A DNA stretch of 64,000 bases from Beverwykella pulmonaria. Its lineage: Eukaryota; Ascomycota; Dothideomycetes; Pleosporales; Melanommataceae. The notes beneath the pieces were generated by a model. That model had not been told where the DNA came from. It did not search any database and was given only the letters and a program-made list of their open reading frames with translations. This document shows, in pieces, positions 1-64,000 of the stretch (position 1 is its first letter; every line of letters begins with the position of its first letter). The stretch lies in contig BCHH01000010.1 of the NCBI GenBank assembly GCA_001599595.1, positions 1,557,035 to 1,621,034 on the forward strand, written 5' to 3'. Position numbers and translations under genes: made by a program.

Positions 1-357
1 GAGAAAGTAATTGGTCCAGAAAGTATATCTACCTACATTCCAGCTCTCAATACCATGTGGGGCAATGGTTCCCTCTTTAATAGCCAAGGTCGGGTAAAAG
101 ACGCCAGAATCTGGTATTCAAAAGCCCTCTCAGGCTACCAAAAGGTGCTCGGGGATGATCATCCAAAGTGTCAGTCTTTGCGCAACTGTCTTACTGCTCT
201 GGAGAAGGGAAGAGACAATATTAACGATCCAAGCAAGAAAATATTGGTCCAACAACATGCTCCTGGAGAGACTATCGTTGCGAGCAATTCACGGCATAGT
301 ATAACTACCTCCAAACGACAAAGATTTCTAAGCAAACTAGGCCTGAAGCGGGAGTAA
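1..357 (+). CDS. TPR-repeat protein, 3' end only
   Basis: The reading frame is open from base 1 and ends at a TAA at 355-357, so only about 118 C-terminal residues are visible. Residues read as the last copy or copies of a kinesin-light-chain-type tetratricopeptide repeat: an ARIWYSKAL helix followed by GYQKVLGDDHPKC, the usual 'WY..AL.GY..VLG.DHP' pattern. A basic tail follows (SKLGLKRE). In filamentous fungi such arrays commonly cap NB-ARC or NACHT STAND receptors or patatin-like proteins, but the upstream domains lie outside the window, so the class is unknown. The repeat identification is sure; any function is not. Confidence 0.7.
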   Translation, partial: EKVIGPESISTYIPALNTMWGNGSLFNSQGRVKDARIWYSKALSGYQKVLGDDHPKCQSLRNCLTALEKGRDNINDPSKKILVQQHAPGETIVASNSRHSITTSKRQRFLSKLGLKRE

Positions 358-1217
358 GACTTGTAAGCAGATGATGAACTAGTCATCCCAACGGCATGCA
401 TTTTTAACTCTTCGTCTAGCGAGCCATCGAAGGTAGATGCTGAGCAAACTCAGAGCTGGAAAATAGCACTGACAACAAGAAGTTCTGTCGTAATGACTGA
501 CGGAATGCGAACCGCTTCGCCAGCCATGATAGTTTAGGATGATGGGAGAAAATATGGAGTGAAAGAAGAAATTAGCACCAAATCGAAATACGGTGATTGA
601 AGATAAGTGGGTGACGTAGCTGACATGTCGACTTCTTATTACTAGGCCTTCCGTGCCACCATCCTTCTTTGCTATTTTAAGTGGACATTGTGTGTTCGAC
701 CCACACTCAGACCGCCCCTATAGGTTGAGATCAACATAGAAGATGAGCATTGATTGATGATCATCAGCTTCACTTGCGAAAGGCGGCGAGCGGAGAATAA
801 CTCGGCAGGTCTTTAACAATTTACGGCACAGTACATGCCTGTACCATTTGAGGTCGTGCTCAAGAAATAAGTGATTGGGTGGTTGAATAAACCCGGCATT
901 TCCATACATATATGATACAGTACGCCCACTCTCCATCCCTTTCTTATGGCATGTGAGAGATGTGTTGATCAACATAGGGCTCTTATGGACCCAAAAGCCT
1001 CATCATCCTCATAGATCGCGGCCCTGGGAGGCTTCGGGCAGTCTGATCTATCGGCCTCTGCCCCTGCAGTTGTTGGCACTACGCACTTGAGCCACGGGGG
1101 AGGTGGTTGCATGTACTTTCGCCGGCGGTTTGGTTCGCAAATGACTGGGCGATTGTACAGTCCTTCATTCTGTCTGTACTAAACAAACGACCTGTTCTGG
1201 GGTAACGAACTCTCAGA
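358..1217. other. intergenic, nothing recognised
   Basis: About 860 bases between the TPR gene end and the end of the broken methyltransferase gene. Short open frames occur on both strands but none has a recognisable motif, a convincing start or splice signals joining it to another exon. Confidence 0.5.
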
Positions 1218-2243
1218 TCAGACGGCAGGACCCATGCACCCCACGACACAGGTCCACACTACATCCACAAACGCTCCCTCTGCATACTCCTTTGCCAGGT
1301 CCTCCTGGTACTCCTCTATTGAAGGGTTCCTATAGAGGTATTCCGCCAGCCCAAGGAGGACCGTCTGTGCTGCAACAGGCTGATAGTAATTGGGATTCTG
1401 ATGCTTGTCCTCAGCCACCACTTCTAGTCCATTCCTTTCAAAGGTCTGCGGAAGGGCGTTGATCCAGCTACATATCGTAATCGTAAGTCATGTGGTACAA
1501 GAGCAGCTGCTGGATGTCTATCACGTACTCATAAGAGCTCTGTGGGGTAGGCTTCTTCCAGCTTTTCGCAGGCAGGAGCTGATCCAAACCCGTCGGGTGC
1601 TTTCACATGCGCGCTTTCGGGCAAGGGCTCGAACCAATGCAGATAGCCTCCAGGTTCTAGGCAAGAATTAGTTTGCGATCGGAAAGGGAAACGCTTGGGA
1701 TGACTATACTGAGCAGAGTTATTGCGTTTTGGAAAAGCTTGTCCACCACATCGTCATTTACGATACATTTCCAGAAACGCGCATTTACGATATCGAACGT
1801 TGCCAAATACTCTTTGGGAAAGGGCTCGAAGCAGTTGTGTGTCCACCAAGAGACATTGTGTTGCCGTATGGACTGCTGTGGAAACTGATCAGCCGAGATA
1901 TCGACAGCGTCAAATTTAGCTTTGGGAAGTGCAGCAGCAAGCTCCGAGACCCAGATCCTGTATGCGTGAATGGTTAGCGAATCCTCTAGTTGTTTCAGTC
2001 GCACCAGGCGGCCTTACCCGGCCCCCGCACCGAGATCGGCAATGCGGAGGTTTTGTTGGTCATTGGGAATCTTTGGTGCAAGAGGTAGCCTGCCAGCCCC
2101 TTCATCCAGAAATGATTGAAGTTGAGTCTGCGCAGGTGAGCGTGTGCTTAATAGGATTTCCACCTAGGGTTCACTGACCGTGTCGAGGCAAGCGCATTGC
2201 GCTTCAAAGGATACGGTAGGCTATCAGACGAAGTTGATGCCAT
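1218..2243 (-). pseudogene. LaeA-like SAM-dependent methyltransferase, disrupted
   Basis: Reading leftwards from an ATG at 2243, exon 1 (to 2179) encodes MASTSSDSLPYPL and ends at a GTCAGT donor. Exon 2 starts at 2127 and carries the SAM-binding motif I, IADLGAGAG. A GTAAGG intron with a CTAAC branch site joins this to IWVSELAAALPKAKFDAVDIS, with the acidic loop and a Q-F pair typical of LaeA-like class I methyltransferases. A further intron joins LL to KPGGYLHWFEP, then WINALPQTFERNGLEVVAEDKHQ and a C-terminus stopping at 1218. Two lesions are visible. One base is missing near 2071-2078, between GYLLH and IPNDQQ. An in-frame TGA lies just before the last intron, near 1531-1533. These enzymes often act in secondary metabolism. 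Family identification is good; whether the lesions are biological or assembly errors cannot be decided here. Confidence 0.7.
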
Positions 2244-3705
2244 GATGTTTTGATGAATAGAAAGCAACTAGTGGCCGATGCAAAGTACTTGTACGTTTTA
2301 ACCTTCCCGATTTGGGCATATGGTGCCGATCTTTCCAACTGAGCCACTGAAAGCCCGAGAAGGGAAGATCCTAGAATTACTCTTGCCGCAATATAATTTC
2401 GATGACCGATGACGTGAGACGTGACTTTGCGACACAGCTGGCTCTTTTTTCACCTCGTGCAGCTCAGCAGGCGGCACAGCAGGTGGGACAACAGATTGCT
2501 ATTGGATGAATTTTTCCATGCACAACAAGAACCCCTTTCACTCACCTTCGATAGCTTACCAGAATTTAGCTTACCTGTCAAACCAAACCCCACAGCGGAC
2601 ACGAGTTAACGAAAAACTCGCGACGTCCGCCATCGTAAATTCCTCAAGCTTGAACGACTTTCACCTAGGTTTCACACAAGCAAGCCAAGGAGAACTGGAT
2701 CGTTTGGACTTTAATTTCCATCATTGTCTGGATGTTCTTTCCACCTCTCCGAATGGCTTGTGACCGACGTGTCATAGCCTCCATAAGCTGGCAAGCACCT
2801 CATCATACCCACTCAAGCTCAAGCAACTTACAAAAGCCATGGCCTAGTCCAAGAGTAAGGAAATAGCTTAACACAGGGGACGAGGAATGTTTGGAGTGCG
2901 AGCCACCATACATCTTGACTATGGACTCTACAGAATCAATTAGCTAGGAGTTTAACTAGATTACCAAGGTAACTCGCGGCGAATAGAAAGTCGGAAACTG
3001 GGCGGTCTTCGCAATTTCGAAGCTTTCCCGCCACACAGTTAATTTTCGGTAGCGATACAATAATATTAGCTTCTCCCAACGGCAATGTCCTCTGGAATTG
3101 TGAACCTAAAATCGCTGAGCAGCTTTATTCGTCACCTACCGTTCTAGTTCCAGTAAGCACCTTGAAATGGTTGGACATTTGGGGACCTACTATTTCAACT
3201 ACAGAGGGCCAAGAATGGATAATTCACCGAAAAGTTATCACGCAAAGACTGAATCCCTAGAAGGCTTCAAGCCCGAAAGCAGCCCCATCCAATATGACCT
3301 CTTCGTGACGGATCTTGCATGAGGGTCTTCGCTCCCGTCCCACACAAAGTAGAGGTAGAAGCAGACGTGTAAGTCCGGAAGATACAGCATGGCTTTGCAA
3401 GGTTGTCTTAGTTCTTTTGGTCTCATCAATTTCTCGCGGTAGTATGCCTTTGTAAAATTATTTCAGTTGCAACAAGCGTGAGACTAAGAGCGCTTGGTAT
3501 TTGATCTCAGGAGAGAAGGCCCAGTGTTCAATATCTTCCACCGGTGTTGTAGATTGCGGCACGGCTCGTTACCCTACATATATTATGAGGAGGTGACACG
3601 ACTCCGAGGCACCAGCAAAGAGAAACATCTGCCTTTTCTTTTCTTTCCATTCTACAACTCCCCCTACTCAACGACACTTAAAAAATCCAATACTGGAATT
3701 TAACG
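2244..3705. other. intergenic, nothing recognised
   Basis: Divergent spacer between the broken methyltransferase and the Rossmann-fold gene. It should hold both promoters. Short open frames (for example 2506-2763 on the plus strand) have no recognisable family and no supporting splice structure. Confidence 0.5.
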
Positions 3706-4565
3706 ATGAAGCTAATCGTTGCGGGCGCCACCGGCTTTGTTGGCACTGAGGTTATCCGCCTGGCTCTTCGTAACACGGCCATCACCTCTATTGTCGCAAT
3801 TACTCGTCGAGACGTCCAAATACCTGAGGATACAGGATCTGATGCAGATACATCCAAACTGAAGTCCATTATCGTTGAAGACTGGGCAAACACCTACGCT
3901 GAGTCTGTAAACGAACACATCAAAGGCGCTGATGCCTGCATCTGGTATGTGAGTTCATCAGCCTAGACATGAATCATACCAATCTCATCTGTCTTCCCAA
4001 TAGGGCCTTAGCAGTTACACCAACTAAGTCCCAAGGCATGGACTTTACAGAGGTGACTAAAATCTGCACTGACTACACTATAAATGGTCTCCACACCATC
4101 GCCGCTCTGGCCAATAATCCGTTTCGCTTCGTTTACGTGTCTGGCGTCACGGTAGAACGCGACCAGACGAAATCTCTCTCATTCCTAGCTGACTACCGCC
4201 TCATGCGTGTGCGTTTCCCCTTTCTCTTCTTTGTAGCCAGCTCGATTGACTTATTAGTACAGGGCCGCATCGAGAATGCAATTCTAGATTTCGCAAACCA
4301 GCATGCCTCCGCCGTCCAAGTCACTGTCGCAAAGCCAGGTGGCATCGAGGGGCCTGGCCATCCGAAAAGTGCCGCATTAGCGGGACTTTTCAGTCAGTTC
4401 GCCGACACTCCTTGGATTCACGTATCAGAGCTCGCTGCTGCCTTGATTGACCAGTGTCTGCATGGCATCACCAAAGATCCCTTATGGGGCAAGGATCTGC
4501 AAGAGATTGGGTCTCGCATACTCCGCAAAGAATATTATGTAGGGAACGCGGCTGATGCAGTTTAA
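3706..4565 (+). CDS. NAD(P)-binding Rossmann-fold protein (NmrA/epimerase-like)
   Basis: Three exons, 3706-3944, 4004-4208 and 4263-4565, give 248 residues. The N-terminus MKLIVAGATGFVGTEVIRLAL is the GxxGxxG dinucleotide-binding beta-alpha-beta of short-chain atypical (NAD(P)H-binding) dehydrogenases. The second exon holds FRFVYVSGVTVERDQTK, the usual substrate-side segment with an S-G after a strand, and YRLMRGRIENAILDFA, where Y and the following helix take the place of the active-site region. The second intron is 54 nt, in phase and without stops, so read-through would add 18 residues; GTGCGT and GTACAG borders and family pattern favour splicing. The substrate is unknown. It is the last intact ordinary gene before the AT-rich repeat island. 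Confidence 0.8.
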
Positions 4566-5179
4566 CTTATGGAGTTGCATCTAGAAAGCTCTGCAACACG
4601 GGAATCTATAGCACCCGAAAATTACCAGACAGTCTAGTGCCATGATGATATTTGAATAGAATATTCATCAAACAAATACATGAAACCCCTAACAACTAGG
4701 AATTATATAATAAGATCTCTACCTCGCCTGTTGGAATATATATCGAACGTGGTGATCACGTGGTGATGTTATGATCACATGTTTATCACATGAGACACTA
4801 GCGACGCTTGGCGGCAAAGGGATGATACAACCTCCTGAGCCTCACCTCAGATAGATATATACACGAATCAATACTTTGCTTAGAACCCCCCCCATTGCTA
4901 TTGCAATAGCCCTGTGAAACCAACATCGCCAGTAGATGTGTATATCTGTAAACCTTCTTTAGGTCCTATTTCTTCTTCAACGCTCTCAGAAAAGGCAGAT
5001 TCCCTGCAGAATACAAAGTTTCCAATTTTTTATCTCCATGTCTACCATGCACATACAATTACAGCTGTCTAAATTACTTGCAGTTGTGAAATTCTAACGC
5101 GCTGCCCTAGCAAATTTGTTAACCCTAAGATTAAGATTGCTTGCCCTATTTTTTTAAGCAATATTAAACAGCCTATGTT
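4566..5179. other. AT-rich spacer, start of repeat island
   Basis: Base composition shifts to AT-rich here. The segment at 4740-4795 is rich in short GATCAC/CACGTG-like palindromes. No gene, RNA or terminal repeat was recognised. Confidence 0.4.
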
Positions 5180-6258
5180 AATATTCTACATAAGCACAAT
5201 CAAAGGTGGTGGAGTGGAACTCTCACATATGTGCCGTAATATTGCGCCAGGGATATACTGTAGCACTAATTGGTACAGCCTTTAGGGCCTACTTAGCGAA
5301 GAATTCGATGAGGTATATAATCTCCGCCAGTTCCGCAGGTCTCGATTCAAGAAGCTCCTTATAAGTCTCGTAGAAAGTTTGGAAGGTAGGTACGCCAAAA
5401 TTCTGGACAGCGCCACCATAAACGTTATGGATGGATTCGCACAAGTGTGATTTTCCGGTTCAATTGAAAAGAACTGTTGCGCGTTCACTGATGTCCACGG
5501 CATTATGTCGATATTAGAGCGCTTTGGTGATAATTGAAGAAGTGGTTGGAAATATCTCTCGCCCTCTGCTTGAGGTCCAATGTAGACTACATTAACAAAG
5601 ATAAATGACTGCTCAGAACACCCGCTGTCAACGAATCATAACAGATTTGTTCACTTTGAAAACTTACTCCACCCAACTCAACTACATGGGCTGCAAGCAG
5701 CACGAACGACAGCTTTGTCGGTAACTCTTTTTCAAACGTTTTGAAGAACTCTAGAATCGTCTGGCTGGCGTTGGGAGCAAACATAAAGTCCGCATTCAGC
5801 ATCTGCGGTCCCATTTCGTCGTAAACCGCATTCGTCGCCTCCAGGACAGTCCCAAAATTAAACCCCGCACTTCTCACAATCCAAAAGAGTTAAGCATTCC
5901 ACTGCTTCGACGACGTTACAATCTGTCCACCGTTATAGAGGCTCACGCCACCGCCGAGTGTGGCTCCAACCATGCCGACACCATTTTCTGACCCGATAGC
6001 TTCTCTCATATCGACACCTCGCATCCCTTCATAATTAAACGTTTGGTACTTATGAAGTTCTTTCCGCGCCTATGCAAGCGGGCCAAGGATATCTCTAAAC
6101 CGTACCGCGCCGCCAATTCTCAGTGTGTTCGCCTTAGCATCTACATTCACGCAATTGTAGTTCGACAGATCAAGTAAAATCCCATTCCGTAGATTCTTTA
6201 GAGTAATGAGGAATCCGTGTCCACCTCCAGTCGTTAGAAACAGTGTCCCTGAGTTCAT
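5180..6258 (-). pseudogene. FAD-linked (berberine-bridge-like) oxidoreductase, decayed
   Basis: Pieces of a PCMH-type FAD-binding oxidase lie in order on the minus strand. These are TGGGHGF and LRNGILLDLSNYN (FAD-binding start), ANTLRIGGAVRFRDILGPLA, GVGMVGATLGGGVSLYNG, LFWIVRSAGFNFGTVLEAT (cofactor cradle) and YIGPQAEGERYFQPLLQL. A BBE-type C-terminus follows, with AVPISATVYPWRNIT. The frame is interrupted by stops (after ILGPLA near 6070 and beside SKQWNA near 5890), by a deletion where about two dozen residues normally separate SKQWNA from the cradle, and by a frame change after NHTC near 5430. It is therefore not expected to give a full enzyme. Family members are often tailoring oxidases in fungal metabolism. 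Confidence 0.75.
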
Positions 6259-6369
6259 CTCGTATTAGATCTGTATGCAAATAGCGAGAATTAAATTCAT
6301 CCTGGATGAAGATTAGGAGGGAAGACATACAATCCTAGCCACATTGTTATCCATCACAGTATATCACGT

Positions 6370-6525
6370 AAATATCACGTGCACCATATGATCTTGGATA
6401 TCACATGCACTGTACGCTTGGTCACACGTCCTGATTAGTCATGGCTAGATATATATGCCCGTTGATCTCCATAGCTTCTGAATCAACTCAGTCCTCATTA
6501 TTATCTCGTCCATATAACGTGACCA
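6370..6525. repeat. dispersed repeat A, copy 1 (empty site)
   Basis: This segment, just upstream of the decayed oxidoreductase start, matches the two flanks of the DDE element at 11666-13069. Shared strings include ATATCACGTGCACCATATG, GTCACACGTCCTGATTA and CGTTGATCTCCATAGCTTCT. Copy 1 keeps about 28 bases (near 6391-6418) that copy 2 lacks, and has no transposon at TATATATGC|CCGTTG. Confidence 0.75.
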
Positions 6526-6934
6526 CAAACTACAACATTATCAGTAACGGATTTGACGGCCACTCTGTGACAGGTACTCCCCGCTCGCTCGCTTGGATTG
6601 TAACAAACCTATAGCTAGGTTCAAAATTTATTACTTGCAGTAGAAGATGTTGAACTGTATTAATTCTCTATTAATAGAGACCAGATCAATTATATACTAG
6701 GCAGGATGGCCTGTACATGTTTTAGATTGCAAATTAGCTTAAAAATCCAATAGAGCAGCAAAATATCTAGAGTAATGACAGCCTGACCCTGATCTGATTT
6801 GCCACTGACTGTGACGACCCCGTCACACTAACAACCCCAAAACATTCCTTTCAACAGTTTCAGACTTCTTTGCAATCTACCTCGCTCTTTTTTACTCCTT
6901 AGAGCTGACATCTTAGCGTTTCTAACTTAATATA

Positions 6935-7273
6935 TTAGCTATAGGTAACTTGCAAATAATCTAAACCATGAGTAGAAACCATACAATTATAGCAGTCACA
7001 TCGTAACCAAGCAGTAACTGCATCACAATAACCGCCACTAAAGCCACTATCTTTACAGTGACTTTCAAACTAAGTTAGTATAAATTTTTAAAGATTCAAA
7101 TAGACAAAGATAACTCAAGGAAAGGTAAAATCGGGAAGTTACCTGTCGCACTCATACTCATCTTGATCAAACGGCCCGTTACAACCAAACCCCGATGGTG
7201 TATCGGAGGTTGGCATGGAAAGGCTTGTCATACTGAGGGAAGATATGATAACGAGGATCGCCAAGGCCCGCAT
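6935..7273 (-). CDS. secreted plectasin-type defensin (CS-alpha/beta peptide)
   Basis: Two exons, 7273-7143 and 7061-6935, encode an 85-residue precursor. The intron (7142-7062, 81 nt) has a GTAAC donor, a perfect TACTAAC branch site at 7080-7074 and an AAAG acceptor. Residues 1-19 form a hydrophobic signal peptide (MRALAILVII...). The core starts GFGCNGPFDQDEYEC at residue 28. Cysteines fall at 31, 42, 46, 56, 65 and 67, giving C-x10-C-x3-C-x9-C-x8-C-x-C with the GGYC gamma-core and the terminal CDC. This is the cysteine-stabilised alpha-beta pattern; plectasin and related fungal defensins share the GFGC start and the ten-residue first loop. Such peptides kill Gram-positive bacteria by binding lipid II. 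No Lys-Arg maturation site precedes the core. Eighteen residues with a seventh cysteine (70) follow it; a GTATGG..CTATAG intron could remove most of them. No disruption is seen. It lies between a decayed oxidase and a Tc1-type element. Confidence 0.85.
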
Positions 7274-7371
7274 TGTTGAGCATATACTTTTGCTGATTAA
7301 CGTTTGGTGTAAGTAGCTCGTAGTTCGAGATGATGTTACTATTATTTAAATTTAACAATTCGACAGACGAG

Positions 7372-7379
7372 TTTATATA
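7372..7379 (-). promoter_or_regulatory. TATA box of the defensin gene
   Basis: TATATAAA on the minus strand ends about 99 bases before the defensin ATG at 7273, a usual distance for a fungal TATA-driven, inducible gene. The start context is CAACAATGC, with A at -3. Prediction only. Confidence 0.45.
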
Positions 7380-7713
7380 TAATTTCATCTAAGACTAACG
7401 GGCTTGTCACATGGAGTTCTTACGGTGGTCTGATTTCACATAGCAAGGAGCATTAGGGATGTAGCTAGTTGATCATGGTCAGACAGCGTATAAGCTGCTC
7501 TAACTTGACCCTTACAGAGGTTAATTAAGCATGATCACTAAAGCTGGGACAAAGAGTATATTAAGATTCATCGGAAGGACATCAATGTAACCTTAAACAA
7601 AATAAGATTTCCGCAGATCATAGCCTACCTATGCGCACTACCGCGTCTCTAACACATGTTGATAGCAAGTTTATAACATTCGTGGCAATAAACGTAAATA
7701 AGTATATTCTATA

Positions 7714-7850
7714 ACGTGTTTCACCATCGAGCGACTCACACTACCGAGCAGCTCACCCCAAAACACACCAAAATATCGGAATTTGGAAGCGAAACATCTC
7801 AACCACCACTCAATAATAAAATTTAAAATTCCAGATTTGGGCTTTCGCAA
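7714..7850. repeat. left long terminal inverted repeat of Tc1-type element
   Basis: It pairs with 9215-9347. The match is near-perfect over the outer 50 bases apart from the 17-bp insertion, and weaker inwards to the shared GATTTGGGCTTTCG / GATTTAGGTTTTCG. Confidence 0.8.
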
Positions 7851-8138
7851 ATGTATTCTATGTTATATACTGATTACAGAGATATATTAAGATTTGGGGC
7901 TAAAATAACCCCTACTTTGTGCTATCCGCAGACTTACATAATTTTTAGTCTCTTTGAAATTGATAGACTACAAATTATGTACAAGACACATCCACGAACG
8001 AGCTGCTAGCGGGTTCGGTGGCATGAGGTCTGTGCAGAGAAGGCTCTGAAATAAAATACCACACTTTATAAGCGGTTTGCTAGCAACGTGTTGTACCAAA
8101 TTCCACACATTCTACCACACCACCACACCACCACCACA

Positions 8139-9110
8139 ATGCCTAATACACCTAATCGTCGGCTTACATACAAAGAGCGCGTTCAAATATGGACCCTCAA
8201 AGATGACGGCCTACGACAGCAGGAGATTGCAGATAAACTAGGGATACCTCAGAGAACCATTTTCAATTGCCTTAATACTCCACAGACGCCGTTGAAACCT
8301 TGAGGTCGCCCTTCAACAATTACAACACCTCTTTGAATCCTACTTGTACGCCATGCCACTAAAACGCTGAACACAGGCGTAAGACCCGCGAAATTATTGC
8401 CCACGAGCTTGGTATTAAAGCCTGCCGCTGTACTCTTGTTAAAGCCTTTGAGAAAGAGTTATATCACCGCCGTAAGGCCACAGAGAAACCCTTCTTAACG
8501 ACAGAGCGCATGCACAATCGTCTAATGTGGGTGTGGGAGCATGTTGACTGGAGCGACGAGCAGTGGGATAACTGCGGCTGGGGAGACGAGATAGCTATGT
8601 ATCTAAGTCATGGCGAGATATACATTACAAGGCTGGCTGAAAAGAAGTACCTGCCTGAGTGCTGCGTCCCTAAGTTTAAGCAATTCTCATGTGGCATGGT
8701 AGGCCATGATATCTAATATTTAGAAAGGCCCTCTCATCCTTTTTTAGAAAGAGTGGCTCATTGTCATATATACTGGATTTCCAGAACGGTTATAGGCAGC
8801 TAGAAGACAAGGATCTCATCTACATGGGGGACAATGCCTCTATCCACACATCAAAGGCGACTGCCTCAGCTATTTAGGTTCTGGGCATCAATCGGGTCTG
8901 ATGGCTATCGAACTCACCTAACTTAAACCCTATTGAAAACGTGTGGAGATTGCTTAAATATTGAGTATCAAAGCATTTCCCATATACAGAGGCCGAATTG
9001 AGGCAATATATAATGATGGAGGAGTGGGAGAGAATTGACGTTGATGATTATACAAGTATATCAGGCCCATGAGAGAGCGGTGCTGGGCAGTAATAATGGC
9101 GGGTGGCGGA
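8139..9110 (+). pseudogene. Tc1/mariner transposase relic
   Basis: From the ATG at 8139, a helix-turn-helix reads LTYKERVQIWTLKDDGLRQQ EIADKLGIPQRT. A TGA follows after TPLKP, another stop soon after, then a frame change into RRKTREIIAHELGIKACR. The DDE catalytic pieces survive in separate frames: WSDE near 8545, DNASIHTSKATASA near 8830 and SPNLNPIENVWRLLK near 8920, followed by a stop. Several stops sit where CGA or CAG codons would be expected, which suits C-to-T change. The protein cannot be made, so the element is not autonomous. Confidence 0.85.
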
Positions 9111-9214
9111 CACACAAAATCGTAATGAAATGCGTATTTGATAGTATTTTACATAAAAATAAGCATAGCTCAAACACGGGTACAAGTCCCTCAGAACCAC
9201 GCTAGCAGCCCTTC

Positions 9215-9347
9215 ATGGGTGTGTCTTTTACGAAAACCTAAATCCCGAATTCTAAAGTTTATTATCGAGTGGTGGCTGAGATATTATGCTTCCAAATTTT
9301 GATATTTTGGTGTGTTTTGGGGTGAGCTGCTCGGTGGTGGAAAACGT
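9215..9347. repeat. right long terminal inverted repeat of Tc1-type element
   Basis: Reverse complement of 7714-7850. It lacks the 17-bp near-duplication of the left end and so probably represents the older form. Confidence 0.8.
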
Positions 9348-9349
9348 TA

Positions 9350-9802
9350 AATGAAATCTGAAGTTAATGCTTATGCCAGCTTATTATAATAAGGTTGAGG
9401 TGGTGATAAAAGTACCTAATGCAAATATTCGCACCATATACCAGTAGAGTACTAACGGAGAGAGCTGAAAGCAGGGTTGTGAGCTGTATCATCACATCTT
9501 ACGTGCAGGACTGCACAGATGAGACCTACGGGTAACTCCGTCTTCCACTATAGATTGCATTTTAGAAATTCAGCCCCTATTGCTGTTAATAACACAACCT
9601 CTACATGAAGCAGCTGCGTGCGTTCAGCTTCAGCAGACACACCACTCTACGGAGCTCTCAGCGTAAGATAACTGCAGCATGGTTTCGTAGAATTGCCATC
9701 ACAACTAGATAATCAACTTTTGTTTGATCTCTCCATTTGCTTGGGCCCTTCAGCTACTTACTCCTATGTCTTACCTGCGTGCCCTCAGGTCTGATAAATA
9801 CC
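9350..9802. other. AT-rich spacer in repeat island
   Basis: About 450 bases after the Tc1-type element without a recognisable gene. Stops occur in all frames. It is probably older mobile-element debris, but no motif supports that. Confidence 0.35.
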
Positions 9803-9889
9803 ACCGCATAATCTGGCAGAAGTGAACTTTGCTAGGCTCAATCAGGCAGGTTGGTCCTCCAGTAAGATGGCTGCTGGTGGGGCTGTTTA
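9803..9889. repeat. 87-bp inverted repeat, left arm
   Basis: Pairs with 10698-10784 in opposite orientation with only about two or three mismatches (for example CTGCTGGTGG against CTGTTGGTGG). The frame through it reads VNFARLNQAGWSSSKMA, present in both arms, so it may be part of a repeated coding sequence of unknown family. Confidence 0.75.
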
Positions 9890-10349
9890 TTCAGAGGCTG
9901 AATGCCTTGCCATCAAAAACGCTTGGGCCCTTGCGACCCTCAGCTGGGGCCGTAAATTAATCCTCTTCTCTTCCATCACCATATGCCATCCCTCGGGGTC
10001 GTTTTAAATCAGATATTACTATCTGGGCTGATGGCTCACCTGCCGCAGACCCTGTTCCTTCTCGAGACCCACCCGTTGCACCTACTCTGCCATCAACTAC
10101 TACGCTCCAGAACGTATCCCCTAATAAGCGCCGCGCAGCGCAGAAGAAGGCAAGGAGGGAGAAGGCGAGGAAAGAAGGGAAGAAGCCAGAGTAGTTTTGT
10201 ATAATATAATTATCTATTGTATAACTATAAGAATGCAAACATGTACAACAACACCGTAACATCAACCTAGGGCCGTTTATTTTTAACTACCAACTCTCGC
10301 GCTGTCCCTGTCCCTCATAAAACTCCTGCTCCACGCGGAAATGAGGATT

Positions 10350-10559
10350 TCACCTCCTCCACCTCTTCTTATACACCTTACCGGATGGGTACGGCATTAT
10401 TCTCACCTCTACAATCTTCCCAGCATCAAGTTGTGCCTCTACTTCNGCCCNACTACCCTCTCGAACCCAGCCAAAGTGTGGTCTTGATATCTCTCTATCT
10501 AAGCTTGTAAGAGGTAGCCCTACGCGTATTTCGTATACGGCAAGGGCATCGGGTTCAGA
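10350..10559 (-). pseudogene. unrecognised coding relic in repeat island
   Basis: The minus strand reads PDALAVYEIRVGLPLTSLD then REISRPHFGWVREGS and AQLDAGKIVEVRIMPYPSG before a stop, and continues past it as NPHFRVEQEFYEGQGQRESW. It looks coding-like but belongs to no family I recognise. Two ambiguous bases (10446, 10451) lie inside it. Confidence 0.35.
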
Positions 10560-10697
10560 TGGTTGGCGACAGACGATTCAATAGAGCTTGAACGTTTCAA
10601 AGCACTGAGTCTTCTGTAGTAGCCATGGTTAACGCAAGAACACGGTCACACGTAGTATAGATAGACTGACGTTGATTCCCCGCGATTACAAAGCATT

Positions 10698-10784
10698 AAA
10701 CGGCCCCACCAACAGCCATCTTACTGGAGGACCAACCTGCCTGATTGAGCCTAGCAAAGTTCACTTCTGCCAGATTATGCGGTA
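10698..10784. repeat. 87-bp inverted repeat, right arm
   Basis: Reverse complement of 9803-9889. The 808 bases between the arms contain the tail of an unrecognised coding piece (9890-10195, basic Lys/Arg-rich end) and a minus-strand piece at 10350-10559. No clear target duplication was found outside the arms. Confidence 0.75.
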
Positions 10785-10863
10785 TCACGTACTTCACAAG
10801 CGAAGTGTCCACCCCACCAACGTTTTGCAGCGTTACCTATCAACTAATATAGCTCAACCAACT

Positions 10864-11272
10864 ACTACTCGATTGCCTGCAATGAAGCAGATATACTCCG
10901 TGCTATCTCATCTATTGATCAAGCCCAAGTTACAACTGAGCGACGCGCTGCCTCAACGTTTAATGTCTCCCGATTGACCCTCCGCAGGCAATGCGCCGGT
11001 ATTCCAGTACAATCTGATTGTGAGCCTGATTTAAAGAAGCTCACCAAGCTAGAGGAGGAGGAGGCGATTATTAGGCATATACTAGACGTGATTTTACGAG
11101 CGTTTCCGCCTGCCTTTAACGCTGTGCGACATATGGCTAATAAGCTACTCTTTGTTCACGATGCTGGAAGGTTGGTAAGAACTAACCATCTAACTTTGTT
11201 AAGCCTACAGAGAGCCTTAGAGGTGACCACCTGCTTATGCAACCGACTCGCAAAAATGTGGTCTTGAAAATT
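10864..11272 (+). pseudogene. pogo/Fot1-type transposase relic, DNA-binding part
   Basis: In one frame the piece reads NEADILRAISSIDQAQVTTE then RRAASTFNVSRLTLRRQCAG, a psq/CENP-B-type helix-turn-helix. The next segment has EEEEAIIRHILDVILRAFPP, and after a frame change VGKN*PSNFVKPTESLR. There a stop replaces the tryptophan of the usual GKNWPSNFVKR motif. The DDE catalytic domain is absent, so this is a 5' fragment. Confidence 0.7.
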
Positions 11273-11291
11273 TAATAACTCAACAACCACG

Positions 11292-11567
11292 ATGGATATT
11301 GACAAAATTTTTGATGATATTTACTCGCTAAAACTAGACGAGCAAAATGAGATAATAATCAAACTAGGACCTCATCGATCAACTGTATGGCGGCGACAAA
11401 GAGGAATTACTGGCTCCCAGCATGAATGCTACGAAAAACAACGTTTGTTAAAGGCGCAGGATACAGAGGATCTCATACGACCTTACGCTTCGTGGCTTGC
11501 CACCTACAAAGGCAATAGTTTGAAGTATTCACTTAAGCTTATGCCGGGTATGTCAGCGCTTGCATGA
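11292..11567 (+). pseudogene. second pogo/Fot1-like DNA-binding relic
   Basis: An ATG-led frame contains HRSTVWRRQRGITGSQHECYEKQ, resembling the CENP-B/Tc5 helix-turn-helix ('STV.RR.RG.TGS...Y...Q.L'). After LLKAQDTEDLIR the frame slips; the neighbouring frame reads LTLRGLPPTKAIV, a standard continuation of this domain. No catalytic domain follows. It is separate from the relic directly upstream, since the helix-turn-helix occurs twice. Confidence 0.55.
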
Positions 11568-11603
11568 ATGACGGTCGGCGTTGTTGGGGTCACATGCCCT
11601 AGC

Positions 11604-11665
11604 AAATATATCACGTGCACCATATGCTTAGTCACACGTCCTGATTACTCATTGCTGTATATATG
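11604..11665. repeat. dispersed repeat A, copy 2, left half
   Basis: Matches 6370-6464 without about 28 internal bases. It ends at TATATATG, directly at the transposon terminus. Confidence 0.72.
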
Positions 11666-13069
11666 CACGGGTGTGCAAGAATTGAGCGCGCAGGGGCCCC
11701 GCTTTCGATCAGAACTTCAAAACAAAGCCCTCATACCGACTTCAACACCACACATGGCTCCAACCACACCTAAAAAACGCGATAAAAAGACTGATCGACG
11801 CGAGCACGATACTATTAAACGTAATAGATTCTTCGACGCCTTTGATTCGAGGCGAAATGACCAAACAACTGGCGATATCGCACGACTTCCAGCTATCAAT
11901 ATACCTCCCTCTACCGCGCGCACCTGGATCGCAAAACGAGAAGCTATAGGCCAAGCTGCAGTTAGAAGAACCCGAAAAACCAGCTCTACCTTAGGCCGCA
12001 AGCCCTTAGTATCTGCGTCCAACCTCGCAAAAATAACAGACCAGAACGACCAAATCCACGAAATGGGCTACGCAGATCAGGTTAAAGAGCTAGGAATTTC
12101 AGCCACGCCACGTACTCTACAATACCACGCAAGCAAGGNAGGAGCTAGGCGGTTTAAGAAACCATTTCAGAAGAAGATCTCAGAAAAAAATCAAGGTCTT
12201 CGCTGCTCCTATGGCGCTTTACACCAAAAAGACACTATAACAGGCTTCTAGCAGCGTGTTTAGTTCACAGATGAGGCACACTTCCAGTCAATTAAGTTGA
12301 TGAAGGTTGCTGAATATGAGCTGCGTTACCCAGGGCAAGAAAGAGGGATAAATGAGGTAGAACTAGAGGGTTCTTTGGATGTTACTGTTCACGTTGCGGC
12401 TGGCGTCTCATACAACCACAAGGGTAGACTTATTTTTTATAAGGACCCTGTAGAGCCTTCAGAAAAGCAGCGCAAACAACCTAAGCCTAAGCAGATGAAA
12501 TACAAGCTTGATACTGCCTTTCAGGAACGTGTCAAAGTATATAAAGATACTAAGGCAAAGGAGGACGCAACACCAAAAGGCAACTGTATGACGCAGGTGT
12601 TTTACGCTCAAAAGATACTGCCAGAACACATTAAGCAGATCCAGGCTTTGGAAGCCCGTCACGGCGTCAAATACCACCTGCAGGAGGATGGTGATCCAAG
12701 CCACGGAATCAAGTCGCCAAACAGCGTGCCAGCACACCTAAAACGGGACGCAGGCCTGCTCATACTTGTCCATCCTCCTCAATCACCTGATCTTAACCCT
12801 ATTGAGGCATGCTGGAATATTATAAAGGGTAGATTAGCTGGTCGGAGGTGGTCAACTGTAGCTCAATTTAAGGCCGATATCCAGGCAGAATGGGATAAGA
12901 TAACACTCAAGGAAATTCGAGATCGTATTAGGGAGATGCCCCATCGCTGTAAATTAGTTCAGGAACAACCGCAGGTGCGAATCAAAAGCGCATTGTGGTA
13001 ATAATTTGAATATACTCGATTTTTGCGATTGGTGGTGGCCCCTGCGCGCTCAATTCTTGCACACCCGTG
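11666..13069 (+). mobile_element. DDE transposon, 1404 bp, nested in repeat A
   Basis: Perfect 33-bp terminal inverted repeats at 11666-11698 and 13037-13069 begin CACGGGTGTGCAAGAATTG. ATG flanks both ends (11663-11665, 13070-13072). The interrupted sequence can be read in the empty copy at 6370-6525, which fixes both borders. The element has one transposase gene with two in-frame amber codons and one ambiguous base at 12139. A 3-bp ATG duplication is unusual for a Tc1-like DDE element, which normally duplicates TA. Confidence 0.9.
11754..13001 (+). pseudogene. Tc1-like DDE_3 transposase with two amber codons
   Basis: From the ATG at 11754 a single frame of 416 codons runs to the TAA at 12999-13001, interrupted only by TAG at 12249-12251 and 12261-12263. 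The N-terminus is a basic helix-turn-helix region (KKRDKKTDRREHDTIKRNRF, then IPPSTARTWIAKRE). The catalytic triad is present: D in FTDEAHF directly after the second amber, D in YHLQEDGDPSHG, and E in PPQSPDLNPIEACWNIIKG. The last 60 residues are a typical helical tail. Both stops could come from CAG by one C-to-T change. Otherwise the gene looks young. Confidence 0.85.
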
Positions 13070-13148
13070 ATGCTCGTTGATCTCCATAGCTTCTCAATCA
13101 ACTTAGTCCCTCATTATTCTCCCATCCATGTTACGTGATCATACACAC
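13070..13148. repeat. dispersed repeat A, copy 2, right half
   Basis: ATGCTCGTTGATCTCC and the following CATAGCTTCTCAATCAAC continue the match to 6462-6525 on the far side of the transposon. Confidence 0.72.
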
Positions 13149-14312
13149 CAACAAAATATCTTCACATCTATTTATTTGTAAGAACGTCTAGCATATGCAG
13201 AGGCATAGCCACTAAGTACGGAACTCACTAGTCGCTATGCTTCTCCTTGTCGACTACTCACTTTCTACAAACTAAAGCCGTAGGATTGCGTATGCACACT
13301 GGAACCATGTGAAAGAATAGCGCCATCTCTTCCAATCAACCAAGTTCTGTCGGTCAACTTCAGTTTTCCAAGGGCTTTGCGCTTCGCTTCTCCAGCAATG
13401 CCTTACTGCATACTGTTATAAACATAACCCAGGATGACTACAAAATTGTTACAAACGCAATTTAGGATTAACTCAACGACGAAGCGCCTCGCCCCTCCAT
13501 TAAGCGATTCGGAGATGCTGCTTGGATGAACACTTGCTGGAGGAAATAGTTTGTTGGTAGACAAACCCATGAAGTTGGAAGGCTGCGAAATCAAGACAAG
13601 CTTCCATGCAGTAAATTCACGGCAGCAGAGCGGCGGCCATATGACTGACGGCCCCCAAGAATCCTGGGTGAGGGCAGAAAAGTGTGACGATTCAGGTGAT
13701 TTAGGAGCGTGTCGCCTCAAAAGCGACTTCAGTATGTTGCCTGTTCAGGTCGAAACGGTTGATACGCAGGTGAAACTAGAGTTACTTGGAAGTGGAGCAA
13801 GCCAGAGAGCGCTAGCTAGTTGACAATATCAGAGGTCTCGCAAACGACAATTAATCAATCCAGTTCCTCAATTTTCTACTGCATCAATATTACTCACCAA
13901 ACCCTTGTCCAAACACAAAACGCTAATTCCAGCGAACTTCACCTCCTCTCTCTTTGTCGACATTCACGGTAGACAACCCTGCCTTATATCTTTAAGCTCT
14001 TTCTAAAATCGTACTAGATTGATAAAATAGAGTCATAAAATGATCATGTAAACCCAAATACTTACAATGACTTTCTAGGACAAGGAACTACAATATGTAG
14101 TCAAAATCAGTCGAATGCTATAATACCGAAATTCAGTACACACACGTATCATGAGTAGAGAAGGCGAAAGGTGAAGAGTTGGAGGTTACGGTTCAGCCCC
14201 GGAATATGCCGGCGCTAGTCTCACCGCCTTCGGCGTTTCCTCCAAAGTTTCTGACATTCGAGCCTTAACTTCAGCAGCCTCCGACGCTCAGTTTACACAT
14301 TCTTCTATCACG
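13149..14312. other. intergenic, end of repeat island
   Basis: About 1.16 kb before SDA1. Composition returns to normal towards 14200. Open frames at 13403-13720 (minus) and 13551-13823 (plus) overlap each other and resemble no family. The last 200 bases should hold the SDA1 promoter. Confidence 0.45.
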
Positions 14313-16626
14313 ATGGGCAAGCGCAAAGTTGGCGCTCTCGAAAAAGTCGATGCGGATCTTGCTAACCTGCAATACAAAGTTCGGCGCGATCCTGCTTCCT
14401 ACCGCGACGATTTCCAGAACCAGTACAACCAGTATGAGACTTTTCGCGAGCTGTTCTTGCAGAACCCCAGTACAACTGATGATGGCGGGATCGTTTCGCT
14501 GAGAGATTTGATTGACTTCATATCGCATGTTGCCAATTGCTATCCCGACTTGACTGCCAAATTTCCGGACGATTTGATCCAGATAATAAGTCTTCACCAT
14601 GAAGTTTTGGAATCTGAGCTTAGGGACAAGATTGTGGGGAGTTTAGTGCTGTTACGGAACAAAGACGTCATTGACTCTTCAACGTATGATTATAGACACA
14701 GTTTAAGAAACACTTGTAAATTAACCATGACGTAGACTTTTGAACACCCTTTTCCCAATCCTAGTCTCCACGCCCAGCAAATCCCTCCGCGCTCTCCTCT
14801 TCAGCAAGATCCTCTCCGACCTCCGAGCTTCGAACGTAAAAGCCACGAACCACAAGCTCAATCGCACAATTCAGACCGTACTCTATAACCTGCTTACCTC
14901 GGATCGCGCATCGCCGAAAGGAATATGGGCTGTCAAAATCACCCGCGAGCTCTGGAAGCGGCAGATATGGACAGACTCCAAAGCTGTAGAGATCATGAAA
15001 GAGGCTAGCCTGGCAGATAACGAGAAAGTCATAACCGGCGGAGTGAGGTTCTTCCTCGGCGGAGATAAGGAGCGGGAAGAGATGGCGGACGACACCGATG
15101 ATGACGAAAATATAGACATTGGCAAGTTAAGGCATCAGGCGGAAATCAACAAGAAGACGAAAAAGAAGGACCGAGAGCTGAAGAGGGCGGCAGCTGCAGT
15201 CAAAAAGAAGGAGAAGAAGAAGAACGCGCCGCATCCCCTTAACTTCTCTGCGCTCCATCTCCTCCACGATCCACAGGGTTTCGCAGAATCTTTGTTCTCA
15301 AAACATGTCCAAAATTCCAAGTCTAAGCTTGCTCTAGAGTCGAAAATTCTCGTCCTGCAACTCGTCTCTCGACTAGTTGGCCTACACAAACTTACTGTTA
15401 TCACGCTCTACTCATACTTCTTAAAGTACCTTACTCCACGGCAAGCCTCTGTCACCTCATTCCTCGCCTGTCTCGCACAAGCAACACACAATCTAGTTCC
15501 TCCAGATGTTCTCGAGCCCCTCATTCAGAAGATCGCGAATGAGTTCGTGTCAGAAGCTGCTGCATCCGAAGTAGCAGCTGCTGGACTGAACGCCATCCGG
15601 GAAATATGCGTTCGACAGCCACTCGCAATGAACGACACGCTGCTCCAAGATCTAGTCATGTACCGCAAGAGCAAAGACAAGGGAACCATGATGGCCGCAA
15701 AGGGCTTGCTAAGTCTGTACAGAGAAGTCGGCGCCGAGCTGCTCAAAAAGCGCGATCGAGGCAAAGACGCAGCCATGGGTCTACGCTCCGGCGAGATGAA
15801 AGAGCGGCGCTTTGGCGAAGAAGAGGCTGGCGAGATCGAAGGCATCGAGCTCCTCGAAAAGCTCAAAGAAGAAGAACGTCGCAAGAAGCGCGAAGAGCTA
15901 GGTTTACCCCCCGACCTCGGCACCGACGAGGAAGAAGAAGACGAGGGCGACAACTGGAAAAATTGGGACGTAGAATCCGACAGCAGCGACGACTCAGAGG
16001 GCTGGATTAATGTCGAAAGCGACGGCGAAGATATCAACATTAGTGACAGCGACGACGATGAGAAACCACCCACGAAGAAAGCCCGCCTCAGCTCCGTGCC
16101 CATCAACACTGACGGCGAAAAGGAGAACTCGACCACCCCATCGACCAAATCCGCCGAGCCTGAAGCAAAAAAGATCTCAAAACTCCTCACACACCACATC
16201 CTCACCCCCGCCGACCTCAAACAGCTGCAAACGCTCAAACTGCAGTCCTCCGTCACATCCTCGCTCTCCTCGTTCAAAAAGCGCCAAGCGCTTGCCGCCA
16301 AACACGCCGACGAGGGAGTCTCAAAAGAAGATATCGAAGCTCCCGCCAAACTCGGCAAAAAAATGACACGAGAAGAGAAAATCGCCGGTGCAAAGGGTGA
16401 TCGCGAGGAGCATCATAAGAGCACGACTGCGATTCGCAAAGAGAAGAAGGTAGCGGAGGGCAAGAGCACAACGAACAAGGAGAAGGCGCGGAAGAAGAAC
16501 TTTTTGATGACGCTAGGCAAGGCGAAGGGAAAGCAGAAGAGGAGTTTGGTGGATGTAAGGAGGACGCTCAAGGGGCATATTGAGAGGAGTAAACGGGGCG
16601 GGAAGAGAGGGAATAAGGGGATGTAG
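14313..16626 (+). CDS. SDA1: SDA1 family protein, 60S ribosome biogenesis and export
   Basis: Exons 14313-14683 and 14736-16626 (52-nt intron, GTATGA..CGTAG) give 753 residues, close to the yeast protein. The N-terminal third matches the SDA1/NUC130 region: LQYKVRRDPASYRDDFQNQY, the ISLHHEVLESELRDKIVGSL helix pair, ALLFSKILSDLR and NRTIQTVLYNLL. The middle holds FSKHVQNSKSKLALESKILV and the TPRQASVTSFLACLAQATH helices. Then come an acidic segment (TDEEEEDEGD, SDSSDDSEGW) and a Lys/Arg-rich tail ending KRGGKRGNKG, usual for nucleolar assembly factors. Sda1 is needed for late nuclear 60S maturation, export and passage through G1. There are no anomalies. Confidence 0.95.
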
Positions 16627-16851
16627 AGAATGAGGTGACGGAGCAGAAGTTCGTGGTTCGCGGTCGGTGGTTGTTGTTTGATACCCGGCACATACTCTTG
16701 TCGTGTCATGATATGATGGAAAAGTATAAGAGGAATGAAAATAAATGGTTAACGTGTCTTTTGATCCACGTCGTTCTACAAGCTTTGAGTGGTAAATATA
16801 CTCTTTCGCCCCTGGACTAGATATAGATGATTTAACAATCAGATGGTAAGA

Positions 16852-17260
16852 TCACATTGCCATGGCATTATGCCCATCCGTCTTCATACCAAACCGAGCT
16901 ACACTAACAGCATCATGAGTGGAAATCCAATGGTTGTCCCGAGTCGAAACCTTGATCAGCGCCAACCGCACTTTGGTCAAACAAACATTCAAAGAAAGCA
17001 AACCCTCACGCTCGTCATGCACTCGCACCAATGCCACGATCTCCACCTCCTGCTCTTGATCTTCATCGTCTTTCAAAACCGGCGATGACGCTTGCTCACT
17101 CATATACATCCACAACCTCGATCCCGTTCTTATCCCACAGCTCCGAGCTACTCAGTAGGAGCTTGCGCACTTCCCTCCCCAGTTCCATCGGAGGCTACTC
17201 TTCAACATGCTTGGCCTGCGTCTCCGCACTAGGGTGTGCGGCTTTAGGGTAATGAGGAGC
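16852..17260 (-). pseudogene. unrecognised gene relic
   Basis: The minus strand carries AAHPSAETQAKHVEE, a stop, MELGREVRKLLLSSSELWDK then NGIEVVDVYE. A one-base frame change follows into SEQASSPVLKDDEDQEQEVE, IVALVRVHDEREGLLSLNVC, LTKVRLALIKVSTRDNHWIS and THDAVSVARFGMKTDGHNAM, stopping at 16852. The amphipathic, ordered composition suggests a former gene, or exons of a gene whose introns I could not place. I do not recognise the family. Confidence 0.35.
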
Positions 17261-18048
17261 GGCTCATGGTGTCTCCTACGTCGGGTGACGCAGAACCTCG
17301 ACATCAATGGGTCGTTCGCAGTTCCTATTCGGTTGCTCTCACTGCTCTATGATTTTGACCTCGATTCTTCTTTGATGTTGATTGGATCGGCTGCTTTCTT
17401 TATTGTTGGCTTCCAAGTTATAGGTCGCGTGGTAGTTTCAGTCTTAGACTTCGATAGCACTCTGGTATTAGCGACTTCGTGCTAGAAGATGTCCTCACTA
17501 ATTTAATCTTTACAAAGCCGTCTTCCACTGACATGTCTCCCAGTCTCTTGGTGCTATTTCCGTGAGACCCACAGTCCAGGCCTCCGAAAGAATAGATGCA
17601 GGCTTCAGCGTAGAAGTTGAAGCCAAAGTTACACATGGCGTATTCGAGCTCGCGAGTGGGTAGTATAGGTCCGGTTATGTTATTACGTCCTAGCTCTTGT
17701 TACTGTGCATATAATGCATGCGACGTTCAAGCACGCATAGAAATACTGGCCGAGAAGAGTTGGGGGAAACAGGGTGAGGTAGAGTCGGACAAAAGAAAGA
17801 GGAAGCCATCTACCCGTGCGCACAAAAATTTCCATTTCCGATGACTGTTTGTGTGAGAAGCGAAATACTTCCATGAAGGAAGTTGCAGATCCAGACGGGA
17901 AAGGCGCAAACGGTGAGCATCAACATCGATTGATGACTCTAGGGAAATGATGGCTTCACCACCGTCGAGGGAGAGTTGTGTACATTAAAAACATGGAGCA
18001 CCTCGCTCATCTTAGTCTACCACTCACCATTCACGTCACAAGTCACCT
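17261..18048. other. intergenic, nothing recognised
   Basis: Spacer between an unrecognised relic and the end of the APH-fold gene. Open frames here have no family resemblance or are out-of-frame readings at the gene edge. Confidence 0.4.
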
Positions 18049-19215
18049 TCACCAGGCCTCCACGCCCAAGAAGCTCCTCAAACACTCAACCTCAGCCGCA
18101 TCCACCTTCTCGTCCACAACCCTATCAATCTTCCCCTCGTCCCACGCGTACCCATACCAAAGCAACACCCCAAGATCCCTCGCCAACAGTACATCGTCCC
18201 TCCTCTCCGCCAACCCCGGTGCTTCATCGCACAACCTCATCCAGAATATCCTTCTTAGCCGCGGAGCATCGGCATAATATCTCCACACCGGCTTCTTATC
18301 ATCAATAAATTTGGGTACGGACGAGCAGGTGGAGGCACTTGAGGAAGTATAGTCGAGGTATCCGAGTAGATGTTCCAGTCCGTAAAAACAAGTGCCGAAT
18401 GGCAACCACTCCGCTTCCGCCCAATCCACCACCCCCTGCACCTCCCACGTCTCCTCATCCACAAGCACATTCGAAGGAATTAAGTCTCCATGAGTGAGCA
18501 CAACCGGGTAATCCTTCAACGCTAGTATTCGATCCCGCGTTTCCTTTGCTCGTTTCCTCATCATGAGGTCCGGTAATTCTCGAGCGAGTTGCTCGAGTTT
18601 GGGAACCATGTTCGCACCGACGTTGCCCGTGCATGAAGAGAGCAGACTGAGAGTTTCGGCGATGGGCGAGTCAGCGCGGATGCTACGTGCGGTGGGCGAG
18701 AGAAAGGGGAAAGGCCACGTGCATGCGATGAAGGTGGCGAAGGAGTGGATGAGGGTGACTTGCTTGGTCCATGTCGAGGAGTGGAGGATTGGTGAAGAGG
18801 GGTGGCAGCGGGAGAATGGTACGCCGGGTATCAGGTCCATTTTAAATGCTTGTAATCGTCCTGGGAGGTTGACGTCAAGTCTCTGTACTTTCGGCGAGAG
18901 TGATCCGTATGTAGATACCGCGGCTTGGGTGATTTTGAGGTCTAAGGCATGCTTGCAGGGTCGGATCTGGACGATAAAAGTGTCTGTATCTCTCATGTTA
19001 AAGCATTCTGATGTGTTTCTATCCGACGTATTACTGGCGGACCATGTCTCCTTCGATCTTGAGACGCGGACAGTGAGGCTGCAATAGCCCTGATCTCCCA
19101 ACTCCTCGACCATATAACCGGGATATAATTCTTGCACGGCTTGTAGACAGACTCCGCAATGTCGTTCTTCTAAGCCTATCCGTTCCCAGAAGCTTGACGA
19201 GAGGCTGGGTGACAT
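18049..19215 (-). CDS. APH-fold phosphotransferase (aminoglycoside kinase-like)
   Basis: A single exon from the ATG at 19215 gives 388 residues; the open frame extends 48 bases further but has no earlier ATG. The kinase signature is complete: LTHGDLIPSNVLVDEETWEV, with catalytic Asp in HGD and metal-binding Asn four residues on, then GVVDWAEAEWLPFG, with the DFG-equivalent Asp. The N-terminal lobe is divergent, with a GYCSLTVRV strand. Proteins of this fold are abundant in filamentous fungi and mostly uncharacterised. They phosphorylate small molecules, and resistance is not implied. The upstream 590 bases contain no other gene and should hold the promoter. Confidence 0.8.
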   Translation of the reverse strand: MSPSLSSSFWERIGLEERHCGVCLQAVQELYPGYMVEELGDQGYCSLTVRVSRSKETWSASNTSDRNTSECFNMRDTDTFIVQIRPCKHALDLKITQAAVSTYGSLSPKVQRLDVNLPGRLQAFKMDLIPGVPFSRCHPSSPILHSSTWTKQVTLIHSFATFIACTWPFPFLSPTARSIRADSPIAETLSLLSSCTGNVGANMVPKLEQLARELPDLMMRKRAKETRDRILALKDYPVVLTHGDLIPSNVLVDEETWEVQGVVDWAEAEWLPFGTCFYGLEHLLGYLDYTSSSASTCSSVPKFIDDKKPVWRYYADAPRLRRIFWMRLCDEAPGLAERRDDVLLARDLGVLLWYGYAWDEGKIDRVVDEKVDAAEVECLRSFLGVEAW

Positions 19216-19805
19216 GCTGCAAGTAGGAAACGAAACAAAACGACTGACATAGGGACGAAACAACTGTCAAAGACGCAAAGAACAGTAATGGTGACGAGAA
19301 GGAAAAAGACAATGCAAAGCCATCACCTCCGTGAGATAAGATCAGGTCAACATCAGGTGGCGCGGCATACTTAGCCCGAACGGCATCCAGGTGGCTGATG
19401 CAAGTGCGGAAGAGAGACGACAAAGGTGGGATGGGAAGTGCAGTGGTTCGTTAGAAACCTGCACGTGGAAAACGCCAGAGGAGCCGAGTGTGGGGTGCAG
19501 GCTGCGTCACGTAATTGCGACTCCCACGCTCCGTGCAGACTGCTCACATTCTCCACCCCATGAAAAAAAGTCCCATAGAAGTAATATGCCATAACGCTCT
19601 CAGTGATGCTAATGAGGGAGCCTCCCAATTCAGCCCATGCAACCCATTGAGAATTCCAAGTCCTCTATGCCAAATCCGCTAGTCAATCCAAAGCAATATG
19701 CACAATGAAACCGTTCATCGCCAAAGTTTATACAGCAAAACTATTCCAAAAGGCAGCCCAGCGACTCGGCTTAGGCGCAAGTTCACACTCTGAGGAAGGC
19801 GTCTC
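19216..19805. other. promoter side of the APH gene and 3' side of the CDF gene
   Basis: Both neighbours are on the minus strand. No additional gene is visible. Confidence 0.4.
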
Positions 19806-21235
19806 CTAGAGTTCCTTCTTGAGAGAGTGCTCAGGCGCGTGGTCAGTCTCGTAGTCAACATGCACGTAGGCACGTTCGACGTCCGGAAGGCTCTCAAGCT
19901 TGATTTGGAGCTCCTCGGCCACGTCGTGCGTGGCGCGAAGTGTTTCTTCGGGGTCCATCACAATGTCGACCTCGACGATCAAGCGCGGGCCAGAGTGATA
20001 GGCGCGCACGGTATCAATTTGTTTGATGTATGGAGAGTGCGTCATAGCTTGAATCTGGTTAGAAAACCCATTCGACAGGGAAGATGCGCGAGACACTTAC
20101 AGATGTACGTAATCAGCTGCAGCGTAGGCGTGTCGGCCGTGACTCCAATGAGCAACTGGAACTCGGAGTAGGCGGTGCGCGCCCACAGGAATATGATGAG
20201 CGTCGACAGCATAACGGCACCCATTGGATCCAGCCACCACTTCAACTTGGCTCCACCGACGGACGTCAGAACACCAAACCCGTTGATGAACAAGTCGTTG
20301 CGGTGATCCTCCCAAAGAATGCGAACCTGCGAGTACTTGTTCCGCAGAGCCCAGCAGTAGAGAAACAAGCTGAACTTGGTGGTGAAGGCTACACACACGG
20401 CGACGACCGAGGGAAGGAAGAAATCGTTAGTGTCCGGGCCCTTGTGCTCCACCAGCGTCCTGACGGATTCTACGATGATGACCACCGACACGGTGATCAT
20501 GAGGAAGCAGAAGAAGATGTTCCCCGCCGTCTCGATTCTCGCCTTTCCGGACGGGAACTTGCGGCCGTCGACGCGCTTGACGGCGCGGTTGCAGAGGATG
20601 AGCGTGATGTTGGACATGGGATCAAAGAGCGAGTCGGCCATGGTGGTAAACAGGGAGAGCGACTTGGAGCTTGCGGCCGCATAGAGCTGCAGCACGGCCA
20701 GCAAGACGTTGGCCACAAAGCTGCCAATGACGGCGATCTTGTATTTGAGATGGTTCGCGCCCTCTTCCTCCTTCGCATCGCGGCGGTGGTCGTCGACGGG
20801 CTTGAGCAGGCGCTCAATGTTCTCGTTCTGGGCCTCGTAGAACTGCTCCAGCTTGCGCGCCCGATGCGCCGTCTTGTTCAGCGTGATGGGCCCGCAGCCG
20901 TCGCGCTTCCTCGAGGTATTCGCCCGTATCAGCGCGAGCTCGCTCTCGGCCTTCAACCCGGAGGCGAGCCGGTATGGGTCATTGTCTGGCGTATACTGCG
21001 GCAGCGACTGGCGCTCAATGTCGCTCTCGCGGCTTGGAACATGGCGCGCGACAGCATCGTGCTCGTCGGGCGCCTTGGGCTTCTCCACGGCGGTGCTGGT
21101 GCCATCGTATTTGTTGAGGGCAGCCTCGGAGGCTGCCGGGTGAGGGCTCGAGGTGCGATCCGAACGTGGCGGGTGGCTGTGAAACGGGCTGGGTTTCATC
21201 GAGATGGCCCTGTGGAGGTCGGGATCGGAATTCAT
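19806..21235 (-). CDS. cation diffusion facilitator, Mn-type
   Basis: Exons 21235-20101 and 20047-19806 (53-nt intron, GTAAGT..CAAG) give 458 residues. About 160 hydrophilic N-terminal residues precede the membrane domain: NHLKYKIAVIGSFVANVLLA (first helix), then SLFTTMADSLFDPMSN with metal ligands D201 and D205. LWEDHRNDLFINGFG carries D310 and D314. DxxxD in both helices 2 and 5 marks manganese CDFs; zinc transporters have H-x3-D. The C-terminal cytosolic ferredoxin-like domain (TVRAYHSGPRLIVEVDIVM, VERAYVHVDYETDHAPEHS) is complete. It probably moves Mn2+, perhaps with other divalent ions, from cytosol into a compartment by H+ exchange. An ATG at 21367 in the same frame would add 44 residues; the shorter start is chosen for its Ser/Pro-rich soluble beginning. 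Confidence 0.9.
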
Positions 21236-21810
21236 GGCAATGGACAGCAGCGGATACTGTAGATTGGTTTGCGAAGATAGGAATGACAGGGGCTCCAACA
21301 GGAGAGGGCGACCAGCAGGAAGAGACTGGTGGTGCGCCGAACTAGGAGCTTGGGGCAAGCCAACCATGTGGCGTCAAGTGCCATTCCAAGATCGGGGACT
21401 GTCATTGTCCTACCACGCCGTCATGTCCACGACATGTCCACGTCGTGTTGTTATTATTTTCTTGTCCTAGAGATAACTCCAGTCTTCACGTTATACTCGC
21501 TTCCATGCATCGAGCATTCGCGACTGAATACACTTGCGTTATCTTCAACACCATAATTTAGCGATGTATCATGTTGTACATAGAGTCGCTCATTGCTCCC
21601 GTTTCGCGGTACACTACAGTGTATGTATTTCTGGCATCACTACTACACGTTATCGTCTCCAAACAGGACCATCAGGGTGTCTCCAGTAAAATCTTGAAGA
21701 GGCAATCAAACGTCCTTCTAGTAGATACAGGAGGGCTCAACACCCCTGTTTCCCCCTCGGGCGCGATGATATACAGTGTGTCTAAGTTTCTCAGCATAGG
21801 CCAACCCACT
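21236..21810. other. intergenic between two minus-strand genes
   Basis: CDF promoter side and TF 3' side. No further coding evidence. The plus-strand frame at 21571-21924 is antisense to the last TF exon. Confidence 0.4.
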
Positions 21811-23952
21811 TCAACCCAAGACATCTTCATTTGCATGAGGCGAGCTAGTTTCTTGTCGCAGAAAATGCTGCAGCCACAAGAAGTTTCCCAGAATCTCTGC
21901 ATTCCGTTAGAGGCGATTGCCTAGAGAAAACAGGCGCACTTACGTCGGAACGGCTGCCAGTCGAACAGGCCAATACTAAGTCCAAGGCGCATGATCTCGC
22001 TCACAAAGTACGAACGTAGATTGGGGTGTCGACAGGAGGCAGCGCCGCCTGTGAGTAGTCTGTTACAAGTCAGTTATATATGTATCAGCAGCATCGGTGC
22101 GATGGTACTTACACCCACAGGTACACGTAATGAGCCACCTTCCAGAACCCAAGCTCGATGTTTCTGACGACGCCATGAAGTCTCGTCACATCTGCCGTGT
22201 TGATCTCATCCTCATGCTGGATCCTGAATGCAACCGCTCGGAAGTGGATCTTGGCGGCTATACGAATTGCCTGTTCAGTCTTTTCCTTGTTGGTAGAGGG
22301 GACTTCCTCGCTTATTTCTTCCTCGCATCGAGCCAACCGACTCCAGAACTTGTCGCGGCGAAGCTTAAACACTTCCGCCTCATCGGATGCTGTCTCTGTG
22401 TCAAATGCTTCTATGCATAGCATTTCAAAGGCGTCAAATGCGTCTTTGAGAATCTCGAAATTGGACTGTGCTTCCAGAGAAGGGCGGAGGAAGATCGTGT
22501 TGCTCACCACCCGAAGAGGTGATTGTGGGTACCAGTGTTCCACGCCTGATCTTCGCATGTCTCGTAAGAGTGGTGCACATATGTCGAACATGATAGGCGA
22601 AACGTTAGAGCAAGTCGCATGCATCATGTCCTGCCTAAAAAGAAATTAGACAATGAATCAGATGCAACATCAGGAATTGCACTCACAGAAGTGCCAGTTC
22701 ACTAATGTGCTGTCCTTGGTCTGTAGGTAAGTTGTTGATTCCTCCGCGCATATCGATCATCTGCCGCAGCCCCTTCAAATGAACAACCGCAAGGTTGGTC
22801 CCCCGCACATTCTAGAGACCTGTCAATCTCTGCCATCGAGCATATCGGAGTGCACACACACCTCATACATACACATGGATATGATGGCGGCAAGGTTGCT
22901 GTCACTGATAGCTGTGACGGGATCTTCCAAAGCTAGATTGATCAAACGTAGAAACCTGCCTTTCACCGAGTGATGGTCCCTGACAGGCAGTCCCCGAACC
23001 ACATCACGATACGCGCTATAGAAGAGTGCACAGCTGAGAAGAATCTTGACATCACTGCGGGACCTCTCTAGCCAGTATTTGACGGGGCTGACGGCCGGGA
23101 GACCGGATCTCTCAATATATAGGGTCGAGGTATCTGCGTTGCACTCAAGTTAGCTCTACGGTCCATTATGATGATTCATGCGTAGTTAGGTACAAGGCTT
23201 AGATTAGTGGACGGATGCGACTCACAGTGGGACGCCAATTCAACAACCCGCTCATACAAGCGCGATGAAAACCAAGGCGCATCAGAAGGATTACTGTCAC
23301 TCAGGAGAGTGGGGTAGAGGATGGGTAGTTGTCGTGCTAGAAAGAGCTCTGTTTCGTCCTCGGCCGCGTTGACATTGTCCAAAAACAAGTTTGACCCCTC
23401 TTGCAAGCCCAAAATCGTATGGAGAGTGCTATCTGCCTCGGCAAAGTTGCCGTTATGTGGCCTCTCGTACGATGTTCTCGGCTCGAAGTTCGGAAGCATT
23501 GGATCCAGTGGCCCAGCCCGCGACTCTTGTGCCTCATCTGAACCTGGATAGAATACATCGGGTTTTAAGAACTGTGACTTTGAAAACGTGTCACTACCAA
23601 AAGCAATAGTTTCAGGTGTCAAAGTCCCTGGGATATCTCTCTCTGTTGTGGTATGATTCGGGTCATGAGGAAACGGCCTTGATGGTAATGGCTGAAATCT
23701 GATTTGCTTGTTTTCCCCACTCCCAGGAGCTGTGATGACGGGTGGCTGTTCCACATATGCTGTGACATCTCAAACAGTCAGTAGGGTGAATTCCAACCCC
23801 CCATTCGCGTGTGGTAGTGGGCTTCACGTACGGTTTCGACGCTGCTTTGCTTCTCTCCGCTTTCTCTGCGACTCCCGCATAACATGTGACTTGACGAGCT
23901 CAGACCTTTCAGGGCGTGCCCCTTTGTGGGGCACGAAAGTAAAGTTCACCAT
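21811..23952 (-). CDS. fungal-specific transcription factor (Fungal_trans_2/DUF3468 type)
   Basis: Seven exons: 23952-23832, 23759-23226, 23133-22862, 22811-22687, 22634-22113, 22059-21944 and 21896-21811, giving 591 residues. All junctions are GT..AG and keep frame. The start MVNFTFVPHKGARPERSELV then KSHVMRESQRKRREAKQRR is the short basic head of this family, which often lacks a Zn2Cys6 cluster; none is present here. Later exons give the helical regulatory domain: LLSCALFYSAYRD, RGTNLAVVHLKGLRQMIDMR with RGGINNL, HPNLRSYFVSEIMRLGLSIG. Members are nuclear regulators of metabolism or sporulation, usually with unknown targets. It is divergent from the P450 at 25275, with 1.3 kb between the start codons, which suggests but does not prove a link. 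Confidence 0.85.
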
Positions 23953-25274
23953 GCCTGCTGTATGGCCCGAACAGGAATATGTTTGCTGCAGGTCTATCCG
24001 ACTGAGAACGCCAGATCCCCCCCAACGGCGATTTAGGTGCATATACTCACACACGGAACGTGTAGCTTGGTACAACTTCCATATAAAGAGATTATAGACG
24101 AGCTTCGATAGTATTGCGAATTATTGAACGAACTGTATCCAGGATGTGATGCAATGGAAAGAGCTCCCAGTGGCCACGCTCATACCGGTAGAGGAAAACG
24201 CGGGGTAAGAGAAAGAACTAACATTTGAAGTAAATATCAGGGACATAGGGCAGAATCCAGGTAGGAATTCTCTTCGCAGTTCCAGCATGTCGGGCAGCTG
24301 CAAATCAGCCGCTTCTTCCATTATTGACGTTTGAGACGGTAGCCTAATTAGGAAAATGTTCTAGTTTTGTTTGCATGTGACCCCTGTATCTGCATTAAGA
24401 GGGCTGAAATCTTGCTTACTCAATGCTGAGTGTTCCCCGCGTAGTATTTATATCAAGGTCAAGGCTTCTCAAACGCAAATGGTAAGCGAAGAGGAGGATA
24501 TAAGGGACGGACGGAAAGAACGAGGCGGTGCAAGAGTGTGAAGATCAGGGAAAGAGATGCGTCCGTGCCTCCACTAACCCTATTCCAAGCGACCCACAAT
24601 TACACCAAACCTCAATGTTCTGTCTGTTAGCCTCACCTCATCCGTCTTCGACAGGATGACCATAACCAGTCCGTCTTATGGCCACTGCCGAGTCGATGTT
24701 GTCATGAATTGGAATCATTCAAGGCACATAATTGTGTGCACATTTGCACCTCTCATCGATATCAGAAGAAACAGGCAGCGAGAGCTTGTAATGGCAATGC
24801 GAGGTACTGCATCATTATATTCTATGTTTAGCAACCTTATCCACTACTTTCGCACCCAATTCATTCGAACGCATCTAGTATCATCAACGCGGGGTTACAA
24901 CGGTAGACGAGCATGACCAAAAGACTCTGATTAGAATTTGAAGCGAGGGTAACTTTATATTGGCTATAAATCGCTCATGGGAGGAAGAAAAATCGATGCT
25001 GGGCTGGAAGCATGAAGGTGGTAGGAATCTACATCTTCCTCTCTCCACGGCGCTCACTTACGTCATCGACTTAACTTAGGCTATTATATGTACCAGGGGT
25101 GCACCAGATACCCCACCTGAACGCGCCTTGAGATCTCACGTGGTAAATGAACTCTCCATCCAGATCCATGAGTAACCCGACCGTCGTCTTGTTAACCATT
25201 CTCAAGCACATGTCGTTTCTCGCTCGGATGAACGTTGTTTGATTCAACTGCGCCCCTTCTCTGCACAAAACATC
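23953..25274. promoter_or_regulatory. shared divergent intergenic region of TF and P450
   Basis: 1.3 kb between the start codons of the minus-strand TF and plus-strand P450. No gene was recognised. It should contain both promoters. A minus-strand frame at 24121-24321 has no family match and could at most be part of a 5' leader. Confidence 0.4.
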
Positions 25275-26966
25275 ATGTCATCGTTTTCGCGCCTACGGGC
25301 TGCGAATATACCATGGCTCCATCACTTCATATTCCTCAGCTTAATTCCTGTTCTCTCTAATACTTCTGGATTCCGCACATTCATTGTTCTCTACACCCTA
25401 TTTACCATCCTCTTCGACACCGAAGAACTCCTACACGCTCTTCAAGAACCCTCCGAACCCCCTCTAATCCCACACCCGTACCTCCCCTTCCTCGGGCACG
25501 TAATTGGCATGTTCTGGCATGGAGCCAAATACTTCTCCATCGTAAATCGCAACACCCAGTACCCAATCTTCACCCTTCAGACGCTCAACGCGCGGACAAT
25601 CGGCGTCATCTCCCCACAACTCGCTGCGCCGATTCAGCGAGCCTCGAAGAATACATCATTTTATGGCATGATTTTGGAAGTCACGCAACGGTTAGTCGAC
25701 TTTGATGAGCCGAGTATGAAAATTATTCGGTGGAATCTGGATGATGAGTTGGGACATCATGAGGGCTTGATGAATGAGTCGCATGATATGGTTGCTTCTG
25801 TACTATCACCAGGGCCGATTCTGAACCAGCTGTCGACGACACAGCTTGAAAAATTCGCCGAACTGCTCAACAGTATGGTGCCTGGGTCTGAAACGCTTTC
25901 GATCAGCTTGATGGACTTTGTGAAAAGGACGTTCACGGTAGCAAATGCGTTTACGATTTATGGTCCTCAGAACCCGTTTGCCATGCATCCGGAGCTGGTG
26001 CAGAAGTTCTGGGATTACGAAGCCGGCATGATTGGGGTGATGGCTGATGTCTACCCTTCGATCACAGCGCGAAAACCCTGGCTCGCACGCAAAGCTATCA
26101 ATGCTGCTCTTCAGGAATTCATCGAGAAAGAATACTACCGTTCTGCATCGCCAATGATCCAGAAGCGCGTTTCCATAAACCTAAAGCATGGGCTCACAAC
26201 GAAAATGGCAGGTCACGCTGAGCTAATCCTACTCTTCGGCATCATAGGCAATGCCGTGCCAACAACATTCTGGTTCCTCGCCAACATATACTCAAATCCT
26301 GACCTCCTCAATAAAATACGCAAAGAGACGAGCCAAGCAATCGTAAGCTCGAATGAGAAAGAAAAGGTAATCAACGTAACAAAACTGAAGACCATCTGTC
26401 CACTCCTAGTCTCCACATACCGCGAAACCCTCCGCTTAATCGGAAACCTAGCCTCTGTCCGCCTCGTCACAAATACACATACCATCACCGCGCCCGGACA
26501 CCCGCCGTATCTTCTAAAAAGAGGCTCCATGATACAAATTGCGAGCGGCGTCATCCACACCTCTGAGTCCGTTTGGGGCGCCGATGCAAAGGGTTTCAAC
26601 CCCATGCGCTTCATCTCCTCAACCACATCTTCGGAGCAATTCTCTTCAGAAACTGATATCGGGGTGGCAACAGAGAGAACGGCGACGCAGTTACCGAAGA
26701 ATGTGCCGAGTGCGGCGTATCGAGCTTTTGGGGGTGGGAGTGTGATTTGTCCGGGCAGGCACTTTGCGCAGAGTGAGATATTGGGGTTTGTGGCGTTGTG
26801 TGTGAGCTTGTTTGATGTGACTGATGTAGATGGGGGTGTGATTGATTTGCCGGAAAGGGATAATGGTAGGATTCCATTGAGTGTTATGAAGCCAGTCAAG
26901 GAGCCGCAGGTTATAGTAAGGAGGAGGGAGGGTAAAGAGGATGTGGCCTGGAAGCTAGAACTATGA
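25275..26966 (+). CDS. cytochrome P450, CYP7/CYP8-like I-helix
   Basis: Intronless, 563 residues from the ATG at 25275 (the open frame begins 36 bases earlier without ATG). An N-terminal membrane anchor (LHHFIFLSLIPVL, FIVLYTLFTILF) and Pro-rich hinge (PPLIPHPYLPFLGHV) lead into the fold. The K-helix ExxR is E384 to R387 in YRETLRLIG. The PxRF-type motif is FNPMRF. The heme loop FGGGSVICPGRHFAQ has axial Cys492. The I-helix reads GIIGNAVPTTFWFLANI (about 322-338): the usual acid-Thr pair (A-G-x-D/E-T) is replaced by G-N-x-x-P-x-x-FW, as in animal CYP7/CYP8 and related fungal P450s. Such enzymes may act on sterols or lipid peroxides or work as isomerases. The substrate is unknown. Neighbours include a divergent TF, a membrane protein and a MATE pump. 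Confidence 0.92.
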   Translation: MSSFSRLRAANIPWLHHFIFLSLIPVLSNTSGFRTFIVLYTLFTILFDTEELLHALQEPSEPPLIPHPYLPFLGHVIGMFWHGAKYFSIVNRNTQYPIFTLQTLNARTIGVISPQLAAPIQRASKNTSFYGMILEVTQRLVDFDEPSMKIIRWNLDDELGHHEGLMNESHDMVASVLSPGPILNQLSTTQLEKFAELLNSMVPGSETLSISLMDFVKRTFTVANAFTIYGPQNPFAMHPELVQKFWDYEAGMIGVMADVYPSITARKPWLARKAINAALQEFIEKEYYRSASPMIQKRVSINLKHGLTTKMAGHAELILLFGIIGNAVPTTFWFLANIYSNPDLLNKIRKETSQAIVSSNEKEKVINVTKLKTICPLLVSTYRETLRLIGNLASVRLVTNTHTITAPGHPPYLLKRGSMIQIASGVIHTSESVWGADAKGFNPMRFISSTTSSEQFSSETDIGVATERTATQLPKNVPSAAYRAFGGGSVICPGRHFAQSEILGFVALCVSLFDVTDVDGGVIDLPERDNGRIPLSVMKPVKEPQVIVRRREGKEDVAWKLEL

Positions 26967-27599
26967 TCGATGTTCCTTCTTTTAGAAATGTCTCAGACAA
27001 GTATGAAGAGTAATCATGAAGGGTCCAATAGTTACTATGCGGAAATTGCATTACGATCTGTACATCCCTCTGTTTTCTGGACCCCACGATGAATACTGCA
27101 AAAACATACCCAATCGGTCGCCCGCCATCTGTGCAAGCGAGGACACAAATACACACAAATATTCTTTTTCCTTTCAGATACGAGTTCATGGCTGCTCTGC
27201 ACCTATAATTACCATGCTACTCTGCACGCCAAATTCGCTTCCCCAGCCCTATTAGTGCATCACTACACCAGGTATACCGAGAGTAATCGGCCGCTAAGAT
27301 AAGGTAAGCTTTTCACGGTACGTCAATACCTTTCAAAAGTTTCCGCTGCCGAAATGGTTGACGATCATTTCCTTTCCGGATCAGACGCTTTCAAGAGGCC
27401 ATTGCTTACACATGCTTACCCTAGTCCGATAGTTGAACGACCCACAAGTACATGCGACATAATACTTCTCCACTAAATTTAATGACATAGAAATCCTCTT
27501 ATGTAGACTGTGAAATCGTTGCGTAACACATATTTTCAGAATGCCCGCGAACATCAAAACACGCCCAGGAACTTTGCGGTACCACCCAGTCCCTACAAA
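26967..27599. other. intergenic between P450 and DUF7703 gene
   Basis: Head-to-tail spacer of 630 bases. It probably holds the DUF7703 promoter. No other gene was recognised. Confidence 0.4.
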
Positions 27600-28784
27600 A
27601 TGTACAACCCACCGTCTCTCAACTGCAGCCTCACAGGTGGAAACGGCATCACAGGCGGTAATTTCGATGTGTATGGTGCAGACCGCACGATTCCTCGGTC
27701 CATGACGGCGTTTACAGCGATTGCATGGTACAACGCGCTCGAATTATTGGTACTGATTTTCTTTGTGTTTAAGAAGTATTCAGGACTGTATTTTTGGAGC
27801 TTGCTGGTTACGACGCTGAGTGTCGTACCTTATGCTACAGGTAAGAATAATCCTGTTATTCAATGTTTTGAAACATGATTTGGTGTCTTGTATGAAGGCA
27901 GAGAATACTAGCTGATGGAGATTGATCTAGGCGCATGGCTAAAGCAAAACAACGTCTCGCACAATAACCACCTCACCGAAGCCATGTTAACCCTTGGCTG
28001 GGTAATCATGGTTCCGGGACAATCCCTCGTCCTATACTCGCGCCTGCACCTCATATCCTCCAACGAGCGCCTCCTGCGCCTGATCCTTTGGACCATCCTC
28101 ACGACCGCAGTGGTCCTCTGCGTCCCCACGGCCACCCTTAACCTCCGCCAATACACAAAACATCCTGCGGCGTACACACGCGGCTATGCCATCATGGAGA
28201 AGATCCAAATGAGCCTCTTCACAGCGCAGGAAGTCTTCATCTCGTTGTTCTATTTCTGGGAAATACGACGCGTGTTGCGAGTCATATTGCCGAGTTCTCC
28301 CCTCCCGCCCTTCGACAACCCCGGCTCCCTAAACAGGAACGCCAACAGTACGCGCAAGGAGATGTGGCAGCTCGTGGGCATGAACGCCCTCCTCCTCACC
28401 CTCGACGCCGTTCTCCTGAGCGTCGAGTTCCAGAACTTCTACATGATCGAAACAACATTCAAGTCGCTCGTCTATAGTGTGAAGCTGAAAGTGGAATTCG
28501 CGGTGCTGAGCCAGATCAAGGGCGTGATGAAGAGCAGGAGTGTGCAAAGTAGCTTGACGATTGCGATTCCGGCGAATGGGGGGAAGGGGATGAGGGTCGA
28601 TGGGGGAGACTGCGAGGTCCAGGTTACGCAGGGGAATTTGCCAGTAGAGTGGAGGATTGGGATCGACGACGAGGTTATCGCGGTACCGAAGGCGAGGGGG
28701 GTAAAGGGAGGTACGAGGGATGGGAGCCCGACATATAGTTTGAGTAGTGTGGAGAGGATGTATCCGGGTAAACTTGGCTCTTAG
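27600..28784 (+). CDS. DUF7703-type integral membrane protein
   Basis: Exons 27600-27840 and 27931-28784 give 364 residues; the intron is 90 nt, GTAAGA..TCTAG. The sequence shows about seven hydrophobic segments: MTAFTAIAWYNALELLVLIF, SGLYFWSLLVTTLSVVPYA, AMLTLGWVIMVPGQSLVLYS, LILWTILTTAVVLCVPTA, SLFTAQEVFISLFYFW, LVGMNALLLTLDAVLLSVEF and a last short one. A hydrophilic Gly-rich tail follows. The WYNALE, SGLYFWSLL and GWVIMVPGQSLVLYSRLHL motifs are those of a fungal family of unknown function whose topology recalls seven-helix receptors. No ligand or partner can be named. It lies between the P450 and a convergent MATE gene. Confidence 0.8.
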
Positions 28785-29094
28785 AGTACAGTATGGCTGA
28801 GAAAAAGCGCCTAGATGCTACGATGATAGCTTAGAGAAAACATTGCTGGTTACGATGCTGTTGTGGCTGCCTCTCAGAGTACAGCGTAGGATAGGATAAA
28901 TCCCCCTGTCTATTTGCTAGATTTACGTGTTTCAAACAAGTTGTAAAAGTAGCGCCCTTGTCGGTGGGAACATGCAGCGGAAGATGAAGTGAATATTAGC
29001 TCCTAGAGCTTGCTGCATTCCCCCTTAGTCATGGAGCTACTCCAGTATCAGATTCGGTCTCTTTCTACTAACTTCAGCAATGATGGATCATCCC

Positions 29095-30597
29095 TCATTC
29101 TCCCCTCTCTTGCGCATCAATGTAAGCCCTTTGCCAACTCGTAACCTTGCAATACCCTCCTTCCAACAACGTAATCAGGCTCGAGCCTACCACACACCCA
29201 ATCCACAACCCCCCGAGCTTCAGATCCGGCGTCCCAAAGCACAAAAACAGTGCCAACGGTACAGCAATGATATAATACACAAAAAGATTGACATATCCGC
29301 CGATAGTCTGCCGACCAAGACCACGCAAGACGCTGTTCACAAGCGCAGTCGTAGCATCGAAGACCTGGAATGTGGCGAGGACAGGCATGACGCCGGCTGC
29401 GATGCGGACGACTTCTGGGTCATCAGAGAATGCCCGAGGAAGGAGGTTTCGTGTGGATGTGATGAAGGTGGCATCTACTAAGCCCATAATGATGAATATA
29501 ATAACATAAGTCCTCGTCGCAATCCGAGCAGCAGGTATGGAGCCAGCCCCAATCAGATTCCCCAACCTCGTGCTCACAGCTACAGAAACAGAGAACGGGA
29601 TGTGATACATGACGATGCAGGTAGTCATAACAACGCTCTGGGCAGCCAGATGCGCGGTGGAAAGATACGAAGCGGAGAAGGTGAGGATATCAAAAGCAAG
29701 CCATTCCGCCTCCATCATGATGATTCCCGGAATCGAAAGTTTGACCATGGGACCCCAGTGAGAGAACGCTGCGCGTGTGAAGCCGCCCCAGCATTCGAGT
29801 GACTCGGGGAAGATGAAGTAGACGTACACCCATAGGAGGATCGGAAGGAGCGTGTTGGAAATGACAGTTGCGAGGGCCGCGCCGGTGAGACCCCAGTGGA
29901 GGACGAAGACGAAGAAGTAGTTGAGCACGATGTTTATGGGTGTTGTGATGATGAGGACGAAGAGGCTTGCGTTGAAGAGGCCCTGCGCTTGGGTGAAGCG
30001 CTTTCCGGCTTCAAAGATGGCGTAGCCTGGTGCACCGGCGAGAAGGACCCGGAGATATTTTCCTGCGAGAATGGCAAGCTCTCTTTCAGGTACGAGGGCG
30101 GACAAGATTGGTCCGGAGAATAGCCAGACGGAGCCAATTGGGATGGTGACGAGAAGCATAAGGAGGATCATGCGCTGCAGATGCAAGCCAACTTGCTCTT
30201 TTCTTCCCGAGCCGTAGGCCTGGGCGCATAATGTGTCCAAGGAGGTTGCGAGGCCCTCGTAGACAGCTAGTCCCGTGATATTGGCGGTCATGGTAGCTAA
30301 TGAAACCGCTCCAAGTTCGTTTGTCCCAATGTGTCCAACCACAAAGATCGTGACAAGGCTGAAGTTGTATTGTAGCATATACGTCAAGGCCAATGGAACG
30401 GAATATTTGAAAAGAAGCCTTGCTTCCTGCCCGGAAGTAGTATGGACAACGACTTCACCCTGGTCTTGGCCCAGTACAGCTTCGAGTTCGGACGCGTCGG
30501 CGATAGTCCCATACTGATCTGCTTTCGTCGCATCTTCCAGAGCTGGAATTCCAAAGCTGACAGCGGAGAAGCGTCGGGGGCCTTCGAGTGCATCCAT
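29095..30597 (-). CDS. MATE family multidrug/toxin extrusion transporter
   Basis: A single exon of 500 residues from the ATG at 30597. After a soluble head of about 60 residues there are twelve predicted membrane helices in two pseudo-repeated halves, starting SVPLALTYMLQYNFSLVTIF. Family motifs include VGHIGTNELGAVSLATM, GLATSLDTLCAQAYGSGRKE, SIPGIIMMEAEWLAFDILTF with the conserved acidic residues, STRLGNLIGAGSIPAARIA, and NSVLRGLGRQTIGGYVNLFV. Fungal MATE proteins sit in the plasma or vacuolar membrane and export organic cations or metabolites by H+ or Na+ antiport. Its 3' end converges with DUF7703 across 310 bases. Its position beside a P450 and TF would suit export of a metabolite or drug; this is inference. 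Confidence 0.93.
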   Translation of the reverse strand: MDALEGPRRFSAVSFGIPALEDATKADQYGTIADASELEAVLGQDQGEVVVHTTSGQEARLLFKYSVPLALTYMLQYNFSLVTIFVVGHIGTNELGAVSLATMTANITGLAVYEGLATSLDTLCAQAYGSGRKEQVGLHLQRMILLMLLVTIPIGSVWLFSGPILSALVPERELAILAGKYLRVLLAGAPGYAIFEAGKRFTQAQGLFNASLFVLIITTPINIVLNYFFVFVLHWGLTGAALATVISNTLLPILLWVYVYFIFPESLECWGGFTRAAFSHWGPMVKLSIPGIIMMEAEWLAFDILTFSASYLSTAHLAAQSVVMTTCIVMYHIPFSVSVAVSTRLGNLIGAGSIPAARIATRTYVIIFIIMGLVDATFITSTRNLLPRAFSDDPEVVRIAAGVMPVLATFQVFDATTALVNSVLRGLGRQTIGGYVNLFVYYIIAVPLALFLCFGTPDLKLGGLWIGCVVGSSLITLLEGGYCKVTSWQRAYIDAQERGE

Positions 30598-31093
30598 GGC
30601 TAGGTGAATTCGTGAGCTTAGCGAATAGAATTAATTGATTGAGCTGTGGTTAATGAAGGTGCTGGGATGCACTTGTTGACATGCTGAGAGCCGGGAATGT
30701 CAAAGGCGGGGCCGATATGGGCGCATGCCGCCTGACGAACCTAATATTGCGATATCGGGAAGCTAGCGAAATAGAGGATAGCCCCAGAGTATCGGCGAAT
30801 CGCTGTGATCGGAGGACATTAGAGTATTATGTCAAGCTTGATATGCCGGCGAAATGTTAATGGGTATTGACGGTGCTGGACTTAGAGCTGGCATAAGAAT
30901 ACAGATGGTCCACACACCTTAACTTGAGTTTGACGTCCAAGGTATCTTTCAAATGCTTCTACAAGATGGTTCATGTCTATCACTCTACGGCCGTTTCCCC
31001 CTGCCTTCCGAATCTATGTCATGTATTCAAAGTTTCTCTCGTGCACTTCTCAGACGTCAGAGCAGTGCTCATAATAGAAATAAGTGGGTCATC
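30598..31093. other. intergenic between two minus-strand genes
   Basis: MATE promoter side. No other coding evidence in about 500 bases. Confidence 0.4.
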
Positions 31094-32039
31094 CTACTGC
31101 TCCTCTACCTTTGGCTTTGCCAGCTTCGCCACCTCTGGGTCCTTGGTCACTTCATCGAATATTGGGCGGGGCAGCTCGAAGCCTTCTGTGACGCGCGCAT
31201 AACCTATGCCGCCTAGACGAGAGATCGGCTTTAGGACCTGCAGGGCATTAGATACAGCACAAGGCACATAGTTTGTCATGCATGCGGAAAGCACTTACAG
31301 CAGGATCGATCAGACTCCCGTCCTCATTCACCGCATCCTCCCTCACCCAAAACCGCACTCCCTCCACAATAGCCAAAACTCCTGTTTTCCGCCCCGGCTC
31401 CACCTTGCTCTCCCACTCCCTGGTCTCGACCAGCTTCGCCTCGACACTGAAGATCGCTTCCTGCACTCTATCAGGCTTCACAAGCTTACTCTTCGCAGGA
31501 TGTAGGCCCGAAAACGGCCACTCAGAGACCCCGGCCGGGCAGTTGAGCGCCGTGTAGTTCGCTGCTTCGATGAACTCTTCAGAGATCATGTTGATGACGC
31601 ATTCTTTGGTATCGGTGAGATTGGTCAACGTATCTTTAGGGCGATTGAACCCCCCGCTGAAACCGAGAATGAAGAGTGGAGGATTGTGAGAGATGACGTT
31701 GAAGAAGCTGAAAGGCGCCAGGTTACTTGTGCCGTCTTCGGCAAGCGTCGAGACGAAGCCTATGGGGCGTGGCACAATGCCAGAAATCAGTAGCTTGTAG
31801 TTATGTAGTATTGGCCGTCCTTCAGCGAAAGGATCGATTTCTCGGTGCGTCTTGTCCAGCTTTGGTGTGGCATTTGCGCCGTCGCCGGGCTTCCAGTCTG
31901 GCTTTGGTGTTTGCGTGTAGTGGAATTGCTTGGAAGTGTCGAAGGGTGGCCGTGAGGCTTCGACGGCTTTGAAGTCGGGGTGGGGGTTGCGTTTGACTAC
32001 AGCCTCGGAGGCCTCTTGGGGGGCGGAAGAGTCTGCCAT
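31094..32039 (-). CDS. flavin reductase-like FMN-binding split-barrel protein
   Basis: Exons 32039-31299 and 31237-31094 (61-nt intron, GTAAGT..TGCAG) give 294 residues. The flavin-binding barrel starts near residue 80: LLISGIVPRPIGFVSTLAED, then GTSNLAPFSFFNVISHNPPL, the classic FMN-contact PRP and SNLAPFSFF motifs. TKECVINMISEEFIEAANYT and SGLHPAKSKLVKPDRV follow. The C-terminal exon gives LGGIGYARVTEGFELPRP. Fungal homologues are poorly studied; bacterial relatives reduce flavin for partner monooxygenases or bind FMN in metabolite processing. It is divergent from the alpha/beta hydrolase across 554 bases. Confidence 0.88.
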
Positions 32040-32593
32040 TGTCGATGAAGATCGAGCAAGTATCGGGGAAGCACAGTAGGGTACAAGAAGTCAATCTCAA
32101 AAAGATATGATTCCTAAGCGGACGGTTACGTGCCCCAGGCGGTACATCGGCAATTGACGGCAAAAAGGATTGGTAGTTCACAATTCTGCTGTCGTACCGC
32201 TGTGTCGGGTAGAAACGGGGCTAGCTTGAGCTACCCCGCTATGTCTGAGCTCCCCCACCATTACCATGAGTGATAGGTAAAGTTGGTGATAAGAAGCTGT
32301 TGAGGTGTGAGATGGTTTAAAAACTCAGAACTTCGACTACATCCTACTATCCAGCACGCCTAAGCGGACATCTCACGCCCTAAATATCAAGGTAAGCTTA
32401 CTTTCTCACCTTTGTCATAGCTGTAGGAATCTTTCGGAGAACTCCTGAATGCTTCATTTGGCTTTGAAATGCATCATGAGAACTAGAGAAACAACGACGT
32501 ATAGTGAAGACTGAGAAAAGCTGACAAATGAAGAGCAAGTTTGAGGGTATACGACATAAAAGATCCTCTGGAGTATTGCAAAAAGGCAATAGC
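32040..32593. promoter_or_regulatory. divergent promoter region of split-barrel and hydrolase genes
   Basis: 554 bases between the two start codons, with no gene recognised. An in-frame ATG at 32528 could extend the hydrolase by 22 basic residues (MKSKFEGIRHKRSSG...), but the internal ATG at 32594 is the better family match. Confidence 0.4.
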
Positions 32594-33802
32594 ATGGCGT
32601 CTTCAGAGCTCCCAAAGGTCGAAGATCTGAAAGTGTCGGACGATTACGAGACGTACAAGCTTGGGACCTTCAAGCTCAAATCTGGAGGCGAGATTCCGGA
32701 CGCTTTCATCGCCTACAAAACCTTTGGTGACTCTTCGCTCCCGGCGATTATCTATCCCTCCTGGTATTCAGGCAGTATGTTCTTTCTTGCCAAATACTCT
32801 TTTCGATCTTATTTGTTAGTTAACATACCTTGAAGAGATCTCCGACAACCTATGGCTGATCGGTTCGGACAAGACGCTCAATCCCTCAAAATACTACATT
32901 ATTGTTACAGCGCTGTTCGGCAATGGCCAGTCCTCTTCGCCTTCCAACACGCCGAACCTGCAGCCTTTCCCTGAAGTGCTGTTCTACGACAACGTGCGGG
33001 CTCAGCACGAGCTTGTCACCAAGCACCTGGGAATCAAGCATGCACGCGCCGTGCTCGGTTGGTCCATGGGCGCAGGCCAGACATACCAATGGGCGACCCA
33101 ATATCCGGACTTTATGGATCTTGTCGTGCCATTCTGCGGGAGTGCGAAAACCTCCTTGCATAACCAAGTCTTTCTGGAGGGAGTGAAGTCCGCGCTATAC
33201 GCCGCGAAAGGAACTAGTTCGGCGGGCGTGGCGAAACCAGACTTGCATACAGCTAAGTATGGATACTCAAGCTTCACCGAGGCGACGACAACAAACGGAC
33301 TCAAGGCGCTTGGTAGGGTGTATGCAGGGTGGGGATTCAGCCAAGCTTTCTACCGTGAGAAGCTGTTCGAGAAGGACCTCGGATTCAAGGACTTGGACGA
33401 CTTTCTCGTGAACTTCTGGGAGGCGTGGGCGTGCTCTAAGGATCCGGAGAACATGTTGGTGATGGCGCATACCTGGCAGGCGGGTGATGTTTCGCTGCAA
33501 GAGCCATATAACGGTGATTTCAAGAAGGCTATGGAGGGAATTAAAGCAAAGGCGCTGGTGTTACCCGCGAAGACTGATTTGTACTTCCCACCCGAGGATT
33601 CAGAAATCGAGGTCGAAAACATGAGGCCAGGAATAGGAGAGCTCAAGGTCTTTCCCAGTATTTGGGGACATTGGGCCGGCGGTAAGTCACCGGTTGAATA
33701 TGCAGAGAAGAGTACATGCTGATCGGAACAGGCCCCGGAGATTCCAAGGAGGACGTGAAGTGGCTAGATGACAACCTGAGAGAGTTCTTTTCCAAGAACT
33801 AA
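32594..33802 (+). CDS. alpha/beta hydrolase, homoserine acetyltransferase-like
   Basis: Exons 32594-32774, 32836-33681 and 33732-33802 give 365 residues. The family start is GTFKLKSGGEIPDAFIAYKT then PSWYSG; the next exon gives WLIGSDKTLNPSKYYIIVTA then LFGNGQSSSPSN. The nucleophile elbow is LGWSMGAGQTYQWATQYPD (G-x-S-x-G) near residue 145. A lid region with AWACSKDPENML follows, then the acid segment LVLPAKTDLYFPPEDSE, and the catalytic His in IWGHWAGGPGD, which is split by the last intron. The overall fold is that of MetX-type O-acyltransferases, but fungal members of this subgroup are usually hydrolases of unknown substrate. It ends only 45 bases from the convergent 2H phosphoesterase gene. 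Confidence 0.88.
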
Positions 33803-33847
33803 CCGAAGTGGTGGGTAGGGTTTAGATCCTGCAATGCTAAAGACGAA

Positions 33848-34513
33848 TCAATTTTTTCCCAATTCAAACTCGCCGCTGATTTTGAATCGGTCGCGCTGGC
33901 TGTTGCGTTCAAGGACGAATACCCTGTCCACGAGCCAATCCAGTGTGGCAGGTCTTCCTTCCTGCCCCTGTAGAAATTTAGAAAAGGATGCTCTGATCTG
34001 CTCGCCTATTTGCGATGCACTTGAGCCATTTTTAGCTTGACCCACGGTAAGATGTGGAACGAATGGTCGATTCTCAGTCTCGGAGAACTCGGCCTGGAGA
34101 GCTGCTTGAAGGTGATGTATTGCAGTTGGAAACAGCCCTAACGGTTGTGATAATGGGTTCAACCAGACCACCTTGCTTCTCTCGCCAAAGACGCCATAGT
34201 CGTTCGCGGTGAGGGAGATGTGGAACGGCTGAATTGGGATGATCGCTTTCTGAATTCGCAACAGGATATCCGTCTTCAAGCGACGCGATTCTGAGTGTTG
34301 CGCGCCCTCTCCTGGCTGCTGAGCCGATACTACCTCTGACGGTGTTGCAAGAAAGGGATATATCAGATTGATGTGTGGCGGCCAACGCTCGAATTGCTTG
34401 TCGTGGGATCGACGTATGTTATCAATAGGCGCTGTGGTTGAGGGGGGTGGAAGCAAGGCAAGAGCACTCCTGTGCGAGAGGTGCGGTGCGAGTTGACGAA
34501 ATGGCTTCATCAT
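33848..34513 (-). CDS. 2'-5' RNA ligase-like (2H phosphoesterase) protein
   Basis: A single exon of 221 residues from the ATG at 34513; the frame is open further upstream but has no ATG. Two symmetric catalytic motifs are present: WPPHINLIYPF and FVPHLTVGQAK. The second is the standard H-x-T. The first is H-I-N, a form seen in the fungal branch of this fold. Between them lie IPIQPFHISLTANDYGVFG and SKVVWLNPLSQPL. Related proteins hydrolyse or ligate 2'-5' linkages or cyclic phosphates in RNA or nucleotides. The exact activity is unknown. It shares a 515-base divergent region with PAP1. Confidence 0.8.
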   Translation of the reverse strand: MMKPFRQLAPHLSHRSALALLPPPSTTAPIDNIRRSHDKQFERWPPHINLIYPFLATPSEVVSAQQPGEGAQHSESRRLKTDILLRIQKAIIPIQPFHISLTANDYGVFGERSKVVWLNPLSQPLGLFPTAIHHLQAALQAEFSETENRPFVPHLTVGQAKNGSSASQIGEQIRASFSKFLQGQEGRPATLDWLVDRVFVLERNSQRDRFKISGEFELGKN

Positions 34514-35028
34514 GGAATGTTGGTCGCAGCAAAGTGGTGGCTCCGCGCGGCATCGACGCGTCGAACACCCCGGTCCCTGGCTGTGGCGCGGACTCAGCTC
34601 GGTGCGCAAGAATTATACGGACATAGAGATTTTCCAGGACACAACATATTTTTTGGTGAATTATCTATAACAGATACAACAGGACAACATAGAATTGCAC
34701 CCATTCCCTTGCCCTGTCGCGAGCTTGCTGTCAAGGTCCAAGAACAGCAACGAACTGCCGTCTGTGGCGCAGCCTGACGCCAAGGGCTACTGTTCACGGG
34801 CAACAACGACACCCGCAAACCCTCACGATCTCAACTTCACCACTAAACCGCACCTCCACAACGGTCGCGTCGCCATGTGGGAACGTTGAGCATCGCCACT
34901 GCTAGTCTTCCGACAACCCTCCTACCAACCATCTCAGCACTGAGCTCCTGCTGCCGCCGCCTCTATCGGCTCCCTGCTGCACCCCCCGACACCTGCGACG
35001 CTACCTCCGCCTCGGCACCACGATCACA

Positions 35029-37182
35029 ATGGAGGGCCAACAGAAGCGCCAGTGGGGCGTCACCAGCGCCATATCAGAAACCCCGCCCACGGAAAAGGAG
35101 CTCAAGCTGAATGACAAGCTTCTTGAGGCATTGAAGGCCAAGAACAACTTCGAAAGCCCTGAAGCGACCGAGAACCGGTGCGATACTATTCCACTCTCCC
35201 TCGACTGCTGTTGCTGATGGAAAGCAGAGTCCAGCTCCTCCACCACCTACAGAAGGTCGTCGAAGAGTTCATCCGCCGCGCCGGCAAGGCCAAAGGCCTC
35301 CCTGCGTCCACCATCGACAATGCTGGAGGCAAGATATACACATTTGGTAGCTACGCTCTGGGCGTCTACAATCCCGGTACGTTTCCGCCTGAGGCGTGAT
35401 TCTGGTTCCTTTTGGACTTGCTGACCGGTGGCATGTAGGTTCGGATATCGACACGCTGGTCGTCGCGCCGAAGCATGTCTACATGGAGGATTTCTTCGAG
35501 CACTTCGAGCCCACCCTTCGAGAGATGACTCCAGCATCCGAAATCTCCGAGTTTGTCCCCGTCCCAGACGCACATGTGCCCATCATAACAATGAAGTTCC
35601 GCGGTGTCGATATGGATATCCTCTTCGCGTCACTGCCGACTTTGTCCGCAATTCCCAGAGACTTGGAGCTCACGGAGCGGTCTTGCCTGCGGGGTCTGGA
35701 TGACGCCGGAATGCGGAGTATTAACGGCGCCCGGACCGTCCGCGAGCTACTGGATTGTATCCCACAGCACAAGCCTTTCAGAATTGCTTTACGCGCAGTC
35801 AAGTTGTGGTCAAAGGGTAAGAATCCCCATCACAGTGGCGTTTCGTAGCTAATTGGGAAAGAATCGCGCGGAATCTACGGTAATATCTATGGGTACCCCG
35901 GCGGTATTGCATGGGCCATCATGGTCGCTCGCATCTGCCAGCTTTATCCCTTCGCTTGCGGTGCTACAATCCTCGTCAAGTTCTTCAACCTCATGGGCAA
36001 GTGGCATTGGCCAAGACCCGTGATGCTCAAGACAATTGAAGAAGGCACGCTCAATCTTCGAGTCTGGAACCCTACAGTAAGTGCACACCCTTGCATGCAC
36101 ACGCACATGCGACTGCTAACATTCGAATAGCTCTACCCCCAAGACCGCGCCCACCTCATGCCCATTATCACACCGGCGTTCCCTTCCATGTGCTCCACCC
36201 ACACGATAATGCATTCTACAAAGGATGTCATGCTGAAAGAGTTTAAGCGAGCCGAAGAAATACTCGGCGCTATTCAAGATGGAAAGAAGGCTTGGTCCGA
36301 CTTGTTCAAGCGACACACGTTCTTCACGCAAGATCATAAATACTACCTGAGCGTCATCGCCGCCTGCCGCACGAAAGAAGCACATGATGTCTTCTCTGGT
36401 CTGGTCACATCCAAAGTCCGCCTCCTGGTGAAAGGAATCGATGAGGGCGTCGCTGGCATCGAACTCGCCCGTCCATTCCCATATGAATTCAAGCGAGTAC
36501 ATCGCTGCGAAACTGAAGACCAGGTATCACGCGTCACCCAGGGCAGCTTGGACTTCGTGGTAAAGGAGGAAGAGGCCATCACGACTGATGCAAAAGCGCC
36601 GAATGGAGACGCGGTCAAAACACCACACACCATCTACACATCGACCTTTTACATTGGTCTTACACTTCCCGAAGGTAGTGCTGTCCTCGCGAGATTCCCC
36701 GTGCTGTGCTGACTGATGCTGCGTTTAGGAGATAAAAAACCGTCGCTTGATATTTCGTTCCCCGTCACGGAATTCAAACGATACGTCACCAGTGGAGATA
36801 CGTACGATGCGGACCTCATGTCAGTTTGCGTCGTGCACACACGAAAGTAAGGTCCCTCGTATCCTCTTGTTCTACTTTAAGCTAACGAGCCAGCTATGAC
36901 CTTCCTGGTGACTTGTTTGTGGAAGGGGAGACACGTCCAGCGAAGCCAGTGAAGGAGAAGAAGAAGAAGGCTCACAGTAAGAGCGTAAAACGCCCATACA
37001 CCGAAACGGGACTCGACGTGCGTAACTTGTGATTTGTTTTCCCTCCCCACTACTATCCCACATTCTAAGGGAAGATTCATGGTCTCGTACTGACGAATTT
37101 GCTAATCTAGGGCAGCGAGCAGTCAGCGAAGCGCCGCCAACCCGAGAATATCAACGGATTACCCACGGCGACTCCAGTATAG
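35029..37182 (+). CDS. PAP1: poly(A) polymerase
   Basis: Eight exons: 35029-35177, 35228-35376, 35439-35816, 35862-36076, 36131-36674, 36729-36846, 36894-37017 and 37111-37182, giving 582 residues. All junctions are GT..AG and in phase. The nucleotidyltransferase centre is FGSYALGVYNPGSDIDTLVV, with two catalytic Asp in GSDID, and FRGVDMDILFASL, with the third. Next come the central domain (RGIYGNIYGYPGGIAWAIMV, WHWPRPV, ITPAFPSMCSTHTIMHSTKD) and the RNA-binding domain (YYLSVIAACRTKEAHDVFSG, SGLVTSKVRLLVKGID). The tail is basic (KEKKKKAHSKSVKRPYTETG, SAKRRQPEN). Pap1 adds the poly(A) tail after cleavage by the CPF complex, whose nuclease YSH1 is also in this window. Confidence 0.96.
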
Positions 37183-37940
37183 GCTGTTTCTCAGCTAAGC
37201 TTGCACATGTTCGATACTACCCCGTCCCTCCATTGTAGTAATGCCTGAAACGTTTGGACTTCTGACATTATTTACTGCCCAGTCACGGCTGCAACCTACT
37301 ACACAGAAGCTCAAGCTGCTCTTCAGGTATCCCAGCTGAGACCACAACCGACAGCGTTATCCGTCAACACTCATCCCATCCTCACCGTGGAAAGAGGTTG
37401 CGACCCGACGATATGTTAGGTTCGTATAACTGCCAAGCCTTGAAGCTCTAACAACCAGAAACCAGAAACTAAAAAAAAATTAAAACGTAGAAAATGGCAC
37501 CATCAATATGCCACAAAACAAAACTCAAAGGTTTGTTTCAAAGACGGGATCCGTGACCCGTCCACACAGGCATCCCACCGACACCTCCCGGTAAAACTGG
37601 CGTTTTTGGGCTCATCTTTGAGCATGCATGGGTGGGAGGTTGGGTGGAGGCACCTGGGATGGAACAAGGGAACCATATGGAACGGAAAGGGACTAGCACT
37701 AGTTTGATTAATGCAGGGAGGGCAGGTCGATGGCTGCATTCGTGTAAATACCCTCTTCAGACATAATTTACTACATTTACGGGGGCCTACGGGCTCCACC
37801 AAATCTCTAATCATATACCCGGTCTCTACCACGTCCTGTTGTATCTGCAGGGGGCAGCATTACTATTTTCGAAGAGGTAGCTAGGTATTCCCCACTAGAT
37901 ACTAACTCTTTTGTACTGAATCTATTCCAGACTGTCTCAG
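37183..37940. other. convergent spacer, PAP1 and DRS1 3' ends
   Basis: About 760 bases with an A-rich stretch near 37470. No gene was recognised; the frame at 37503-37832 has no support. Confidence 0.4.
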
Positions 37941-40423
37941 CTACCGTCTCTTTGGCTTTCCACCAGAGAACTTCCTCGCATCCTTCCCCCTTCCCTTCAC
38001 AAGTTTGCCGCCACCCTTCTCCTCCTTCCCCTTGCCCTTAATATGTCTCAGACCCCTCTCCTCCTTGCCCTTCTTCCACACCTTACCCTCGGTCCTCACG
38101 TCCCTGATTTCCAAAATCTTCCTGTCTTTCCCACTCAGCTTGCGGCCAGACTTCTTCTTCTTCTCCTTGTTTCCCTCACTGGGCCCATTCAAAGCTACCG
38201 CGCCCTTGATTTTAGATGCAAGCTTATCCTTCTCCGACTCGAACCACGTCCGCTTCGGACGGGCTTTAATCTCGTCTTCGTGGTGGATGAGGTTCTCGCC
38301 CTTTTTCAGCTCCCGCTCCGTGATGCTCAGCGCTCGCTCCTCCTTCTCTTCCGCCATGACGGCCTCGATGTCGTCAGCTATATCTTCGAGCTTCTTCGTC
38401 CACTTTTCGAGCTCCTCCGCGGGGATCTGCCGACTGACTACTTTTGCGCCCTGGGCGCGTGCGGCTTTGACTGCGGCTTTGACGACCTTGCGGTCCGGCT
38501 CGGCGGCGATGGTGCATGCGCGACCGGTGCGGCCTGCTCGCGCGGTGCGGCCCACACGGTGCAGGTAGATTTCATGCGATTGAGGGGCTTCGTAGTTGAG
38601 GACTGTGGACACATTTTTGATGTCAAGACCGCGGGAAGCGACGTCCGTGGCGAGGAGGTAGGCGGATTTTCCAGAGCGGAAAGCCTCTACGCTTTGGATG
38701 CGCTAAGGTGGAGTTAGTGAACAGTTCTTGGGTGGATAAGGGGAGGGTGGACAGGACGTACTTGTTCTTGGCTCATATTGCCGTGGAGCTCGCTGGCTTT
38801 GAGACCGCAGAGGCCAAAGACTACGCGGACTCTGTGCGCTTCTTTCTTTTGTCGGAAGAATATGATGACGCGCTCGGTGTATACTTCTGCGCAGAGGTAC
38901 ATGAGATATGCCAGTCGCTTGTCCTCTTTTCCCAGGCGGAGTCGGATGAACTCCTGCACCAAGCCCGCAACAGTCTGCTTCTTCGCGTCCACCATCAATC
39001 GCACGGGTTTGTTCATGCCGACCCGAATTAGCTTATCTACGGAGCTAGTCATGGTAGCAGAGAACAGCATGGTCTGACGCGACTTTGGAATTGCAGTCAG
39101 GATCTCGGTCAATTCAGCCTCGAAACCTTCTTCGAGCATGCGGTCAGCTTCGTCGAGCACGAGAATCTCGAGATTCTCGACTTGGAACGACGCCGAGTTG
39201 CGCATGTGGTCGATAAAACGACCCGGTGTACAGATGACGACGTCCGGCCGTGTCTTGAGAACGGCTTCCTGCTCGCGGGACGAGAAACCGCCGACAAGCT
39301 GGGCGAAAGTGATGTCTGTGAATGCGGCCAGTTTGCGGGCAACGTTGAAACACTGAACAGCTAGTTCACGCGTCGGCATGAAGATGGCAACTCGCGTGGT
39401 GGGGATCTTCTTCGGGCGGTAGAGCAGGCGTTCAAAAATGGGGATGAGAAAGGCGGCCGTTTTACCGGAACCAGTGACGGCTCCACCAACTACGTCTTTG
39501 CCTTGGAGGGCAATCGGGATGGTCTTGAGCTGGATGGGTGTTGGTTCGGTGAAGCTCACAGAGGCCAGGCCTTTGAGGATCGGTCGTGAGAGTGACATGG
39601 ACTGGAATGTGCCGGACGACTTTGATCCCTTCTTTTTTGTAACCGTCTCCTCTGGAGCGAAGAAGTCGGCGCGTTTCTTAGCCTCAGCAGCATCCTCTTT
39701 GTCGCTCTCATCTTCCGATCCGGACGCTTCCTCCAGATCCATGGGATGCGGGACTGGTGCGGCGACAGAATTATCGTCCGAGTCCTCTCCTTCTCGGTCC
39801 GAGTTGTGTTCCTCTCCGTCATTGTCACTCTCTGCTTCTGACCTATCGTCTTCCTCGTCCTCCTCTTCGTCGCTGACCGCACCCATGCCAAAGCCATCTT
39901 CGGCCAGCAGCTCGTCATCTTCTCCAAATCCTTCAAACTCGACGTCTTCTTCGCTATCATCTGCCACACCGTCCTTAACTTCCTCCACTTTTTTGTTCTT
40001 ATTCCTTCTCCTCTCAATGATTTCATCCACATCGACCGCATTGCTCTTCTTCTCCGCGGTCTTGTGCTCCGCCTCATTGGCCTTTTCCCCCCATCCATCA
40101 AATTCGTCCACAAACGTTGTATCAGTGTCTCCGATCTGAAACTCGAAGTCACTCGCAATGTCGTCGTTCTGTTCGAGCTCTGGCTCTGGGTCGGCCGGAG
40201 CTTCTCCTTCCACTTCTTGGACCTCGCTCTGCACTTTCTTTGCTTTCTTTCCCTTTTTGGACTTCTTGCTCGGTGCAGCGCTCGCTTCTCCATCTTCTGT
40301 GAATTTTCTCTTCTTTCCGTGGCCAGAGAGTTTTATCGCGGGAGACGGAACATCGTCGTCGCCATCGTCAGAGATATCGTCGTGGTCAGAGACGGTGAAG
40401 ATGAAGTCGTCGTCGCGCACCAT
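37941..40423 (-). CDS. DRS1: DEAD-box RNA helicase DRS1, 60S biogenesis
   Basis: Exons 40423-38762 and 38702-37941 (59-nt intron, GTACGT..CTTAG) give 807 residues. The first 280 residues are acidic with nuclear-localisation-like clusters ([19 protein letters not shown]) and a DRS1-typical [19 protein letters not shown]. The helicase core has FTEPTPIQ (Q motif), [11 protein letters not shown] (Walker A, about 312), [23 protein letters not shown] (about 420), SATMT, a [13 protein letters not shown] strand, [12 protein letters not shown] and [14 protein letters not shown]. The C-terminus is Lys-rich. Drs1 unwinds pre-rRNA structures in early and middle 60S assembly in the nucleolus. It is divergent from the RBR gene across 830 bases. 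Confidence 0.95.
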
Positions 40424-41250
40424 TTTTGAGGTAAATCTACCTCCCGGCGTGGAATATTGGATTGTGGTGGATTCAAGTTGACTCTCGTAAAAATTATGAA
40501 CTTCGAACTTCGCGGTAAAAAAAAAGTCCGGGCTTGGCATGAGCTCCCCGCACTAGCGCCGGCGCGGCATAATAGTTTCTCCATACCTGGCGTCCATCAG
40601 GCAGCAGAGACCTATCACCACACATTCCCTCGCTGTTCATGCATGCGAATATCGACCAATGGTTGGAGAGATGGATGACCTAAGTGGCACTGCAGCCTTG
40701 AGTAGGTACAATCGTCGCAACCCTCATCAGCTTCTGCCTGAGCTAGCCCAACATCCGGAACGAGCTGTCAACTGCTTCAAGACATATTCCATTAGGCTGA
40801 GCCACTCAGAACCCATTTCTTATTTCCATCTGGTTCACGGCGAGGCTATGAGTCACAAAGTCAAAATAAGTAGAGATACTTTACTTCAGCCTTCTTGATC
40901 TGGTCCTACCGACATCGTCTGTACTTCCATCCCATATCCCATCATTTGCAGCCTTGTCGGACCTCTCCTTCTCATCGCCCTCCCAACCCGTTCCATCTTT
41001 CAGTCTTTCTCTTTACCTTTCCCACTCCTTGTGTCTGTCGAGAGCCACTCTAGATATCTCCGCTGGGATACCAAGCGCCCTCAGGCAACTACAGCAGTAC
41101 TTTACACTGGTATCTCGGGTCCACTTGCCAGAACTGCTTTTCGTACCATTGTCATCCGTCAGCTTTCGTTAACAACGTTACCTAAATTCTCACCACCGAC
41201 CTATCATCTCTACTACGTCCGCTTCTAGACACAACCCTCAATCACGGACC
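40424..41250. promoter_or_regulatory. divergent promoter region of DRS1 and RBR gene
   Basis: It contains a marked CT-rich stretch at about 40960-41040, a common feature just upstream of fungal transcription starts, on the RBR side. No gene was recognised. Confidence 0.4.
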
Positions 41251-42282
41251 ATGGGGGGCCTCCAGCAACCCTCAACCACACCGCCCGTCACCCACCGCAT
41301 TCTTCGCTCTCACAAAGACCTTGCGCCCGTGTCACAAACCCCTCCAACCCAGGCAGCTAAACGCCGCCCTCGCCGCCGCAGAGCAGGGGCCGACCCCTGG
41401 ACCCCCCGCCGAAAAGTGAACAAGAACCCCACTCCCCGCCCACGAGCACCGCCCGCAACCCATTACACCTGTCGGATTTGCGCCGAAGAACAACCCGTCA
41501 CATCTTTTGCGAAGTGGATCCCACCCTCTCGCTCTCTCCGCGGACTCGTTCTCACTCTCGAGATCCCCCGCCCCTGCATCCAGCACCTCTCCCGCAACCC
41601 CCGACACAAAAATGACCCCGTTTGCAAAACTTGCATTGGATCTTCCATGGCCGCAAAAATGGAATTGACCGGCGCAAGAACCGTCAGCACGGGCTGTTTG
41701 GATGCTGGCTGCAGCACTTTCTGGGATTGGGGCTTTGTGATGAAATACTTCCCGGTCGACAAGCTGGAGGCATATAACCAAGGCATGTTGAATGTGTGGA
41801 AGGAAAACGCGAAAACGCTGAGCTGTGTGTCCGAGGCGTGCTCTTCTATTGGCCTTCTCGATCCTCTGGCGCCTGGCTTCCCTCAAGTCGAGTGTGCGGA
41901 GTGCAGTGTCCGCATGTGCGCCAATTGCAATATCCCCTGGCATGAGGGGATCTCGTGTGCGGATCATGCGGTTAAGCATATCAATGAGCAGATGACGACG
42001 CCGGAGAAAGAGACGCTGGCTTTGATGCAGACGAAAGACGGGAAGCGCTGCCCAAATTGCTTCATGGTGATCGAGAAGGATGGGGGTTGTGATAGTATGT
42101 ATTGCATGGGGTGCAGGACCTATTTCAATTGGGCTATGGCGGCGACGGCGGTGCCTGGGGCGAAGCCTAGAGAGCCGGAGGTACCTCTGTTTAATACCAC
42201 ACCAACCCCGGTGGTATGTGAGATGGATGCGCTAACTGGTGTGGGGAAGAAGGGGAAGGGGGCTGTTGCGGCTGCTGCCTAA
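41251..42282 (+). CDS. RBR (RING-IBR-RING) protein, atypical second RING
   Basis: Intronless, 343 residues. After a basic Pro-rich head, RING1 begins YTCRICAEEQPVTSF and continues with RPCIQHLS and CKTC. The IBR is LSCVSEACSS..VECAECSVRMCANC. RING2 is KRCPNCFMVIEKDGGCDSMYC then MGCRTYFNW. Cys280 in GGC is where RBR E3 ligases form the ubiquitin thioester. Two departures are visible: the residue after it is D-S where G-C-x-H-M is usual, so the catalytic His is missing, and the end reads FNW instead of FCW-x-C, which loses two late zinc ligands. It may be a weak or inactive ligase or a fungal subfamily with its own zinc scheme. The stop is at 42280-42282, with an Ala-rich end. Confidence 0.8.
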   Translation: MGGLQQPSTTPPVTHRILRSHKDLAPVSQTPPTQAAKRRPRRRRAGADPWTPRRKVNKNPTPRPRAPPATHYTCRICAEEQPVTSFAKWIPPSRSLRGLVLTLEIPRPCIQHLSRNPRHKNDPVCKTCIGSSMAAKMELTGARTVSTGCLDAGCSTFWDWGFVMKYFPVDKLEAYNQGMLNVWKENAKTLSCVSEACSSIGLLDPLAPGFPQVECAECSVRMCANCNIPWHEGISCADHAVKHINEQMTTPEKETLALMQTKDGKRCPNCFMVIEKDGGCDSMYCMGCRTYFNWAMAATAVPGAKPREPEVPLFNTTPTPVVCEMDALTGVGKKGKGAVAAAA

Positions 42283-43330
42283 TGGGATGAGTGAGTAGAT
42301 TTGGGTTAAGGAGTTTAGGCGTTTGGTTAGGGTAAGGGTGGGAGAAGGGTGGGAGTGCGGTGTTGTGTATTTTCGATCTCCACGTCTGAAGGACGTTCGA
42401 TAATCGATGCGGACATGATGTGAAATGTATACAACTTTATTTAACAGAGTTTGGATGATAAAGATGCCGTAGTGGCCTAAGTCCAGGTAGTGCACGTCAA
42501 GCACCATGGAGCAAACATTTCATTTGATATACCGGACTTGATATTGCTGGCTTGTTAGCTAGGCATGTCCCCGTTTGACCCCTACCAGGATCCAGAATTG
42601 CCTCTCGATGTCCTTTACTAGATGCTAGCTCCTTCGTAGTACCTTACGATATAGGTAGGAATATGCCCAGGCAAATAGAATTGTCACCTCCTGTAGCACC
42701 GTCGTACGCAGACTTGTATCTGGGGGTAATTCTTCGCCAAGCAGCCAAGGCCAGAACCGCCGGCTTCCCCGGCTTCGCGGCGGGCGAAATGTCCTCAATC
42801 CCACCCCCAAGTTTATTGCGCTCTCACCCACCAGCGCTGTTGCCTTCACATTTCTCACTCTTCACACACTCCTTCTCCAATTACCTTTCAATACCTTCCC
42901 GTCACTCCATTCCACCCACAATATCCTCGAGGTCTCACTGCAACGCGCCCCTGTTTTCCTGTAGCCCTAACTAGCTCCTGAGCTTCGTTATCGGCTTATC
43001 AGCACCGCGACCCTGAGAAACGTCTGGCCGCGCTCCAGTCCGACAGAAAACCGTTAATTCCGACCTTAGTTTTGGAATTCACATTTCCGCCGCGTTCTCC
43101 TCGACCTCAACACCTCCCCAAGCTGGCCAAGGAAACTGCAAGACCCCAAGAGTGTCGCAGATCTGCGCGGCTTACTTTACACGTACACTTTGGGGCTTTG
43201 GGCTTCGGAAGGACGAGGAACGGTGCCTAACAACGTGCTTACGGGCACGATATATACGAGTCTTGTGACTGAACTGGTTCTGGAGAGACAGAGCTCGAGG
43301 ACTTGACCAAACCACACATTCTTCTCCGCA
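42283..43330. other. intergenic upstream of PIS1
   Basis: About 1.05 kb, head-to-tail. It probably holds the PIS1 promoter. Open frames on both strands have no family resemblance. Confidence 0.4.
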
Positions 43331-44424
43331 ATGGCAACACCACAACAACCTCTGGCGAACGGCAATGGCAGCGCCGTGCGGCCCACGAGAGTTGAAGAAG
43401 ACGACGACGAGAACATCTTCGTCTTCATTCCCAACTTGATCGGTACGATAACTCCACCTTCTCCTTCTGCCTGCTCCGCAAGCCCCGCTAACTCACACCA
43501 CCAGGCTACTTCCGCATCGTCCTCGCCGTCGCATCTCTCTACTACATGCCGCTGCACCCGCGCACGTGCTCCCTTCTCTACAGCGTATCCTGCCTCCTCG
43601 ACGCCCTCGACGGCCTCGCCGCCCGGAGATTCGAACAGAGTACCAAGTTTGGCGCCGTGCTGGACATGGTCACGGATCGGTGCACCACCGCGTGCTTGCT
43701 GGTCTTTCTAGCAAGTGCGTTCCCAAGATGGAGCATCGTGTTTCAGGGTTTGATCTCCCTGGATTTGGCGAGCCACTACATGCACATGTTTGCGACTCTA
43801 AGCATGGGCGGCAGCGGGACAAGCCACAAGAAGGTTGACGAGAGCCGGAGCTGGGTGCTGAAGATGTACTATTCGAACAACGTACGTTTTTACCTCTTCC
43901 CCTCCTTTTCCCTTTTGGTCGCAATGTGTGGTGTCGCGCTCGGAATTTAGCATTATGGCTAACAATTTCTATAGGCAGTGCTCTTCACCTTCTGCGCCCT
44001 CAACGAAATGTTCTTCATCGCCCTCTACCTTCTTTCCTTCTCCTCGCCGTACCTTTCCCCAACCCTCCTCGGAGACCACGATTCCCCTTCTTCCTTGCAA
44101 CCCGGTAGCCCCGCGGCCCCGAAGCCTTCGATGCTCTTCGTAAGCCCCTGGTCGGCGGGCGCCATGGAGATGGCACGGTAAGCACCATCCCAGATTTACA
44201 ATAGAAAGATTTGAGGCTAATTTTGAATGCGCAGGGCGAACAAAATGTCCTCGACAGTTCCCTGGATCCTCGCTGTCATATCCTTCCCTGTCATGTTCGG
44301 CAAGCAGTGGATCAATGTGGTCCAGCTCGTCAAAGCCAGCAAGTGGCTCGCAGAGGGCGACCGTGCGGATAGGCGGAAATTAGGGCTCCCAAGGAACAAG
44401 TACGGCGCGAAGAAGGCACAGTAG
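43331..44424 (+). CDS. PIS1: CDP-diacylglycerol-inositol 3-phosphatidyltransferase
   Basis: Exons 43331-43442, 43505-43881, 43975-44177 and 44235-44424 give 293 residues. The CDP-alcohol phosphotransferase motif is perfect: D70-x2-D73-G74-x2-A77-R78-x8-G87-x3-D91-x3-D95, in LLDALDGLAARRFEQSTKF then GAVLDMVTDR. Membrane segments flank it (YFRIVLAVASLYYM, CLLVFLASAFPRW, VLFTFCALNEMFFIALYLLS, ILAVISFPVMFGKQWINVVQ). The enzyme makes phosphatidylinositol from CDP-DAG and inositol in the ER and is essential in yeast. The insertion between the last helices (LGDHDSPSSLQPGSPAAPK) is low-complexity and somewhat longer than in yeast. Confidence 0.96.
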
Positions 44425-45047
44425 ATGGATGTTGATAGAGGATTGGGATGCTCGGGCGCTTGAACGTCTACTAGGACGCTTTATGCTCGTCTTTCGGGAC
44501 AGGGATTTGAAACGAGGAAGATGCATAGCGGTAGGATGGGGTGAAAGACCGGAAGGAAGCACGGATACGGCGTTCAACTGGTAGACTGAGTTCGATCTTA
44601 GGGTGGCACGAACTCTGGGCTATCTTCAAGGATGAAGGTTTTGAGAGGCCGGCACAGGCACAGCGGGATCTGCAGATCTGGATGATTCGCGTGTTTGGGC
44701 GATGGATATGTCTATTGGGCTCTATAGTGTTTCCTTTTTTCTCCCTTTTTTTTTTTCTCGCAAGCTCACGTTCGTTCAAGCTTGCTTGCTGTCAAGTTTA
44801 TTCACCAGATAGGAGGCTTTCTGGGTCTTCACTTGTTTCTCTAAATCGCTCCTCGGGCGTACAGAACAGCGCAATCTGAACATCAAATTAAGGCAATAGC
44901 CCCATAGAATTAATATAACTAATACCATGCACAACAATACGATAAATTTTATCCCCTTGTCTCGCGTTGCCGCTCCAGAAATGCATAAGAACATCCACGG
45001 CATATTCAACACTTTTACAAAAGCCCGGCCGATATCGAAGCCTTCTA
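44425..45047. other. convergent spacer after PIS1
   Basis: About 620 bases, with a T-run at 44736-44757. No gene was recognised. Confidence 0.4.
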
Positions 45048-46339
45048 ACCCCTAAACGCCCCTAAATCCTCGCTCAACTCGCGCTCATTATACCAGACTT
45101 CTGCTTTAAACGCAGAAACAGAAACGATTAACGAGAAGAGCCCACCTTCCCCAAGAAACCAATCAAGTCCAAGCGCACAGTCCTCCGCAGCAACCGTCGT
45201 CAAGGGCTTTGAACATGTTCCAAGAGGATGCGAAAACCTATCTTGATCAAAAAGGATAATGAGAGAAAGACTGTTGCATCTCAATGGTAGAGGCATCGAG
45301 GGTACTGCACTGTTGTGCGAGGAAGGAGATGAGTGGGGGTTGCACAGTTCTAATGACCATGATGGTGGATGTCAAGTCATACGACTTGTGGCATGGCGTG
45401 CAGCTCACCTTGTACATTGGTGTGTAGGTTGGCTTGTAGGGGGCCTTGACTGACGTGGTAGAAGTAGGCTTAGAGTGAGCAGTCTTCGAGCAAGGACTAG
45501 TCGACTTGGAACGGCACGACTTGGATTTCTAGTTGGTAGACTTGAAAGACGGGGCCCGAATACCTGAGATGGTGGACGAATACCTGAGATGGTGGACGAA
45601 TTCGGCTTGGAGGTGACGATGGAGCTCGACGACGGGACCACAACAGAGGATCTCGCGATGGGACTATAGAAGTGGATCTCGACCACGTTATCACAGCACT
45701 AGGAGTCGACCAGCTCGACGAGGGGGCATGGATGGTACTCGATCACCATGAGGCCAAGAGAGAAGCGGAGTGGAAGTTGGTTCCCACGACCTCGAAGTAG
45801 TCTGCACATCAATCCACGAGCAGATGTCGCCCTTGCTGTGAATGATTGACTCAACAAACCCCCCATTGTTTCGCGGTGATAGAGATACCCTAGAGGAAGA
45901 GTGGCTACAGTAACTGTGCGCGTGACATGAACAGATGTAGTTGTAGCGTTGAGGACGACGTCAGTTCCAGTCGCAGCCACAGACTGGGTCTGGGCCACAG
46001 TTGTCGGAACGGTCTGGACCGAAGTCGTGGTGCTGATGTCAGTGGCGTAGTAGGCGGAAAATTCGGTCGTTGTCACAGGCCGCGATGGTGTAGAGCACGG
46101 AGAACTTAGTAGTTTTTGCTGATTTTAGTTTCAGTGGTCGTTCGCATCTCGGCGTTGGTCTGCGTGGTGCACATGGAGGGCTTAACTGTTGCTGTGACAA
46201 TGGGGGTTGGCACGTAGATTTTGGAGATGTTTGAAGTCGGCAGATGGATCTTTGAGGTTTCTAGAGTCGACCAATAAAACGTTGAGGTCACCGTAGGCAG
46301 ATGAATCTTTTGTGGAGACTTGGGCGAAAATCCAGACAT
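45048..46339 (-). pseudogene. Ser/Thr-rich protein gene, multiply frameshifted
   Basis: From the ATG at 46339 the minus strand reads MSGFSPKSPQKIHLPTVTST then Thr-rich sequence, shifts frame near an A-run (about 46121), and continues SPCSTPSRPVTTTEFSAYYA and VTRTVTVATLPLGYLYHRET. It shifts at a G6 run (about 45864-45869) to HSKGDICSWIDVQTTSRSWE and shifts again near 45720 to SWSTPSAVITWSRSTSIVPS. A 20-bp tandem duplication (45561-45580 and 45581-45600) disrupts the frame once more. After a TAG it ends with KPTYTPMYKVSCTPCHKS and then ALGLDWFLGEGGLFSLIVSV to a stop near 45048. The composition is that of a fungal surface or secreted protein, but no signal peptide is seen. The family is not recognised. 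Confidence 0.6.
45561..45600. repeat. 20-bp tandem duplication
   Basis: TACCTGAGATGGTGGACGAA occurs twice in perfect tandem. Removing one unit would rejoin the coding frames on both sides, so this looks like a recent mutation in the Ser/Thr-rich gene. Confidence 0.9.
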
Positions 46340-47087
46340 CTCTCATCGCTTGCTACAATCTCCTAGGCGTGCTCCTAAGCCATAATAATAAGTAGTGTAC
46401 CTAGGCTGTCAGTCACGCGACTAAGAGACCATGACCAAAGAAAAGCGGGTCATAGGCAGAGAAATAGGGTGACTGGAGGCGAAGTTCCATAGATTCGTTG
46501 GAGAAACATGGCATGTTCGGTGAAGAGTTGGTGTAGAGATTTGGGTGACTGCAGCTGAGCATATGTTAATGCAGGCGTCAACTACCCAGGCCGTTGGTTG
46601 TTGAAGGAAAGACTTCCTGCGCAACCATGATCAACAAATTCGCCTGGGGAACCATGGATCAAGCAGGAAAAAGTACAACGGAGATTCAAGTACGGGTGGA
46701 AGGAAGCTCCGGTAAAGTCACATGTAGTTTTATTCACTGCTCAAGTCTAAACCGAGATAAAGGCAATCAGGAAAACCTCCAAGCCATTCAAAACTCCTAT
46801 GCCCAACTTGATCAAAATGTTTTTCATTGATAGCCGTTCAAGACGAGTGGGGGTATGCTGTGGGATAAGAGGAAATAATCGGACTCTCATGTTACCGTAT
46901 CATCCGTCACAAAGAGACCAACCCCCTTCCAATTCCATCTACGTCGTTCACCTTCGCTGCAAGCTCCTTTTCCGTCCGCATTCATCTCACTAGCCAGTAA
47001 CATAATAATCTAATATTCGCGTATTACCTTTCCAATAAATTTGAAATCAGGCCCGAGACGACGTTCTTCGCAACCAATGCAAACACA
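46340..47087. other. intergenic between two minus-strand genes
   Basis: Nothing recognised. Overlapping short frames at 46421-46830 have no support. Confidence 0.4.
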
Positions 47088-49499
47088 CTATCTGAATCGA
47101 GATGTACAGCGACCCATAACCTCACCCTGGCAAACGAGCTCGGCATTGAACTCGGAGCCGTCAAGTGTGAGGTAGATGTCGAAATAAACACGGTAGAATG
47201 TGCCTTGCGGTGTGTCCATGCGTTCAAAGTCCTTCTCGAGATTCTTGCGGGACAGATCCGAGGTGAGTGTGACGACTTCCTTGATACCTACTCACTGTCA
47301 GATTGGTGAAAAAGGCGGATTTGTGGGTTTATAACTTACGAGGGTCCTTGGTATACTCGGGGCAAACGTCATCATCGCAAGCATACAGTATATCTTCGTA
47401 CATGAGAGTTGCACCTGGTGCCACCTGTCGGAAGAAAGAGACCTTGACTGGCTCGCCAATCTTGACACGCTGGCCCTTTTGCACGAAAATTTGGCGAGTG
47501 TACTTGCACCTATCCTTACCATCCAGCGATGGCACGCGGTACTGCTCAGGGTGGTGGCCCTCTTTGAATGGCTGGAGAGTGGCCATGAGGTAGTGACGAC
47601 GGGCGACACGATGTGTGACAATACGCTCCGTGATACCGGCGGTAACAGCACCCTTGACAATAGCAGCGACGGAGTCCATAGGTCGCACGACCTTGGACTG
47701 GAATTGGGGAGGGACGTGGAGCTTGATCTGCTGGAAAAGATATTCAGAGGCACCGAAACCACCAACCACAAGCACATTCTAAGCAAATTAGCGCCCCCGC
47801 CTTGACTCTACTTGATTCGAGACACGCTTACCTGTAATGATCTGTTCTGTGCCTGAATGGCGATGATCTGGTTTCGCACAAGCTCCAAAATTCGGTTCAC
47901 CACAGGCTCGAAGCACTGTAGGATCTCCTCGTTGGTGAAGGTCATGTACCCTTCTTCGATACCCGCGTCGGGGAACTCGGCCTCAATACCAACGTCGACA
48001 GCCCACTTCTGGCCGTTGTTTCGGAAATCGGCCTTTATCCTGTTCTCGAAGTCCATGATGCACTTGGCGTACACCTTACCAGCGGTCTTGGAGCCATCAG
48101 GAAGTTTCATCTTCCTGATCTTGGCACGCAATATGTTACTAAAGTTGCGGTTCAGGGCTGTGGAACCGCATGAATCACCGGAACCCGCCGTGCACTCAGC
48201 TACTGAGAATGGTTGCTCCTCTTCGACCTCGTAAGCGATCAGATCGACCGTGCCACCACCGCAATCGACGATAAGGACGGCATCGTGCATTTTGAGATTG
48301 AGGAGACCCGTCTTGGAGCAGAACATGGCTGCGGCCTCGGGCTCAGTAATGAGCGTCAGTCTGTTGTCGTTCTCGTCGCGCAGGAAGCCTGCCTGGATAG
48401 CAGCGGCACGCGTCGCCGCCTTTCCAGCATCGTTCCAAATAGCAGGGACGGTCAGGTAGTATCGGATGTTGCGCTCTTCTCGGTTGAAGACCTCGCCAAG
48501 AGTCTTCTGCAGCTGGTTCCTCATAGCCTGCCGCAGGTGGAAGAGGTAGTCAGCGGCAACATCGATCTCCGACTTGCCCGGGGGAAGCGGGGGAAGGTTG
48601 ATGGGATCAATGTACGTGTTGCCAGACAACATCAGCTGCAGTTTGAACCATTCTACTTTTTGTACGCCAGGCTTAGGATAGCCGGTGGGGGCCAGTGCAT
48701 CAGCAATGTCTGGGCCCCACCCTACGACCTTCTGGTACTGATCGTAGTATAGCACGGTGGGAATCTGGCCGTTGTGTTAGCTATAGCATGCACTACGGAG
48801 GCTAGAGCAATATTACTTTTTGTTTTGTCTGGTTGCCTGCACCCGGCCACTCGGTGATGATGTCTTCCTTGGCCTCGGTGTTGGTTGCGAAGGCGAATGC
48901 GACGCCGGAGAAGGTGGTGCCCTGGCCATGTTCGAATCAGCGTCTGCGCCACATTTCTGCCTTGAGAACTTGGGACTTACGAAGTCGATACCAACGATCA
49001 GCTGGGCCTTGGAGCGCCCCTCGCCGGCGACCTCTGCCATGTTGGGGCGCTGATATTGTTGGGCCGCATGAGGGGCAGCCGGTGGTGCTGCCGGCGGCGG
49101 CGGGCCTCCATATTGTCCCCCATAACCGCCCTGGGGAGGTTGTTGCGGAGGGTAGCCTGGCGGGCCACCCTGAGGCGGATAGCCCATGGGCTGTTGCTGC
49201 TGAGGGGGGTAGGGTGCGCCCGTGTTAATGGGCGGCAGTGGACTCGTAGGACGGTGCTGCCCTGCTTGAGGAGCGAGCCCGCCGGGTGGAGCGTACGTAT
49301 AGCTAGGGGGTCGCCCGAGGGGATTCTGCGGATTCTGCATCTGGGCTGGAAGAGACGTCGAGCTCGAGTTGCTATCTCGGGGCGAAAGGCTGTTGGGTCT
49401 TTGAGTCGGAGTGGTACTTCCTCCTTGCGGAGTCGGTGAGGGATTGTTGGATTTTCGTCTGCTACCAACAAGGTTTTTGAAGCGCGATGCAGCGGACAT
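47088..49499 (-). CDS. Hsp70/actin-fold ATPase-like protein with Pro/Gln-rich head
   Basis: Five exons: 49499-48981, 48921-48817, 48764-47832, 47778-47340 and 47287-47088, giving 731 residues. The first 160 residues are low-complexity: a Ser/Thr/Pro region, then PYPPQQQQPMGYPPQGGPPG-like repeats. The ATPase fold follows: VGIDFGTTFSGVAFAF (phosphate 1, split by an intron), ITEPEAAA, DAVLIVDCGGGTVDLIAYEV (phosphate 2) and NVLVVGGFGASEYLFQQI (adenosine motif). The canonical Hsp70 peptide-binding domain is not recognised; the tail is a beta-rich stretch (GEPVKVSFFRQVAPGATLMY, EVVTLTSDLSRKN). This architecture matches the HspA12-like family expanded in filamentous fungi, with no assigned function. 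Confidence 0.88.
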
Positions 49500-49792
49500 C
49501 GGGCGGGACTGGAGTGAAGTAAAGAGGAGCGAGCTGAAGAGAGCCCAAGAGCACGGCTGCGCAGCAAATGGTGGGGGAGTAAGCCGGCGATGTGGGACTA
49601 AACCGCTTTCGTCACTTGCACAGCCACTCCTTCAAACGAGCGGTGGTGGCTATATCATAGGCGGCAAGGATAGAGGTGTCCTATAGAGCGTTATCTGGAG
49701 GACGTGGACCAGAGTTTTTGGTCCCCAGCATTAAGTTTTGAAAAGTTGTTGCAACATGTCAAGCACGCGCCGGGTGATCTTTACGCCGCTAA

Positions 49793-50420
49793 ACCTCACT
49801 TGCCAAGACGCTAATATGCCACGCCGTTCAAGGTCGCAGACCCAAACCCAACGCTCCACGCCGCAAAGCAAAACGCAGCCCCGCCGCGGAGGAAGAGGGC
49901 TCAGCAGGCGCATCCAACGCATACTTCACAAACTACAAGTATTGCCATCGCTGCGTTCTTCGGCCTTCAGCTTTCGGTACTGAGTACGAGGGCGCTGCCC
50001 AGATGCATTTCAGCCTCAGGCCGCTAACGCTAATAAAGCAAGAGGTCAAGACTTCTCAAGACAACCAAAGTGGCAGTATTGTTACTTACCAGAAGGTAAC
50101 TAGTTCGAATAGAAAGATGACATGCCCTGTACACGCTTTTTACGAAAAGATACGTACACACATCGCCTCAGGTTGGGTGCAAATTGATGTCCTGCCATTA
50201 TCTCAACTACGACGAGCAAATCCTTCAGGAGCGATCTCGGCCTGCTACTGAATACAGCCAGCCAGAGCACCCACAAGGTGGTGTCCAAGCGTCTCGTCAT
50301 GGTACGAGCCCTCAGAAAGCCAAGGGTAAAAGCAAATCGCTGATTTTACCCAACTTTTTCACGGCAGCCATTTGCTTAAAAAGTGCAATTAGTCTTGATT
50401 TCATACCCAGTCCTCCTTAG
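49793..50420 (+). CDS. tentative unrecognised protein gene
   Basis: One plus-strand frame stays open from 49793 and joins, by a GTAACT..CCTCAG intron at 50097-50170, to a second open piece ending at the TAG at 50420. The first piece has coding-like content: RRPKPNAPRRKAKRSPAAEE, then NAYFTNYKYCHRCVLRPSAF with a CxxC. The second has KLMSCHYLNYDEQILQERSR and a Lys-rich end. No ATG lies in this frame before CHRC; an ATG at 49817 is one base out of frame, so a further intron or an error would be needed. I recognise no family. It is listed because of its length and splice-compatible join; it may not be a gene. Confidence 0.25.
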
Positions 50421-50997
50421 TTCAGAGGAATTTGCCTATCAGATTTTCCCGCGTGTTCGCGCTAGTTTAGTCGGAACTTCGGAACAGCGTGCATTTGGGT
50501 TAGATCGAGGCACTGCCAAGAGGTGAATGTATTATGTAATCATTTGCCCTTTCTTCCATCGTATGTGTGTGCATCGCAAGGGCAGGTTAGAATTCACCAT
50601 CACAGTTACCCGGAGATAACGGAATCGATGGAGTATATCTATCTGTATCCCATATTCTCACCTCCATGAAGAGTCGCGGTCACGTCTCTTATCAGATCAG
50701 TTTCACTTGGCATAAGCCCTGCTGACAGATACAGTACGGCTTAGCAAAGCAAATATAATACTGTTTTCCTATATCTAGACCTGCTCAATACGTTCATTAT
50801 TCCCCCCGGAGGCGAGAACGCGCAGCACATCCTTTGCTGACATTGGCAAACTGAACTTCTCGCCGATATTAACATGGACGTCGAGATGTGGAAAATAGAT
50901 AATATGAAGTAGTCCGCTCGAATAAAATGCTGTACACATCAAGGCTCTCAACACATCTCCCTCCCCAAATCCTCTATCCGGATTCCACCCTCCCTGT
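50421..50997. other. 3' side of the AA9 gene
   Basis: No further gene recognised. Confidence 0.4.
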
Positions 50998-51762
50998 TTA
51001 CACTAACCAGTCCCTAACATGCCTTTTCACCTTCGCCCCAGCAAGCTTCACCAACGCCGGCCCGGGAATCGTATACGCCGTAATCTTACTATACAAATCA
51101 AAAACAATCCCCGGATCGGTACTCTTGTAGAAACTAGTGGCAGCCGTTCCCCCACTCAAGCTTGCCGTCCCGCTGCCTTCCACTTTGAAGTTGATACACT
51201 GCGGATACGCCTGCGCACCATTCGGCTGCGCCGCCGCATGCAGCGCGATAATCTCATGTCTCCAGACATAATTCCCCGGCGCAAGGTTACTCGGCACCGT
51301 GGTGGCCCACGAGATGTTGTTCTTGATGAGGTCGTCGGTGACCCATTGATCCCCAGACTTCCACGCGCCCTCCCCGATCTTCGAAAACAGCAACTTCGTC
51401 TTATCAACCGTCAAACAGTCCCCATTACACGGTGCCAAATAATCCAACACAGGCCCTTTGTGGCTGACCGGCCACGTATTCCACTGGAACACAACCTTGG
51501 ATCCGGGCTTGACGGTGATATACGTATTCGCATTCTTCGCCGCCTTGTGGCAGATTATATCCGCAGTCGCGAAAGCAGCGGGCGCGATAAATCCATTGTC
51601 GAGGACGTCGGCTTGCCAGCCTGCGGTTAGGGGGAGAGGGGTGATGTATTTGTTTTCGCCGTTCCAACCTGGGTAGTATTTCCCGTCTGCTACTATTCCG
51701 TTGACATGGCCGTGGGCGGAGGCGAGAGTGAGGAGTACGGAGATGGTAAGGAGTGAGAGCAT
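50998..51762 (-). CDS. AA9 lytic polysaccharide monooxygenase
   Basis: A single exon of 254 residues. Residues 1-16 (MLSLLTISVLLTLASA) are the signal peptide, and cleavage exposes His17, which with H101 (WPVSHKGP) forms the copper histidine brace. Second-sphere residues are in place: H169 in GNYVWRHEIIALHAA, and Q184 and Y186 in GAQAYPQC, the axial Tyr region. Cysteines 71, 112, 116 and 189 fit the family's disulfides. No cellulose-binding module follows the catalytic domain. The enzyme is secreted and oxidatively cleaves cellulose or related glucans with H2O2 or O2. An open frame continues upstream to 51870, but the ATG at 51762 is the only start giving an N-terminal His after cleavage. A TATAAAG lies near 51905 on the minus strand. 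Confidence 0.95.
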   Translation of the reverse strand: MLSLLTISVLLTLASAHGHVNGIVADGKYYPGWNGENKYITPLPLTAGWQADVLDNGFIAPAAFATADIICHKAAKNANTYITVKPGSKVVFQWNTWPVSHKGPVLDYLAPCNGDCLTVDKTKLLFSKIGEGAWKSGDQWVTDDLIKNNISWATTVPSNLAPGNYVWRHEIIALHAAAQPNGAQAYPQCINFKVEGSGTASLSGGTAATSFYKSTDPGIVFDLYSKITAYTIPGPALVKLAGAKVKRHVRDWLV

Positions 51763-52879
51763 TGTGAGGAGAAGAAATACTAGACAGGTACGGTTGGCGT
51801 GTGACGGAAGGCGCGTGACGGAAGACGTGGGTAGATGGAAGAGCCTCTGACCAGAGAACCCAACTCGCAATCTTCGAAAGACTTAACCCGGGTTTACTAC
51901 TCGCTTTATATCCATTGTCGGTTCCGTCTCTAATCACGCTGCCCGCAAATTAACTGCCCCCCATGGAGCTCGATCTGGAATCGCAGAGCCCGATTCGGAA
52001 GACGAGCATTGTCACCCGACTCGAGAGCCAGTACGCCTTGCCATTGAGACCGAGGCAAAAGGGCAGTTTAATCTATAGATGATAGAGCAGGATTTTGGGC
52101 ACGTTGCCACGTGGTGTGGTAATATAGAGAGGCGGTTCTGGGACGGAGTGATGACAGTTCAGGATAGCTCATGTTGTATAGACGAACAGGGATAGATGGG
52201 GTGATGAATCCGAGAACCGAATAAAAGAAGATGTAAATGAAGAGATCAAAGGGTCTAAGGATCCGAAACGTAGTTTAGGGATGAAACTCAGAATAACATA
52301 GACGTGAGAGAAAGACCCTAGGAGACATCCAAACATCACGCGACCCGACGTTTTAGCATATCAGGCCTCCGTGTGTCACCTCATTCCCCGTGGGGAAAAT
52401 CATCTTCCGCACCAAGAACGGCTCGGCGTCGTCATATCTCTCTCTATATTGCGCGTGGTGCGCGCAGAAGAGATTGCCGAGTTGAAATGAAGACAAATGA
52501 ATACGGGCCGGCTTACCGAAACACTTATCATGACACCCAGTCTTGGCCCGTCCAACAAACACATAATCATAACTTAAATGTCTAAGAGGAGGAAACGAGG
52601 AGAAGTTCTAAAGTTCGAAGCAGTGACATTGTGAAAAAGATTTTAAAAGTTCCATGGGAACATGCGAGAGCCATCCAAATGCCCACCAACCTAAGGGTAA
52701 GACCAACCCCAGCCAGCACTTCGACGCCGACGAAGCGCAACCCACATATACACCTTGAAAGCACCATTGAACGCCTGAAATTCTTCCCAAAAAGTACGAT
52801 CAAGAAATGAAAGAAAAGTTCATCAGAGAAGATTCATCCAATCCTGCCACACATGCAGGCAAACATCTTCGAAACCTGT
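51763..52879. other. LPMO promoter side and gelsolin gene 3' side
   Basis: 1.1 kb between two minus-strand genes. No other gene recognised. Confidence 0.4.
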
Positions 52880-55800
52880 CTAACGACGAGTTGCCTCTAT
52901 GGCTTTATCTAGCCCCACAATCCTTAGACTCTTGCCACGGCCGAGCTTGCCGTTCATGAGTCCAGCAGCAGGAATCAGGTTATCATCCCAGAACCTGAAG
53001 ACGGACTTCATGTCCCTGGGAACGCCCTCGAGAACCACGGTGGTGACGGGCATAAAAGGTCTATCATCTTCGGAGACCGCGAGAATGCTGTACTCTTGTG
53101 CGAAGAGGAGAGCTGTGGAGAAGGCAGCAGACTGGCTGTGCGAAAGGGAGCCGACAATACTACGATGAATTAGATGTGCCCTTCTGAGAAAGTACGGACC
53201 AGCTTACATATATATATCAAAGAAGGCATCAAGCACATATATGTACTCAGGCTCCAAGTCGCGCTGGCAGAACGGCATAATTTCTACCACCTTTGTCGTT
53301 GCAGGTGGAAGTGGCGACCTCGGTGTAATAGGCGTCTGTGGGCGTTCAGTTGGCTTCTCTCCGGAAAACATGTGCCACGAAGGCCGGCGCAGCAGAGGCG
53401 GGAAGAACGAGCTCACCTGCAGCCCTTGTCCCCATCCGTATGATCCTTGCTGCTGTTCGATTCTGAATAACCGTACTCGATATTTCTCCGCGGTGGCCTT
53501 GTAACGCCAATGATCGGCCGACCTGGGAATTGCTGGCAACTTTCCTTTCGAGCCAGTCGCAGTCTCACTTGGTGGAAAGATGGTAAACAGCTCTGGAGGC
53601 TCGGATCCTTCGTCGACTTCCACAAGTTCACCCGTCGTAGTGAGGTCCATACCCATTAGGCGGGCGCCTGATAGCTCTTCTGCTGAACACCCTCTGCCTT
53701 TCCAGAGGAATATTTTGCCCGTGTTCGTTGATATGATGTATGTAAACCCAGAGCACAGACTCTTCAGGGAGAAATCCACCTCGTCAAACGCAATATGGCC
53801 CAAGTGACGGCGCCCGCAAAGCATGTATTCCTTCGAGGCCGGGCGGGATCCACGTCGCGTGAGAACGATGCCACCTAGAGCCTCAAAGAAATTCGGAGTT
53901 TCCTTCCCTTGACGCAGAATAATAAGCTTTCCTTGGTTTTGCTTTGCAGCATTGCGTCCAAACAACTGGGCATCTTCAAGTGTAGCTTCGGCTACACCAT
54001 TACCTGACCAGAGATATACTTCTGTGGTCCTTGCTCCCTTGGAATCTCCGAAAACATGAGTGCAAAGATACATTGAATCTTGGTACAGAACGTGTTCTTC
54101 TTGCATGGGCACTTCTATAAATTTTCCATCTCCCGTGATCTCCTGAATTTGTTTACGGAGTGTCCGGATTTTACTACTAGGGCCAAGATCTAGCGGCGGG
54201 CTCTGCAAAATCTCTATGGAATTGATGTTTCCGGGGAGCTCGCCAGTCGTTACGGGAGGTTCGTCGAAGAAACCCCCAAAGACGTCGTCTGATTTTGGCA
54301 AAATAGGTAATGCTTTGAAGGGCTCGGACTGGGGCCTATCTCCATGCGCTGGTGGTGTTGCAGGAAGAGCTTTCGCGGAGAAAGACTGCATTGGGCTCGA
54401 CTCCCTTGACCGCGCCGCAACAAGACCACCAAAGCTACCGAAGCTACCCAATCCAAGACCAATGGGTTTCGGCTTGGGCTTTTGCGCTTGTGGTTTTGCT
54501 TGGACCGCCTCCACAGGCTCTGATGAGCGGACAAGTCCAGCGCTTTCCATCATTGCTTGTTCATCAGCTCTTGTGGGCAACTTGATGGGAGACTTCGGTT
54601 TCGTGGACGTTGGCGAAGAAGCCGACTGCCGGCTCCACAACGCGGAAGCACTCCTCACAGAAAAGCTCGACTTCTCTGGTGATGGAGTATCATTGGCTGG
54701 TGAAACTGCTGGATTTGGGGGTGAAATTTCCTTGAGAGTAGATTTTGACTCAACCGGATCCTCGGGTTTCGATGGTGGAGTGGGCAATGGCCGTGCCGAT
54801 TTGACTACGGAAACTCCTGGTGATGGCGATGCCGATATGGGCGTCTCGATAACTTCGGGATTAGTTGGCTTCCTCAGCGGTAGAGAAACCTCAGAAGAGG
54901 CCTTTCTGTCCTTTTCGAGTGACGCAGGTTTCCTCGGTAGTTCTGGAGAAGGAGATTTCTCCAGCTTCCGTGACAATTCTGGGGACTTGGCCGGTGTTGC
55001 GGGTTTTACTGTGAGTGACTCTCGTGCTGGTGTCCTTGTCACTGGTGGTTCCTCTGAAAATTTAGCTGGAGTCTCGGGTTTGGGCTTGAGCGATTCTCGC
55101 GATAGTGTCCGTGTTACTGGTGGGTCCTCAAGAGATTTGACAGGTGTTGCAAGTCTAGCCTTAAAAGACTCTCGCGACGCCGTTCGCATCATTGGTGGTT
55201 CTTCTGAAGACTTGACTGGCGTTGCAGGTTTAGGCTTGAATGGTTCTCGCGCCGGGGTGCGTGTTACTGGTTGTTCCTCTGAAATCTTGTCAGTTTTGGA
55301 AATTTCATTGCTCGGAAGAACGTGGTCGGCCTTGACGAGCGGGATGGCAGCAACTGGAGCTACCTTTTGAGAGGTCTCTTCGGGTTGGGCAGCGGCCTGT
55401 TTTGAGGCTGGTGCTCGCCTCTTGGGCCCTCGAGCTCGGCCTTTGGTTATGTGAGTCAGTTCCGGAGCCGGTCCTTTCTTGTCTTCTTCACCAGATTTTG
55501 CTGTCGTCTCGTTGGGAGTGCTGCCCGACGATGATGAGTTGGCTGAAGCAGGAGGCGGTCCCCGAGCTAAGATGCCAGCAAGTCCAGGGTTGAAACGATC
55601 CGCAAACTTGTTAGATTTAGGAGGCTCTTTAGAAGCGAATGTGGGGGCTGGCTGTATCTGCTTCTCTGGAACAATGGGCTTGCTATGCCGAAGACTCTTC
55701 TGGCGCGCAATCGCTTCCGGCGTGCTCGCCTCCGGTTCCTTTACTGGCGCTGGATTGCTGATACTCTCAGATCTGCCACCAAGTGTCTTGCGTTTAGCGA

Positions 55801-58278
55801 TTGCCTCTGGTGTGGGTGCTGGCTCAGAAGAGCTGTCCGCTTTTTTATGAGCAGCTGAACCCACTTCCTGAGCTTTGGCTAGCATAGCTGCTTTTTTGGA
55901 TACAATACTGTCTCTAAACTCGTCGCGGCGAACAGAAGGTTTAGGGCCTCCTGTGAGGGTCAGGCCCTGCTTTCCACGCAAAATGTTGTCCTTCAACACA
56001 TCGGGAGCAACGTAGTTCTTCGTTTCCGTCTTTTTCAGCCGCCCAAAGACGTTCGCTAACTCTGACACCGAATCCTTCTTAGGCGCTTCTGATGTACCTG
56101 GTGGGCCTTGTCGGGATCGCAAGCTAGCGCGGAAGTCCTTCTTGGGTGGAGTGTCTGGTTTGGCTTTCGTTTGTGGCAGAGGCAGCGGTGATTCTTTCGG
56201 GAAGCGTGAATTGAATGGTATTGGCTTTGAGCTAGCTGGAGCGGGGGCATCCGCAGATGTTTCCATTGCGTCTTTTGATAGCAATTGATCTCCTGGTTTA
56301 TCAACCGCCTCTTTAGCAGGGATGGATGGCTTGGGAGACGGCACAGGTTTCGGTTTTGGTGAGGGTTGCACTTGCTCCGCGGACTCTTCCTTCTTAGGAG
56401 GGCTAGCGTTAGGGAGAATGGTAGGTTCCTCCGTTTTGGGCAATTCAGATTTGCGAAACTCGGCAAGCTCGTCTTTCTTCGGTGACTCAGGCCTGCGAAA
56501 GCCGCGAAAATCGTCCTTGAAAGGGGATTCAGGCCTACGAAAGTTGGAAGGTTCGTCCTTCTTGGGGGACTCGGGTCTACGAAGACCAGCGGGTTTCAAC
56601 TGCACATCCTTGAACGGCGACGACCGACCAGAAGTGGTGGTATCGGCATGCGGGCTGTGGACAGGGCCGTCCTTGCCCAGGTCAACGCTGCTACGCTGCT
56701 GTTTGGCGCGATTGATCTCGGCCATCCATGACGGCTGTTGTGGAGGCGGGAGCATGGGCTTTGGAGATTCGGGCTTCTTCAACGCGCTCTCCAACCAGCT
56801 CGATTTGGTAGGACTCCATCGCTTCGATGGGCTCGGAGGCGACGTCTCCTCTTGAGGCTGATTGCTTTCGCTAAACGTCGAAGCCACGGACTTGCTTCGA
56901 TTGTGGTGAGGTAGTGCAGGCTTGACGAATTCGTGCTTTGGCACGCTGTCCTTATCCACGGCATCCTTAGTGAAGGCGAGGTTGTTGGAGCTCGATCCAG
57001 GGCGTGAGGAAGGCTCCATCGAGTTGTCTCTGCTCAGACTGCTTGGCCTCGATTCTGGCTTCGACAGAGTCCCGTACGCGCTGAGTGCGACGCTTCCACG
57101 GTTGTTCAAAGTAGAGTTCTGTCTGGTCAGACCTTGAGGGGTCTGTGTACTCCACCTCTTGTTCACACTATCGCTACGCTTGAGCATGGCACTTTGTACG
57201 AAGCCACCCATGCCCTTGGTTGGAGACGCAGGGCGGTCAGTGCGTTCGGGTGAGATGCGCCCTTGTGTCGGCGACATTGCCAATGCCCGTCCTGAAGCAG
57301 GCTGATCTCCCTCCTCAATGGACGACGCTTGTTCAGACGGCGGAGCAAACTTTTGTGAGTCCAGCATAGGCAGAGGCGATCTGATCCTTCGGCTTGGCTC
57401 GGTGTCACCGCTTGACGCGGACAAGCTAGCAGAGAATCGGCCAGAGTCAGCCCGCGGGGGTGGGTTGGAACCAAACCTTTCTGGCGGGCTAGATGCCTCT
57501 AGATCTGGTGTCGGGTCGCGAGACATGCCCGGCAGCTGCCTTTTCCCAGATGCAGGCACCACATCAGCGATGTTGTCTTCCTGGCTCCGCCTTAACGCGG
57601 CCGACCCTATGCCACGATCTGACGTCTGCTTGAACCAATCCGGGTTCTTCGCGCCGAGGGATTGGGCGATTTGTTGTCTCGAGACACCCGTGTCGGCGGG
57701 AGAGGCGGGTTCGGGGGTGTCGCGTGGTGAGCCGGCGGCACTCTTGTCTGGCGATTGTGACCTGGAGAGAGGTCTTCGTGCGCTTCCTGATTGCGGCCTC
57801 TGTTGCCATGAGAGGGTGCCGGAGCGTCTCAGCGCTGCGGCATTGGGGGTTGGCTTTTTCGGCTCGTTATCCTCCAAAATGTGCGCTGGGGAGCTGGTAA
57901 GCTTCTGCAGGGAGTCATCGCGGGCACTCTGCTGGGTCGGCGCGTTCATCGTGGGCGTGGGCGTGTCGAGGGCCTTTTCCTGCACGTCTCGAGGGGAGTC
58001 TGTTGTGGAGCGCAGTGATTGTGGCGTTGACGGTTTGTCCGGACTGAGACTTCGAGCCCTTTCTGTGACGCAGGCAATCAGCAGAGCCCAAACATGGCCA
58101 AAAAAGGGGATACGCTGTTTCGTCCCGGCATACCTGCTCTGCGTGCGAGTCGTTCGCTGCGGCCCTGTATGATTTCTTCTTCGAGCTTTCGAACACGCTC
58201 AGCGTCCTGCTGATCTCGCTCCTCGCCCAGCTGCCGTATGCGCTGCACGAACTCGCTGGGGTCTAGTTCTTGTGACAT
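52880..58278 (-). CDS. DUF4045-gelsolin repeat protein, 1759 aa
   Basis: Exons 58278-58134, 58062-53208 and 53159-52880. The head MSQELDPSEFVQRIRQLGEE is a short coiled coil; an intron joins it to the main exon. DUF4045-type landmarks follow: GAKNPDWFKQTSDRGIGSAA and RQLPGMSRDPTPDLE. The next 1000 residues are disordered and Pro/Ser/Lys-rich with two internal repeat series. Actin-severing-type gelsolin domains end the protein: IRTLRKQIQEITGDGKFIEV, YLCTHVFGDSKGARTTEVYLW, SGFTYIISTNTGKIFLWKGR and, across the last intron, EYIYVLDAFFDIYIIVGSLS. A role in cortical actin or polar growth is likely from the family, but this fusion is little studied. An actin-regulating function is inference. Confidence 0.9.
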
Positions 58279-58734
58279 GACGACGTTGGAAGGGTGGGTA
58301 AACACGCCAGGTCGCCGTGCAACAAGACAATGCGCGAGGGTGAGTGGTCGGAAGCGAATGGCAATCCCTGGACCGACTCGAAGTCGTCGTGACGGCAGGT
58401 CGGTGCACTCGGCTAGCTCGTGGCCAAAGCGTTCAGCATCAGATCAACACCCCAGGAAGTTTCATCAATTTTGAAACGCGAAGACGGCCGGGCAAAATCG
58501 ACCTCGAGGACACACGGACACAATCGATAAAGGCTTGCGAGAAATTGGCGGTCGATGCTTTGTTTACGCGCATGTTTTCCTCCTTGTATTGCAACCACCC
58601 CCTGCAACGCTGGAACTAAAGCCTTGGAAACCATGGATCTGACCGTGATACTTTTATTAGCCTCACAGGTTTGCCCCTTGCAGCCATGCGCACCGCCCCA
58701 ACAATTGCATCCAGGCACCAGACCGGCCAGTCAA

Positions 58735-59549
58735 TCAGTACAAGAAAAGCCTTGCCTTCGCGTCCTGCACCACCCACTGAAGCCCCTCTTGCAGGTTCAT
58801 CCCCGTTATCGCACTGCAGGCCATGATGGTCCACTTGTGTGTTTTGATCGCGTCCAGCCGAAGTCCCTGTGCAACGTCAACATCAGCTGCACAACGCTTA
58901 CCGTCCCCGTTTCTTTTTGCTTACTTCGCGAACCTCGTCCTCTGTCATGGATCCAGATACATCGCTTTTGTTCTTGAAGACTAACAAGCTGGCTCCCATC
59001 AGGCGCTAGAAGCGGGTCAGCGGATGCATGTCGCGTGTCTCCTAGGCACACACCTCTTCCTGAAGGAGACCCGCCAGCTCCTGGCGACAATCATCGATCC
59101 GCCCGCGATCTGTGGCGTCAACTACCCAGATGAGCGCGTCTGTTTTTTCGAAGTAGTTCTTCCAGTACGTCCTCAGCGTCTTCTGGCCTCCAACGTCCCC
59201 TGCTTTCCCAGACGTATTAGTATGCACTTCTTTAGCTACTTGCCATGCGATACAGTACATATATTCAGCTTGTATCTTCACTTGTCAGACTTCTCGTCGC
59301 AGCAAAGATAGAGTCCATACATACCCGTCGTACTCGATGGTCTTAATGATGAATCCCAGAGTGGGGCTCACGCTGTATACATCCTCGTTCATGATCTTCT
59401 TTACGATGGTTGTCTTTCCCGCGGAGTCCAGACCCCTTCCATGCAGTTAGCCTTGGCGATTGCGCGACAAACATGAAGAGGAACACGCACAACATCAAAA
59501 TCCGCATCTCCTTGTCCTTCAACCGCGCTTTTCGTAGTATCGACAGCAT
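58735..59549 (-). CDS. ARL2: ARL2-like small GTPase (tubulin folding/microtubules)
   Basis: Six exons: 59549-59491, 59435-59325, 59275-59259, 59199-59054, 59005-58925 and 58866-58735, giving 181 residues. All junctions keep frame. The P-loop is G21-LDSA-G26-K27-T28, with S24 where ARL2 usually has N. Switch 1 is [18 protein letters not shown], switch 2 [20 protein letters not shown] and the base-specifying motif NKSD. The length and [20 protein letters not shown] point to ARL2 (yeast Cin4, fission yeast Alp41), which works with tubulin cofactors. Residue 2 is Leu, so there is no N-myristoylation site. Exon 3 is only 17 nt. It is divergent from the GNAT gene across about 300 bases. Confidence 0.92.
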
Positions 59550-59855
59550 TTTGTCTTGATTGTTGTTGGTTCGTTGTAGAATCCAGGCAGAAAGAAATGC
59601 TCGGTAGAAAGGTACCCGGTGCTCGGTTATACCTTCCGTTCTCAGCAACATGCATTCACAGTTCACGACATTCAGCAGCCCAGTGATCATTGCCAACGTC
59701 TTGCAATCACCGTCAGAGGTGCATCTAATAGACGCAAAATGAATTAGCATAGAATGTAGCGATTAATACGGTTTCGAGAGTTATTTGCTCTACCAGATAG
59801 CCAGCTCGATTCACAGAATCAATATATCTCAATTGAATATATTTTGAGTTGTCGG
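59550..59855. promoter_or_regulatory. divergent promoter region of ARL2 and GNAT genes
   Basis: Only about 305 bases separate the two start codons. It is AT-rich near 59820-59850 (ATATATCTC..ATATATTTTG). Confidence 0.4.
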
Positions 59856-60414
59856 ATGGTACCTTTGCCTGTACAAAATAAAAGGCAAAACGAAAAAAAA
59901 ATGAACTGGGCACTGCATGACCCAACTGTATTAGGCACGAAACACTGTGATTTGACCACTGAGAAGATTGTCGGCTTTACCTTCATGGACGATAATTACG
60001 ACGAAGGAAGTATGCATCGCTACGCCTTCGATATGGAAATGAACATGCATCCAGATTACATGCGTCGTGGAACCGAATCATGTCTACTTGACAAGATGCT
60101 TGAAACAGTCAATAATGGCTACAAGTTTCGCGGCGGCTTCGATTGGATTTGCAGCGGTCCATACTTAAAATATGGCGCTACGCAGATAGTAAAGACTATC
60201 AACCTCATTGTGTCGCATGTGAAAGGAGTTTCCGCGGAGACTAATTGGATCGGCACCTTCCTCAAGTCATTCAACTTCCGCAGAGCCAATCATACCTACA
60301 ATATGGGCTACAAGAACAGGAAAATGTAAGAGTTCCCAACTCAAGATCTCCAAAGCTGTGCTAACCCAAGATAGCGTCGACAGCTTTATCTTCCAACATC
60401 TTACAGTTGAGTAG
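59856..60414 (+). CDS. GNAT-fold N-acetyltransferase-like protein
   Basis: Exons 59856-60325 and 60375-60414 (49-nt intron, GTAAGA..GATAG) give 169 residues from the ATG MVPLPVQNKRQNEKK. The acetyl-CoA-binding part is VGFTFMDDNYDEG, then YAFDMEMNMHPDYMRRGTES, then CLLDKMLETV: a beta-4 strand followed by R-R-G-T and helix alpha-3. The tail gives FLKSFNFRRANHTYNMGYKN and IVDSFIFQHLTVE, the usual late strand pair of fungal GNATs. The N-terminal helices are short compared with other members, so the gene may have lost or hidden its first exon. The substrate is unknown. Confidence 0.65.
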
Positions 60415-61443
60415 GTCGATCCCCCACGCTAGGCCGTCGGCTCTTCTTTACTGGTGGTAAGTTTCCATTAGTGCCATACTCTCTGAATATAACTGAAAAG
60501 TCCGCAACTTACAGCCGTTCGCACAACACCTTCATTTCAGCAAATCACATCTAGTCCATGCCAGTATAAATCTTGTTGCTTGGACTATCGTCTGCGACAT
60601 GCACAGAACGTTCACCAAAACCGCTCGAATCTCCTCTTTCCAATCCTTGTCTTACAATCGCGTCAGATATTTGATGGTTCCTTGGTCCCCATTTTCAGAT
60701 TGATCATCATCTTCCTTTTCTTTGCTTCATCTTTTATTTATTGCTTTACCATACCTTGGCATGGATACGGATCTTTTGAGAGATGGCGAATGGGCGTCTG
60801 CATTTACACATGGTCACAAAGGCATTCCTGCCTCTTTTCTTGGGATTTAAGCGAGCTTTGTCAGACTATACCTTTCTACTTACCTGGCCGGTGACTATGG
60901 TAGGCCTTTTTACAGCATCTCGGGATGGCAAGGGCGTGTAGCATAACTTGCAAAGACAAAAGCGACTGATTGACTACAGGTCATATCTGAACTGTTCCTG
61001 TGATGCTACTGGTGATATATATACTAGACTTTAGAGCTAGGCATTGAGCTACGAGCCTTTGACTTGGAATGTGCTGAGCCAACTCACCCAACTTGCAGAG
61101 AAGATCTCCACTCTCCCTCCCCGCCTTGTCCCTGTCCATATCTGGACTAATGAGCAAGCAAGCGTTGAGGACATGGAATCAACTTGTGTGAATCAATTCG
61201 AATCCAGAGGTAGCAGGCGAGATATTGTGTTTTCCTTCCACGGGGCCACCAGAAAAAGACTTATCCCTGAACGCCCGTCGGCCTGCAAGACTCCCACACG
61301 CGAAAGTAATAAGCCTGGTTCGCCCCAGAGACAGAAGATGGAAAGGTAACTAGCCCTCCAACTACGCCTCCCTACTACCCTTCCCAACTCCCATACCTCC
61401 CGTCAGCACCTCGGTCTCTTTTTTTACACTTCGCTCTGCTCAC
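60415..61443. other. convergent spacer between GNAT and YSH1 genes
   Basis: About 1 kb. Plus-strand frames at 60580-60894 and 61044-61349 lack an ATG start or family features and are not called. Confidence 0.4.
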
Positions 61444-63927
61444 TCAAGCCCACAGTCCACTGACCGTCTCCACGCCCCTCTCCACGACCGCCTTGACCCT
61501 CGCCTTGAGTGCCGCACTCGCACACTCAACGTCCAAATCCTCCAGCCACACTTTGGCTACATACTTATCGAACCTGATCTCGATTCCGGGCACCGGAATG
61601 CCTAGATTATGCAGTCTCTTCAGCTCCGCTTTGTCAGCCGCGGAGAGATCCGGGGGCGGGGTCGTGGAGGAGGGGAGTGTGGCTACAGAGATGGGGGGGT
61701 TAGATGAGATAACGGTGGAAGGGGGTGCGGGGGCGGTACCGTCAGTAGTTGGGATGGTGGAGGTGGAGTTGCGGGGTATGGGGATCGGGTGGATGGTGTC
61801 GGCGCCGAATTGCGCTTCGAGGAAGAGGAAGAGGCGTGCGAGGCGCGTTGAGGGGTCGGGAGTTCGGTGCGGGTTGGGTTGTTTGAAACGGTGGGTTAGG
61901 GTGGAGGTGGAGGGTGGGGGGGAGTGGGAGTGAGAGCGAGATGACTCTATATTTGGGCCGGATTAGTATTGGACAGAAATGGGTGGATGATAGGGCGGTG
62001 ATGGGGATGGGAAGATGGGGTGAACTCACGTCTCACAGCGGCGGGACTGCTCTCAACCGTAAACAGCACTGCGAGCACCGCATCCGCAATCCCATCGTTG
62101 ATCATGTTGCCCTCCCACTCGACCTCTACCCTGCCTCCGGGGTTACAAATCACAGTCACGCAATCCATGACCGTGAAGGCCGTGCTGCTCCGCTCCACCT
62201 CTTCGTCCGCATCCTCCTCTTTGTGCATCCCATTTCCGTTAACATTGACTTCTTTCCCGTTGATGGCAGTGTCGGTGATCTTTGATTCTTTGATCGCGCC
62301 GAATGTGCCCTCCAGCGCCCATCGGATGAGCGATATTCCTGCGGCGGAGAGGGTAAGGTGTTGACGGCAGACGATTGTTGTGGTGGTGAGGCCAGCATAC
62401 TCCTTCAGGTCCTCAGGCGCCATGAGGGAGATCTTGAAGTCGTTTTGTATGAGGACGCCGGTAATATACTGATCCTGAGCCTCATCCTCACTATCGTCGT
62501 CCTCGCCACCTTCGGCCTTGACCTTGTGCGGCAGCGGTGGCGGGATCGAGGCTAGCTTTCCGACCACCTTGGCAATTTTGTCCGTCTTGAAGGGGATGCG
62601 TAGTTCTTCGCAGTTTGCTGGGGAGTAGATTTTGGTAGGGATGGCTTTGTGCGCGTTAAAGCTGAGGAGCTTGGATTTGAGACGCGTCATGTTGCCCTTT
62701 TCGCCGTGGACTAGAATCTGCAAGGCGGTCAGTTTGGGGCTCACTTCACTTCACTTCGCCTGACGTGCAAACGGCGACCGGGATGAGAGGCTTACCACTA
62801 CCGGTGCTGCGACTTCTTGCACGAAATCCATGTTCTCCTTCCCGTCCACGTGAGCCGCGAAACTGAACTCCTGGACACTGCAGCGGCGCGGAATCATGAT
62901 CTGCTCCCCTTCTTTCTGGCCTGGCCGGCGCGCATTGTTATTCGATCTGGTTGTGATGGCCGGAATCGTCTCAGGCTCGTGGACAATTTGCTTTGCCATC
63001 GTACCCTCAACCGAGTAACCAGTAATGACAACGCCATTCCGCGGATCAGGGGCCCATCTTTCGAGCAGCTCTCGCGATGTACCGGACTGGAGCATACCCG
63101 GCGACGCCAACATGACGCATCCGCCCATGTCGTCAAAACGCTCGAGACTCTTCAAACTACGCACAAATCGGAAGTCCCAGGGCCCCCCTTTGCCCACATC
63201 ACCAGCCGCTTCAGCTTCTGCCATGCGTTCTCGAAAGATGCGCTTGATGTTGTCGTTCATGGCCGAGACGTACGTCTGATAGACGACCATGCATTTTCGC
63301 GCCAGACTGGAGTTGTAGTAGATGGGGATCTTCTGGTACTCTGGATGTTTCGCCCAGTACTCGTCCAGGATCAAGAGAAGTTCCTGGGCGCGGCCGAGGG
63401 CGAAGACGGGAAGGAGCGCTCGACCGCCACGGTTCAGGATGTCGGTGATGGCTTTCATGAGCTGTGTTTCTCGCTGAAGACGGGGCGTGTGTGTGGAGAT
63501 GCCGAAAGTAGACTCGGTGATGAGCACGTCAATTTTCACGTCTTTGGGAACGGCGGCGGAGACCAGATGTCTATCATCTTCTCGTGAGTAGTCTCCGGTG
63601 AACATGATCTTCAGGCCTGCGATCTCGATGAGAAACATAGCCGCGCCTAGCACGTGGCCTGCTGGGTATGGGGTTATTCGTATGCCGGAGATGGTGTGCG
63701 TGGTGTAGAAGTCTATGGCCTCGATGCTCGGGAATGTGTTGAGGTGGTCGGCCTCGGTGTACATCTGGACTTTGGTTTCGGAGGAGCTCGAGATATTTCC
63801 GACGCGGACCGAGTCCTGGGTCAGCCATTTGTAGATTGCCTTTGTGGGATGGGTCATGAAGACGCGGCCTTTGAAGTTGGTCTTTGCGAGAACGTAGGGC
63901 AGCGAGGCAGCATGGTCAATGTGGAAA
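61444..63927 (-). CDS. YSH1: CPSF73/Ysh1 pre-mRNA 3'-end endonuclease, 5' end beyond window
   Basis: Visible exons 63927-62796, 62717-62030 and 61946-61444 give 773 residues; 63928-64000 is intron and the start lies outside. The first visible residues FHIDHAASLPYV are the end of the H-x-H-x-D-H metal site of metallo-beta-lactamase nucleases. YPAGHVLGAAMFLIEIAGLK then IMFTGDYSREDDRHL gives motifs 3 and 4. The beta-CASP part has ALLPVFALGRAQELLLILDE, YNSSLARKCMVVYQTYVS, VMLASPGMLQSGTSRELL and FSFAAHVDGKENMDFV. The C-terminal CPSF100/73 interaction domain follows, with an acidic EDDDSEDEAQ loop and a Pro-rich SHSHSPPPSTST insert. Ysh1 makes the endonucleolytic cut at poly(A) sites before Pap1 acts. 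Confidence 0.95.
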
Positions 63928-64000
63928 CTGGGTCACTGTTAGCCGGGAGATCGAGGTCGCGTCGAGTAGGGCAGCGCTGGTAGATGGAGTTCATAGGGGC

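Follow-up and report, generated by a model that had tools for sequence, protein, structure and literature searches.

A series of lipid II-binding antibiotics started from plectasin, and natural sequences in which its N-loop is kept and the remainder is changed therefore show what the fold and the function need. Fungal defensin-like peptides are already known from many ascomycetes, and the locus described here is an unusual mixture of features within this known class. The fDEF1 family was described with a propeptide between the leader and the mature part, and its member Pyrelysin, reported from Dothideomycetes (Pyrenochaeta lycopersici) and known here by description only, has 55 residues and a net charge of +5.4 (PMC4165938). 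According to the work on Pyronema, the plectasin genes of this fungus have one intron, in phase 2, and transfer of defensins from insects to fungi was proposed there as a speculation (PMC3778014).

In the window, i.e., the whole stretch of 64,000 nt that was analyzed, sequence reading revealed a defensin gene on the minus strand, composed of a 131-nt exon 1, an 81-nt intron and a 127-nt exon 2, with a coding sequence of 258 nt. The spliced frame comprises 85 codons and a stop, with ATG at 7273 and TAA at 6935. The first-pass annotation had proposed such a split gene, with exons at 7273–7143 and 7061–6935 and an intron at 7142–7062, and its coordinates, frame, splice sites and phase were all reproduced. 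Exon 1 (7143..7273, minus strand) carries the start codon, a putative hydrophobic leader (approximately 7273–7217, minus strand; 9-residue hydropathy of up to 3.1, with a conjectural cleavage position), a short spacer of about eight residues between the leader and GFGC (approximately 7216–7193, minus strand), and GFGC with the N-loop, ending after two bases of the Ser44 codon. Intron 1 (7062..7142, minus strand; 81 nt, GTAACT...AAG) lies within the Ser44 codon in phase 2, the same phase as that given for the Pyronema plectasins in PMC3778014, and had the top profile score of the splice models. In the same reading, a branch-site-like TACTAAC (7074..7080, minus strand) places the branch A 13 nt ahead of the intron end, and exon 2 (6935..7061, minus strand) encodes the remaining defensin domain from C46 to C67, followed by C70, a 15-residue tail and TAA. 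The GC content was 44% in the coding sequence and 27% in intron 1. A TATA-like sequence, TATATATAAA (7372..7381, minus strand), about 100 nt upstream of the start codon, is a candidate promoter element only.

The precursor was read as a hydrophobic leader, the spacer of about eight residues, GFGCNGPFDQDEYECDSHCKDSGFSGGYCDAVTAWLRCDC, and then YNC with the tail. The cysteine framework comprises C31, C42, C46, C56, C65 and C67 with the spacing C-x10-C-x3-C-x9-C-x8-C-x-C; this spacing, the GFGCNG start and GGYC are present exactly as they had been annotated. The splice signals were compared with those of the same genome in a heuristic survey of 250 kb, which includes false positives and for which 40 donor hexamers were listed. 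The commonest branch-to-acceptor distances there were 9–11 nt (28 of 67 intron-like places). The exon side of the intron 1 donor, CAG, is good, and the donor itself, GTAACT, was outside the 40 listed hexamers and is thus untypical at the fifth base. An alternative acceptor at 7070 was rejected: this first AG past the branch site is an unlikely acceptor because a mere 5 nt separate it from the branch A, and its best score was 32.9 bits, compared with 47.4 bits for the model above.

The spliced protein matched plectasin 1zfu (E-value = 5.2e-8, 36.2 bits) and oyster defensin 2b68 (E-value = 6.4e-8, 35.9 bits) in a phmmer search against PDB. A profile search of the spliced protein had been suggested in the first-pass annotation; the Pfam family Defensin_2 (PF01097) was passed narrowly, with 20.8 bits against a cut-off of 20.4 (a margin of 0.4), whereas exon 2 alone reached 17.0 bits in the genome search, below the cut-off. 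None of the Pfam families Defensin, Toxin_3, Defensin_like and Gamma-thionin exceeded its cut-off with the spliced protein; Gamma-thionin had the lowest E-value of the Pfam search and yet remained below its cut-off (21.9 bits, cut-off 25.1). A scorpion-toxin-like identity was rejected (Toxin_3, 14.0 bits, cut-off 21.5), the match reflecting the common fold only. The window was also scanned on both strands for two-exon models with GT-AG introns of 45–120 nt and at least five Cys (n = 2909), with a profile built from 11 relatives from which this defensin was left out. All 39 profile matches (E-value up to 1) were at this locus, and the splice chosen in the first-pass annotation was the top model (47.4 bits). 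In 15 dinucleotide-shuffled windows with 1629–2350 models each, the best scores were 7.5–13.0 bits; the HMMER filters were on in the window scan and off in the shuffle control, which is therefore the more lenient of the two. It could be argued that open frames and splice sites resembling a defensin were assembled by chance, since a short, split gene is concerned whose splice sites were chosen by eye; against the PDB E-values near 1e-7 to 1e-8 and the score of 47.4 bits compared with at most 13.0 bits in all 15 shuffled windows, such an assembly has a negligible probability and is refuted in practice. The earlier identification of an intron-split CS-alpha/beta-type defensin is thereby borne out by the PDB, PF01097 and scan scores together, and we regard a real, defensin-like gene at this locus as practically certain.

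In the genome searched (45.6 Mb, 31 contigs), the defensin turned up in one copy: the DNA search returned this locus only, and the protein search its two exons only. PF01097 gave four matches below the cut-off in the genome, one of which was this gene; the other three, on contig C6, were discarded, as they had no defensin look. A homolog search with the single defensin sequence returned no candidate, though P0020, a JGI metagenome fragment, has more than three 5-residue words in common with it, whereas a profile search from a three-sequence alignment recovered 23 relatives among 24 candidates (E-value up to 0.1). Three features, GFGC, HC and CxC, were invariant in the alignment, and all of them are kept in this defensin. 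In viral contigs, 29 stretches fitted a pattern and none was confirmed, while the exact pattern fitted none; in GTDB contigs, 16 stretches fitted and none was confirmed. No Rfam match was found over 5–9 kb of the window at the gathering score, and a genome search for 5.8S rRNA, in which 39 of 1416 candidates were scored, did not recover it. Among the papers listed in literature searches there was no report of this gene, which does not prove that none exists; the one paper listed for Melanomma and defensins deals with an anti-yeast protein.

The 3′ end can be read in two ways. A possible second intron (6922..6984, minus strand; 63 nt, GTATGG...CTAAT...TAG) would, if spliced, give a protein of 69 residues with six mature Cys and the end ...CDCYN, near the plectasin end ...CKCY. 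This reading is supported by the GTATGG donor, the CTAAT branch site and the TAG acceptor 13 nt after it, with a join that makes a stop right after CDCYN, as well as by the tail of the one-intron protein, which is without relatives among the retrieved sequences, of which 10 of 16 end in CKCY. The exon side of this donor (AATT) is poor, however, GTATGG was outside the 40 donor hexamers listed in the genome survey, and the acceptor is ambiguous because an earlier AG, in AAG, lies only 9 nt past the branch A. An intron within a stop codon is unusual. It should also be noted that C70, a seventh Cys that the first-pass annotation had not mentioned, stands in the alignment at the position of the last Cys of oyster defensin. 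In the one-intron model, in which C70 is followed in frame by the 15-residue tail, this Cys is odd, having no oyster partner Cys; since the partner position is occupied by Phe51, C70 would be left as a free thiol or would join two molecules into a dimer. The one-intron model has an edge over the two-intron model; splicing of the second intron has a real if lesser chance and is compatible with the best explanation of the locus, the two not being exclusive.

The gene is embedded in AT-rich sequence (GC 0.38 at 7–8 kb of the window). The transposon-rich surroundings noted earlier are evident, as transposase remnants and a dispersed repeat lie near the gene. The repeat, of about 190 bp, is located at 6353–6544 and, with 40 of 179 candidates scored, has at least 39 additional matches elsewhere in the genome, all but one of which (38) cover almost its whole length. 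Twelve aligned copies have sharp ends, TA at many of these ends, and weak terminal inverted repeats, and resemble a small non-autonomous DNA transposon. Upstream of the gene, Tc3-type helix-turn-helix transposase pieces (8055–8713) remained just below the cut-offs, and a DDE_3 transposase frame of 245 aa (12264–12998) exceeded its cut-off with 37.4 bits. The sequence at 7743–7981, also upstream, shares 80% identity with a site on contig C5 that is overlapped by a second, inverted match, and is perhaps a small palindromic element. Downstream, a sub-threshold FAD_binding_4 piece was found at 6070–6258 (23.9 bits, cut-off 26.4; two weak PDB matches, one with E-value = 0.0015), and searches with the neighboring frames 5285–5635 and 5590–5889 returned nothing convincing. 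Two adjoining open frames occupy 3682–4562; NAD(P)-binding matches of the first remained below threshold, and the second, of 210 aa, had no match; they are possibly an intact two-exon gene. The first-pass statement that everything around the defensin is decayed was too strong, given the 210-aa open frame at 3933–4562 and the SDA1 gene that starts at 14313. SDA1 is 94–100% identical to a Melanomma protein over its two exons; for one SDA1 exon, the identity was 94% with Melanomma pulvis-pyrius and 83% with Lindgomyces (best 120 of 3071 matches), which places the host among the Pleosporales, close to Melanommataceae.

These surroundings bear on whether the gene is a recently silenced relic, i.e., one whose frame is still open but which has lost its expression or its use and is bound to decay like its neighbors. 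The AT-rich, transposon-bearing environment with FAD-oxidoreductase and transposase fragments and the dispersed repeat would suit such a relic, and the tail without relatives could be read-through after the loss of an old stop. The thresholds used for RIP in Neurospora are 0.89 and 1.03. Over the gene (6941–7273, intron included), the dinucleotide ratios were 1.00 for TA/AT and 1.02 for (CA+TG)/(AC+GT), on the RIP side of both thresholds, which calls for caution on intactness, although the stretch is very short. On the other side, no damage is seen in the start, either exon, the splice signals or any of the six framework Cys, so far as intactness can be judged from open frames and splice signals, and we consider a silenced relic unlikely.

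With regard to function, the gene of this Pleosporales fungus near Melanommataceae, found in one copy, would encode a CS-alpha/beta defensin that is secreted and belongs to the ancient invertebrate type. The leader would direct secretion of the peptide, in which, by homology with plectasin, three disulfides (C31-C56, C42-C65 and C46-C67) are predicted to hold one helix on a two-strand sheet, a fold suggested by the matches to 1zfu and 2b68. The lack of a Lys-Arg processing site, through which the GFGC end would be freed, counts against this reading. Outside the cell, the peptide would act on Gram-positive competitors by capturing lipid II through the conserved GFGC end, His45, Lys47 and aromatic residues, while the acidic N-loop D-Q-D-E may bind divalent cations. 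PMC12284004 connects nine residues of plectasin with the binding of lipid II; in the alignment, F2, H18, K20, Y29 and Y40 are identical in this defensin, Y25 is replaced conservatively by Phe, and I22, K23 and K26 differ or are missing. PMC13139365 assigns plectasin a calcium-binding patch, D9-E10-D11-D12, which aligns with D-Q-D-E here, and argues against the older His18–glutamate salt bridge, making the part that His18 plays in lipid II binding a matter of dispute.

The net charge of the mature peptide (K+R−D−E) is −7 in the one-intron model or −6 in the two-intron model, compared with +1 for Pyronema plectasin P0004. This strong negative charge may mean calcium dependence, or a weaker or different activity. 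It favors a functional secreted defensin-like protein with a non-bactericidal role, namely stress or developmental signaling, or activity on fungi or small animals, and precedents are anisin1, a defensin-like protein tied to stress signaling and development, and a fungal defensin that does not act on bacteria, a failure ascribed to its lack of surface cationic residues (PMC4165938). However, according to PMC6181372, the anionic AfusinC kills Gram-positive bacteria and more than 60% of putative fungal defensins are anionic, so that charge alone does not exclude activity; moreover, of the nine residues linked to lipid II, six are either unchanged or conservatively replaced. A non-bactericidal role is therefore judged rather doubtful. 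Secretion of a peptide directed at Gram-positive bacteria, with capture of lipid II that perhaps depends on calcium, is on balance the probable reading as a whole, one drawn from sequence comparison.

Hand alignment of the mature peptide revealed different affinities of its two halves. In the N half (up to GGYC), the identity was 18/29 with Pyronema plectasin and with P0014, 16/29 with Trichophaea, 12/25 with oyster defensin and 17/23 with P0020. In the C half, 9 of 14 residues were identical to oyster P0001, compared with 6/12 for P0014 and 3/10 each for Pyronema and Trichophaea, the P0018 row being left out for this half; this half carries the mollusc motif CDAxTxWLRCxCxxC, residues of which are among the nine. 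Lys-Arg stands ahead of GFGC in all eight named fungal precursors retrieved and in P0014 and P0015, whereas it is absent from this defensin, oyster P0001, P0008, P0012, P0017, P0020 and P0021 (16 retrieved sequences counted; the mature-chain records P0009 and P0011 were left out). P0017 and P0021 are GFGC...CKCY proteins whose leaders resemble bacterial lipoprotein-type signals, and they are possibly bacterial members of the same class. The designation "plectasin-type" given in the first-pass annotation thus fits the N half (Pyronema, 18/29), and is not supported by the oyster-like C half (9/14 compared with 3/10) and the absent Lys-Arg.

In trees built on 43 columns, this defensin was placed, without firm support, with P0020 (91/87) and beside the oyster group (91/82; 92/85 without P0020), no tree having more than one firm branch, and its grouping with the seven named fungal rows was not rejected in the same trees (p-AU = 0.0596). 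The plectasin-family N-loop of 10 residues is present, with the acidic patch D-Q-D-E compared with D-E-D-D in plectasin. The propeptide described for fDEF1 is absent, only about eight residues without Lys-Arg standing in its place, and the eight Cys of mollusc defensins are not reached either, since at most seven are present and Phe51 occupies the partner position of the fourth disulfide. On these comparisons, the protein, in which the fDEF1 propeptide is absent, is filed as a putative CS-alpha/beta defensin of the ancient invertebrate type and outside the proven members of fDEF1. A more far-reaching reading is that this is not a diverged plectasin but a separate, undescribed hybrid lineage with a plectasin N-loop, a mollusc-type hairpin, no Lys-Arg and a dimer through the seventh Cys, anionic and calcium-dependent, held in common with the organism of P0020 and transferred from an invertebrate or another microeukaryote; we regard it as decidedly improbable. 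If the kinship with P0020 and mollusc-type sequences is borne out, it touches on the long-standing question of whether fungal and invertebrate defensins reflect a common ancestor or movement across kingdoms. The gene also exemplifies what escapes gene callers that work on one frame, and with it a class mostly described as cationic gains a strongly anionic member.

Compared with the known systems, this defensin has in common with plectasin and the Pyronema plectasins (fDEF1; P0004, P0010 and P0013; 1zfu) the GFGCNGP start, the 10-residue acidic N-loop, CxxxC, GGYC and CxCY. It differs from them in its C4-C5 loop (eight residues here, six there), in an alpha-beta loop that is one residue shorter, in the absence of the Lys-Arg that ends their propeptide, and in its charge (−7 or −6, compared with +1 in P0004). 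The unnamed ENA sequences P0014 and P0015 have the same 10-residue N-loop and 8-residue C4-C5 loop, whereas they possess Lys-Arg ahead of GFGC, a CKCY end and a presumed intron elsewhere; each contains an in-frame insert between the helix and GGYC that resembles an unspliced short intron. P0020 (72 aa, on a contig of 1722 bases) is like this defensin in its N-loop, GFGCNGPFDHDEYECNNHC (17/23), and in the lack of Lys-Arg; only its N half is known, as its frame enters a possible intron four residues ahead of its end, about five codons past the position of the intron described here. Oyster defensin (Cg-Def type; P0001–P0003; 2b68) differs in its N-loop of six residues compared with 10 here and in its eight Cys compared with at most seven, the partner of its last Cys being Phe51 in this protein, whereas the YCDAxTxWLRCxCxxC C half, the C4-C5 loop of eight residues, the equal alpha-beta loop, and GFGC straight after the leader without Lys-Arg are common to both.
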